Shown in pieces: positions 1 through 64,000 of a stretch of DNA of 64,000 nucleotides. Location of the stretch: NCBI GenBank assembly GCA_914767715.1, contig OU612066.1, positions 9,801,001-9,865,000 on the forward strand, written 5' to 3'. The notes under the pieces are model-generated. The model saw only the letters and a program-made list of their open reading frames with translations, searched no databases and had not been told where the DNA came from. The DNA comes from Membranipora membranacea. Lineage: Eukaryota > Bryozoa > Gymnolaemata > Cheilostomatida > Membraniporidae. Every line of letters begins with the position of its first letter. Positions within the stretch are counted from its first letter, which is position 1. Position numbers and translations under genes: made by a program.

Positions 1-1631
1 CAGTTAAAGATAGCAGGCACTGCTTTTCTGTGTTATAGGGCCGGGCTCATTTTAATTTGTGCCTTTACCGATCATTGTAGTATCCACAGAGACTATAGAT
101 ATATCTATATGGTGATGTAGATTTTAACTTTGTTGGGTTATACGCTGATCAATGTGGGATAACACAAATGAGACCATATGATTTTATCGATGGAAACTCC
201 TACTAAAAAAAGACAACAACCATAATGATTGTTAATAGGCGACTTACCAGGCCTTTAAAAATAAACAATTTTCATCAAGTTGTCTTCCCTTGGAAAAGGG
301 ACAGTAGCATTGAGCACATCATTAGTGATGACAGAATTCATGGAATAACTCCTATTCCAAGAAAGCTAAAATTACGGGGTTTCCATAGGATCATGTCAGT
401 GTAGTAAGGTATCTGATGGCATAGTTTTCGATACCCTACTCAGGATTATTTTTTATTTTTTTATGTACTGCCCAGTGGTTTTTTCATGTAACTACAGTAA
501 AGGTATGTTGCTCATAACAGCAATAAATTGACCTAAGGTACACCAGTACACATATTGGCGTAGATGTGTTATTTATGCTGTGTTTATTGTCTGCTGTGCT
601 AATGTAAAACAGAGGTATCATGCTGGTGACAAGTGAGGGCACTGTGCCTGTACCGGATTAAGTGAATGTTAGATGAGGCCATTACAATGAAATTATTCAG
701 ACAGCGATGTAAATTATGAGCGATGCCAGTAACAATAATATACCCGTAAGTCCTCTGAAGTCCTATTGTCAGCTCCGATACAAGTTTCAACGATATAAAT
801 GTGACAGATTTTTAAACACTCTGTCATACCTTTGCCATACTGGTTGACTCATGAGCAGGTCAGGCAAAATTATATTTTGAGCATTCTGCAAACTTAACTT
901 AACTTAAATGAGAGATAAATCCTCGTGCCATTTCCAAGGGCAAGCAGAGATTAGTTTTCATTCCGAAGCTGAAAAGCTCATCATAATCTAAAACTTCCAT
1001 CTTGGATTGCGATAAATTATTGTAAAATAAAGAAAAAAACATACTTTGTTATACCAGTGATCATCATCTGACATGAGATTTGGCCATAATAAACAGGCTT
1101 TGTTTTTAGTTTCCTATTTTTATCGATGCACAAGGGATTATTAGATGAGGGTGACATAATTTCCAGTAGCCTACCCTCGCAGCAATCCCAAGAAATAAAA
1201 CTATCAAGCCCTTTTACTCTGGTCCATGGTGATACACTGAACATCATTTATTTCTCGAGCGGTGCTGTTCATATTCTGCACGAGTTGTGCTATGGATTGG
1301 CTGCTTGATAGTGTTTCATAACATCAACTTTCTTCCTAATTTTGTCCAATTCTCGAGCAGCAGCGATTGTAGCTGTAGATTCCTGATCATTAATTAATTG
1401 AGTTGATAAAAAGATATCAATTGAAAATTGAAAAATAATAATAAGCTATCAACATTGTATAAAAAGACTCATATCGCAAAACAGCCAGTGACCTCGTCTA
1501 AGTGCAATGACTACCAATATCCCAGAGTCCTTTGTCCGTTTTGGTTGCTTGAATTTTCATTAGGAGACATTATCACTCATGGCTGCTCCAATACATTTTG
1601 TAGATATATCCGACTAGTTGTCGAGCTCTAG
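1..1631. other. Presumed intron or upstream region of the SVOP-like gene, no further exon recognised
   Basis: No exon matching the expected transporter sequence is visible. The short ORFs on both strands lack family similarity or splice context. A motif at about 89-111 (cagagactatagata followed by a TA-rich run) recurs near 52100 and inverted near 52130, suggesting a dispersed repeat. Confidence 0.4.
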
Positions 1632-2176
1632 GTTTGGGAGTATGTAGCAGTTTTGCTAGGATTGGAGCTGTGGTCACACCATTTGTTGCACAGGTATGTG
1701 ATATCCCGATAGCTCCTGATAGACGAAACAGTTACTCCTGAATTACCTGTTGATGAATTACCTTTCCTACCTTTGTCTGATTAGTCTAGACTAAAATGTT
1801 GGGGGAACTTTTATCACTACAACGCATGATTCTTTGCCACTACCAGGATGGGAAAACTTTGTATGTTTTATATTCTACATGTTGAATAAGGGCTGAAACT
1901 GGTATTGAACCTGCGGGTATTGCTTCCTTAGATATTGCTTCCTCTGGTCAGAATCGGGTCGGGTTCTCTTACTATCAATAGCAGTATGTTAATCACAAAG
2001 TATCCCAGTCTTAGGATTTGTTTCTGTTTCAGGTTCTGCTCCAATCCTCCATATATTCAGCGCTAGGTATATACGCTGGTGTGGCAGCTCTGGCAGGAAT
2101 CTGCTGGCTCCTCCTCCCCATAGAAACTAAGGGTAAAACTTTACAAGAAAGTCACCAACACTCTACTACACCTTAA
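1632..2176 (+). CDS. SVOP-like major facilitator transporter, last two exons (5' part missing)
   Basis: Two exons are supported: 1632-1693 and 2033-2176 (stop TAA 2174-2176), joined in phase 0 by a GT-AG intron. Together they encode about 68 residues of the C-terminal end of a 12-TM MFS carrier. The first exon reads [21 protein letters not shown] and the second begins [16 protein letters not shown] and ends with [15 protein letters not shown] plus a seven-residue tail. The IETKG-LQES signature after the last membrane helix is characteristic of SVOP/SV2-related and SLC22-like carriers, and the GLG-CS-ARIGA-TPF-AQ block fits SVOP best. The first exon starts in phase 1, so an upstream exon must exist. 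I could not find it in bases 1-1631, so it probably lies outside the window. Substrate is unknown. It converges on the OSGEP gene. Confidence 0.82.
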
Positions 2177-2971
2177 CTCTCAGGATAAGTTAACCATATC
2201 ATGTCTCTACTTTTAGTCAGCTTAATGTGTCACAATTTAATGGCGGACTGAGAACCTTCTTAGTAACCGAACCCCCCCCCCCCCCCAACATTATATAACT
2301 GTGACAATATTTGTCTGAGAAATTACACATATCATTTCATTTCTATGAACTCGATCAATATTGACACTGAGTCGGTATTTTTTTTATTTTCCTCTGTGTA
2401 ATCCACAGTTGTCCTCTTTTTCTCATACATTTTTACTGCACACAATTTAGGAGACTCAGCTGAGGCATAGAATGCTTCAGTAATTTCTTTTATTTGACTG
2501 TGATCATTTGTGTAGGGCCTGTTTCAGTTGATCCTCGGAGGGCCGTTTTACAAGTGAACTTCAGTTTTCATGTTATTATTTTGTGCAATGACCAGCATAT
2601 AATCTCAAAATAACCATAGATCTGTTGCGTAATGCATCTCTGATATTTCTTCACTTTTTACACTATAGACTAGATATTTATTGTACCTTTATTCGGATAG
2701 CTCTCCTTTTAGCAAAACACATTCCAGCGTAGTGGTCAAGCAACAGTAGACTCAGCCTACGTTTTTATTATACCATAGTTTGATTGATGCAATGATGTCA
2801 TTTAGAGAGTGCCGAATTATCATGTATTCCTAGTCTCTATTTTTCTGTCACTATTTATTTTGTCACAGACTGGAAGTAGGTAATTTTTCTCTTTTTTATT
2901 TATACGGAAACAGATCTGTTCAACTCAAAATATATACATAGGGAATAAATGATCACAGAACAGAACTGTGC
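2177..2971. other. Convergent intergenic region
   Basis: This lies between the 3' ends of the SVOP-like gene (+) and OSGEP (-). It contains a C homopolymer at about 2273-2286. A candidate OSGEP poly(A) signal on the minus strand (AATAAA, plus-strand tttatt 2895-2900) sits about 72 bases past the stop codon. Nothing else is recognised. Confidence 0.45.
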
Positions 2972-5900
2972 TTAGTCTCTCCAAGTCACTAATACCTCAT
3001 CCGTTCGATATCTACAATATACAAGTGTGCTGTGTAGAAACATGACATACACAGCGTTTGTTTGATTGTTTGTTGCTGGGAAATATGGAAAGCATTAGGT
3101 CCTTTTCATGTTTCTTTGTTGATACGTATTCCTATTCATCAGCCAACTGATTGTTACCCTGTAACTCCTTGCTACAAACCAGGAAAAATTCTCTTTGTAC
3201 AAACTATGAATGCGGAAATCTGATCACCTTTTCCATATCAGCTTTATACTACTACAAAATAATAATACTTTGTTTAAAATTATTAATTTTCCTCACCTTT
3301 GTGTGATAGTGGTTTCTTCCCAAGGAGTAGTACATCCATCACTGTACATAAGTGAGCCTGCTTGTGCTATCATAGCGCCATTGTCTATACAGTATCTGTC
3401 ATCAGTAGCACACAGCGTAGCTCCTCGCTCTGCTGCCATTTGTGACATCATTTCCTGTGACATTGAAGAAATGGATATATAAATAATATGAAAATATTAA
3501 AAATATATTACATACTTGTATATGACATGACAATCTGAACATAAAAGAATTGAATGTTTTATAGATAACAAAAATTAACAGATTCTACCACCGGTAAGTT
3601 ATACTTCACATGACAACCAGAGTTTTAATAAATCAATCTGGACATATGGTAATCCAAAACAAGTCAGATAAAAAATGAGTTAGAATTCTGGGAGTTTTTC
3701 TCAAAGAATGAGCGATGTTTTTTTCACCAAATTATCTCTATCACTTTCACAAAATCCTCCCTCATTTTAGCTTTCAACTGGCGCAATTTGTGGATTCAGA
3801 ATGTATGTAGCTCCATCAAGGAGTGAGCGCTTTGGGAATGGGACTCCTTGCATACTTCAATCACTCAGGAATAACTTACTAGTGATGTTGGCAGCTTTTA
3901 ATCGAAATACTCCTGTTAAAACCAGTGAATTAAGTCCTTCCTGATGAAACGAATACGAATTCTGAGTTGCTTGCACATATCAAAAGGGAAGACAATTACA
4001 AAGACAATAAATGAGTGCGGATGATTGGAAAGAAATTACATGGGATCCAAGCATGGGCAATATCTGAATTATGATGTCAGCACCTCACCTGTAGTCTCAT
4101 ATTACAACCAACTCCTCCAACAATGAGAACCTGCCCAGAGTTACAGTGAGCCATGGCTCTCTCTGTTATTTCTATCAACATAGCAAACACAGTCTCCTGC
4201 AGGGAGAAGCATAGATCCTCAGCTGTGTACTGTCCTGAGCTCATCAATTTGTCAGCTCTCTCCTAAAAAGAAGAAAAGTGATATTAATCTGACATCTATG
4301 GAAGGCCTAAAAAAATAATGACCCTCTGGCCTCCAAAAGCTTTACACCAGCAATGACTTATATTATGAACTTTTTTTTTTTTCGCTGAACAGAGCGTATC
4401 ATCAACTAATGACTGAAAATTTGTGGTAAAAACATACCAAGAGACAAAAGTGGTACATTTACTTAAAGTCAACAGCTTTACAATATCGACAGAGTGCCAT
4501 AGATAACTTACTTCAATAAAAGAGAGCAGACCAGAAAATGACACATCCATTCCTTTTACCACATATGGCAGCTCCAAGTATTTACTACCTCTGTGAAATA
4601 ACAGCAGTGACAAATTCAAATATTGATGGCTCTGTTGTAAGGTGAAATCAACAGCAAAAATGGAAAAGTGTTTACGCCTGAGGCATGTGTGAGATTGAAA
4701 TCTAATACTGCAAGAGCATTTTTGATCTATTTACCTGCTTCTGGAGTTGCTCTGCCTATAGCTACTGACAAATGATGGCTGCTACCATTGAAATTGGGAC
4801 CTTTATTATTGCCGTATCGCAACACGCTAACATCCCCACTAATTGACAATATTGTGAATTGTACATGTGTATTGTGACATGATACATTCATAATATATTG
4901 TTAACAAGCTGCTAGTTTTTGACTCACAATTTTGCCATCTGTTCTATATTATAACCTGGGCTAGGATCATTGGATAGATTTATCACTCTAGCGAATCTAT
5001 CCAGACAGTTTCCTACTGCTATATCAATAGACTCGCCGAATATTCTGTATCTATTCTGAGAGTAGGCAATAACCTAGGAATAAAATTAAATGCTTGCATT
5101 AATAAATGTTTTGAGTTGAGCAATCAGTTTTGGCTATTTACACATAGTTCATCTAGCTTAGCGCAGCCAAAAAGGCCAGGAAGATTAAATCTGTATGATA
5201 TACTAAATCAATACCTAAAGACATACCTGTGTGTTGCCTCCGCTGACATAGAGTACAGTTGGGTTTGATGCTTCTGTCACAAGCCTACCCATCTCAATGT
5301 CTATGTTTGGAGTTGAAAGGAAAGCATGAAACTGTTTTTTTTTACAACTATTGACTACAAAATGTAAATTGAATAAACTTTTTGTCCCACAAAAATTTAG
5401 AATAATACTGCTCATATCCTTAACAGGAAAAGTTGGTGTAGGTCATTTGCTAGTAAAGGATACGGCCAATGCAGTGGTTCACTCCGACAATAGGTTTCCC
5501 CCAGAGCTGAGCCACAGTTCTAGCTACAATAGCTGTAGTCTGTAGAGGGGCGCCCATACCAGGACCCTTAGTGTAACAGACAACATCAATGTCACTTGGC
5601 TGTATCTTAGCCTGATCAAGAGCTTCTTTCAGGACTGTGAGTATAACTTGTCTGTGGTGTTTTGCAGTATCCCGGGGAAGGAAACCTACGAATGATTAAA
5701 CGAAACTCCGAGGCATGTAACAATAATGTAAGAAGTTTTATGTGCCCCCCCTTACACAATAAAATTAAACGACAACTTAAATTTATAAATCCATGCTGCA
5801 AAATATCCAACGACAATAATAGAGTTAACACAAAACATTGTGTGATAACCTTTTTGCGATAACATGTTACAATAACGTCTTGATAGAGTTGCCAAAAAAA

Positions 5901-6055
5901 GTATTAAGAGTGAACAAAAAATCAAGTCATAATATCTCACCTTGGCCAGGGGGTGTGATGTATGTTCGACGAGGGTTTGACAATACGACACCATCTTTGA
6001 TTATTCCGACACCTATTTTGTTGGCCGAGCCTTCAAACCCAATAGCAATGACCAT
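2972..6055 (-). CDS. OSGEP: OSGEP/Kae1, tRNA N6-threonylcarbamoyladenosine transferase (KEOPS complex)
   Basis: Complete eight-exon gene encoding 335 aa, the same length as human OSGEP. Exons from 5' to 3': 5941-6055, 5464-5685, 5227-5300, 4928-5073, 4512-4590, 4089-4262, 3297-3454, 2972-3011. All phases join and total 1008 bases including the stop. The ATG gives [17 protein letters not shown], matching the Kae1 N-terminus. The product is the catalytic subunit of KEOPS, which transfers threonylcarbamoyl to A37 of ANN-decoding tRNAs in cytosol and nucleus. The metal ligands are intact: NHCIGHIEMGR gives His109 and His113 (the His113 codon is split by an intron) and YCIDNGAM gives Asp294, at the same positions as human. 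The nucleotide-binding blocks [22 protein letters not shown] and VGGVGCN are also present. Nothing suggests decay. Confidence 0.97.
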
Positions 6056-8352
6056 CTTTATGAATTAGCGTCTGAAATTGGATCAAAAGGTAAGCTCTAA
6101 CTCACATAATAAGAAACAGGAAAAGAGCTGTAAATCCTGCCTCTGGACATGTTCGGCTTGTCCAGAAATGTCATAACACAACAGGAGCAGCGGAAAAAAG
6201 TAAACAGTGAGCCAGTGACCCATCCCTGTGTGCAACTTTGCCATAAATTAAGGTTTATTATGGTGTCCGGTTTTTAAGCACTCTAATCGTAAAGTTCCTG
6301 TGTGAGAGGATCTTGGTCTAAATTTTGTCATTTGATTTCTTGGGACTGCCCCACAATCACTCAATACTGCCTCGTTACTCCGCAGGTCAGCCTCACAACC
6401 CTGCATAGGGCACAAAATGTACCGCAAGAGTGCTAAAAACATCACTGTAACGTTTTTGGGGCGCTATTAGATTCCATGAATCTGTGGTCAATGCACAGGC
6501 TTGTTTATGTCTTTCCAGATCTGTCAAATAAACTGTAATCTGTTAAGTAAACTGTCAGCAACTTCAGATCTACAAGTTGTCGATCATTTGCTCTCCCGTC
6601 CTGTTGACTGATTGTTGTGCTTGAGGAGAGCTCAGGCTCAAAGAGTTAATTCGTCTAGTCACCAATGACTGGGGTTAATTGATTATCATGGAGTACTAGG
6701 TTATCCAACTATTGTTGTACTGGTTAGTAATTGTTAATATCTACTCTACACTCTTAGCCAATTTGGTGGCTCTGATCAAAGACAACACATTGGCTACTCG
6801 ATACTATACTGTTTGGTTGAGGCGAGTGAAGACTCGCTTTGCTGGATGAAGGATCCCAACCATCGAAGATAGCCCCAACAAGCTTGTCAAGGCAAGGCTG
6901 CTAGATCTCCCTCCTTGTTAGCTGCTCTTTGATCCTACTGACAATTCAATCGACACAACACACACTGACTAACTACTATATAGTATATATATATATTATA
7001 TTGAATTATATTGTAAATATTGGAAAGAAAGATCCACATCATCATTCAATTCATGCCTACATCAAAACAAAGTGTAAACTGGCCATAATTGCAATGGTAT
7101 AATGAAGGAGTAACTCCTTGGTAGGATATGGGTATTCATTGTGTCTCTAATCTTTCCCATTTTTGATTGATTTAATACACATAACACTGTATTTTGTAGT
7201 CTCTCTTCTAAGATAAATCTCAGCTCAGCTCTCAGGCCTTGCTTCTTTTGATCATGTGACCTGTTGTGTGCTGCAAAAGTGTTTAGCCTACTTAAATGTA
7301 AAACAACTGCTATGTGAAATTCAGCTGAACCCCCACAATGATAGAGATATTGTCATTTCAAGATCTTAGCTAAAAACAAGTTTCGTACCCTCAAACACAA
7401 AAGTTTTGACAAGTGTGAAATTTGTGAATATTTTTGTATTTAGAGACTCTGTTACCTGTATTCCTGGATGGTTTTCAAGTGTACTAGAAGTAGATGCTAA
7501 CATTTCTCTTTGACAAAATCGACTTCAACTTCCTGAGTATCTAAAGAATTGTAAGTTGAAATGTAAACCTTCAGAATAGTTGTGTATTCCACAGTGAACT
7601 GCCACACACAATAAAAAAAAGAATGAAATGAAAGTTACTCATTCTTCTTTGTTTATGTGACAAATTCACTATTTTGTTCATCGATACTGACACGTATATC
7701 TGAAAGGGTCTGTATCAGGGTAAGTTAGCGCAATAGAAGATTCAGCTTATCCATTGAAGCCATGTCCCTGAATTACTTGGGCCTACTGTGGCGGGCCCGG
7801 GCAGGTTAATCTAAGCTATTAACTATACAGTTCTACTCCAAAACCTGGGATTTTGGCAATGTTCGACTGCCCCCAGTCAAACATTGCCAAAATCTCAGGT
7901 TTTGGAGTAGACCTGTGCTATTAACCTTAGGAAGACTGGAACGACCCAATTTCAAATCGTTAGAAAGTTGAATCATTTGAGCCACTAACTAACTCCTCTC
8001 AACAAGCTGTCTCCCAAACATAATACTTTGTCTAGCCCAGTGACACACAGAATGTATTTATTGTCATTTTCATTAACAGTAACATGTTATAATAGATTGT
8101 AATCATACAAACAAATCATCAACTCTAGGTCTTCCTTGCTTTGTATGCAGGACGAAAATGGTATGTAGTCTGGATGGCATTTGCATCTGCATATATTTGA
8201 TATTTTTCTTACTTTATTGTTGTCAACAATAATCTGGAATGATGTTTTGCATGATGGTTAACGATGCATATAATTTCTGACCTCGATATTACTATCTGCT
8301 TTTGTAGAATTCCGTAGGACTTTGTAATATCGGCTAGGTTGTCCTATAAGTC
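6056..8352. other. Divergent intergenic region between OSGEP and the SS18-like gene, with a near-perfect hairpin
   Basis: About 2.3 kb separates the two start codons, which point away from each other, so the promoters of both genes are expected here. I see no coding exon. The region holds TA-rich runs around 6980-7020 and the hairpin at 7832-7911 described separately. The position just before the SS18 ATG (tataag at 8345-8350) could be a splice acceptor for a 5' UTR exon. Confidence 0.4.
7832..7911. repeat. Long hairpin, 38-nt arms with 4-nt loop
   Basis: Arms 7832-7869 and 7874-7911 are reverse complements with two mismatches around a CCCC loop. Weaker complementarity extends outwards (ctattaac / gttaat blocks), which suggests the core of a small foldback MITE. 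A transcribed small-RNA precursor cannot be excluded. Confidence 0.7.
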
Positions 8353-10503
8353 ATGTCTTCAGTATTTGCCAATCAGTCTGAGATGCCTCAAGCATCCAGT
8401 TCTGGTCATCACTATGACCCCAGTCAATATCAGCAGCATATGAGCCAATCGCAGATGCAGGGAGGATACAGCACATCGACAGGTAACATGATGGGGTCTA
8501 TGAACCAGCCAGGTCATCATCCTCAGCAGCCAATGGGAATGAACCCTCCTCACAGCATGGGGCAACCCGGTATGAATCACCCTAATATGAATCAGCAACC
8601 AAATATGGGGCATCCAGGAATGAACCAGCAAAACATACCTCATACCTCTGGAATGGGCCCTCCCGGCTCTATGGGTCAGCACCCGGGAATGAATCAGTCA
8701 GGAAACATGGGTCAACCAAGCAATATGCCTCAGCAACCGAATATGGGACAGCCCGCGAGCATAGGGCAGAACCCATTGGGAGCTCACCCTAATATGCCTC
8801 CTGGTTCTCAGCCAATGGGCCCTCCTTCTAATCCTGCTATGGGTATGCCTCACAGCATGAATAGCTATCAGTCACATGGTATGGGACAACCACACCAGCC
8901 CAATCAAGGGATGGGCCCACCTAGGAGTATGGGGCCTCCGCAGCAAATGGGGCAAACCCCTAATATGCCCCATCCAAATATGCCCCAACATCCAAACCAG
9001 GCACCAAACATGGGACATTCACAAGGTATGGGGCCTCAACCCAATATGAATTCTCAAGCTAGTTTGGGTCCTCCGACTAGCATGGGACATCAGTCAAACA
9101 TGGGTCCGCAACAAAATATGACCCCACAGCAGAGTATGGTACCACAGCCCGGCATGCCTCCACAGAATACAGTAACCAACCAACCCATGCCTCAGCAATC
9201 GGGTATTGGGCCGCAGTCATCCACCTCCAGCACTCAGAGCTCAAGCTCCAACCCACAACAACAGCCAGCAGGTGCCCAATCCTCTACACAGTCGTCAAAT
9301 CAAATGGCTCCTCCAGCTTCAGTTCAAAAGGTAACTATGAGTGTGATCATATTTGGATCCGTCAACTGTTTCAGGCTGTAAAATTACTGTTAACTGTTGA
9401 TTATTAAAATAAACTATCACTGCTTGATTAAACTCCCGGAGTTATTCTGATTCAATAATAGAAACCTTTCTCTTACAATCCACTAACCATAATTTACATG
9501 GTAAACTATAAATAGCTCGGTTCTTGACTATGTGCAGTGAATTTGAGCTTTTCAACTTTGGCACTAAGGATTGTAGTCTATTTTTCTCTAATTTCACTTG
9601 ACATATAGCCTACATAGTTTGGTTTAATCTTACTAATTCTTGTATCTATTACAGCTACTGGATGAGAATAATCAATTTATACAGCTCCTAGTTGGCTATC
9701 AAGCAAAGGGCAAACATTCTGAATGTGCAGAGTAAGATTTAAATCATCAACTTGATGAGAATACATCTTGTCTTGTATTAGCTGGCTGTCACTTTATTTT
9801 TCTCAACTATGTGAGATGCTTCAAATATGTCAGCAAAAAGGTGCACTAAACATTGTAGTTATAAATGATGATAGTCAAATATTGTTTGATTTGAAGATTC
9901 TAGCTTGGTGCACTTCACACAGGTCGGTTTGTTTGATAAAGATAGATATAGAACATGTGTAAACAATTTCCAGCCTTTCAATAATGTCTCTGCACTAACT
10001 CTTACCTATTAACATCACTTTTGTGTTTTATTGCTTTCAGATATCAGCGACTGTTGCATAGGAATCTCATATATCTAGCTACAGTGGCCGATGCTACCAA
10101 TCAGGGTGGTGGTGCTATGGGAGGCCCAGGGGCAAGTAGTGGGGGTGGTGGCGCCGGTCCTCCCAACATCACCCTACCATTACCGAATGTAAGTTGTGTT
10201 AAAAGACTATAAGGCTATTGCTCAGCAATCTTTGTACATCTAGGATGAGCCTCCTAATGATCTTATTTTTTACATTCCCCTGTTTGTTGGAGTTGTGTCT
10301 CCGCTGTGATTGCAACAATATCTCCTGATAAATACTGATGACATTGAAACAAACCTGTTGAAGGTTTCAGTGGCCGAGACATTATATCATATTCACTGTG
10401 CATCAAGGCAATGAATTTCCTTGAAAGTTGATCAGAATAATGATATGCGGCATATATATCCCTCGTGTATATATTTCAGAGCGCCCCGCCTCCCATGATG
10501 TAG
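8353..10503 (+). CDS. SS18: SS18/SYT-like BAF (SWI/SNF) complex subunit with C-terminal SNH domain
   Basis: Four exons, 8353-9330, 9655-9731, 10041-10188 and 10480-10503, join in phase and encode 408 aa. Residues 1 to about 315 are extreme low-complexity sequence rich in Met, Gln, Pro, Gly, Asn and Ser, with repeated NMGQ/PNMG/GMGPP motifs. Residues about 318-375 form the SSXT/SNH domain: PPASVQK, then LLDENNQFIQLLVGYQAKGK, HSECAEYQRLL and HRNLIYLATVADA. This is the SS18 fold that docks on the BRG1/BRM ATPase of BAF chromatin remodellers. A Gly-rich stretch and a short tail ending APPPMM follow. In vertebrate SS18 and plant GIF/AN3 the SNH domain is N-terminal and the low-complexity region follows, so the order is reversed here. 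The junction VQK|LLDEN falls exactly inside the domain, so the order is not an assembly guess. A poly(A) signal lies at 10738-10743. Confidence 0.93.
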
Positions 10504-10737
10504 TGATGACGTTGTGGATATCTCCTCCCTATTATAAACCCATGTACAGATGTATATTCAACGATTGAGTAGATACATAATTTGATAGTTTTAGCTACAT
10601 TTTGTAGCAGTCTTTTTTTCTATGAGCTGATGCTTAAGACTTTATTTCATGTTACTGACGAATTCCTGAACTGAAATTATACAATATCATTGAACCTTTT
10701 ACGTAGTATTTTCCATTTGTCTATATTTATATATAAC

Positions 10738-10743
10738 AATAAA
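10738..10743 (+). promoter_or_regulatory. Candidate poly(A) signal of the SS18-like gene
   Basis: AATAAA about 235 bases past the SS18 stop codon, in AT-rich sequence. Confidence 0.5.
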
Positions 10744-11553
10744 ACAATTGTTCATCAGTTCTAGTCTTCCAAACAGAGATTCAAAAAAGTCACAAAACAG
10801 TCAGTCCAACATATCTAAAAAAGACAAATAAGTAGATCTTTTGTATACTGATATTATAGTAGTAGAGATCCCTTTTGTCCAATTTTCCAACATCATATGT
10901 TTCCTTTGAAGGCAGTGATGTTTTTTTAAAGATATTTACGTAAACTCATAAACAAATTTGGCAATTAAAAAATCAAGAAGAGATTTTTAAGTAACATTCA
11001 TACATGTACCACCAGTCTAGATCTCATTATAAAAGCTAGGTAGTCATGGACAAAAAAAATTGTGCTTTTCATAATATAAACTGCTTGTATTCAGATGCAT
11101 AAAAATCTCATAATTTTGGGAATATAAAATAATGTTTAAATTATACCTTTGTGTCAATAAATGGGCAGGCAATTTCTCAGAACATTGCAGTACTAAATAC
11201 TTGTATACCGTGAGACATGTGTACGAAGAGAAGTATAAAAAAATAAAAGGCGTAGATTCGGCAGACTTTTTTGCCAAAACAGTAATGACATTAAAAGAAA
11301 AAAATTTGAGCACACCATGGACATATAAAAGGGCAAAAATGGATACACCATAATGGTTTAGCGACTGATATAGACTAGTTTTGATCTACATTTTAATGTA
11401 GATTCATATTGTAATGTGAATTGCCAGCTCAAACTCTTATCAATTGGCAGGCTTAAACTTTGCTTGATTTTACCTTGAAGAAATAAAATTTAAAATTATA
11501 GACATTGTAGATATACTGATCTCACTAAGACGTAATGATATGCGAGGAGGATA
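10744..11553. other. Convergent intergenic region between SS18-like and NHE genes
   Basis: AT-rich, with short overlapping ORFs that show no domain. It probably includes the 3' UTR of the exchanger gene. Nothing else is recognised. Confidence 0.4.
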
Positions 11554-14500
11554 CTAACAATGGATACCTATAGAGCTTTCAGTGTGTTCTTCTTCAGAAC
11601 TCTCATCCTGATGCAGAGAGAATAGCACCTCTTTATCACCGTTCTCATCCTTGTCATCTTGCTGCTCATCGCTGCTTTTCGACAGCGCCTCCGTCTCCTT
11701 GGCATCTTGCTTCTTGAGTTTAGGATTGCTGTTGTGTGTTGTCACTGATAACGGCACCCGACCAAATGGTTTAATCTCAACTTCATCGTCATCTTCTGAT
11801 TCTGAGAAGTGTGAGTTTGGAGTTATGTCATCCGGTGAGGAACTGGTCACTGATTCTGTGTTAGGATGAGAAGTGCCTGAATCTCCTGGAGAATCATTGA
11901 TGGCCTCACCTCCATTAATATAACCTGTATAACGAGGCTGGGCGGTCATAAGCAGCCCTCCAAGGGGATTTCTACTAGTCTTAGGACTTTCTATAGTGAT
12001 ATGAGGTATAAGAGGTAGAACACGGCCAGATCCTGGGCTACGCTCAGGGCTTAGCTGGGCTGTAGAGTTGTTATTCGATGTATTGAGCTGATTAAGCATA
12101 GATGTTTCTACAACGTCTGCTGAACGAGGAGACATAGCAGGTAAACGATTATAGTCTAAATTATCCGCCCACGATGGGACTTCACATAGAGCTGGGTTAT
12201 TATCATTGGGTAGGAGATGTGTTTCCATTGAAGACAAAGGCTGGGTCTCCTGAGGACACACCAATCTCTTCCAGGGAAGCTGACAGTCCAGTGCCACCGG
12301 GCTCAGCTGCTCCTTAGAATCTGTAACGTAAATAATGATGGCTCTACATAAAAACAGTAGAAAATTTACATAAAAACTGAATTAAACCTTGCTAGTAGTA
12401 AAATAATTTTCACATAAATTGATCAATAGAGAAGGATTTTCGAAGGCACTTCGATAATCTGGATGTACCCAATTTAAACTTGCCCAAGGTAAAATATTTT
12501 CCACACAAAATTGTCAATGGAGAAGGGTTTCTGGCACATTATTGGCATATTATTTTCCATGTATTGGATTAGTTTCACAATAAAAGACGTCAGAAGATAA
12601 ATGGTTGACTTACCTGTCATGTCACCTTCACTGTTGCTACCAGATCTAGCGGTAAACTGAATACCGTTTTCCTCATCCGACATATCCTCATCACCCTCAG
12701 CAAACCTCGCCTGATTGTAGTGGGCTGTAGGAATATGACACAACAATGTTATGTGGGCTGTCCAATAAGTAGAACAGGAAATCTGGTATAACTACCCCCG
12801 CAGCAAGCCGTAATTGATGACTTGCTTCCTTATTATGACTGGCTGTGTTTTTTTTCAATTACAATTTTCACTAAATTGAAAGTTTTTGACTCAGTCTGGT
12901 AAGCATAATAAATTATGAGATATGTTGAAGGTTCCTATAATTGGGCACATAGCCAGAGTGAGAGTTCTTATCGATGTTTTGTTCGAGGGATACGAGGGTC
13001 TATAATTTATAATGAGCTGTCACATTGTTTAAAAACCCTCGCTCAAATCATTCCCCCTGATTTCAATCAAGCAATCAATTTGGGAATGAGATCACTGGCA
13101 TCATCTCATTGAGTAATGTTCAGCGATAGTATTTAAAGTCAAAAGACCCCACAGGTAATTTTTACCATAAGTGCTTGACCCTGCTCAAGGTCGCTGTGTG
13201 TGGCTTTCTATTAACTGACAACCAGGGTTTCAGAAATGTGGAATTTCATAAACAGTGACCTGGGCAAAACTAGCTAAGCTACAAAGAACCTCATACTCTC
13301 AAAACCAACTTCACAACAATCCTTAGAACATACCTTGAACATGTGGCTCTGACACATTTGCAAAGCTAACATTTTTGGGCATGCCATTATTTTTCTCCAT
13401 TTTCTCCCTGTCTCGCTGTTTCTTCTTCTCTTGGATATGATGCTGATGTCGGCTGATCATGTGACGCAGGTGGAGGCGAGCACTATGATGGTACTGTGAG
13501 CTTGAGTGATGTTTGCCATCACCTTCATCTATAGTATGTCTCTGATGAGCATTCATATTTATCTATGAAAACAGAATATGTCGAATATGTCCATAAATTT
13601 TAAATCCATAAATCCGTAAACAACTTTCTTTAATATGAAGATACTTTCTTGGCACCCTTTGTCTATTTTCCTCATCACATGAACTTGCATGGAACAACAG
13701 AATTGGAAAATACTTTAAAAATGGTTAATAATAGGTTGATAGTCTACCTTTGCACGAGGTACTATAAGATTATCGTCGAGCATATGATGGGTTTTAGTGT
13801 CATCTGCTATCTTCTTACTGAAGTGAGCATCTAATGCCTGCATATCTACCACTGTGTCATTGTGATGTAGCTCCGATTCACTGCCACCGTGACTGCTAGC
13901 ACTGTAATACAGGATAGTCGATATTAAAAAAACATATAGTTATCAATTAAATAACTAAGTTATCATGCCATGCTCAGAGAAAGTTCGTCGATTAGCTATA
14001 AATGGTCCTCTATGAAGCTTTGAGCGATGCCTGTTCGTAATGCAGCTCTTGCACTTCAAAACACATCACCATAGAGTTATTATATAATAACTCTATGCAC
14101 ATCACACAGGATAATAAATGTTAGATAAGTTACACAAGAAAACTGTCATGTCAGTGCCCAATCTACAAAATGTCATCAACACACAGTGCAGCTGCAGCAA
14201 CGGGTCTAAAAAAACAACAACTACAACATACCATTCCAACCTCATCCTGCAGTATCAAATTAAAATTATATATATATCAGCCCTGGTCTTCTGAGATTTC
14301 ATACTTCACCGACAGTCACAACAAACAAGACCCACAACCTTCAGAGGAATTTGGACACCTGCCTCCCAGGATTCATAGCTAGCTTTTCCTCTGGACTGGA
14401 GTGTAAGTGGGGGCTGTAGGGATAGGGGTGTTTAGATGATTTGGTCTCGCCCTTATGAATAACATGAGGACAACAGCATCAGATAAAAAATATACACACT

Positions 14501-17500
14501 ATATCAAGTTTCTGTCAGTGCTTGGGGCACTTTGGCATTTAGAGTGAGGTATTCATTTAAAACAGGCACACCAAAAAGGGAGATAACTATCATTATGTCT
14601 GCTGCTTGCTTACTAACCGATTGGTGCTGTACTCATCCCTGCAATACATAAATAATTTAACCATGAAACTTTCTCAACTTGCAAAAAAGGCGGGTGATGA
14701 GTAAAATTAATTTATCTCTCCAACATCAGCATTAACTGTATAAGAGATAGAATGATCTATAGGCAGAGCTACAGAACATTAAATGCTTTTATGGTTGAGG
14801 ATCAGAAACCATAAGTTTGCTTAAAATAATTGAGTAGCTTTGGTCAATCAGCCATCAGGTGGTGAACACTAATGGCGGCTATAAATCACAAAGGGAGGGA
14901 ATTTCTAGGCATTACAAGCTCAAGACATCGCATTAATCAGTGACTATGAACGTAAACGTAAACGTATATCTATCAATATTAATATAAAAAAAGGTTTTTT
15001 TAATTATTGTCTTCTTGATTATATTATTATCAATTGCAGGGTTGTGAAGAAGGACTATGATGCAATATACCAGGCACTAATGTTTTACCACTGTGCAAAC
15101 CGGATGCAATATTCACCAGGATGGTAGACAGAAGGGCAATCAAGATAATATAATATTTATAAACTGCTCGGCCTCCAGCAAATTGATGATGATAATCACT
15201 TGTACTGTCTAACAAAGTGGTATTATGTTTAATTTTCTCAATAGCACACGAGAGGCTAATACAGAGTGATATTGAGAGCCATCAGGAAGGAAGGACTGTT
15301 GCAAAATTTGAAACTACAACAGTTCAAGTTGCTTTGTACACTAATATGAATATATATCAGTGGTTTCGTAATACCAATGGTAGCTGCGATTGACTCTCAA
15401 TCTTTTGATTAACTTCTGTTAAGGTCACACTTCTCTTGGTCAGATAAAGCTTGTGTTGTCATGCGACGATTGTTCATAGCTGGGATGTTTTCATCGCGTA
15501 TTTATCAGGTACTAACGTGTTTGAGGAAACGGTTTGTCACTTTTTATCTATGAATTATATGCGTGTAATATGGATGATAGTGCACTTACTGGTCTTGTAG
15601 AGATGTTACACTCCAGTTAGAGATAAGTCTAAGTAGAGATTGTCCGTTCTTGCCGTTAGCCTGAAGGTTGGTAGAGCTGAAGCCGGAGTGCATGGAATGC
15701 ATGGCATCTTTGAGGGAGAGTTTAGAGTGAGTTCTTAGAATGCCGTGTTCTTTAGTCATTGGCTTTTCTCTCAACAACACTTTCTTCAAATATTTGTTAT
15801 CATAATACTCCCATCTGTATAAGAAAAACATGGCGTGACTCTGCAATATTACACAGTGATTTCATGATTGCGGCATGATGAGGAAGACTGTAATATCTTT
15901 ATCTGAGGGATAGCGGATAGCAGTATAGGGAAGTGGTAACACAGTGAGGATATCCGTGCTTTGTCAAGTGAATCTTGTCATTAAGTGTTTTTTCCTTGAA
16001 AGGAAGGCTAAAATCTGAAAAACTGAAAACATTTGTTGCATTGCGTAAGTGAAGAGCAATTCTTTGATATTCATCAACAGTAAATCATATCCTGGAAGTT
16101 TTAATAATAATGTCCTGTATTATTATAAATGTCAGTTTTTGTTCCATAGTGTCAATTTGACCAACAAAGGCAGTAATGTCTTGTTATAATTCTACCAGGA
16201 TATGACCTGAAATGGTCAGGATTTCATCTCGTTTGCTCATCATTTGCAAAAGTTTCCCCTCGCTACCACACGTCTCCGTCCTTTGCTGCACTAAGAATAA
16301 AAACTTGAAAACCTCATGGATGTAGCCCTGCCTAGGGCTTATGCAAGTTACCTATAAATGACTTACTTGTCTCTCAGGGTATGATTGCCCTTGTAGCCGG
16401 TGATGTCTTCAACTGCAGCCATCATATGGTCCAACATCTAATAATAATAATATATGATGTATAACATGCATGCATACATGCATGGTAAAAGGTGAATACA
16501 TATATCACGATGCCAAAAAGTAATTATACACCACGTTAATATAAACGTGATTGGTGATTAATCAAATACACAAAATTCACTTTTCCATCACTAGCGTTGC
16601 GTTGCGCAGTATCCAATACACATTATCTGTCTGTCATGTGGATTGAAGATGACAATAAAATCGAATTGTTATAATAAGTTAGGAGGTTTGGATGAAAAAA
16701 TAATATGTAAATCAAGACAAATAAATTATCTATTTTGAGTCATGTCCTCTGTTAAGCCTGACTGTTGACCTGTTTGATCCAATTTATAAACTCATGTAAT
16801 CCTTATTAAATTGAATGTGACGTTGATCCTTTTAATCAACAACTGGCTGAAGACAATATCCAAAATGGGAAGCGTCAGGCGGAGGGGGTCAAGAGTTTGG
16901 GGCTCTTAAACTATACACCACTACTCACCCTGGTGTGAATCTGCTCGCTCATCGAGGTCGACCCCTCCTGTTTCTTCTTCACTTTCAGGAAGTTCACGAG
17001 TGGTTTGATGGTGATTCCCTGCAATATTTAAACATTTTTATTTCATCTCAAATACAAACTTGGAACTTGTCTCTATATTGCTGAGCAATAACGATGACAT
17101 GCGAAATACAATTTTCCGGCATTTTTGCTGTCAGCGTGCGCAACAAGTACAAAAACGTACAACGTTATTGACACGCTTTTTTAGATCAACAAAGCCGACT
17201 TATCACAGAATTAAACCCTTTAACTCGGTTGACGTCCTGTCCATAATACAGGTCACTTCTGTCTTAGTAAAACTCTTGTAACCTTGATCGTTATAAAACC
17301 GAACTCCTAAACAATAGGAAAACTTTCTATTTAAACGCATTGCATGATATGAGACATTAAAGAGACACAATTGTGACAACCTCATTAAAGCTTGGAATAA
17401 GAGGGCAAAATATATAATGTGCATGTCAGGAGTGTGCCTGTGTCCTCTATTAGTCAGCAAAAATAAGATTTGTCCGCATTCGAGCACTCCATTGAACCAA

Positions 17501-20500
17501 CCTGGACGAACACTGTGAACATGACAACAAGGATTGTAGCCGTCACAAATAGGTCCTTCTCTTTGGAGAAGTTATGCTCGTTGATGAGGATGGCTAGGGC
17601 GAAGGCGATAGCACCACGAAGGCCTCCATATGCCATCACAAACTGATCCACTGCCTTCAGTTTAGACACACGGAACTTGTTTGCAACCCACGTCAGCATT
17701 ATGGTTCCTAAAATAAACAGAAAATAACAGATTATTACAGATTAGTGATATCACTTAATTACGCAAAGCATCTTATGAACAAAATATGTAACCTCAATCT
17801 AACGATTCTCCGGCAGGCAAACTACCAGCTATGATCTATATTGGCCTTAATTTCAAATTTATTGTAATTTGGAAGAAGAAGGATCTCCACATTGGTTTTA
17901 CAAAGAGGGGCATTGTTCAGGAATATCAATATTTACTATTATATTATATTATAAAATTTTCATTGAAGTAACCACATGTCCAATTTAACCAGTCGCTCAA
18001 ACAATATGTATAATAGATATGATAGAGAAACAAGTATGCTCCCTGCACATAAAAATCACCACTTTCTTCATATTGTGGGATGCTTAAAAACTCAGACAGT
18101 TATATATAGTCATAAGGGATATGCCATCCTAAGTTTTCACACTTTGTCTGTGATAGAAGTGATAGAAGTGACAACTGAATAGTAAAACTGGCTTGCATGT
18201 CAAAATTAAATTTAATCATGACAAATACAATCTTGATGATTCAGCAGCCCCTTTTCATTAACATTGTTTGATTATGTATTTAAGAGGTTTCGGATATGGT
18301 AAGGTAAGAGTAGGAAATCCAAACCACACAGAATGAGTACTTATGTGTGTCACAACTGATGTAATACCGCTAGCAGAGCATCATAACATGAGCTGACCGT
18401 GTCATTCTATCGCTTATATTCTGGAGATTAGTAGTTTTGGTGAGAATATGGTAATGGCCAAATAATCCTCTGGTGAAACCTCCCACAGTAGGTGAAAAGG
18501 CCATGTGATTAATATTGAAATTAGCCACCATTTTCGCTCAAGGTCTTAAAATTTGTTTCTCCTTGGCATTGGCCTATTAGTAAATGTTTTATTATGCATG
18601 TACATCATTTCATGACCAACATTAATCGGGTAATATTCATGAATTAGAAATTTATAGACCCAAAATGATCATTATTAAATGCAATAAATTTCAAATAACA
18701 CCTAGCTAGCTAAGATGTTTACACTATTTACCTAGATCAAGTTTGATCCAAATTTCCAGCAGTCCGGTCATTCCCATTCTATTGGTGAGTCAACAGCGGT
18801 TCAAACCCTACATGCAGGCAAATTGGATCATGCTTGATCTACTATTTACCTATAGCCTTGCAGACAGTGTGAAATACAACTAACACAAAGCGCTGCTGTT
18901 TAACTTTTTATTTACCCATAGTCCTGTAGACTAGACAGGCTACGATTGTGACGACGATGAACACCACGTCCCATACATGGTTGTCTTTGACTGCGGAGGT
19001 TCCCAACATCATAAATATGACAGTCTCTGTCATACTGCTCAACATCTTGAGGAAATATTTGATGGTTGTCTGCGATTTCTCAGAGATATTAAATACCACA
19101 TATTGTTTCATCACGATGCCACAAAATGTCAGTCTGAAATAGAAAAAAAATATATAAATACATAAATAGGCCTATACATTCTTATACTGAATATGTTATT
19201 TATTTTTGACATTCTCTTACTGAAGACACTATAATTTATTGTTGAGATGATACCATAAAAATGCAAACTGTTGCTTATTTTGTTGACTAAAATACAATAT
19301 CTGAGGTCAGATTGTCAAATCGAATGTTAAAATATCACTTCTTCTTAATAGTGCAATCAGGATGTAGGATCTAATGCCAAATGTCATCAATGAACAGTCA
19401 TAGCAGCATTGCAAGCTCATAAATACCCAGATTTAATACTAATAAATTAAAATTGTTATAATAAATAGGCTTATTTTTACATCATAACCCTTGTCACTTG
19501 TTGACCAAAATAATAGCGGCATATCAATAAGACGTCTCTTTCTCTTTTTTGATATTGGTGGAAAGGAATGAATCAGCAATGCAGAGTTTGAAGGATATCG
19601 ACTGAAACTGCCGGATTTCCAAACTGTACCAGAGGTCACACAATTACTGTGGAGTCTCTTGTAAAGTTTGGTAATCTGATGGCATCCTTGGCTGATTCAA
19701 TCAAATCAGCAAAGTAATTAGTAGATCAGTACCAAAAATGTAAGGAACCTTTCCTTGACTCCTGTCACCGAACAAATAAATCAGTTGTTTCCATTTTAAT
19801 TATATCGCAATATCAAATCAGTTACTACTTAGCTATCTAAGGGGTCATCAAGGAGCAGTACTAGAGAGAAGTTATACAACCTTCACTGGGAGGACCTGAA
19901 CCAGGATCCTCTTATGGGGGTCAACCAGGTGTCCTGGTATTATCTCTCCAGACCCATGGGTTTAAATAAATTGATATAATATAGCATTCATCATCCCTTC
20001 TTATTTCATGGCCAGCTATGAAACAGGACAAGCTTGAAGGTTCAATTTGCAAAACACTTAAAGCCTACCAAGAGACCATAGCATGTTATAGTCAGGCAGT
20101 TACTTATGATAAAGTTGTGTCAGAGCATTGAATTTTTTACCATGCAATTCTGACATAACTTTATTATAAGTATCTGCCTGACTATAACATGCTTTGTTCT
20201 TCAGGTAGTCTTTAAATACAGCCGTAAACATACAAATATTTATATGTTTATATATATATATATATATATATATATCATATCTAGTATAATATTTATAATA
20301 TATATATAATATAATACTTACGCCATGATTCCTGAGAGATGGAACATCTCCGCGGTCAGATAAGCCAGGTACGCGAGCAGGAACACAAATATGGGCTCGA
20401 TCACTCTAACATGCGATGTGTATTTGGTAATGAAGGCGCAGAACATTCCAAACAGTACGCCAATAAGAACACCTCCGATACCGACAATGAAGAACTGCAG

Positions 20501-23500
20501 TATACCAGCAAATATATCAATCACCTCAATCGTATCTTGAAGAGCATACTCCATAAACATGTGATACAAGACCTAAAAGAAAACAAAAGGGAGCTTGATG
20601 AGAATACTGGAACGGAGGGGGGGATGGCAACTATGGGGATAAACATGGATCACTAGATGGAAAGGCCTATAATAGATGATGTGTCGCGACCAGGACAAAT
20701 TGGGCAATAAAGTAATAATGTGTTATATTATAAAATAATACAGATCAATGACCCTCAATTCAAGTGGTCTATTGTGGTCTCATTTATTGACATTATTGAA
20801 AATGGAATTTGTTGGTCATAATTCACAATAATATTGGCCACTTCGAGCAGGTCAAATGAGGCAAGGAGTGGGAAGTCGCTTCAAACACCCATGATGAGGC
20901 GTCTTATCTTATTTTGACTACATCGTTATAAGGATGTTTTGTAGCCAGTAGATATGACCCGGAGATAAGGTTCCGTTGCCTTACATTTACAACATTCATA
21001 CTAAACACTTGACTGATTTTATTACGTAGATCGACATGTTGTTGGATCAGTTAACGAGTGCAGGAGGCTATGTGCATGTTTTAGTGTAAGAAAAAAGAGC
21101 AAGCAACTCCTTTAACGAACTATTGGACAGTGTTCTCAGTTTTGTGTTGCTGTGCGCAGAAGATAATTATCGAATAATTAATTTATTAGCTGATAAATAA
21201 CTAGGTGGCAAAAGCCAGGCTGTGATTTAATAGACTTAGAAGCGTAGTATCGTATGCAGCGCTCCTAATGAGATTTTGGAATTTGACGGCTAATAAAAAA
21301 TGAGCAGTGCCAGTAATAGATTAGGATAAGACAAGCTGCGCCTCCTCCTCGGTTTGTGATAAATAAACTGATTCAGTGCGACCATCGATCATACTGAGCC
21401 AGCTCTGGTTAGCCTAGATGATACTGGAGATATTTAGAGAATTTATGACACAGACACATTTTCAGATATACCTAAGTAGGATGTGGGTGAGGGTTGAACC
21501 TTGTCACCCAGTTTCGCAAAACAGAAGAATGTAGGATTGGGAAAAGGGTTGTGTGCTTAGTGATCAGTTTCTGCAGGTAGATTAGCACAGCTTGGGCCAG
21601 ATAGTCCTTATCCCTTTAGTACAAGAGAATTAACTTGCTAAGATTTCATTGTTCAGTATTAATTTGGATAAGTAATCTTAGGGGACTATAGATCAATGAA
21701 TCACAAATTCAGCTAAGCATTTTTTTCTTCACTTTTAACTCATCATATTCTACAATTCCCTAACACCGCAAAAGAGGCCCTTTTCTTTACTAACCACTGT
21801 GACAGCGTCATTGAGTAGTGATTCACCGAACACAACGATATGAAGCTGCTCATTCACATGGATCTCCTCAAACACTGCCAGCACAGCCACAGGGTCAACA
21901 GCTGAGATCAGACTACTGAACACCAGACAGGGCAGCAGGTCAATCTTAAAAACTACAAAGGTAAGATATAACAGAGATTTTATTTGCAGGGCATATTTAT
22001 ATTGTTTGAAAGCACTAGCTAGTGGAGATCATCTTGAAGCATAGCGATGAATGTGTAAGTTGAGACCAACATGTGGAAGCAGTAATGAATCCATGTAACA
22101 AACCTGATGGAAAAACATCAAAAATAACTCGAAACCATTGTGTGGTAAATCAAATTAGCTTCACCTGTTTGGCTGTTTATGCTAGTGATCATAGCCAAGT
22201 GCTAAAAATATTAATACCTGAAAAAGGAACTACCGCAGTGTAGGCTACTCTGTGATGTCACAGGAAAATCACTATGAGCATGATAAAAAATTATGTCCTA
22301 CGATATATGGTCTATGATAATTATTACTTTTTGATTTTGACAATTGTGGCAAGGGTTTCAGAAAAGAGCAGCATCAAGGAAATGAAAAATAACCTCAAGA
22401 AAGAACTCAACCTTGAATTTTTTTTTAATATCCTACCATTGCACTATGTATGAGAACAAAAATGACACACATTACTTGGAATTTCAAGTCACATTTTGAA
22501 ACACCGTGCCAGTATAACGTCACCCCTCAACTATAATCACGCTTCTGCCACAATAGATTGGGGCAACAGTGTAAGGAAACAAAAAGGAATTTCATCACTC
22601 TTTCCCTAACCGACTAATGCGACAATAGTTCATCTTCCTTTGATATAGGTATCAAAGGAAGATGAACCTATATCAAAGGTTCATCTTTGCTATAGGTGAG
22701 GATTACAAAAACAGTGAAATTCTCTTGGCAATTGCGTAGATTAGGTAAGGTATTTTGTTTGTTGTGGTAAATTGTTGAAGCCCGTCAATCATCTCAAGAT
22801 GGTTGACAGAGAAGCTTCGATTAAATCAAGCCTGAAAATTTGTTTTGATTCCAAGTATTGGCCAAGGGAACTAGAGCAGGATGGGAGGAGGTGCCAATTT
22901 GGTATACAATTCTTGTGTAAACATTTTAAAACGAAATTACTTAAAAAGGTCTGAATCCTTAGACAAGAACACTGTCTTCCATTAATATGGATTTAATGAG
23001 GATGCTAGCCATCTGGGACTTTGCTTACAGAGAGGACCTAATTAATGCGCTCAAACTATGCGGCTAAATTTCTGGTTTAGGTAATACTCCCCATACCAAA
23101 AATGTAGCTGTGTGACAAGGCTAGGGGACGACCATGTGAACGCAACTTTTTGGGACTGCTTCATGAAACCTGATTAAACTTACATGTCAGTCCAGCTTGG
23201 GTGACAGCATACAGAGTTAGACCGATGGTGGCGGCGTTCCAACATGTGCCTACAACTGCATACAACAGGATTGTGCCGATGTTGTTGAAAAAGGATCTGT
23301 TTGGCATGAAATAACCGGCGTCTAAGATGATAGGCGGCAGTAAAAACTACAAAATAAACACAAACAGCCTGTAAATAAAATGTGGCGTTTAGAGGCATTG
23401 ACAGTCCATCTCTCAAGACTTCACTAGAATGAGGCGAATCTGGCTTACTGTAGATGGATATCAAAATAGGAGGAAGGGCAAAGTCATTTTTCCTCTATGA

Positions 23501-26500
23501 ATGCATACATATACTCTTAATGTTGGTAAGTTCAACACCAAGGGAAGAGGACCAGATGAAAATTACCAACAGACTTCAGGATATAGACTTGGTCAATTAT
23601 GATTATTAAGGAGAGTACGTCTTTTTACCAAGGGATGACGTATCTTGTGTAGCTCTTCTGAGTACAACAGCAAGCTGCTGCAGCCTTTTGAACGCTCAGG
23701 TTGCTCGAGTGATACAGGTCAAGAGTAATACACATCAATACATAACTCAATTAAACAAATGTCTTCATTCCGTATTCCATTTGAAATATGTGTTCATCAT
23801 GGCGCAGGCAAGTAGCCTGTTTAGATTTTAAAAAGAGATGTTTATATAATGGTGTCTAGCTTGTGGCGCTATGTAGGAAAAGTTCTCAATCATTGTTGGC
23901 ATGTTTCATATGTCAGTACCCCCATATCCCAAGTTGTAACTGATGGCAATATAATAACTGCTGATCGGCAGTAGTTTACTGTTTATGGCGGCCATATTGG
24001 GTCACGAGGTCATGGGAGTTAAAAAAAACAATGTCACTAGATTTGGTATATGATACATTGGCAGATATTGAGGTTGGTAGTTAGAATATAGGTTATTGCA
24101 AAGAGATATCCTTACCTGAAAAAACGTCGTTGCATGAAGTGTATACTGTGAGGACTGTGCGGTTGCTCCTGCGATCTCTGCGTTGAATTCTAGGGTCACA
24201 TAAACTATAATACCCACAACTATTCCTAATATGATGAGCAAGCAACTCTCAGGAAATATAGATGACAGCTTGTTATTCAAGTGAAACCCTGAAATAAAGG
24301 AAATACCAAAAATAGAATTAAGGAAAGGGGAAGAATGTAGTATAACTGATCTTCATATGGCTTCAACATGACAGTTATTTTTTTAAAACACGTCTTCATT
24401 ATCAACATCCTTAAGCTGAGTTAACAAGTCAATCAATTGGACAGTCATAATATTACATATTTCATACTCGCTATTACTATCAGTAAAATCAACAATTCAT
24501 CTGTGCTACTTCAGATGAATTGGTGCTTCTAATGGTAGCTTTTACCAAAGTAAAATCTGGCTGTCTAATTAATTGGCGACGTAAATTCAGCCTCACCATT
24601 CTAATTGTACAGAATGTGCACAACATAACTCCCCACTACCACAAGTCATGAGATTGCAAGTTGATTCCAAAATCACAACTACCCCTGCACCAAGTCATAA
24701 TAAAACCAGCAAGCATTATCCTTGTACCTCAACTTCCTCTATGCTATACAAAATCTTTCTATTCCTTTTCACTCAGAGTCTGACATGTGATAAAAATAAA
24801 TGTACTTAGAAGAAAGAGGAACTACGAAATTATAAAAATAGATATCCTTGATATGACCTCAGAGGGTGACTAGTGCCAAACCCAGATCTTTGTGACACTT
24901 TCAAAAATAGACAAAAACCAGTGAAGTTCAATATCAAACCAAAGATGTTTAACTGCATAGCAGCAGAAAGGAAGGAACGTTGTTACCATATACAATTATA
25001 CAAATATACCATTAATTAAATTCAACTCCTTGTCAAGTGACATTGGCATTTCACATCAAAATAAATTTTCTATGTCCTCTTTGTACTAATTTAAAAAATG
25101 TTCGTATTTTTGGACTCTACGTAATCCTGATTTGCCAAAAAAAATGCGCCTTAGCGGGTTTGTGACAGGATATTGACGTGTTTAAAGGTTGATGTGTGGA
25201 GCTGACAGGATAAGCATTCAAACAACATCCAACTGGATCGAATAGTACACTGATGCTGCTTTAGGGGTAGTAACCTTTACACACTTGTCTCTATTACATG
25301 AATACGCTCTATGGAAAATAGCAATGCCCCCACGTACTTCTGCCTTTCACAGAACAAGGAAGTAGGCAATTTGGATTAAAACTATTCCAAATTCACGAGA
25401 CATCATTAATCTTGTCTCATCATCAACCTTATCTCATGTCTAACTTATAATCAATATCAGCTAAGAAATTTGGTAAAACAACATTCAGGAAGGGAAGTTT
25501 CCATGTGTTAATATATTTTATGCTATTTAGATCATCCACAGAAATTATTACACCAATAGAACATGAACCGAGCTTGTCATGGAATGAGAGGAAACTGGTT
25601 GACACAAGGATTTGAGATGTCATGCTCTTGTCCTGTTGTATTGTAACTTCCATTACAAAATTTTGGACAGGAGAGCACCGTGAATTTCTTCATAAATAAG
25701 CTACAGTGATGCGGTGTGATACATGTATACAGTCATATTTGGTGTGAAACATGAGTTCTAAACCAAGTAGTCACAGGGGACAGAATATCAGAGATAACTA
25801 GAGATCAAAGACCTGACTGATCCATATTAAATCCCCACAATATGCAGAGAGATTAAAAGTGCAGAGACAATGATAAGCAGACGGAGATGGTTGATGTTGA
25901 ACAAACATTTAATCTGCGTTATAAATGCATCAATCATTTTTTTATCTGAATGATCTCAAATACACCATGGGAATTATTTCATATATTTAAGCAGAACAAA
26001 TCAGCCTGCACTTTTACAGTAAGGGGAAGGTTGGCTGGTATGGTTTGCCTTTGGTAAAGAATAAAATATCAGTGATAACATACCTATTTTTGCTATACTA
26101 GCAATGAAGATCCATAGAGACACAACATAAGCTGACTCGACATCATCGAAGGCAAATTTGAATACTTGATACCTCTCGTGGCCCCCATGTCCCCCCTCAT
26201 TTTGTCCCTCATCGTTTCCTTCATGTAACTCATTTAGGGTTCCTGGCTCTTTAGTCACTTCAGAATTCAAAGCCTCTGCTAAATTCAAAAACATGCCGAG
26301 TTGACATAAACATTTCAAAGCTTATAATCCATAACGTTGCCTCTTCTCAAATGCCCCTTTTTTGTTATGTTTTCCACGAAAAAAATAAAAAAGGGGCCTT
26401 TGAGATAAGGCTGCTATAACCCCCCCCCCCCCCCCGTGTAATAACCATGATAATTATGAAAGTACTTCAAGGATAACCATCAAACGATGAAGTGAAAAAA

Positions 26501-26684
26501 GTTCATCCAATGGAAAAATAAATAAGTGAGTATTCAGACCTGTATTAGGTTCTGCTGTCTTGTGTAGAGGCTCATCTCTCCTGGGCGCTGTACCCTCAAC
26601 AGTATCATCAGATAACACCAACGTTAGACCACATGTGAATATCAGAGCCGCCAGCAACAAGCTGCTGGGACAGCAAATCCTCAT
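11554..26684 (-). CDS. Na+/H+ exchanger, SLC9A1-5 (plasma membrane) group, NHE3/NHE5-like
   Basis: Complete gene with 15 coding exons and 1051 aa. Exons 5' to 3': 26540-26684, 26084-26278, 24116-24288, 23184-23346, 21795-21952, 20322-20572, 18916-19133, 17502-17707, 16929-17018, 16367-16437, 15590-15814, 13748-13901, 13334-13562, 12614-12724, 11554-12320. The start gives a signal peptide ([16 protein letters not shown], cleavage near residue 25), then an acidic/Gly-rich linker and 12 predicted TM helices. Diagnostic blocks are [19 protein letters not shown] (about 173-191), [19 protein letters not shown] (242-260), [12 protein letters not shown] (267-278, corresponding to the transport Glu and Asp) and [12 protein letters not shown] (exon 8). 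The cytosolic half starts with [14 protein letters not shown] and [14 protein letters not shown], the calcineurin-homologous-protein/lipid-binding region. It then has a His/Lys-rich segment and a 254-residue Ser/Pro/acidic tail. It exchanges external Na+ for internal H+. The first donor (CAG|GTCTGA) is weak, and introns carry several MITE hairpins. Confidence 0.95.
14070..14097. repeat. Perfect 28-bp palindrome in an NHE intron
   Basis: Starts catagagttattat and ends with its exact reverse complement, with no loop. The right half recurs at 43135-43153, so it is probably part of a dispersed MITE rather than a local regulatory site. Confidence 0.6.
20062..20211. mobile_element. Hairpin MITE flanked by TTAA
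   Basis: A 150-bp element between TTAA copies at 20058-20061 and 20212-20215. The ends are inverted repeats (AGCCTACC versus AGACTACC in reverse complement). About 65-70 bases of each arm pair, including the shared block gcatgttatagtcaggcag. The TTAA duplication suggests mobilisation by a piggyBac-type transposase. It lies in an NHE intron. Confidence 0.65.
20245..20275. repeat. TA dinucleotide microsatellite
   Basis: Run of alternating TA in the NHE intron just upstream of exon 6 on the minus strand. Confidence 0.8.
22628..22667. repeat. Perfect hairpin, 18-bp arms, 4-nt loop
   Basis: gttcatcttcctttgata, loop tagg, then the exact reverse complement. The right arm is partly repeated just downstream (ctatatcaaaggttcatctt). 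It lies in an NHE intron. Confidence 0.65.
26416..26434. repeat. C homopolymer tract
   Basis: Roughly 17 consecutive C in the first NHE intron. Similar tracts occur near 2275 and 37430, with a G tract near 34565. Confidence 0.75.
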
Positions 26685-28233
26685 AATGAAGGCCTTCAGC
26701 TAAGAGCACCAACACACCACTCAGTTGTGTCTACAAGCGATAAAGAAAGAAAACTGTGAGGATAGACAGTCAAGGTGTATCAAATCATGTATGTCAAAAC
26801 AAACGGTGCTGAGCATTATTAGAAAATGCATCAATATCCGCTTGACCGTTGACCAATTCAACACACAAAATAATCACTAGCAGTCAAGTTAATTTAGTTT
26901 TTCCCAATGTATATGTGGGATTGAACAGAGAGTTGACCCAACCTCACCTCCTCCGTAAGATATTCACCAGTTATATCTGATTACCGGTTATATCTGATAT
27001 TTTGGTGCTATTTAGCAAACCTCTCAGGGGCGACGACTGGATTAAAATGTGATAATTCTACTGCACCCTTTTATTGTAATAGGAGGATAACCAGAGATTA
27101 CTGGTGCTTCTAGCGTGACCATATCCGCCAACCAATCAGATTGAGAACCTTCAGCTCTCTTATCAACACTCATGCCTTGCAATGCGCCAATTAATCTTCA
27201 CCATGAAGACTTTCGTGTGTCCCAATACCCGCTACCAATATATTTTATAATTTGTCTCTGTGCCAAATGATTTCTCACAATGATCAGTTGGCTATGGTTG
27301 GAGCAGCCAGAGCACTGATCACCTGCAACATCATGGCAACCATCAAATTTATGACGCCATTACAAGCGATTCCAGGGTTTCCTCAGAGCCTCCCCACTCA
27401 AACTTAACTAATTTCACTTCGAATGACCAGGACTTTGAAATTGGTGAACAAAGAAGGAAATTCTGGTGTGGCGCTAATACTATCTAACAGCCCTGCAGGT
27501 TCTTGCATGTATGACAATAATCGTCACAGTTTATAGCTGCTAAGGTCACCATAAGGAAAAATAGCAGGCTGCTGTAACAACTATGTCTCTTGGTGCAATG
27601 GGATGAAGTTTCATAATTTTAATGTGTAAGTCGTGAGCTGTGAAGCCTGGGGAAAGCCATATAAAAATGTATAAACAATCTGCCAAACCCTCAGTTTATT
27701 CAATTCTTCATGATGAAAATAACATAGCACCAAGCAATGTTCATTGCACCAAGTATCCTATATAATTATTAAGACTTCCAAAACGGCAGCCACTTTTTGC
27801 TGGTAATTTGCGGTTTTCTTCATTGGATTTGGAACCTAGCACTACAGCTAAACAAATTTGATTTTAAAATAGACTAGCCTCATTAGAATTTGTTATATCA
27901 TTGTCATATCCTATTGTGACTATGCACCATGTCAGATGTTCCTCATCACTTTGGGAGGTGGTGAACATGGATGCAAATCAAAAACACTATGTTGACACCC
28001 ATCCCGTTAGTCATCTAGCTAACCCTATAGCCTAATTATTAGACTTCTTCCACCGTTTGTCTCGACTTAAAATTAAGAATTTCAGATTATTTGCGTCAAA
28101 TGCCTCACGCGTTTCCCTACCACCAATCACTATGACATCAGCAAATTGAGACTACTGCTGATAATATAACCTTCATGTCCCTATAGGCCAGACAGTGAGG
28201 AACCTTGTGAATGCATGCAGGTCTATGATGTAT

Positions 28234-28263
28234 CAATGAACTCCCTCTTCAGGGAGTTCATTG
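28234..28263. repeat. Small perfect hairpin
   Basis: Arms caatgaactccct and its reverse complement around a 4-nt loop. It resembles a bacterial terminator by shape only. In this context it is a small inverted repeat of unknown origin. Confidence 0.5.
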
Positions 28264-31188
28264 GATGTATAGTGGCATTATTGTAGTGTTTGCTTTTGAA
28301 TAGTTAATAAATGTTTACGGTTTTTAGAAAGTGTCCATTTGATCTGAATCTCTAGTCTCTATTTATTATTTGTGCTAACATGGGTTCTGCAACCACGGGC
28401 CCTTGGTTTGAGCTACCTAAATCATTCAAGTGCTTCGTATAAACCACAGAGCCTAGGCGAAGCATGCTGCTTAAATACAATTAGGTCCCAATAACCAGGT
28501 CGTGTCAGCATCTGATGGAATGCATCAATGATCTCTGAGCTTTCTTCCTCTCACATTTACTGATGATGACTGACGGTGGTAATGGCTAGTGTGTGAAATG
28601 ATTAAACTATAACAATGAATATGAATGTCTGAGTCAGGATGAGTATGTAGTCTCAGTGAGTAATTGGGAGATAAATCAATGAATGACATTCACATTTTAC
28701 ATGAAACCCATGATTGATAATGTATCCACCAGTGTTGCAGCCAATAGGGCTTAGCGAACAAGGTAGATTAACTTCTACTCACCAGCATAAAAATTAAGTA
28801 GCCAGAACAAAGTTGGATGTCAGTGGAATGGATGCCACCTACTCTACTGAGCACTTCAATTGGAGGATATTGTCATATTTGGAGCCCAAACACATCCGGT
28901 TGGCTTAGCCTCAGGTAGAATAAAGATCCATTGTGAACATTTTGTAATTTGACACCTGAACAAAGACATTAATCATCTTGAATCATCAATCACAAGTAGT
29001 AGTGGAGCTGTCATTTTGCTCTCCCCAAAACCTCAACTATTGAGTGCAGCTGTTCAAAGCTCTGCAGCTGTTTCCGTTCAGCACATATCGGAGCTGTTTA
29101 TTGGATATCGCACCTATTCTCATTATAGATACTAACATACTTTGTCGATATGTTGGTAATTAGAAGCGAGCCATTATTGTCCCAAGTTCCTAAGGTTTGT
29201 TATGAAAGTGTGTGAGGAGAGGGTATTTTTACCCCTAGTTGATTCAGGACCTTAGTCTACTAACAACTTTTCAGTCAAAAATAATGAAAGAACAACTCCT
29301 GTTTAAGAACTCTTAGACTAAACAATAATAGTATATAATGTACAGTGTAAGCTGGTTAATTGGTTATATGTGATATTGTTATATATTGCCCGTGGTGAAA
29401 ACATGATGAACACTAATTGTTGAACATGATTATAGGCCATTGTGAGGGTTAGAAAGGACTTATTGCCATACTCTATAACAACCTTGCACCATTTTGCTTT
29501 TATGGCGGAATAATAACACATAAGTCAGACATCAACTATACGTCCGCCACAGAGGGCGCCCCCAATAAACTAATGCTTTGGAGCTGCAATACCCCTCGTA
29601 ACCTCAAATCCAACCAACATGAAATAAAAAAGAATGTTGGCAAGCTAATAACATTCACAGAACAAGAGAACATACTGTTAAATTTTCTGAAATTAAATAG
29701 CGATTATGTCAATCTTGTATAAGGTGGTATACCCAGTTGGATCTGCGTCGCAATCCCAGTCAGCTATTTGCATGTACTTTGAGTTGCCACCAACTTAGTT
29801 ACTTCACCATGTGAGCATAACTTCTCATTGAGCATTGCATTGCTAGTCAAGAATGTAGGCAGATATCGAAGCCCCGAATACAGAACTGCCTGGGATAAAG
29901 ACTCCTTCCTCAAAGATTTGATTTTGATCTTACAAGATATTTTTATTCCATCTGCTGCCATCCACTAATAGTCTGACTTAACTTAACTCAAATTTTTATA
30001 TTCTTTTGTTATCCTCTGCCCATGCAGCAGTATAAACATTCGAATCTCACTGCGTGCTTAATGTTTGTGACAAAATAAACCAACTAACCAAAGGTTGCAG
30101 CTATATATCAAGCATGAATAATCTACGCATGTGAGTCTGTCAGCCTGATAAAAAATCCCCAACTGGATGCTGCAAGGGGATATAAGCATGATGCGGATCT
30201 TTCATCTGTGCCCTGATCAGAATCGATATTGGCCGATAGTGGCGCTAAAAGGTAACTTGGACTGCCAACTCCCTTGATAGGATTAGGCATTGATAGGACT
30301 AGGCACTAGAAGTATAGCTGACAGATCAGTTTGCTTTGGAAATCCAAGACTCAACTTTATAGTTATCAGCACATGCCTCTGAGCTGCACACGCACATAAT
30401 GGGTTTCAGCTTTACTTGTTATCTGGTAGTAACTTATGAATTAAATTTTCCTGGCCATTGACATGAGATTGAGATCCTATTTTTGTGAGAATTTATACAA
30501 ATTATAATGAGAGCAGATGACACATTATGCTGTTGATTTCAGATTATGGTGTTTTCCAAATTCGGTAAAGCAAAACCGGACGTGTATTCTGAAAGAACAA
30601 AGCAACTGTAAGGCTGAATCCTCATTACAATCAGAATTAAGCAATTGCATATTTAAATGTACAAGCGTAAAAATTTGCAAAGAAATTAGTGTCAGAAAGG
30701 AAAGAACGTGTCATTTATATAATGTACAATCAATCTCATCAGAAATTCCGTCTTTCTAGATGTACAATAACATATTTAACTAAAAAGGGAAGCATTGTCT
30801 ATGAGAATGCTCAAGGTGTTACTCTTTAGTATGAGCCATAGACCAGTCACTTTGATTCGTACCAGTCGAGATGGAGCATCTTTTCGGTTTCGGTTTCGCA
30901 GCAATGTATTAATGGGTAGCAAATAATGTGCTGGGCAGCATCAGCTTTGTGCATTACGCGATGCAAAACTAAAAGTAGTTGCTGACTCTAAGCTGGGTAA
31001 CACTTCAGTTTAGGGGAGGTTCCAAGACTTTGCTGTAATAATTATAGAGCACAGGCTAAATAATAACAGGAACAGGAAACTGCTATGTGGTATTCTCTTT
31101 TAAGCTGAGTTTGAGTACCTGATGAATGAAATGTTTCACAAGAATTCTGGCTGAATAATCATCCGAATTATATTTTGTCTTTTTACCC

Positions 31189-31533
31189 ATGCAGAAGGTG
31201 CAATCTGCTATTAATCAATGGCCATCAATGAGAAGTTGTTTGAAACCTTGGTTGCCCTTTAATAATAAACCTAGACAGGACACTATATGGAGCATTATCG
31301 TTGAGGCACTGAGGTATTTAATTGTGGGCGAGGAAACGACATTGGAAGGTGTAGAGGCAATGATGCTATTATTGATTTACTGTCCAAAATTCAGGTTTTT
31401 TGTCGGCAATTCAATCAAATTTGATCGGATATTGAGGTCGAAAACTACAATACTTTTAGCAGCTTGTCCTGAACAGTTTGATACTAATTTCAGGCAAAAA
31501 AGGATTTTTGAAGAAGGAATAGCATCATGTTGA
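31189..31533 (+). CDS. Unidentified ORF, 114 codons
   Basis: Uninterrupted reading frame starting MQKVQSAINQW and ending FEEGIASC before TGA. It has a plausible upstream splice acceptor (ttacccatgcag) that would make it an exon starting at the Lys codon. The composition looks protein-like, with alternating hydrophobic and basic segments such as TLEGVEAMMLLLIYCPKF and GNSIKFDRILRSKTTILLAA. I do not recognise a domain. It may be the last exon of an unknown gene, or a fragment of a mobile element. Confidence 0.3.
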   Translation: MQKVQSAINQWPSMRSCLKPWLPFNNKPRQDTIWSIIVEALRYLIVGEETTLEGVEAMMLLLIYCPKFRFFVGNSIKFDRILRSKTTILLAACPEQFDTNFRQKRIFEEGIASC

Positions 31534-31803
31534 TAACAAGCTGCTGCTGATTGTAAAGTAATTTTCAGATTCAGATCCAATCAAAATTGATTGAGTTATG
31601 AACACAAAACCTGAAATATGGACAGTTAATCAATCATAGCATCATTGCTTCTAGACCTTCCAGCAATGAACTAAACCTTCAGTTCTATGATGATAGCAGT
31701 CCTAGCTTTAATTCCACTGCACAGAGACAGCAGACAACAGAACAGAGAAGTTTCAAATTGTTTAAAACCTGTGTCATATTGATGATTAGGACTTAGATAT
31801 CAA

Positions 31804-31888
31804 TTATCATCCTTTTCAATATGCTTTTAAAAGTAATCTAAATTTCAAATATCATCCTTTTCAATATGCTTTTAAAAGTAATCTAAAT
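31804..31888. repeat. Tandem duplication of a 43-bp unit
   Basis: Two nearly identical copies of atatcatccttttcaatatg followed by cttttaaaagtaatctaaat. Confidence 0.8.
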
Positions 31889-32244
31889 AATTGATATTCA
31901 TACAAGATTGAAATCTATGTGTTACATCTTTTTTAATCGTGAAATGAAATGAAAAATGTAAGCCTGGTCTGTCTCACAAAGCTGATTGGTGTAAAAATAA
32001 GAATTAGTTTCAGGGTAGTTTCATAAGCATCACCCCATAACTCTATCCCATATATTAAGCCCAGATTAAGTGAGGATAAAAAAGTGTAATGTGAATCCGT
32101 GACCTCAACCTTGGTATCCACATGAGGGTTCCTCAGCGTCCTTAAAATGAGGTTATGTTTTTCAGTTTAGAGCTTGATATGTGCTTAGAAGATTTCCCCC
32201 AGTTTTCCCTCTTCCCTGTGATAGGGACCTAGTCATTGCAGGCG

Positions 32245-35200
32245 TTATAAAATATCATATTCCAGTAAGCCATCTTTAGAGGCGCAGACGTAGAGTTTAG
32301 AGCCGGATATACTCATGTCACATACAGACATCATCCAAGCATTGCGGGCTGGTAGGGTCATCTGTCTCAACTTATCACCTACCAATCAGAAAATCAGATA
32401 TACACATTATATTTTCCATTTATAGTAAGCCTCGATCAATCTGTGTTAAGCTGTCTGAAATGAACAGGTTTTTTTTTCATGAGGGCTGACTACGGGTTAT
32501 GGATTACGGGTTTACGAAAGATTGATTATGTGATAGTTTACATGATAAACAAGTTATTAAAATCACCTCTATTCCAGGCTTCCATTGCTATGTTCAACAG
32601 GATGATTATAGAATAGGTATTTTCCTGTAGAAACAATGGTTAAAGATGAACCCTCTAGTAGTACTTGCCTTTTTCAGAGAAAATTTTGATGATTCTTTCT
32701 CTGCCAGAGTTTGACAATGTCCAGATGTGACCAGTGTCTTTCTCAACTGCAACGGCAGTGATTCCAGCCATACTTGTCTTCCATTTGATGGTGTTGTCGG
32801 TGCACAGATTGAGTTCAGTAGCACTGGCCACAACGTAAACTTTCTCATTCTCCTCCTCTTTGTATGGTTTGACGATAGATGGATTTGTCAGCTTTGCAGC
32901 GCACACTGGCTCACCCATCGAGTTGCCGTCTTCGAGCGATACCTTCATCAACGCTGAACCTTGGGTGCTTTTAATGAAAGGGTTGGTGAGATACAGGGAA
33001 GAGCCCACAGTAGACAGAGAGTGATAATGTGTGGCCACGCTGAAACTTCTAAGGGGCTCCAGGCTCATGTTGTAGACTTGGATGGAGGATGACGCTCCTT
33101 CAGGGCTTTGAGATGTCCTGAATCTGACATACACCTGGCCGTGTTTCCAGGCAATACTTGCTGCGGGCTCCCAGACAGAATTGAGGCTTGCTGTTATCTC
33201 TGTCATTTGTTTGTTGTATACATTGATGCCGTTCATCTTTCCCACGACAAGCTGGCCATCTGTTGTATGGCAGAGAGTGAAGCACTGCGTCTTCTCAACT
33301 TGACGACTATATTTCAACTCTGTGCAAAGTGGCATCGGCTCCTCCTAGATAAACACAAAATAGGACCACAGATAGATAATGAATATCAGCTCTGGCTCTG
33401 GCTCAGCTCTGGCTTCAGTGTTATTGTGAGTATTGCAGAACAATATCATTGATAAATAAAGTGTGTGTTATTCATTTTTGCAAATATGATGGGTCCTCTT
33501 CATCATAATTAAATGTATTTTGAAAGGAATTGTTGTTTTGCGCTTTTATTCATTGCTACTGATTATAAGTGCAAACAAGAACAGGGACTTTATCATGTAT
33601 TCACCAGTGCGGGTTCTGTGATTTGTTGTGCTTCGGTTCCAGCAGCCTTATCCATCGCCAGCTTGAGGAACATGCTGTTTACTATAAATAAGGTAGAGAG
33701 CAATCATCAGATCACAGGAATTCAGAAACTGACAGAACGGCAGAATGGAAGAATAGACAACAACATGAGTACAACCAGACAAAGACTAAGATATCATCAG
33801 AGTTACATGTTATTTTTGCAAAATTAGAAGACCGGTCAATATTGAACCATACCAGTTTTCTGAAAGCAAAAATTGACTCCACAAAGATACCAAAGAGTTG
33901 TTCTCGCTCACTCGTCATTGGCTGCAGATTTGCTGGGTCTGAATTTGTATTGGGTTCTGAGAGGCTATTTTTTGAAGTAGCTAGTATGTATAGTGCTCTA
34001 GTTATCAGTAAGTGGTATCATGCCTTTGACTTGAAAGCGTTTTGCCAAATGGCCGAGGAAATAACCTACCCCACTATGTAGTATTGATAAAATACTCCAG
34101 TGGAATACCCATCAGTACAGTATTGCCCGCATTTCAGTTACCCTTTTAGCTATTCAACCAGACTCTTAAAACAGCACTACAACCTGGTGCTGAGGCAGAA
34201 CACCATTATTATTTTCCTTTTTTAAGAAATTCATTGTTGCCTTTGATTGGCTGTCCATAGAGGCCATTCAAATGTCAAGGGTTCATACATGTGAATATTT
34301 TGTTTATATCTGTGCTTACATTGTTCATCGATGTAGAATATCTTTTCTAGTTTGTTCTCTTTGACCTCAAGCCCATCTGAGAATTCCTCGAGACTCTCCT
34401 CATGAAGCTGTATTTCCTCTCGTATTGCAGCCATTTCAGAGTTATACCGTCGCTCAATCTCTATTTTCTAACAATGTAATTTGATAACAATAGCCGATAA
34501 CAGTGATAGGACCCACTAGGGTATGGCCGTTACCATTTTTTATTTAGATGAAATGGCAGCGGCGGGGGGGGGGGGTCATTTTGAGCTCCCATTGGGTCAT
34601 TGAAACGCAAAAATTTGGTGTGTACAGCAATATGTCAATCCTGGACTTTATATCCAAGAGGAGTAAAATATTAGCCGGAGGAAAAGTCTGCCTTTTGAGC
34701 AAACAGGCTTAAAAAGTGGAATTAAAGGCTAACTAATCTTTACTCACACTCTTTACTTTGTATGCTGGCGAAAGTTGGCACTAGCTTACATTCGATTGCC
34801 CACTCTACTTGATATGATCCTAGCTGACGCCAAATCACCCTCTTTACTTTATAAAGATGGCGATAGTTCATATAAGCCAGCAAAAATTGGTGGAGGTCAG
34901 CCCCAAATTAACTAAACGCTAGCTAATAATATCTCACCTTGTTATTCAGATCGAATATCCTCTTCTGAGTGTTATCCATCCACTGGGCTGACTGCTTCTC
35001 CTTCTGCTCCAGAAGCTCATCCATATCAGGTCCGTCATGTTTTCTATCATCAGCTGAGCTACATTCAGTCTTGAGCATGCATCTGAGAATATATTTATAT
35101 ATATGATCAACTTTATTGCCATTCAAGGCCCCTTTTAGGGCAAATGAGAATATGCTTACAAGATTAAGATTTATCACATCTAAATAGCGCACCCCTGTAC

Positions 35201-38200
35201 AAGGTAGGGGTGGGCAAGCTCGGCTTTTATATGAAGAGCTCACCTCGTTTAGCAGCATGGGCAGTGACTGGGAATCGAACGTGCAACTCTCAGATTGAGA
35301 AGCTCGAATCCTAACCACTACACCACCCTGCCACCCTGCCACCTGCAACAAATAACAGCTCTCCTAAAAATATTAAACTGTAGAGAGTAGACTGAGAATT
35401 TTGAAGCTTTTACATCTATTAAAGCTATTAAAAGTGGTGATCTCAAAGTGTTAAGATGCAGATTTTGCAATCTTTCCCTCACATGCACGACCCCCGCACA
35501 CACATGCCCGCACACACATGCCCGCACACACTCAAACATGCATGCACACCCGCATGCACGCATGCCCGCATGCACGCACGCCCGCATGCACGCACGCACA
35601 TCGGTCTAGCATTTACCTTGAGCAAAGAATATTTTTACACTGCTCGCAGTAGAAGCTGATTTTCTTCTCGCAGTACGTGCATTTGAACTCCACCTCTATA
35701 GCAATAAAATAAACCATATATACTCAGTTCTATTATGATTAGACTGACCTACCTCAGGTTGTTGTAACATTTGGGAGATCTTACTAGATGAGTTAAATTA
35801 TCTAATTAAAAAAGTGTCATGGAAACTTCAATACGGCAACAAAGTTGTTTCACTTTTATGCCAGAAAGGATGTAGAACAAAAATGTGTCAATACTGACTA
35901 GAAACTAGCTGACTGGATGTGAGCAAGTCCTAATAAAGTATGAATTACAAGATTTTCTATTTAAGGTGTTCTAGAGTAGTTGCTACAAGTTAAAGCTTCT
36001 TCCTCTTACGAGAGATCATCTAATGTGATCAAACCTGATCATCAAAAGGCACATGTCAATAAAATAGCTACACGTCATCTGATATAGTAACACGGAGTCC
36101 CCTCCCTGAGTAAGGGGGCAGTCGTTGTAAACTATAATACTGTAACTGCCTCTCCTTACTTTTCTTCTCAGGCTGTTTGACAGGTATTTCCGAGGCCTGA
36201 CTCTGTGCTCTCTCAAAGTTTTCTCTGATAGACTCTGTGAGTCTGCACACAGGGAATCCTTCGCTTGGTACTGTCACATCAGCACGACATTCGGGGCAAA
36301 CAAGGTGCCTCTGCCTCCTCAGGCTTCTATAGGTTGAGAGGCCATACAATGGACTCTCAAAGTCTTGGTTATCTGCCAACTGATCTAAAAAATAGCAAAA
36401 CAATGATGGTGTATGAAAATCCAAAATGAAATTCCATTACATTATCCTTATTTAACCCTAATTAACCCTTATTTACCCAATTCAATAAAGAAAAGCTGGA
36501 AAGACAGCTCAACCTACTACAAGGGGTCCCAGCAATGGGCCATGTAAGGCCAATGACCCTAACACGTACGCTGTGTTTCATAGGGTGGCAATGGTGGATT
36601 GGAATGTGCTGTGGGATGAGAGAACACAACTCCGAGTAGTGAATAGCGGGCTATCTAATTAGCGCCATCGACCCATTCTTTTTTGGGGATGGTGAGATGG
36701 CGCGCGCAATGGGTTAGTGCGCTTGCTATTCACTGCCAGGCGATTAGTGCCGCAGGAGTGATGGATTCGAGTCCCACTGGGGGAGCTTTCATTGTTGATT
36801 GTTCCAGCCCCCAGCACCCTCGGGTGTATACCTCTCCTGCTTCTCCAGACCAGTGGGACTTGATCTCAAGACTCTTGCGACCCCAAGCACCAACCCATTG
36901 AGCCAGTTTCCCACAAATTTCTCAGAAGTGGGTTGATGATATTAATTAGCTGCTATTCACTAATCGGATTCCTGTACTCGCATCCCACACACTCGTTCCT
37001 TCTACCATTGCAAGCATATTAACACAGTATATGGAGGAGGTTTATTGGATCTGACATGGCTCGTTCTTTGGCCCCAATTTCACTCCATGAATCCCATCTT
37101 TATCTAACATATTTTAATTTTATCAAGTTGGCTTTTATTTTGAGTGCACTGACCCCTAACATGCGCCAGGCCTCAACATGGTGCTGATATGGCTTGGTTG
37201 AGACGGTTCTCTAAACTAATTGTAGGCTACACCAGGGGCGTATATTCTAAAAAATTTCACTCACTGACTTTTTAGAGATGAGCATAATGATCGGGCGCAG
37301 CCCGATTCACACGCTGTAGGCGTGGCGGGGAGGGTGTGGGTGTGTCAATACACCGGGCTTTTGATTGGCTTGTCCAGCTCAAGGTCAAAAGTCAAACTCT
37401 GTATGTACTGTAATTCCTCACCTATAAGATGACCCCCCCCCTTGGGAAAAGTAAAAATGCTCCAGTTATAAAGCACCCATTTGAAAAAAATTCTGATATG
37501 GTTGGGATTCGAACCGACAAGACTCTTCATAAACAGTGATTGCCAGACGCTCTACACACTGAGCTATTCAGCGTGACTTGCATATAGTGATCACCTATTT
37601 TGATTGACGGATATCCGTGGTCCGTGATTGCTAATATACGCCACTGGGCTACACTCTCTTATCATTCGCAGAAGTGTAGACTTTCACACTGACTTTGAGA
37701 CTATTACTCAATGCCCTCCTCTTATTACTGAAATCAACTGAGGGTTCTCAAATTAAATTCATTTTGAATAATTGAGGTTACAATAACAAGCTGGACAGGC
37801 ACTTGCCAAGAAGTCTAAATACAAAAGTAGGACGGATCCGGAATGGAGCATCAGCAGCTGATGCACTGAGAGCATTTCTAGCCACTAGGAAGGGCTAAAA
37901 ACGCATTCTTGAAATAGTGAGACTTACAAAAAGTGGGAAGTGGGCAGAAGTGGGTATGGAAATCTAGAGGGTCCCACCTAAATAGGGAGACTTGGTAAGT
38001 ATGTGGATAGGTGAGTGTACTAAAATCACTGACAGTGCCGGTATAATTAAAAACTTAGACGACAAAACTAGCCTGGGCAGGCTGTCGGACAACTGCCCGG
38101 CTATAACAAAACTATAGTCACCATCACCAAACGGCAAAATGCCGGAAGCTCAAAGGGAGCATGTCCAAATACAGTTCAACTTTTCCTCTAGGGTAAATCA

Positions 38201-38373
38201 ACGTCAAGTCCGTAGAGCGTAGATGTAACTGAGTACATACCTATACAAGTCTGACAAAGCCTGTGTTGACACTTAGCTAACACATGTAGAGTGGTAATCT
38301 CCAGACATACAGGGCATTTTATCTCTGAGAGCAGAGATTCTGTAATGAACTTATTAGAGCTAGAACTAGCCAT
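32245..38373 (-). CDS. TRIM-type RING/B-box/coiled-coil protein with C-terminal beta-propeller-like region
   Basis: Nine exons encode 560 aa: 38241-38373, 36160-36384, 35617-35695, 34938-35082, 34320-34467, 33853-33938, 33605-33661, 32669-33344, 32245-32378. The RING finger uses C20, C23, C35, H37, C40, C43, C74 and C77, with an unusually long 30-residue loop before the final CPEC. The B-box (C125, C128, C136, C139, C144, C147, then H161) is followed by a predicted coiled coil (about 165-250, rich in Glu/Lys/Gln). A roughly 270-residue C-terminal region with repeating hydrophobic blocks (GQLVVGKMNGINVYNK, VYVRFRT, IWTLSNSGRERIIKIFSEKG) looks like a WD/NHL-type propeller. It is probably an E3 ubiquitin ligase using the propeller to bind targets. 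Exons 6 and 7 are short and their acceptors weak, so these borders are the least certain. The last intron uses a GC donor (AAAG|GCAAGT). An alternative upstream Met at 38445 would add a hydrophobic leader before the RING and is less likely. Confidence 0.86.
34562..34574. repeat. G homopolymer tract
   Basis: About 12-13 G in a TRIM intron. It is relevant only as a sequencing or slippage hotspot. Confidence 0.7.
35096..35345 (-). mobile_element. tRNA-derived SINE in a TRIM intron
   Basis: On the minus strand the 5' end reads GGTGGTGTAGTGGTTAGGA (A-box-like) and about 45 bases later GTTCGATTCCCAG (B box). This is the classic internal Pol III promoter of tRNA-headed SINEs. A non-tRNA body follows. 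The downstream limit is approximate and ends in AT-rich sequence. Confidence 0.7.
35480..35604. repeat. CA/CG-rich minisatellite (acatgcccgcac and gcatgcacgcac units)
   Basis: Degenerate tandem array of about 12-bp units with alternating purine-pyrimidine composition, ending 12 bases from the B-box exon of the TRIM gene. It could adopt Z-DNA. The ORFs across it on both strands (MRACMRACVHAG and similar) are artefacts of the repeat. Confidence 0.75.
36685..36910 (+). mobile_element. tRNA-derived SINE between TRIM exons 1 and 2
   Basis: Plus-strand A-box-like block GGCGCGCGCAATGGGTTAG and B box GGATTCGAGTCCCACTGG, followed by a GC-richer body. It is a different family from the SINE at 35096-35345. 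End points are approximate. Confidence 0.65.
37405..37640. mobile_element. Repeat element combining a TIR-like end with a tRNA-like module
   Basis: Starts with taattcctcacctataag and contains, on the minus strand, an A-box-like TAGCTCAGTGTGTAGAGCG and B box CGGTTCGAATCCCAACC. It is clearly related in order and sequence to the element at 55903-56236 (shared ccttgggaaaa, aaaaatgct-cagttata and gcaccc blocks). The 3' border is not clear. Confidence 0.6.
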
Positions 38374-39474
38374 ACCGCAATACAATGACAGTATCTGCAG
38401 GGCTACAACAAAAATCACTTCTTGACGACTAACTCCTTTGAGCAATGACTCATTTATGCTTCTATCGCAAAGTGATCGCGCCGGAATCGCAACTCAATCA
38501 ATAATGAATTTGTTAATTTAGGGGATTCCCATAGCAAAAAATTCCAATTTGCTTGGACCAAAATTTATGTTTTGCTGTTGACTCTTGTTGAGTGTTTGTA
38601 CATAGGGTGCCTTTTATTTAAATTGGTGCATTGATTAGTTTGTTATGATCAAGCGGGTACTGTAAAAAAAGTACATGACACTTTAACAATGAAATAGCGT
38701 TTCTAAATTACTTGAATATGGTAAGAAATGTGCCACAGCCCACAAAAATTAAGTAATCAGTATCACCAAATCATTACAGAATAATGGTGAGGGATCATTC
38801 CCCCACACAAAGAGGCAAATTACAAGCATTTTGCTGTTGATCTATGACATTGCTTTATAGAATGATGAATGCCTGGCGAGTGAGAAAAAAGTATTTCCTT
38901 TTGATTGAAATCTAAAATCGAAAATCAAACCATCGATCGAATGAATATTGGGAGGTATCTCTATATAGTGCAACTGTAAACAATTAGTCAAATGCAAAAA
39001 TGGTGCGCATAAGGATGAGCCTCCAAAAATCCTGGTTGGTTGCTTTATTTATTGTGTGAGGAGGAATTGAGCTGTGCTAGGGTTTTACATACCTAATAAA
39101 ACACTCTTCCTTATTTTGTTCTAATAATCTGCACTCAACGGCGTCACAATCTTATTCTGTCCTTTTGATATATATTTTTATAGTTCTACTTTGGCGTTGC
39201 CCCTTCTTGCACATTAAGTCAAGATCAAATCAAATGTAGAAAATGTGGTTCCTAATGGTAAGGCTAGCACTCTGGTAATTAAGATTCATGTACACCATAA
39301 TTTGCGCTGAGGAAGGGTGGTCATTCAAAGCAGGGTCATTATCATTTTTCTTTATTTCAATGATATCTTTACATACACAAATGTAACTATGTATTTGTGT
39401 GTGTTAGGGTTATTGTAACTTATCTGGCTCATTGTTAGGACTTAGCCTGGGCAGGCTGTCGTGTCGGGAGGTAA
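38374..39474. other. Region upstream of the TRIM gene
   Basis: About 1.1 kb with no recognisable gene. It should contain the TRIM promoter. A palindromic motif agcctgggcaggctgtcg at about 39443 also occurs near 38088, inside the TRIM first-exon flank. Confidence 0.35.
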
Positions 39475-39538
39475 GACTCGCCTTACCTGGCGAGACAATA
39501 TGCAGACGATTCCTCATTCTATCTGCCAGTACTCAAGC
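39475..39538 (+). pseudogene. LINE reverse transcriptase fragment, left part with the YADD catalytic motif
   Basis: Reading frame 39475-39538 contains QYADDSSFYLPVLK. YADD (39499-39510) is the catalytic motif of non-LTR retrotransposon reverse transcriptases. An in-frame stop lies directly upstream (39472-39474). The frame is broken at 39538 by the foldback element and resumes at 42423. Confidence 0.75.
39531..39538. repeat. Target-site duplication, left copy (ACTCAAGC)
   Basis: The identical 8 bp occurs at 42423-42430 on the other side of the foldback element. Confidence 0.85.
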
Positions 39539-42422
39539 CATAGACTTAATATACTACCTAGACAGGACAATGCTTATGCTTCACTGATCATAATGTGTCC
39601 CACTTAAATAGCATGACATGACGTAATTAGTTTGTGCTGTGAGCCATAGTTTACTATATACCATTCAATGAAATAATGTGAAAAATCGAGGGACGCTGGG
39701 CATGATATCAGCCCCTGTCCAGCCCCTTATTATTCAAACTCAAAGAAAATTGGTGAGTGTATGTAAAAGACCTTTCCGCACCAGATGCTATTCATAATTT
39801 GTCTCCAGAACCAAAACTTTTTATCATTGGCCAATAAACATTGAAATAAATACAGCCATTTACCCTCATCACTTCCTTCACCACTATAAAAATGTAAAGA
39901 ATACCTATAACACAATATCACAAATATTTTGTTTGATGGGCCAGATTTTATCACCACCACCATCATTGCTTTTTTCTTCAAAATTATTCCTAGTTGTGAC
40001 TGAACACAACCAGCTCAAAATTGATTGCAAAATTTATTGTCGCTTCACAAAGATGAATATATCTGTGCTGTAAATTGAGTATGAAGCTAGAGTATGTGAA
40101 AATAACTTTAAATTATTATACTTCAGGACTGTAGTCAAAATCTAATGGCCTTTACCGTGGCCAAACTTAATTTTGCCGATGCCGGTAAGGTTATTTGAGT
40201 TTATCAATGTGATATCGGCGTCAACATTGAATGTCAATTGCATCCTTGACCTATTCACAGAAATAGCAGTGTGAAAAAAAGTAGTTATTACAACAGGACA
40301 CGTCATCATCTGAGATAACGGAACTACATGTAATGATGAAGCTACAGAGGAAAAAGGATGGAAGCAGTGACTCTAATAATTTCAAAGACTGGAAAACAAA
40401 TGCTGGCCAAATGATCACCGGCATTTTTGTTAGACTCAGCTGAGAGGTGCGTGCTCATATGCATCACAGCTGCTCACAAGCACAAACCTCCGCAGCCTGC
40501 AATAAATTTTTGATGGTATGAGCTGAGGTTTAGTATGAATAAAGGCTAATAGTATGGAACCCCGTCTGAGCCACAAAATAACGTTGCTGAACCCTTTATT
40601 TAGACAGCCAGAGAAGTTTTTGAATTAATGAGCAGCAACAATCCCTTTGGCAATGACTAAAAAATCCCTCTGTAAGGAGACATTGTCAATTATACAGTAA
40701 TCACTGTTGAGTGTGCTGCACTATCTTGAGAAGTTTGGAGATGTCTGCAGGGCTTCACCTAGATCGAAACTGAAATAGTTTTTATGGCAATTATTAACTA
40801 TTGAATAAGAATAATGTGAATGTAACAATAAGAATAATAATAATGATCATTACAGGAATTGTACTTTTTGAATATCACTCGAATTGACATTCACTGTTGA
40901 AGCTGATATCACAGCGATAAACTTAAAAACTCAAATAACCTTACCAGCATCGGCAAAAATAAGTTTGGCCACGGTATTTCATTTTCCAGTTTTGGAAATT
41001 ATTAGTCACTGCTTCCATCCTTTTTCCTCTGGAGCTTCATCATTACATGTAGTTCCATTCTCTCAGATGATGACGTGTTCTGGTTAGGTTTAGCTTATTA
41101 TGACGATCATTGTATCAACAGGCGATAAGATTGGACTGGTACATGAAAATGAACATTTTAAATTCTCTTGTAGTATGGAAAAAGCTTTCGCATCCTGCAC
41201 TTTGGTGGGCGATAGATGGTATTTAGACGAGCAGAGGATACCTTTGCACAGCTGAAAACAACACGACTAAAAAAAGGATGGTCCTCATCGGACGCAATTT
41301 TGTTGAAAACAGTTTAAGACATCTCAGTAATAACTTTTTTTTTCACGCTGCTGATCTGTGTATAGGTCGGGGAGGCAATTGACATTCTATGTTGAAGCCG
41401 ATATCACATTTATAAACTCAAAGAACCTTACCGGCATCGGCAAAATTAAGTTTGGCCACGGTAAATGCCATTAGATTTTGACTGCAGAACTAAAGTATAA
41501 TAATTTTAAGTTATTGTCACATACTCTAGCTTCATCATACGTACTCCGGAACAACAGCTAACTGAAATTTGCATACTCATTTAACCGCACAGATCTATTC
41601 TTTCTTGTGAAGCGACAATAAAATTAGCAATCCATTTTGAGCAGACTGGTTGTGTTTAGTCACAACTACGAAGAATTTTAAAGAAAAAAATGATGATGGA
41701 GTGGTGCTGGTGCTTAGATCTGGCTCATCCAACAAAATATTTGTGATCTTGTGTTATAGGTATTCTTTACATTTTTATAGTAGTGATGGAAGTGCTGAGG
41801 GTAAATGGCTGTATTTATTTCAATGTTTATTGGCCAATGATTGTCTCTTTTCATAAAAAGTTTTGGTTCTGGAGACAAATTATGAATAGCATCTTGTGTG
41901 GAAAGGTCTTTTACATACACTCACCAATTTTCTTTGTGTTTGAATAATAAGGGGCTGGACAGGGGCTGATATCATGCCCAGCGTCCCTTGATTTTTCACA
42001 TTATTTCATTGAATGGTATATAGTAAACTATGGCTCACAGCCACTGAATTAGATTCTTCTCTTAGAATGGAAATAGTATCATAGCGTTATACGGTTAGGA
42101 CACTAAACACAGTGACCCATCTGACTGTTATCTGATTGGCTGTCCCTAGTAGCAAGAATAATTAGCCTGAGAAATTGTCTTGTTTACAAAATTGCAAACA
42201 GTAATTATACTCCATACAGTGTCGATGATTAGGGCATTTCTAGATTGCTACTAGGGACTGGCTATTTTTGCAAGCCCTTTGTTTTGCAAAAAAAAGCTAA
42301 TGATGCTATTCCAGATATGGAATTCAATGCTCACAGCACAAACTAATTACGTCATGTCGTGCTATTTAAGTGGGACAGTATTGAATGCTATTGGCCTGTC
42401 TAGGTAGTATATTAAGTCTATG
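39539..42422. mobile_element. 2.9-kb foldback DNA transposon with 8-bp TSD
   Basis: The element starts CATAGACTTAATATACTACC and ends with its reverse complement, flanked by the 8-bp direct repeat ACTCAAGC. The inverted arms are long: about 39539-40310 and about 41330-42422 (the latter enlarged by a nested insertion). They share blocks such as ggggctggacaggggctgat and tggccaaacttaattttgcc. A second inverted pair lies inside (about 40290-40420 versus 40960-41100). The gtggccaaactta-tttgccgatgc block occurs three times (near 40160, 40930 and 41430). The small ORFs in the two arms (sharing NKIFVILCYRYSLHFYS) are mirror copies, with no transposase domain. It is therefore non-autonomous. The 8-bp duplication fits hAT-type mobilisation. 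Confidence 0.85.
42041..42328. mobile_element. 288-bp MITE nested in the foldback right arm
   Basis: It interrupts the right arm relative to the left arm and is flanked by 8-bp direct repeats GCTCACAG at 42033-42040 and 42329-42336. The left arm of the foldback has this octamer once and no insertion. Ends are imperfectly inverted (CACTGAATTAG versus CATTGAATTCC). Internally gtccctagtagcaa pairs with ttgctactagggac. Confidence 0.8.
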
Positions 42423-43017
42423 ACTCAAGCAGTCAGAATTCACCATATTACCAGCTATACAACAGACACAAACATGGTCAGAGAAAAACAGCATGCAGAT
42501 AAATACTGGTAAAACTCATGTTATAAACTTTCACCTGAACCACCAGGTTGAGCATTGTGACCCTCTACAATTAGATGACAATATTAGTATAGAACCATCT
42601 AGCACTGTTAAATTTTTAGGCATTTTAGTTGACAACTTTTTGACTTTTATTGATCATGTTGAATTTTTAGTGGAAAAATGTAGTTCGAAATTGTTTTTAA
42701 TGAGACAGCTCAAACGATTGGGTATGAATGATGATGGGCTTAAAATATTACATACATTATCATCTGACATATAAGGGTAAACTGTAATGCTTGTTGTGAT
42801 GGGTTTTCCTACTCTATACCTGATTTTGATCACATATATGGCATTCAACGTGCGTGCGGAAAATACATTTGTTTTGTTTCAGCAATGGAACCATCTGTTT
42901 GTTCATTCTACCACGAGGCAGAGCATATCTAAAAATCCCATAATACCTTTTCTATCATTATTTAAACAAAAAACATTAACACACTCTCCGGTGAGCAAAC
43001 TAGCTGGTCGCTAATAA
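42423..43017 (+). pseudogene. LINE reverse transcriptase fragment, right part
   Basis: This continues the frame of the YADD fragment after the second copy of the 8-bp duplication. It carries W-EKNSMQINTGKTHVINF and VKFLGILVDNFLTF followed by H-E-LV-KCSSKLF, the palm/thumb region typical of Jockey/CR1/L2-type reverse transcriptases. A stop at 42772-42774 and later frame changes mark decay (IQRACGKY appears in another frame). The endonuclease and 5' part are absent. It is a dead, truncated LINE copy used as landing site by the foldback. Confidence 0.75.
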
Positions 43018-43373
43018 AACCAAGAAAAGTTATACAAAACTCTTATCAAGTTGAAAACTGAACGGGCTGAAAAGTATTCATCATCATATTCATAAATAAG
43101 TGTTGGGGGAAATGAAAGTCATGCTCTTAGTGTTGTTATATAATAACTCTATGAATGTGCCTATCTATAACGTGCATGTTTGGCTGCTTCCCCTTGAACC
43201 GCCGGCGGCTCACCAAAAGAATTGAAGCGACTCGGAATGCAGGCAAAATGGAACCAATCCAAATTCAATCATTACTGCGGAGCCTACCAATGCACATGTT
43301 ATTATATAATACTATCACTATAGCTGAATCCGTAAGAAAATATAATACACAACAGAAACTAAATTATAGCCGG

Positions 43374-46300
43374 CTAATTTGGGAAATGATCTGATTCCTT
43401 GCTAGGGTAATCATATGAAAGGGGTCTGAAAGCAGGTAGAAGAAAAACAACGGTAATGATGATCATAGCTATGACAAAAACCAGAAAGAAAAATCTGTCA
43501 TAAACTTTTCCGACGGCTCTCCACTCTTCCTTCATAAATTCACTGGTGGTGGTTTCAATCCTTCGGCTCTCATACTCGCTCAAACACTCTATAATCTGCT
43601 GTAAATGATTGTCTATGACTTGAAGTACTTTGGTGTTTGCAGTGTTTGAGTCACCACGAGACAGCTCAAATTTAGGGCAATCGCTGTCAGGGGTCAAAGG
43701 TGACCTTCCATTGCTCTTAGGCAGAGTGTCATGAATTGAACTTCCGCCATTTAGCAGTTTCAGTTTGACTGTCGAAGAGGTTGTGCTTAGTCGGTTTGAC
43801 CATGTGTTGCTTCCTGAGCGTTGAGCTTTGTTAGGGAGGTGAATACCTGTTCCATGAGTGTACTTGAGTTGTTTGAGGAAAACTGCCCGGGCAAGGAAAT
43901 CAAATGTGAATCTCCTGAGTGCGTAGGGGATGGCAACTTCTCCTCGGTGATGAAGTTGACTGATGAATATGGTGCACATGATTGAAAAAGTTACAACACC
44001 TGTGACGACTGATATATACAAACCTACAAAGAAAAATGCAACACAATCTATACAGGCCTATTTTGACTCCCTTCCATAATCTTCAAGAGTTGTGCTCTTG
44101 TATAAAAAGGGGAAACAACTCTATGTTCAGCATGAGGGCCGAGAGAAGCAAGGGTAAATACTTCAAAAAGAAACGAAATTGAAAGCAGTGATCATGAGAT
44201 GTTCATTGGAATGGCAAAAGCCAAATAATTCAGGGTACAGTCATAATCATTTATGACTTACTGATGATGGGTACAGAATCTGACCGGCGTGGTATGCTCT
44301 CAGCCACGATCAGCTGAAACACAGTGAAGCTGAGAAGCAGTGTGATGCCCAGTGATATCTTCTCTCCTGAATCTGGAGGTACGCAGAACGTGAACGTGGC
44401 CAGCATGGAGAGAATCACACAAGGCATGATGATGTTCACTATGTAGTAGAGACTCTTCCTCTCTATCCAGATATGGAAGTAGAGAGAGGGATAGGAGACA
44501 TTTCCGCAGCACTCATATACCACCTCAGTCCTGGTAAAATAAAACAACATCAAAAACTGTCAGCACAAACTACAAGATCATTTTAATTTTTTTATTCAGT
44601 GACTGCGATATGTCAAATTTTATCATGTTTTATCAGAGCATCCCTTATAAAAAATTTTATGTCTCAGCGAACGAGGCAAATACTTACAAAACATACTTAC
44701 ATACGAAATAATATATATAATATATATAATATCTAATAATAATATTGTCTGCATATCGGTGGTTAATAAAGTTCATAATATATAATTGTTTACAGACTGA
44801 AAAGCTTAACCAAAAATGAGTTGCCGAAAGTAATAAGAAGTTAAAACGAACTCAACCGACCTGTTGACTTTTGTTTCATAGATTGCCCACTCAGCGCTCC
44901 TCCGGTAACTGTCCATCACTATGAGATTTGATGAGTTTATTAAATTCATCTCCCCAATGTTATATGCCCAGTTTGTCAAGTGAAGATAACATCTGCAATG
45001 AATGATTTAAAAAGCATAAACATATAATTTTACACTGTAAAATTGATATGTTGGCGGACATAAACAAATTACCTCTCGGACACCGATATAAATACTTATT
45101 TATATGTATATGTTTACAAGACAAGACGCGACAGCGTTATACAATTTCATCGTCTTGTCCTTCAATTCAGGCCTTTACTGTCCACACAAATACCTTGTAT
45201 TATTTTTTTATCATATTGTCTGTGCATGCTGGTCTCATATGTTACACCAGTTTATAACCTGATTAACAGAAGAAGGTTGATGATAGTTCTGGTGGTAGTA
45301 GTTGTTGACAGTGTATGCAGCTCCGCTTCTGGCCAATGTGTTGGCTCTGATTGGGTGGAGTAAAATCCCCAAACAATCGAAGCCTAGGCTACTCCCTTAT
45401 TTAATTATCTGAGAAGAGAGATATGAGCATCCCAGAAAAGAATAGTTCTCTTACTTACGTTTGCCTGTCAAATGGAAAATATCTGATATCCAGTTCACAG
45501 GTTGTGTAGTAAGTCCCTCCAGGTACCCATAAGACAGAGCCATCACTGTACACCACACATCGGAACTCATTCTTTATCATAGATGTGTGATAAATCGATG
45601 CACTGCAAAACAAAACTTTAGTAAAGCAAAGATAAAACACTGGTGTTCTATTGCGTACTGGCCTAGCCTTGTCACGCCGCTACTTTTGTTTAGCCGTGTG
45701 ACAAGGCTAGTACTTGCCTAGGTAGCTTTCTTTACTTTTGGATTTAAAAGGGGAAAAAATATCAATTGATAACCTTTGGCCCTTATTCAGAGACACTTAA
45801 GTCAAAGATTGAAGGTGAACGACGAATAAAACACATTGTCTACATTATAAAAAGCTATGAAATGCTAGTTCAGTTTATGTTTCATAATATTCTGAGAAAG
45901 GAAGCAGTATAAGCCTGAAGCTGAAATTGGGGAATATTTTGTATTAATAGATTTAACAGTTATAGTAGTGTAGCATGTGAAGGGTGCGCCCGTAAACAAA
46001 GCTGATACACCATAAAATATGTCCTTGGACAAGTGGAGAAGTTTGGATTTATTACTCCTGCCTGTGGAAATAAATTGACAAAACCCATAGTAACAGCAAT
46101 TCTCATGCTATGTATTGCCTAGTATCTTGAACAATCTACACGGTTACACTAATAGTAGTAACTAAATCTGATATATGTTATGGGTTTATTAGGTGTATTT
46201 TTGATTTTATACCCACTGTTCACTACCAGGATTATTGCTGAAAGCATATGAAAAATAATGAAGGTTTACAGTAATACAAATGCAATGCATGAGCAGTTGG

Positions 46301-49300
46301 ATGTCATGCTAAGCTTTTTTTCAATCACTATATTGCTAAAAAAAATTAAGAGTTGTCTACACCTCAGAAAAGAGGAGATGATTTCGCTTCATTTTATTCT
46401 CTCACCACTCATTTGTATTACAAAGCAAAGCCATGCCAGAGGCGTGGCTCAAAGCAATCATGCATAAATGAAGCAGATGGATTAAAACAGCATGAGAAGC
46501 AGCGGGTAAAATAACTACCTATACCTGTTGAGGAATCCTATGTCCGGTAACCATAACTCCTTAGATGGTATAACTGTACTTGTCCTGTTGAATTTTGTGG
46601 CATTCCACTTTAATCGATCATCCAACCACTCCTGAATCACAAATGAGAAAATGAACAATGTGATGCCAACGTATATTATCTGGAGAAGATTTTCCTATGT
46701 AAATTTTTACATAGCCATATCTACTAATATAGTCAATTGATTGGCTTGCATCGATGACATCATTTACGTCAGTGACCTTGGGCTGATAAAAGTGGGTGCA
46801 GAGAAAAATAAAGAGCATAAGTTTTCACATTTCTTTGAGATTGTGACCTGTGACCAGTGATTCCTTCACAATAAAACCAGTGAAATCAAGCTCGGTTTGT
46901 CAAAAATTTCTCACCAAATAATTTGAGTAAGAATTTGTTATGTTGGTATACAGTTGCAAAGCCTGCAATCTAGCAGAACACAAGTGTACCACCAATGTTA
47001 GGGTTTGAACAAAGCTGGAACTTAAACTGGGCCTTTACTAGAACGTTCATCAAAAAACAATGACATTGAATTTTAGTTGCCTCAACTTTCTGTTGTTCCA
47101 AAGTGCACGATGAACGGAAACTATGTGTTTGACTGTTTGACCATGAGACTGAGAGTAAGGTGTATAAAACATACGCAATCACTTACGGTTGTTTGAATGG
47201 GAATCAGATTTGTGTGTGCATGTTCCCACTTAATTTTCATAATTATCTAATGGCAATTACAATAATATGATGTCAAGAATTGTAATTACAAACTCAGTTG
47301 ACCGTAAGAGTTAATGCAAAGCCAATCGGATATAGATTTAAAAAGGCCTTGTTTGCGTGAGATTTGGTTGCACATTTGATTGTCACCTTTAGACAAAGGA
47401 AAGAACAATAAAAAAAGGATATGTTGATGTTGGTCATATCCTATATATCAGTAATGCATCATAGATCACGCAATCTCAAACACATAATAATAACTGTAAA
47501 CTGAAATTGTAAATTTGTAATTCAGACACGAAATCATGCAGATTCTGTATTAAAATCTATTTTCTTTGACATATGTGACGAATGATTGCTGGATGAAAGC
47601 AAAACCACAAAACTAAGTTGCTAAATAAAGTAGCACAAAAAGAAGTATAACATTGCAAGTGATACAAAAAAAGGATAATCCTAGAGGAAAAATAATTTGA
47701 ATGGTCTGATTATGCCAATTAGCCTTGTATAGGCTCCGATTGGTCAGGTGGAGTTGGGGACCCCAACCCCACCATTCAGAGCCAACGCAACAGTGATATA
47801 AGGCAACAAAGTTTAAAAGTAGTATCTATGCTCAAATCAAAATAGTTTTAGCATTCAAACAAAATTGAAAATTTGATGGAAGAAGGTATAGATGGATTAA
47901 AACCATTTGGCTTCCATGTTGATTCAGATAAACATTTGTATCATTCAAGGCCAATTTCAATCATTATTTTTGTGCTGGTGGTATTTCCTTGCAATCAAAA
48001 ACAACTATCGCATGCTAATAAATTTGTAATTAAAACTGGTTGATGGTCAAACACAAATCTGCAACATAAGTGAGCATCTTAATAAATCTGTGCTCATTTA
48101 AATTGGCTATTCAAGTTCAAAAGTGTGGGTTAAAGATGTTTAGCTGATGCTGTATTAAGACCAGCAGGTGAGGGTATAATATTTCATCGGTCTTCGATAT
48201 TATTCAGCTTCAGTGCTCCAGGTAAAGGAAATGGTAACGCTCAGCTTCAGCTTCAGGCAATTCGGCTTTATTTAGTTCTCCGAACTCTGATATGAGCTCC
48301 ATTTATTATTTATTTATCTCAATGGCCAATCCACCGGTGAATTTGAGAAGTGAAATGGATTTAAGTGCGTTCGGATATTCACAATCCTTGAATCAATAAC
48401 TTAATGAAAAAAGTTGAGTCCATTTGTTTTTTCTATTCCACGTGCATCTAAACATACAAGCCACTCGATGAATTATAAATGACCATAGAGACTTTCTCTG
48501 AATTAAGTGTTATAAATTCAGAATTACGCTTCCCTTTCCACTTGACTCACTTCGCTCAGTGCCATGAATATTCCTGTGAGGTAAACTGCTCTACCTGTTT
48601 ATCTAATAATAGATTTATCTGGCTAAGCGGACTAGCCCCTTTTGAGATTAACATGCTCGTGTAATTCAATATCCTTTATTGCTGATTTGATGAGGAGGGG
48701 CCAGACATTGAATATTCTTATAAATAATAACTGCAGTATCAATGGTAAAATTTTTGTAGAAATGATACACGTGTCAAGAAGCACGACCCACTACAACTGA
48801 ACAAAAATTCAAAGGGTAGATTTTCTATTACAGACTGAGTTCCAGTGCAGAGAAGACTTAAAAGGTGCTCAAACATATCCAAATAAACGCTGAACATATG
48901 CTATAAAATCCTAAATGGTATTATGTATAACCAGATTTCAGGACACACCCCCACAGGAAACACCCTCAGGACACATCCCTACAACATTAACTTAGTATCT
49001 CCTTCATACCACCTGGTTCTGTGTGGACAAATAACACCTTGTGTGGTGTCATGTATAATGTCAAAGTTTGACGCTCTCTTGAGAAGGGCAATGACCACTC
49101 ACTAGTCGACTAATACTCAACAAAGGTAACACCTAAATCCCAGCAGGTAACTGTAAGAAATTCCTATACAGTGACCTGACAAGGTATACCCAGGAAAAAT
49201 GTGATCCAACAGACTATAACATACTGTAAATCAAACTACTAAGACCAACGCCTACATACCACTTGGAACCATCCAGAAGATGTGAGCATCTGATTTTTCT

Positions 49301-51578
49301 CATCCTGCAAACAGAAAAGTATTATTATACGGATGGCGCAGAGAAGACAAACCATCTACTTTGCAACTATTTTGGACAGAACTCTTTTGAGGTTGGGGGA
49401 ATGATTACGGGTTGGTCAAAATAATGTTGTGATAATTTTCCTAACACCTAACATGACTAACTACTAACCAGGCTATGAAGTTGAACGAGGGTGTATCCTA
49501 CTTTCACTGTCAGCGCCTGGTCATTAACTCTAGATATAACTCTATTATCATATCCGTGTAGAATCTCTTTGAGTAGGTCACCATCAGGACTGTCTACTGC
49601 AAAATAAGTTCAATATTCATTAAAGATATTTTGTGATATTCTTATCACAGGGCGGACGACATCCGGGTCCGGTTTGGCAACCAACTGAAGAAACATCACC
49701 AATAATGAGGTTTACAAATCCTTCGAGTATGTAATGGCATTGTGTGTCTAATGATGCCATGTGGGTTAACAGGCGCCGTAACAGCAGGTCGTCTGGTCAC
49801 TGATTATCACAGGTCCAGAAAAGAGAGGCTATCACAGGTCCACAGAACGAAGGCTATCACAGGTCCACTGACCAGAGTCTATCACAATATAATATCTCTA
49901 TTGGAGCCTTCTCAAAGATTGAGCACTATTCACACCGAGGCCTTGTTCTTTGAAAATTCCACCACATAAAAAGATAATTGAAAAACAGATATTATTATTT
50001 ACTTAGACTTATTAACTGTACCATACTAGCAAATTATCCTGCTCAAAGGAAGCCACCATTGATATCATCTATCTTTGTGATACCGGTGATTTGATATTTT
50101 ATCACAGGCACATACATTGTGATACCATTCGAGTCATGTCAAACTTTTAACTTGAGATGAAGAGCTAATCAGTTAAAAACTTCCCTCCCTCCCTTCCAAA
50201 GAATCATTCAATCAAATCAGAACAATGTAGAACTCAAAGATTTCCAAAACATAGCTCTGTCATTTGAAGATAACATAACTCAATAGCCTAAACTCTCATC
50301 ATCAAAATAGAAATGCGTGGTTTGTAGGATTGGAGCTCTGCAGAGTTTGTCATTAGTAGTATTATCGCATGGTTTATATTAAATCATATTTAATATCACT
50401 ATTAATTCCTAAGCTATGGACAAATATAGGTACACTTTACAGAAATGTATGAGCTTGCATGATGACCATACATTTGTGGTGATGAATTGATCAAACCCAA
50501 GGCATCAGCTAATTTGTGTTTGTATAAACGCCCTGAAGGCTAAGCAAATTTAGAGCTGTTCCTGGATGCTGAAAATATACTATTGCCAACAGCAAATTTA
50601 CATATGAGAAATCATAAAACCTTGAGCTAATCCACCATCCAGGACTGTCATTCCAAACCATCTATGCATCGAATGTAAATAAACTGTAGTACTTTAAGGC
50701 AATTCTATGCACAGAAAATAGAGGGTTATTCGAATATGGTCCCAGGCTAAAATACACAAAGTTACAAATTTCACGCTGCAATCTGTTTAGGGATCAGGTA
50801 ACAAGATTAAATATAAATCATTTGGGATTGCGATGGCCAAAGTCTGGCTGCGGAAACAATATTGGCCAGGGTCCCTATGGTACAAAATAACTCAATTATT
50901 GTATCACAAATGAGCCGTGAAACTCTCGGTTGAAACTCTGTGATCGCTTACAGTTGAAGCCCCTCATAAATTAATTCAATATTCTTATTATATAACTATC
51001 TCTCTACTATACGTTAACGAGCAAGAAAGAAGTACATAATATGATATTTTACACACTGTGACACACTGTGACACACTGTGACACACTGTGTCACACTGTG
51101 ACACACCAATTGCCATTAAGGTCACAGGACTGTCATAGATTTACCAGGTCAACCTTCAACAAAGTGGGATAAAAACCCTGGTGGAGTAAAGTTTTCGCAG
51201 GAGGAAAAGCTTGCCAATTCGCCCATGCTTGAAATAGCTAAAGTTGAGACTAGCTAAAATTTAGTCAGCCTCTTAGCTTTATAGACCCACCTCACCCAGA
51301 TAGCTGAGATTTAGTGCTTGCTAACACTAAGCCGCCCCAACAAGCTCGTCGAGGAAAAACAAAACTAAATTCATTTTTGTCTTGCCTCGTAGAAAATAAT
51401 TAAAAGAGATACATAAACTGTTTCTAATTGACATCTCACACAAAAAGGATAAAACTTCTCCCCTCACAATAAGAAGACGTCATAACAACTTACTGAAGTT
51501 TGTAGCCAGTATTACCATATTCTTATCCAATAACGCTAATACCAGCACCATCAGCACAGCAGTGAGGTATTTATCCAT
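43374..51578 (-). CDS. Nicotinic acetylcholine receptor subunit, alpha type (Cys-loop ligand-gated cation channel)
   Basis: Complete eight-exon gene encoding 519 aa: 51494-51578, 49469-49596, 49260-49304, 46525-46631, 45459-45602, 44861-44992, 44262-44530, 43374-44023. The first exon gives a hydrophobic signal peptide. The ligand-binding domain includes the Cys-loop C157-(13)-C171 (CELDIRYFPFDRQTC) and loop B Trp178 (LTNWAYN). It also has loop C with Tyr219, the vicinal C221-C222 pair that defines alpha subunits, and Tyr227. M1 is about 244-262. M2 (EKISLGITLLLSFTVFQLIV) has Glu at -1' (E270), predicting cation selectivity, and Leu at 9'. M3 is about 305-330 and M4 about 481-501, with a roughly 150-residue M3-M4 loop. 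Loop A reads WLPDIGFLN, so the usual aromatic (WxPDxxLYN) is replaced by Leu. It should form pentameric acetylcholine-gated channels at the plasma membrane. A 5-codon upstream ORF overlaps the start. Confidence 0.95.
45663..45710. repeat. Inverted repeat, 13-bp arms (ctagccttgtcac)
   Basis: Perfect 13-bp arms separated by 22 bases. The same arm sequence occurs at about 23110 (gtgtgacaaggctag), so it is probably the end of a small dispersed MITE. It lies in an nAChR intron. Confidence 0.5.
49803..49886. repeat. Short tandem repeat, units of about 29 bp containing ctatcacaggtcca
   Basis: Three to four imperfect copies of an ordered block (ctatcacaggtcca plus a variable half) in the nAChR intron upstream of exon 2. 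Confidence 0.65.
51052..51107. repeat. 10-bp minisatellite (acactgtgac)
   Basis: About five copies of the palindrome-rich unit acactgtgac in the first nAChR intron. Confidence 0.85.
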
Positions 51579-51588
51579 TGACAGGCAT
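51571..51588 (-). promoter_or_regulatory. Upstream ORF overlapping the nAChR start codon
   Basis: ATG at 51588 opens a 5-codon ORF (Met-Pro-Val-Asn-Gly, stop) that ends seven bases inside the receptor coding region, out of frame. If the transcript starts upstream of it, it could lower translation. Confidence 0.4.
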
Positions 51589-53435
51589 ATGACACCAGAC
51601 GGCTCTACACTGACACAGTGCTACTTAGTCGTCTTAGAATAAATCTCCTTAGCTACAGTCCTTGCAGATTAAGATAAAATATTTATAGATTTTCTAGCTG
51701 ATCATAATAATACTTATTACGAAAGAAGGCATCAGCGGCAGCACTAATATATACAGAGTAACAACATAACATCGCATCTGACTTTTGAGCTGCGATAGCA
51801 GAATGAATACATTGATGAATGTGTATTTACACTTTATTCCAGCTGATTTGAACCCTTGACTTTTGATTGGTTCCCTCAGAGCTCATACATAACGAGGTGT
51901 CAGCGCCTTGCACCATATGTGTTATATAAAGTGTCTTAATACAAAGTGGTCAGTGGTATTTGAATGGCACGAAGAATGTGCTGCCGGCCAGTATACAGCT
52001 GATGGGAACAGAAAATTAGCAAAATCACAGAGGTCAGCCCATTAAGTGATTTTATTGATTTTATAATGGGTGAATTAAGTTTAAATGATACTATAAACAG
52101 AGACTATGGATATATATATATATATATATTATCTATAGTCTCTGCTATAAATATAAATTACTCAAATTCCCAATGAGCTGAGATATAAACTTCATGTGCA
52201 TCCCTGTCCTCTGGCATTCTTCAAGGTTAGGATATAAGATTTTGGCCTCCTCGTGCACAGAAAGATAGTATTAACCTTACTGGTGGGATGATTGCTGCCA
52301 TTATGTTGCAAGTTTTCCTTTATAGTCGATCTCTTCTCTGATAAAGAACAAATACTGATGATTTAATATTGTGATAACCATGTGGTTATTCAGATTCAGT
52401 AATACAACCGTTTGATGGCATAAGGGTTTACATGTACACCATGTACACCAACTTGCTGGGATAGCAGTATGTAGTAATAAAATGTTAAATTTCTAATGCA
52501 TTGAAAAGCTTTTATAAAATGTAAACAACAGATTCAGGGAATGTTTGATTTGACTCTTATATCAGGCCATTCGAAGTTACATGAGCATGTTGAACTTCGA
52601 CTGACATGGGGGGACACACTATAAAAAGTGATGACAACATCACACCTCTATATAACTCATGTATAATCTGCCTGTGTCGAGTGCGTCTCTGTGTGCGCTT
52701 CTCCCATTCTCCCCATGGCAAGGTAAGCTCTCAGAAGCAGAAAATTAATTAACCAAATGCACTTGTGTTCCTATACTTAAAATCTCCTCACCCTGGCATT
52801 ATAGGAATTTTCATTTTCGCAAGTTTGTCAAATCGAAAGTCCATAAAGGCCATGCATCTAAGCACATACTTCATCTCGTTGGCAAATCAGACATCACGAT
52901 CACTTCATGGCAACTGTGCAATAATTAAGCCCTCATTTAGATCAAACCTAGGCAAATCAGCTTTTTAAAATATTTTTCATACATTTTTAACTAAATCAAC
53001 CAAGCCTCATGAATCATTATCATTTGATCCTACCTAATGTTGTTAACTTGTATTTTTGTTTGCCACTCTCTGTTTCTTCTTTTCTTTTTTCATTTTATTC
53101 ACGTAATTTATGATACCATCCTTTCATTATCCTACTAACTATATACTATGTAACACCCTACCACTTATATCTTTTTATTCAAGTCACTTTTTATATCTAT
53201 GATAATGTGTGTGAGGTCAACAAGTTATTTTTAAATTTGCTTTAATTATAAACTTTTAGAAAACCTCAATAAATAAATAAATAGATAACATTATATCTAA
53301 AGGGAATAAAAGTGTTGTTACGTTGCAGATAGCGTGGATTGTCAAGATTAAACAAACTCTGTTGGATTCTCCCCCCTTTCGCCACCTCCCACCATGGAGG
53401 GTGAGGTGATCCAAACCCCCTGCTCCCATCACAGC
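51589..53435. other. Intergenic region upstream of the nAChR gene
   Basis: It presumably carries the receptor promoter. A TA-rich hairpin at about 52100-52145 (arms cagagacta / tagtctctg) resembles the motif near base 89. A short ORF at 52765-52968 has no family match. No other gene is seen. Confidence 0.4.
53428..53435. repeat. Target-site duplication, left copy (ATCACAGC)
   Basis: The right copy at 54453-54460 reads ATCTCAGC, one mismatch. Confidence 0.65.
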
Positions 53436-54452
53436 CACAGCCAGCCCTTAAAAGCGTTCGGGATGGCGATCGCGGCCGTAGGCGGTCGTTAAGGGGATGG
53501 GTGGGAAGCCAGGAAACTCCGTTTTTTGCAATTTATCACCTTTTTAACTTTAGCACATGTTAACAGCACTGTTGCCAGACTTGCCAACCTAATTTTTCCA
53601 AAATGAGTACAAAAATTTGCAAAATGCTTAAAAATGAGTACAAAACTCCAGGGTGCCTCAAATGACCAGAAAACTTTGATTGCCTAATTAGATGAACAGG
53701 CGTTTGGAAAACCATAAATGAGTACAACTAGCGTTTTGCGTTTAAAACTCAATTAGTGTCAAATAAGCGTTTACAAACGCTTTATGCGTACAGGTTGGCA
53801 AGTATGCTGTTGCCTCATCTCACAGAGTTCTAACCCTGTTTTTCAGATACATCTATGTTGTCACATCAATAAAATATCATAAATGTGCAGACTTATTAAT
53901 GGTTGTCTTCTCCTATGTCTGGGCATTCTCAGACACGGCACTTTTTGGAGACTCGAAAATGATTTATGTAAATTAAGGCTCGCTAAAATGGTCCTTAGGC
54001 TATGTTATATGTTGTGATATGAGATTCTCCTCTTTTTTTCCCTATATTTTCCCATGCTAATTAAATAGTTGTCTTCCCATGACAATAAAATCTGACCGAA
54101 ACAATAACTCCTAATAAAATATAACGAGTCTTATTCATTTTAAACAAGCTAGCAGTCTCCGAAAAGTGCCGCGTCTGAGAATGTCCAGACATAGGAGAAG
54201 ACAACCATTAATAAGTCTGCAAATTTATGTTATTTTATTGATGTGACAACATACATGTATGTTTTAAGGTATGAGGAGTCTGAAAAACAGGGTTAGAAAT
54301 CTGTGAGATGAGGCAAAAGTGCTGTAAACAGGTGCTTAAGTTAAAAAAGTAATAAATTGCAAAAAACGGAGTTTCCTAGCTTCCAACCCACCCCCTTAAC
54401 GACCGCCTACAGCCGCGATCGCCATCCCAAAAGCTTTTAAGGGCTGGCTGTG
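53436..54452. mobile_element. 1.0-kb foldback transposon
   Basis: Terminal inverted repeats start CACAGCCAGCCCTTAAAAGC. The arms stay complementary for several hundred bases, including ggatggcgatcgcggc, ttttgcaatttat and agacataggagaagacaacc blocks, and meet around 54000-54130. It has no coding capacity. The 8-bp near-duplicate flanks fit a hAT-like element. The left arm is longer because of a nested insertion. Confidence 0.82.
53577..53806. mobile_element. 230-bp MITE nested in the left arm of the foldback
   Basis: Ends are inverted copies of ACTTGCCAACCT (AGACTTGCCAACCT at the left, CATACTTGCCAACCT in reverse complement at the right). It is flanked by CTGTTGCC at 53569-53576 and 53807-53814. 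The foldback right arm lacks the insert. The interior repeats aaatgagtacaa three times and has gcgtttacaaacgc. Confidence 0.8.
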
Positions 54453-54460
54453 ATCTCAGC

Positions 54461-55092
54461 CTGTCAAGACAAGCTTGTCAAGAGAGGCAAGGCAACTCCC
54501 ATCAAGATGACTTGTCAACAGAGGCTATGTCACATACACTGTATGTGACACGCCTAGGTGCATGACTCTACATGAAGTTAGGCGTTGATATTGCACTGTC
54601 ATGGTTGCCATGGTCCTAATCTGATTAATTGTTATACTCTTCCGCATTTACTTCCATTTTTTGCACATATAATTACCATCTAAATGCGGAGGTTGGCCAT
54701 CAAAATAATGACGTATCATCCCACCCGTTTCTATTTTTACGACCTATTTATACAGGTCAGTATAAAGAACAGTGGTTTTTGCTCTGAAGAATCAGTTACA
54801 ATTGCGAGTTATAATTGCGAGTTACGATCGGGAGTTACGTGTGACAGTTACAACTTGGCGTTGCAATTTATCAGTTGCCTGGGGCATTTGCCCCAGGGTG
54901 TAGTTCAGTAATAAAATCATCAAACTGCCGAAAAACTGCATTCAGTATTATAAAGTAATCTCATATGAACGCTGCCAGCAGTGAACCAATGAACTTCCTC
55001 TCCCTTTTTCTCTCTCTAGCGAGTTCATTGAGTGAACTGTCGTGATCTTTCTCGATCCGACAGCTATTATGTGGAAAGTAACATGCCCATTG
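54461..55092. other. Spacer between the second foldback and the MULE element
   Basis: It contains repeated small motifs (gacaagcttgtcaag, catacactgtatgtgac palindrome, and reiterated gttacaattg/gagttacga). No gene recognised. Confidence 0.4.
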
Positions 55093-55101
55093 AAAAAGAG
55101 C
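55093..55101. repeat. 9-bp target-site duplication of the MULE element, left copy (AAAAAGAGC)
   Basis: The identical 9-mer at 63259-63267 lies immediately outside the other terminal repeat. Nine bases is the usual duplication length for Mutator-like and FB elements. Confidence 0.8.
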
Positions 55102-55106
55102 GAATC

Positions 55107-55530
55107 CGCGACAACTTGGCCCGAGCCAAACTTGGCCCGAGCCAAACTTGGCCCGAGACAAACTTGGCCCGAGCCAAACTTGGCCCGAGCAAAACTTGGC
55201 CCGAGACAAACTTGGCCCGAGCCAAACTTGGCCCGAGCCAAACTTGGCTCGAGCCAAACTTGGCCCGAGACAAACTTGGCCCGAGCCAAACTTGGCCCGA
55301 GCCAAACTTGGCCCGAGCCAAACTTGGCCCGAGCCAAACTTGGCCCGAGCCAAACTTGGCCCGAGACAAACTTGGCCCCAAATATAAAACTTGGCCCGAT
55401 GCAATGAAACTTGGCCCCAATTCGTAAAGCTTGGCCCCAAATAGTAAAACTTGGCCCATGCAATGAAACTTGGCCCCAATTAGTAAAACTTGGCCTCAAG
55501 TACTGAAACTTGGCCCCAATTAGTAAAACG
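55107..55530 (-). repeat. Left inverted tandem-repeat arm of the MULE element
   Basis: About 16 copies of a 16-bp unit (acttggcccgagccaa, some with gagaca instead of gagcca) occupy 55110-55378. About seven 18-20-bp units follow (aacttggccccaattagtaa, aacttggcccgatgcaatga, aacttggccccaaatataaa). The unit variants are the reverse complements of those in the right arm. Open frames translating to PSQTWPEPNLARAKLG on several frames and strands are repeat artefacts. Confidence 0.9.
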
Positions 55531-55902
55531 TGGAGGTATTTAATTTGTTATTTTGTGTATCACAGATAAAAAAGCTCTTTGATTGTCACGGGCTCAGTCA
55601 AGGGAACAGTATGGGTAGACCTGTCTGATGAGCAAGTCAGTTTCTAAGACATGATATTGTTTTATGTAAATCTTTCAATTTGTCCTGTTTTATTCTTTTT
55701 TCCAATATTGTCGATTGCACCAGAATCTCTTTCATAGAAAAAGAAAAAGATGCAGTGCAACCATCGGAGGAGGCCAGACTTGACGATGATAGGTAAAAAT
55801 GTTAAGAAACATCATATTCTAAATGTCTGTAACATATATTATAATCGCTGACAAGAAGATTCAACAATGATCCAGCATCAGGATCTAGCTTTAGTAATAC
55901 TG

Positions 55903-56236
55903 TAATACCTCATTTATAAGGCACCGGCCTTATAAGTGAAGCACCTCCCTTGGAAAAATTAAAAATGCTACAGTTATGAGGCACCCAACAGCTACAAGGC
56001 ACCCCTTTGGAAAAAAAAACTGACCTCGATCGGATTCAAACCCGCAACATTGTGTTCACAAGGTAGGTGCTCTGTCTACTGAGCTATGTGGCTTTCCTTT
56101 TCAAACCACGGTTTTGGTCTAAGTCAAATATAAAAATGCTTCAAATGATAGCCCATCTATAATATAGGCGCATATTATGCTCCACTCTCTAAGGCGCCTT
56201 CATCTATAAGGCACGGGCCTTATAGGTGAGGTATAG
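55903..56236. mobile_element. TIR-bearing element with an internal tRNA-like module, inside the MULE
   Basis: Ends are inverted: taatacctcatttataaggc at the left, and at the right ataaggcacgggccttatag followed by gtgaggta, pairing over about 40 bases. Internally the minus strand reads TAGCTCAGTAGACAGAGCACC (A-box-like) and GCGGGTTTGAATCCG (B box). It is related to 37405-37640. Confidence 0.65.
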
Positions 56237-56432
56237 CGGTAATATTGTCACTATTCTCAGGTCAGAGCAGTTGCTCACAGGCAAAACACAAAAGTGTTGC
56301 AGAATCTTCATACTTTGTCAGAGTGGAAAATTAATCATCCTTATCATAGCTTCATTAATACAAAAATTGATAAAACGACTAAATCCTATGCACATACATA
56401 CTGCATAACATATATCATAATGCACATTTCAG

Positions 56433-56574
56433 GCAATGTATAGATACAGTTATCGATGGTCCGAGGTTTGCGCTAGTGAGAGCAGCGACCCAGCGCAAAG
56501 GGAATTGTTTAATCGATCGACATCTAGGACATCGCTATGTTAAGGAGAACAGGGATTGTGAGGTGCTTCAGTGA
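56433..56574 (+). pseudogene. Possible FLYWCH-like N-terminal exon of the MULE transposase
   Basis: After the acceptor tttcag, the frame reads R-QCIDTVIDGPRFALVR, then TQRKGNCLIDRHLGHRYVKE and NRDCEVLQ before TGA. The KGN-LID-GHRYVKENRD order resembles the first half of FLYWCH zinc fingers found in animal MULE transposases. The second half (WxC...CxxR) is missing, so the assignment is tentative. An even weaker candidate exon lies at 55725-55791. Confidence 0.35.
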
Positions 56575-59340
56575 CATCTAACTACTGAACATAAACATAT
56601 TTTCCTGATTTTGGAATAAGCTGCCAATAAAACGCAACTGACAAATTTAATAATAAAACCATGAATTGTACTGAAATTGTCTGTTGGCTTGACATGACTA
56701 GATATACTATCCTGATCTCTTGATAGGAAGTGGTAGTTTGATGGCGTTGTGCGAGGTATGGCAAGCCAACAAAGTGTAAAGCAATTGTGTAAGGGCCGAA
56801 TGGAGCATTCAATATAAGTAGAGGGGATCACAATCATCCTGCCTATAGGAAACCACTAGAATGTGCTCGCATCGCTAGATAGGTATGGTAGTTGACTCTA
56901 TAGGCAAACTATAAAGCTTGTCTGCTCTCTGACATTAATAATTTATGAATGTTACAGATTACTTGCATTGAAACGAATGTGTTTATCTGATAGTCTGATG
57001 ATTTTTGTTTGTTTATTGATTCTACCGGGCAGAAAAGTTAGTAAATGAGGATACGTTTGCCCCGACATCAATAATTGTTGATAGGGCTGTTAAGAAGCTT
57101 TATGAAGAAACTGCAGAAATACGGAACTTTATAATACCGATGGTGTATCTTGCTATGCAAATCAAACATCCCGAGGGCAGGAAGCACCAAAGTTTGAAAT
57201 TACAATAATTGAAGGAATCATTGCCACCGAACCTGAGTCTAGGAATTCAAGTGGTTCACTATTGTCTGTAGAGGAGAATCACTACATTGTATGGGATGCG
57301 TGGGCCTCGGTAATTTAGAAAGTCATCCTGTATCAACAAACAGTATCTACCGATGCAGCAGGCCAAATATTGAATTTGCATGTTTGCAGGTCTTCTTCCT
57401 TTTGTCACCTCTTTTCATAATATTGTTGTATTTTCAATATATTATTTTCTTTCTAGAGCATGACTAATTTCAATTGTAGGGGTATAGATGGAACCTTCAA
57501 GACAGTTGTCAAACCTTTCCAACAACTTCTGACAATAAACTGCTTTGTTAGAACAGCCGATAGGGAAGAGCAACTACCCTCCGTATATGTCCTTATGTCT
57601 TCAAAGCAGCAGGCAGACTATTTGATGGTTAGATATCCTGATTAATTAGCGACAGGTTACCCACTGATCAGACTATCTCGTTTAAAATCACGCCATTATT
57701 AATCACAAACAAGTTAATATGTTAAAGTTGAACTAAAATTATTAAGAAATTCCTCCTGTGCAGGTCGTCAAGTGGTTACCTGATCCTATTCTTAACTACT
57801 TTCCTCGGATTTGGCAATTGAAGAGCCTCACTTTAATGACCATGCTAATTATTCTCTATAGCAGAATTGATCGCTTGCGTGTAAGACACTTTGGTCTGTG
57901 GCTGAATTTCAGATTTAATGTAGAGGAAGTAGGATTTTAAGCAATTGTTGACATTTTTTTTCCTTCGATTAACCTCTCCAAACTAGTAGCTTGGTATCAA
58001 ATGATTCTTGACATCTTCTAATATAATAACTATACTATTCCACCGTATTTATTTGAGACTGTGTGTTTAAATTCGGGTTGGGTGTATTTTAAAGAATGCC
58101 TGACTGCTTTCCAATTATATTTTCCATTGTGCCTTTTTATAGATGTTCAATGAGTTAAAGAAAATCGCCAATCTCAATGTTCAAACCATCATCATCGATT
58201 TTGAGAAAGGTACACAATTAAATTGTTCGTGAAAGAATATCAAAACACACCTGACTGAGCTGTAAAATTTGAAATACAAACTGTAAATTTTAATTCACAA
58301 GATGTCAATAATGAAGCTTCGTTTTGGGGTTTGTTAATTGAGGGCAACTTCTTCATTTTTTCTTGGTACATATACGCTTTTAATGTCAATCTACAATCAT
58401 CTTTATGAATGTTTTTCACGCAGTGACAGAACAAATAAAGTGGTAGTGTTTTGCAATGTTGTTCTTGTTCTGTGTTATATTTCCTTGACCAATCCTCCAC
58501 TTGTTAAAACAAAAGACATTTATTGCCTTGTGCACAGTTGTATCATAAAAAATCATCTCATTTGTCTGTTTAGGGATCTGGGCTGTTTTTTCATCAGCGT
58601 TTCAAGGAGTACATATAGTAGGATGTAACTTCCATTTCCGGAAATGCATCTGGCGCAGGGTGCAAAAGCTTGGTAAGAAGTCAACGTTATGCATAAATAA
58701 CTATGACTATGAGTAATAATAATATTATGATTATAAATATGCAATAAACCGATATATTAATAATATAATAAATATCAAATTTTAACTTCTTATGAAGTTA
58801 TTTAGTCATGATTGAGAAAGCACAAAAGTTTCTCTAAAAGGTTAGTAACCACGAAACAAGAAAAACTTTATACTAGCATAACTTCTCACATCAGCTCAAC
58901 CTCAAAAACTTGAGAGTGCATGGTTAATGTTACAGGTCTCGCATCAGGCTATCGCCATCACCACAAAACTCGTCGTGTTTGTGGGTTTCTGTGGGGGCTC
59001 TCCTACCTACCTGTCCACTTGATTCAGGAAGCTTATCGCTATGTGGTCGCGGAGTACAACGAGCCTCACTTCAGGCAGTTGTTTGAGTATTTTGAGATTA
59101 CATGGCTCAATGGAAGATTTGAGCCAAAATTCTGGAGTGTATCGACAGGCGATAAGGAAAAATAACTCTCTGGAAGGTAACTGACATTCAATTTCACAAT
59201 TCGTTTAGGGTTGTTCATATTTGAACCCTTGTAAAGCAATCTTCACTTGATCAGAAAGGTTCATCACTCAGTATGCAATGAGCAACAACCAACATTTTGT
59301 GTCTGTGTTACAAAAATCTATGCTTTAAATCATAAAGTTA

Positions 59341-59555
59341 AAGCTATAGTAGCGCCTTTTGGTATATGACATATTGCTTAGGTATGACGATGAAAATTTA
59401 TTTGAATGAAGCTCATCGGACAACTGAATTCATAGGCTATCTAAAATGTTGCCACAAATCCTATTGGAGGTATCTGGTTAATCAAGAGCCAGTGCTCTTG
59501 ATTAACCAGATACCTCCAATATGATACCAAATATTGGGAGGCGTTACTATAGCTT
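59341..59555. mobile_element. Hairpin MITE in the last transposase intron
   Basis: The outer ends aagctatagtagcgcc and its near reverse complement enclose a perfect central hairpin at 59463-59520 (27-bp arms, 4-nt loop). The host intron is otherwise short, so this is probably a later insertion. Confidence 0.65.
59463..59520. repeat. Perfect 27-bp-arm hairpin
   Basis: attggaggtatctggttaat plus caagagc, loop cagt, then the exact reverse complement with no mismatches. It is the youngest-looking inverted repeat in the window. Confidence 0.85.
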
Positions 59556-59953
59556 GAAAGTAAATAATATTCACAGGCTTCTTTAAAACAGGAGCTATGT
59601 GTGCATATTGAATAATATTGTTTCCGTTTTCAGGCTGGCATAACAAGTTTAATCGCCAGGTGAGGTTTGTTAAGCCCCCAACATTTATGTTGATTGAAGA
59701 GTTACGGAAGGAGTGATCTTCTGTAGAACTGGAGCTGAAAGAGATTTCAGCAGGCTTTAGCAGTCTAACTAAAAAATTAAAATGTGAAAGACTCAACAGG
59801 TTTTGGGTAAAAGCCTGGGATCGACTCGATGAAGACAATATTTATTACAGGCAAATAATAAATATGGCATACCATATTCTGCCTGCCGTTGAGGACGACT
59901 CTCGCTCCGAAGATGTGAATGAACAATTCACAGCTTCTGAGCAGGAGCTGTAG

Positions 59954-60814
59954 ATCAACCTATAATTATATCATACACACGCATTGTAAATAGTTCATGG
60001 CATTGATAGACTTAGAATCTTACTGCCAATTATGTTTCATTTAGTTTGCTGCATCATCATTATAAATTCTCTGATTTTCATCTCATTTCTTATCACAGAA
60101 ATTTGTATTTTATCTCATATTTTTTTTCATCACTTTACATGGTGGTACCTATGTATTAATTATCTCTTAGGAGACTGTGAAACTAAGTTTTGTAAATAGA
60201 TTACAATCTAACTGCCCATACTGTTTCATTTATATTTTTGCAACGACCATTGTAAATTGGCTTATTGTTACCTCATTTCTAATCTCAGAAGAAATTCTAT
60301 TTTGTCTCTCAATAGTTTTCATCTTAGTACATTAGTAGTATTATCACTTGGAAGCCAAATTTTTGTGTTGCATAAAACTCAAAGAACTATTGGTTTTAGC
60401 GCAGGTTTAGATATTACATAAATACTCTAGCTGCTTACTCTATTTAATATTTTCCATCAAACTTTATAAACATCTCATTTTCAATCACACATTCAATCTA
60501 AAAAAATTCATTATGTCTCTATAATGGAAACAATTTTTAATTTTGCAAGAACGGATTATCATTTTTGCCTGCATACAGTGGCTTTTGTGTTCTTCTGTAG
60601 TTTTATATTCAATAATAAGGTAACTATTACTACACACGCATAATTCTCTTTCATTTTTTTAAATCGATGCTTCTGATGATTAATTATATTAAATAAAAGT
60701 TTATTGCAGCTACACACACGTTTATTTCATAATCTAAACGCATGACAAAAAAAAATAGCATATGTGGTAACGACCAGATAAGGTAATTGACTTTGGTATT
60801 TTACTACTTTTACT
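59954..60814. other. 3' noncoding part of the MULE element
   Basis: AT-rich, with two diverged copies of a block of about 180 bp (tctcatttct-atcacagaa-ttttat at about 60085 and again near 60270; tttcatttagtttgctgcat and tttcatttatatttttgcaa). No gene recognised. Confidence 0.4.
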
Positions 60815-61229
60815 ATGTGGGGCCAAGTTTCAGTATTTGGGGCCAAGTTTTACTAATTGGGGCCAAGCTTTACTAATTTGGGCCAAGTTTCAGTACTTGG
60901 GGCCAAGTTTTACTAATTGGGGCCAAGTTTCATTGCATTGGGCCAAGTTTTATATTTGGGGCCAAGATTTACTAATTGGGGCCAAGTTTCAGTACATGGG
61001 GCCAAGTTTTATATTTGGGGCCAAGTTTTACTAATTGGGGCCAAGTTTCAGTACTTGGGGCCAAGTTTTACTAATTGGGGCCAAGCTTTACTAATTGGGG
61101 CCAAGTTTCAGTACTTGGGGCCAAGTTTTACTAATTGGGGCCAAGTTTCACTAATGGGGGCCAAGTTTCAGTACTTGGGGCCAAGTTTTACTAATTGGGG
61201 CCAAGTTTCATTGCATCAGGCCAAGTTTT
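60815..61229 (+). repeat. Right inverted tandem-repeat arm, inner segment
   Basis: About 20 copies of units of about 20 bp: ggggccaagttttactaatt, ggggccaagtttcagtactt, gggccaagtttcattgcatc and gggccaagttttatatttg. They are in the opposite orientation to the left arm. The ORFs reading GPSFTNWGQVSLHWAKFY are artefacts. Confidence 0.9.
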
Positions 61230-62242
61230 TGTGGTACGGGAAATCTCGAAAGGGTGGAACACCTGGCCGTTACCTGGCTAGGGTTTGGTTCTCAAGCTAA
61301 CGGTATCTAGCTAAACAAACTCACCATGAATGAGCCGAGAGAGGATAACTCCTTGGTAGAGAATTCCTGGATAGCTATCTTCAGCCTAGAGAGGGTCGTA
61401 CTGGTGGCAAAGCCAACCTAGCAGAGCTGTTTACTGAGGGTCGTACTGGTGGCAAAGCCAACCTAGCAGAGCTGTTTACTGAGGGTCGTACTGGTGGCAA
61501 AGCCAACCCAGCAGAGCTGTTTCCTGAGGGTCGTACTGGTGGCAAAGCCAACCTAGCAGAGCTGTTTACTGAGGGTCGTACTGGTGGCAAAGCCAACCTA
61601 GCAGAGCTGTTTACTGAGGGTCGTACTGGTGGCAAAGCCAACCCAGCAGAGCTGGTGTCTCGAGTAGCTTACAAGCGGAGCTTATAGCGGGTGCATTTAG
61701 ATCTGATAGTATACGTTGCGAAGCGGGATGTACCCTGACCTTGCCCTCTGAGCAGATTGAGCGGGACGCACCCGGAACCTGGACTGTGTAGCCTTAGCTA
61801 TATGAGGTGTATTGACTATATATTCAGACCGGAGACTGAAACGCACTTGCTGGGAGTAATATTGGAAATGCGATAGACTGTCTGTGATAATACTGTAAGA
61901 CGGTGCAGCCGTCTTAATATTGAGTTCCATGTCGATAATTGCTAAGATTAAATGTGTATAGAATATATATTTATGATGTCCGTGAGATTGCTTCTGCAAT
62001 AAATATATATATGTTGAAGCCGTCTACATGATATTGATAATATAATATGTTCCAGTTTAAATCAGGGTAGAAAACCCTTTTCACATCAGAATGACTCTGT
62101 TTGACTTTGAATATTCTATATTTAGAATATTCAAAATTAGTAGGCATGATACATCCATTATAATAGCAGACAGCAAGAGTTGTCCCCTCAATAATGCGTG
62201 TTACTGGGCTCGCTACATTAATTATAGCCTCAAAACTACCTC
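61230..62242. mobile_element. 1-kb insertion splitting the right repeat arm
   Basis: Non-repeat sequence interrupts the array between two copies of AGTTTT (61224-61229 and 62243-62248), a possible 6-bp duplication. I see no terminal inverted repeats and no transposase. It contains the 45-bp minisatellite. Its nature is unresolved. Confidence 0.45.
61391..61654. repeat. 45-bp minisatellite, about six copies
   Basis: The unit begins gagggtcgtactggtggcaa and is 45 bp, so it keeps every frame open. On the plus strand it would read EGRTGGKANLAELFT per unit. There is no start codon in that frame, so coding is unproven. Copies differ at one or two sites (acctag/acccag, tttact/tttcct). Confidence 0.9.
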
Positions 62243-63253
62243 AGTTTTATATTTGGGGCCAAGATTTACTAATTGGGGCCAAGTTTCAGTACATGGGGCC
62301 AAGTTTTATATTTGGGGCCAAGTTTCACTAATTGAGGCCAAGTTTCAGTACTTGGGGCCAAGTTTTACTAATTGGGGCCAAGTTTCATTGCATCGGGCCA
62401 AGTTTTATATTTGGGGCCAAGATTTACTAATTGGGGCCAAGTTTCAGTACGTGGGGCCAAGTTTTATATTTGGGGCCAAGTTTCACTAATTGGGACCAAG
62501 TTTCAGTACTTGGGGCCAAGTTTTACTAATTGGGGCCAAGTTTCATTGCATTGGGCCAAGTTTTACTAATTGGGGCCAAGCTTTACAAATTGGGGCCAAG
62601 TTTTATATTTGGGGCCAAGTTTTACTAATTGGGGCCAAGCATTACTAATTGGGGCCAAGTTCCATTGCATCGGGCCAAGTTTTATATTTGGGGCCAAGAT
62701 TCACTAATACTAATTGGGGCCAAGTTTCAGTACATGGGGCCAAGTTTCAGTACTTGGGGCCAAGTTTTACTAATTGGGGCCAAGTTCCATTGCATCGGGC
62801 CAAGTTTTATATTTGGGGCCAAGATTTACTAATTGGGGCCAAGTTTCAGTACATGGGGCCAAGTTTTACTAATTGGGGCCAAGTTTTACTAATTGGGGCC
62901 AAGTTTCATTGCATTGGGCCAAGTTTTACTAATTGGGGCCAAGTTTCACTAATTGGGGCCAAGTTTCAGTACTTGGGGCCAAGTTTTACTAATTGGGGCC
63001 AAGTTCCATTGCATCGGGCCAAGTTTTATATTTGGGGCCAAGATTTACTAATTGGGGCCAAGTTTCAGTACATGGGGCCAAGTTTTATATTTGGGGCCAA
63101 GTTTTACTAATTTGGGCCAAGTTCCAGTACTTGTGGCCAAGTTTTACTAATTGGGGCCAAGTTTTACTAATTTGCAATTTAAATATTTGGGGCCAAGTTT
63201 GGCTCGGGCCAAGTTTGGCTCGGGCCAAGTTTGGCTCGGGCCAAGTTGTCGCG
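62243..63253 (+). repeat. Right inverted tandem-repeat arm, outer segment
   Basis: About 48 units of 18-20 bp in a higher-order order (TACTAATT, CAGTACTT, TACTAATT, CATTGCATC, TATATTT recurring). It ends in three 16-bp units (ggctcgggccaagttt) and the terminal ggccaagttgtcgcg. The outer 16-bp block is much shorter than the about 16 copies in the left arm. Confidence 0.9.
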
Positions 63254-63258
63254 CTTCC

Positions 63259-63267
63259 AAAAAGAGC
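63259..63267. repeat. 9-bp target-site duplication of the MULE element, right copy (AAAAAGAGC)
   Basis: Identical to 55093-55101. Confidence 0.8.
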
Positions 63268-64000
63268 AGACAACTTCTAATACATTTGGCCTTAAGATTA
63301 TAAAATCTTTAACTATAAGGTGTGGGGCATTAGAAATGTCTTCTTTGGATTTTAGGGCTATGCATCTGCTCTTTGATGTCGGAGTCAACATTGTGTTATA
63401 CTGTGGGAAAATCCGATTTTCTAAACTCTAAACTTTGTTGATAAAGCCCATTGTTTCCTGACAAATCTCTAACCATGAGAGCAAGTGGCTAAGTATACCA
63501 TATCTGTAACTTGAAAATAATAGATAGGACATTGTCTCAATTTAAAAGTTGCGTGGACTGAATGTTCCAAGACAAGGGGAGTTCGATTCCAGTCTCAGTC
63601 TGTGACTGGTCTATTCTCACTATTTAATCTCACTCTCTCTGCATGCGATGATGTGATACGTAGCTGAATGCAATAACAAGGTGGTTCAACTTAGCCCAAT
63701 GCTAAGGTTTAGATCAGTATGCAATAACATTTAGATCTAAATGATAATTACCAGATCAGGGATAGATTAGATGCCGAGTTTGTCAGTCAGTATCAGTATG
63801 TCAGTATGTCAGTATGTCAGTATGCCCAGGCTCCAGGTGAGAGTATGATTGGAATGGATACCAATGCAATGGTGTGTGACTAGTGAGTAACCTTGTTAGG
63901 TCAGATATATGGAGCTGGTTGGAAAAAATGGGCTGTAAACCATCTGTATGAGCTCAATAGGAGTACCATGAGAGGCAAGTGAGTAACCTTGTTTAGGTCA
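63268..64000. other. Window end, no gene recognised
   Basis: It contains an 8-bp microsatellite (cagtatgt, about 63786-63826) and a direct repeat of gtgagtaaccttgtt (63884 region and 63979 to the end), perhaps the start of a longer tandem array beyond the window. Confidence 0.4.

Follow-up and report, generated by a model that had tools for sequence, protein, structure and literature searches.

A foldback-type Mutator-like transposon family with tandem-unit arms in the genome of the bryozoan Membranipora membranacea

The transposon copy and its parts

The window, a stretch of 64,000 nucleotides of Membranipora membranacea DNA, contains a single transposon copy at positions 55102-63258, lying between two 9-bp duplications of the sequence AAAAAGAGC. 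Its features, together with two insertions nested inside it, are as follows.

55093-55101, no strand: left target-site duplication, 9 bp, AAAAAGAGC
55102-55106, plus: cap GAATC, adjoining the 5' side of the transposase gene; identical cap in other copies
55107-55119, plus: 13-bp shared end CGCGACAACTTGG
55113-55378, plus: left arm, outer block of 16-bp units, the commonest being CTTGGCCCGAGCCAAA (TRF)
55368-55540, plus: left arm, inner block of seven 19/20-bp units (TRF)
55898-56241, no strand: small inverted-repeat insertion inside the MULE, with TA-flanked ends and an interior that is tRNA-like by eye
56440-56562, plus: exon-like piece E1, first part of the FLYWCH finger
56742-56861, plus: exon-like piece E2, second part of the FLYWCH finger; in-frame TAA at 56790-56792
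57029-57190, plus: exon-like piece E3
57469-57627, plus: exon-like piece E4, DGTF motif of the MULE domain (first catalytic D)
58143-58208, plus: exon-like piece E5, IDFE motif (second catalytic D)
58573-58674, plus: exon-like piece E6, GCNFHF motif
58938-59162, plus: exon-like piece E7, apparent frame change before NNSLE
59633-59950, plus: exon-like piece E8, from GWHNKF to the C terminus; in-frame TGA at 59714-59716
60808-61229, minus: right arm, gene-proximal part of the inner block, 19/20-bp units (TRF)
61230-62243, plus: solo LTR, 1,014 bp, a later insertion foreign to the MULE, with its own 5-bp duplication
62244-63172, minus: right arm, part of the inner block past the LTR, 19/20-bp units (TRF)
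63190-63247, minus: right arm, outer block of 16-bp units (TRF)
63241-63253, minus: 13-bp shared end CGCGACAACTTGG, inverted
63254-63258, minus: cap GGAAG (CTTCC on the plus strand); identical cap in other copies
63259-63267, no strand: right target-site duplication, 9 bp, AAAAAGAGC

The original prediction described an 8.2-kb transposon with identical 9-bp flanks and shared ends. The flanks are as predicted and the 13-mer stands inverted at both termini, but the outermost bases are unequal: the five bases separating the duplication from the 13-mer read GAATC on the left and GGAAG on the right, differing at three positions. Nor are the 8.2 kb wholly native, about 1 kb being the later LTR insertion.

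The arm arrays were detected with TRF. Both arms of this copy have 16-bp units outside and 19/20-bp units inside, numbering 16 and 7 on the left and 3 and 65, plus two odd-length units, on the right. A total of 72 copies of the core AAACTTGGCCC were counted in the window, 20 on the plus strand (left arm) and 52 on the minus strand (right arm), with none in the rest of the 64 kb; the chance level in 100 shuffles was 0.04 on average and 1 at most. The predicted inverted arrays of 16-bp and 20-bp units are thus borne out by TRF and the strand counts of the core, the inner units being 19 or 20 bp long, and the arms show the inverted short tandem repeats in variable number that mark foldback elements. 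The right arm is one array divided by the solo LTR, whose duplication GTTTT lies at 61225-61229 and 62244-62248. The small insertion at 55898-56241 is spanned by the alignments of all eight other transposase-bearing copies, and a tRNA scan returned no tRNA. Exact array patterns gave no matches in viral contigs or in bacterial and archaeal genomes.

Between the arms lies the predicted MULE transposase. In a conceptual peptide read across the gene breaks, the MULE domain PF10551 scored 37.1 bits against a Pfam cut-off of 27.6, and upstream of it a FLYWCH finger (PF04500), absent from the first description, scored 29.6 bits against 23.6. The gene thus encodes the DDE transposase domain of the Mutator superfamily and the N-terminal FLYWCH finger plus MULE domain characteristic of the Phantom clade. 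The DGTF, DFE and NN-EGW residues, which include the D/D/E motif, are invariant between the window transposase and its relatives P0001 and P0002. The window gene is broken by the in-frame TAA, the in-frame TGA and what looks like a frame change in the last part of E7. Transposase searches yielded four relatives (P0001-P0004), too few and too distant to support a tree, and no sequence with the name Phantom, Muta1 or Tm1-A was among them. None of 100 candidate stretches from viral contigs was confirmed as a relative, and solved structures gave no match.

Copies in the genome and origin of the element

The 13-bp end has 120 exact copies in 339 Mb (62 forward and 58 reverse) versus 3 for the reversed control (2 and 1). 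The end-pair analysis covered 100 of these 120 ends, and among the matches listed 28 convergent end pairs were recognized, with an exact 8- or 9-bp duplication in 19, a duplication with one mismatch in nine bases in one and none in eight. Counted as independent insertions, 19 carry duplications, 8 bp long in ten and 9 bp in nine (one mismatched), within the 8-10 bp typical of the Mutator superfamily. When flanks were cross-paired, only 2 of 756 combinations matched, both joining locus L009 to its segmental duplicate L010. Every one of the 20 duplication-bearing pairs combines one GAATC cap with one GGAAG cap (GTAAG in L022), and none of the four GAATC/GAATC pairs has a duplication; these four probably consist of unrelated ends. 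The eight pairs without duplication are L020, L023, L024, L028, L029, L030, L034 and L035, of which L024, L030, L034 and L035 lack it despite their two unlike caps; in L034 and L035, duplicates of each other, the second cap is GGGAG. Nor was a duplication present at the divergent pair L039 or at the inner L028 end.

Transposase exons lie between the ends in 9 of the 28 pairs. Eight loci have another middle in common, seven of them with a duplication, and further loci are little more than arms, the shortest arms-only copies measuring 90-100 bp. The same arms also carry unrelated middles, and arms that mobilise copies with an unrelated middle or none are a hallmark of foldback elements. Two element-free paralogous sites contain the duplicated bases once: that of insertion L012 within L005 (87% identity overall) and that of L011 within L003 (84% identity, with a 32-base gap nearby). 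A further empty site for L012, in L003, is imperfect, the final two positions of the 8-bp stretch differing from those found exactly in L005. The original prediction had proposed a search for other copies with the same ends and transposase, 9-bp duplications and empty sites, and all of these were found, the duplications being 8 or 9 bp long and the empty sites belonging to two other insertions.

A near-identical copy elsewhere, L032, departs from the window copy at 12 of 5,260 bases in the interior, and the GAATC arms of the two differ at 3 of 439 bases. The two have different duplications (9 bp in the window copy, 8 bp in L032), and the family has moved recently. Both in-frame stops are common to the two copies, which makes it probable that each was mobilised in trans. 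Unit number in one outer block varies between them, from 3 in the window copy to 11 in L032.

These observations are best explained by a family of cut-and-paste DNA transposons that belongs to the Mutator (MULE) superfamily and has arms of foldback type, an account to which, with its proposed mechanism, we assign a probability of about 0.92. In this mechanism, the FLYWCH finger would most likely bind the arms at their repeated AAACTTGGCCC units, and the two element ends would then be paired. Cutting would take place at the GAATC and GGAAG caps, followed by insertion into a staggered 8- or 9-bp cut, with a preference for targets in which the duplicated stretch has AC as its last two bases, next to the GAATC cap. 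Because its own transposase gene is broken, the window copy would probably have depended on a transposase supplied in trans.

The degenerate transposase and the satellite-like arrays might instead suggest a MULE relic caught by accident between two independent satellite arrays, with the 9-bp match due to chance. The probability of this is vanishingly small: a transposase stands between matching ends in the nine pairs mentioned, duplications accompany 20 of the 28 pairs (one mismatched), and two sites are known without the element, so that the other copies and empty sites rule the accident out. The duplication, arms and transposase accordingly form one transposon, as first proposed, and arms and transposase belong together. 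It could also be supposed that the arms spread chiefly by recombination or segmental amplification, duplications marking only the founding insertions. Segmental copies of single insertions do exist (L009/L010, L034/L035 and L044/L045/L106-L112), the outer block differs between the window copy and L032, and the middle of L036 is inverted relative to its caps. Such a spread is nevertheless highly improbable as the main process and is limited to a minor role, because the 19 duplications of 8 or 9 bp (one mismatched) are distinct, even between two copies with 99.8% internal identity.

Target bias beside the GAATC cap

In a first set of 19 insertions, 12 have AC as the final bases of the duplication, next to the GAATC cap (P ~2e-11, the motif having been spotted in this set before being tested there), and none of the 19 duplications begins with GT beside the GGAAG-side cap. 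A second set shows a weaker bias, with AC beside the GAATC cap in 7 of 24 (P ~2e-4) and at GGAAG-type ends in 3 of 16 (P ~0.05); on the pooled GGAAG side, AC occurs in 3 of 35 (P ~0.3). The background for AC is 5%. The family seems to pick its landing sites in a definite orientation.

AC at the GAATC-side end of 12 of 19 duplications would also be expected if these bases were a fixed part of the element. This has very little likelihood and was rejected on the far duplication copies and element-free sites: AC recurs where the duplication is repeated at the opposite cap, and the element-free paralogues L005 (for L012) and L003 (for L011) have it, though L003 at the L012 site does not; moreover, 7 of 19 insertions lack it. 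A sampling effect, or a bias without polarity, is more plausible though still unlikely, considering the prior sighting of the motif, the weaker second set and the 3 of 16 GGAAG-type ends; against it stand the first-set probability with 12 versus 0 of 19 at the two sides, the second-set probability and the pooled GGAAG side. Tentatively, and at slightly less than even odds, the transposase may distinguish its ends and read an asymmetric target, the GAATC end being joined beside AC and the GGAAG end not; in such a directional reading the target sequence would therefore orient insertions. If true, this would be a MULE in which unequal ends are tied to directional target choice, a link that could account for the different motifs kept at the two ends of Tm1-like elements. 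The apparently polarised bias makes the role of the unequal ends open to testing.

Comparison with known foldback MULEs

The bryozoan family appears to be undescribed, its kind being already known from mosquitoes, nematodes and flies. In FB and FB-NOF of Drosophila, short tandem repeats make up the long arms, and the middle may or may not hold a MULE-type gene; sea urchin foldback (TU) elements have long inverted arms; the bryozoan family resembles the former in its short-repeat arms and its middles with or without a MULE-type gene, and the latter as an invertebrate foldback with long inverted arms. The original prediction had placed the element in a separate invertebrate lineage of FB-NOF-like architecture. 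A bryozoan family with tandem-unit arms around a MULE gene is indeed present, but its layout resembles Tm1 and Muta/Phantom. One nicotinic receptor-like gene indicates that the host is a bryozoan. A true relationship to FB-NOF, with a transposase sister to Drosophila NOF and not to Phantom or Muta, would account for the shared architecture of long short-repeat arms around a MULE-type gene, as NOF is generally known; it is improbable, considering that the FLYWCH plus MULE layout, 8/9-bp duplications, unequal caps and heterogeneous middles match the descriptions of Tm1 and Muta1. The FLYWCH domain and the unequal caps point to Tm1/Phantom-type elements, and Tm1 and Muta1/Phantom are the closest published relatives as judged by described layout.

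In Tm1 of Meloidogyne (PMC3169594), a multi-exon FLYWCH plus MULE transposase is combined with arms of one to nine tandem units of about 14 bp, short motifs beyond the inverted repeat that differ between the two ends (A1 and A2), duplications of 8-10 bp and unrelated middles, and the authors of that study found no clear target consensus. The bryozoan family shares the several FLYWCH plus MULE exons, variable tandem-unit arms, unequal end motifs, duplications and unrelated middles. It differs in host phylum, in unit sequence, in having two unit classes (16-bp mostly outside, 19/20-bp inside), in its longer arms of up to dozens of units and in its target bias. The Tm1 arm motifs A1, A2, B, C and D do not recur in it, the unit and cap sequences differing by eye from the published consensus motifs (PMC3169594), so that the two have just their layout in common.

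For Muta1 and other Aedes MULEs, PMC5225508 and PMC6446971 describe 8- or 9-bp duplications, subterminal tandem repeats and nonautonomous copies with heterogeneous middles, and all three traits recur here. Muta elements group with Phantom (PMC6446971). Muta1 is unlike the bryozoan family in its 145-bp arms of nine repeats and its reinsertion without apparent sequence preference (PMC5225508, PMC6446971); the bryozoan arms reach more than 1 kb and AC is favoured. Tetris of Drosophila virilis, as presented in PMC4079207, which mentions FB/FB-NOF and classes sea urchin TU elements among foldbacks, likewise has foldback arms with internal tandem repeats and duplications of similar length (8-10 bp), and was assigned to Mutator. 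Its units measure about 220 bp and also form free satellite arrays, and no transposase was found, unlike the 16-bp and 19/20-bp units and transposase gene of the bryozoan family.

A bryozoan family is thereby added to the Phantom/Muta/Tm1-like foldback MULEs. Its near-identical copies with differing arm lengths, its arms-only copies and one internally inverted copy form a natural series that gives a direct view of how arrays grow, how copies are mobilised in trans and how arms recombine.

Architecture of the window copy

The transposon occupies positions 55102 to 63258 of the window, and re-examination bore out all positions that the original prediction had assigned to its 9-bp flanks, shared 13-bp ends and repeat arrays.

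Features of the window copy
Left cap: GAATC, five bases between duplication and 13-bp end
Right cap: GGAAG, five bases at the opposite end
55898-56241: small inverted-repeat element, ends like CTGTAATACCTCATTTATAAGGC, TA flanks
61230-62243: nested solo LTR of 1,014 bp inside the right arm, with the 5-bp duplication GTTTT
61391-61654: 45-bp tandem repeat within the solo LTR, reading EGRTGGKANLAELFT

The two caps differ at three of five positions. Inward from the cap, CGCGACAACTTGG merges into 16-bp units, which are followed by 19/20-bp units with the same core and a variable tail. The left arm contains 16 outer and 7 inner units. The outer units of the right arm number 3, and with the nested LTR excluded this arm also contains 65 19/20-bp units and two of odd length. 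In other copies, too, the 16-bp units usually but not invariably lie outermost; the arm-following rule halted early in several of these copies. Of the 72 occurrences of the AAACTTGGCCC core in the window, 20 are plus-strand copies in the left arm and 52 are minus-strand copies in the right arm, leaving none for the rest of the window; no more than one turned up in any of 100 dinucleotide shuffles (mean 0.04).

Exon-like pieces on the plus strand encode a FLYWCH finger (29.6 bits, cut-off 23.6) and then a MULE domain (37.1 bits, cut-off 27.6), confirming the transposase predicted between the arms. The DGTF, DFE and NN-EGW positions are invariant with two relatives from the protein search, P0001 (30% identity over 83%) and P0002, named Adineta steineri (26% identity over 61%). 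In-frame stops at two places and an apparent shift of frame disrupt the gene in the window copy; transposase pieces without these stops are present in other copies. A near-perfect palindrome of about 56 bases (59465-59520) was seen in the last intron-like stretch of the gene, and several other copies display inverted self-matches of 82-91% at the matching place.

The right-arm sequences on either side of the 1,014-bp insert join into a normal repeat unit. For this insert, the genome search scored 40 of 143 candidates and found at least 41 matches, and since those listed include, as read by eye, six same-strand pairs 7.3-7.5 kb apart, it is the solo LTR of an LTR retrotransposon family; no match to it was found in the fetched loci L009-L048. 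The small inverted-repeat element is spanned by alignments of all eight other transposase copies and is therefore considered an old passenger. Its interior appears tRNA-like by eye. Elsewhere in the window, a nicotinic receptor-like gene (43377-44559, minus strand) shares 65% identity over 95% with a Watersipora subatra protein, the best named of 19 matches, and 30-42% with named matches from other groups. This single gene points to a bryozoan host.

Ends, target duplications and empty sites in the genome

A search of the source assembly (339,339,785 bases, 18 contigs), as proposed with the original prediction, recovered 120 exact copies of the 13-bp end (62 forward and 58 reverse) versus three of the reversed control (2 and 1). 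The pair analysis covered 100 of the 120 ends, each fetched or within the window, and yielded 28 convergent pairs including the window copy, 26 of them read whole and two (L014/L015 and L016/L017) as separate ends. The predicted duplication of the target recurs in other copies: it is exact, at 8 or 9 bp outside the caps, in 19 of the 28 pairs (window included) and has one mismatch in 9 in L026. It is absent in eight pairs (L020, L023, L024, L028, L029, L030, L034 and L035), nor was one found for L039, a divergent pair, or at L028's inner end. Because L010 is a segmental copy of L009, the independent insertions number 19 with L026 counted, ten with 8 bp and nine with 9 bp. Among 756 cross-pairings of flanks, the sole matches were L009 with L010, both ways. 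Each of the 20 duplication-bearing pairs combines one GAATC cap with one GGAAG-type cap (one GTAAG), and the four GAATC/GAATC pairs all lack a duplication. On contig G000:C7, nine end copies at about 0.16-2.3 Mb (L044, L045, L106-L112) possess a nearly identical flank, which suggests amplification of a transposon copy within a larger duplicated segment.

Empty sites, also called for by the original prediction, were found for two other insertions, L011 and L012, by joining the flanks with a single duplication copy and aligning them to other loci. The joined flanks of L012 match both L003 and L005 (87%) through the junction; L005 has a single, exact copy of the eight duplicated bases, and L003 differs at the last two. 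Those of L011 align likewise to L003 (84%), the gaps lying away from the junction, and here again the eight bases occur once. Both host sites fall within one repeated host segment, L003-L006 (G000:C1, 37.13 and 37.16 Mb), which may represent a different mobile element or a preferred target. One mini-copy was also observed in this segment.

When the duplications are written with the GAATC cap following, AC forms the final two bases in 12 of 19 (binomial P about 2e-11 against a background of 5.4%), A being last but one in 16 and C last in 13. GT, the equivalent for the other cap, is the start of none of the 19 (Fisher P about 4e-5). A second set comprised distinct flanks that were unpaired or without duplication, 24 GAATC and 16 GGAAG-type (59 rows, 46 distinct; repeats counted once, six other-cap flanks excluded). 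AC precedes the cap in 7/24 GAATC flanks (P about 2e-4) and 3/16 GGAAG-type flanks (P about 0.05), and in 3/35 on the GGAAG side pooled over both sets (P about 0.3). The motif had been noticed in the first set before testing, the bias is weaker in the second, and some flanks may be non-independent, so that a larger sample is needed. The respective authors describe no apparent sequence preference for Muta1 (PMC5225508) and no clear target consensus for Tm1 (PMC3169594).

Internal sequences, polarity and recent movement

Transposase exons are present in nine of the 28 pairs (the window, L023, L026, L027, L030, part in L031, L032, L036 and L037), and a protein search of the genome found at least 122 exon matches (95 of 345 candidates scored), falling into about 42 loci when grouped by eye. 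A second middle, about 4.2 kb in length, is present whole or in part in L011, L012, L013, L018, L019, L022, L028 and L033; these copies are mostly 95-98% identical to each other (lowest among long matches about 92%), and none of the eight matches the window middle. In L012, L018 and L033 it contains reading frames, one weakly reverse transcriptase-like (PF00078, E 2.9e-5, 24.3 bits, below the cut-off of 29.6). This resemblance suggests a captured retrotransposon fragment that spread together with the arms. L020, L025 and L029 have a third middle in common, and L009 (100 bp), L010 (90 bp), L038 (202 bp), L024 and L034/L035 are nearly arms alone.

The GAATC cap lies 5' of the gene in seven copies (the window, L026, L027, L030, L031, L032 and L037), and L023 is uninformative because both its caps are GAATC. 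In L036 this cap lies 3' of the gene with the exact 9-bp duplication intact, which looks like an inversion between the arms. A middle inverted relative to the caps is as expected from recombination of inverted arms. The second-middle copies are mutually consistent in polarity in 7/7 informative cases.

The window copy and L032, on separate contigs and with different duplications, show 12 differences over 5,260 internal bases and have both stops in common; the simplest reading is that transposase from another copy moved both. The GAATC arms of the two contain 23 units each and differ at 3/439 bases. The GGAAG arms start with 3 16-bp units in the window copy versus 11 in L032, indicating that the outer block can change length quickly; further in, the unit order is equal over 26 comparable units except for one unit variant.

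Putative mechanism and known relatives

Excision and reinsertion of Muta1 with 8- or 9-bp duplications were demonstrated in yeast (PMC5225508), and by analogy the transposase of this family would cut and paste the element. In Galileo, the DNA-binding domain binds sites within the long-arm repeats (PMC3688188); by the same kind of comparison, binding of the AAACTTGGCCC units by the FLYWCH finger is probable. Neither this family nor any such element from a bryozoan was described among the top matches in open-licence literature, and on its architecture the element is classed as a new foldback MULE family of the Phantom/Muta/Tm1-like type. Tm1 has the same layout of an unequal outer motif, tandem units, a FLYWCH and MULE gene and 8-10-bp duplications (PMC3169594), and the Aedes Muta families and Phantom are close to it in layout (PMC5225508, PMC6446971), so that the kind of element is already known.
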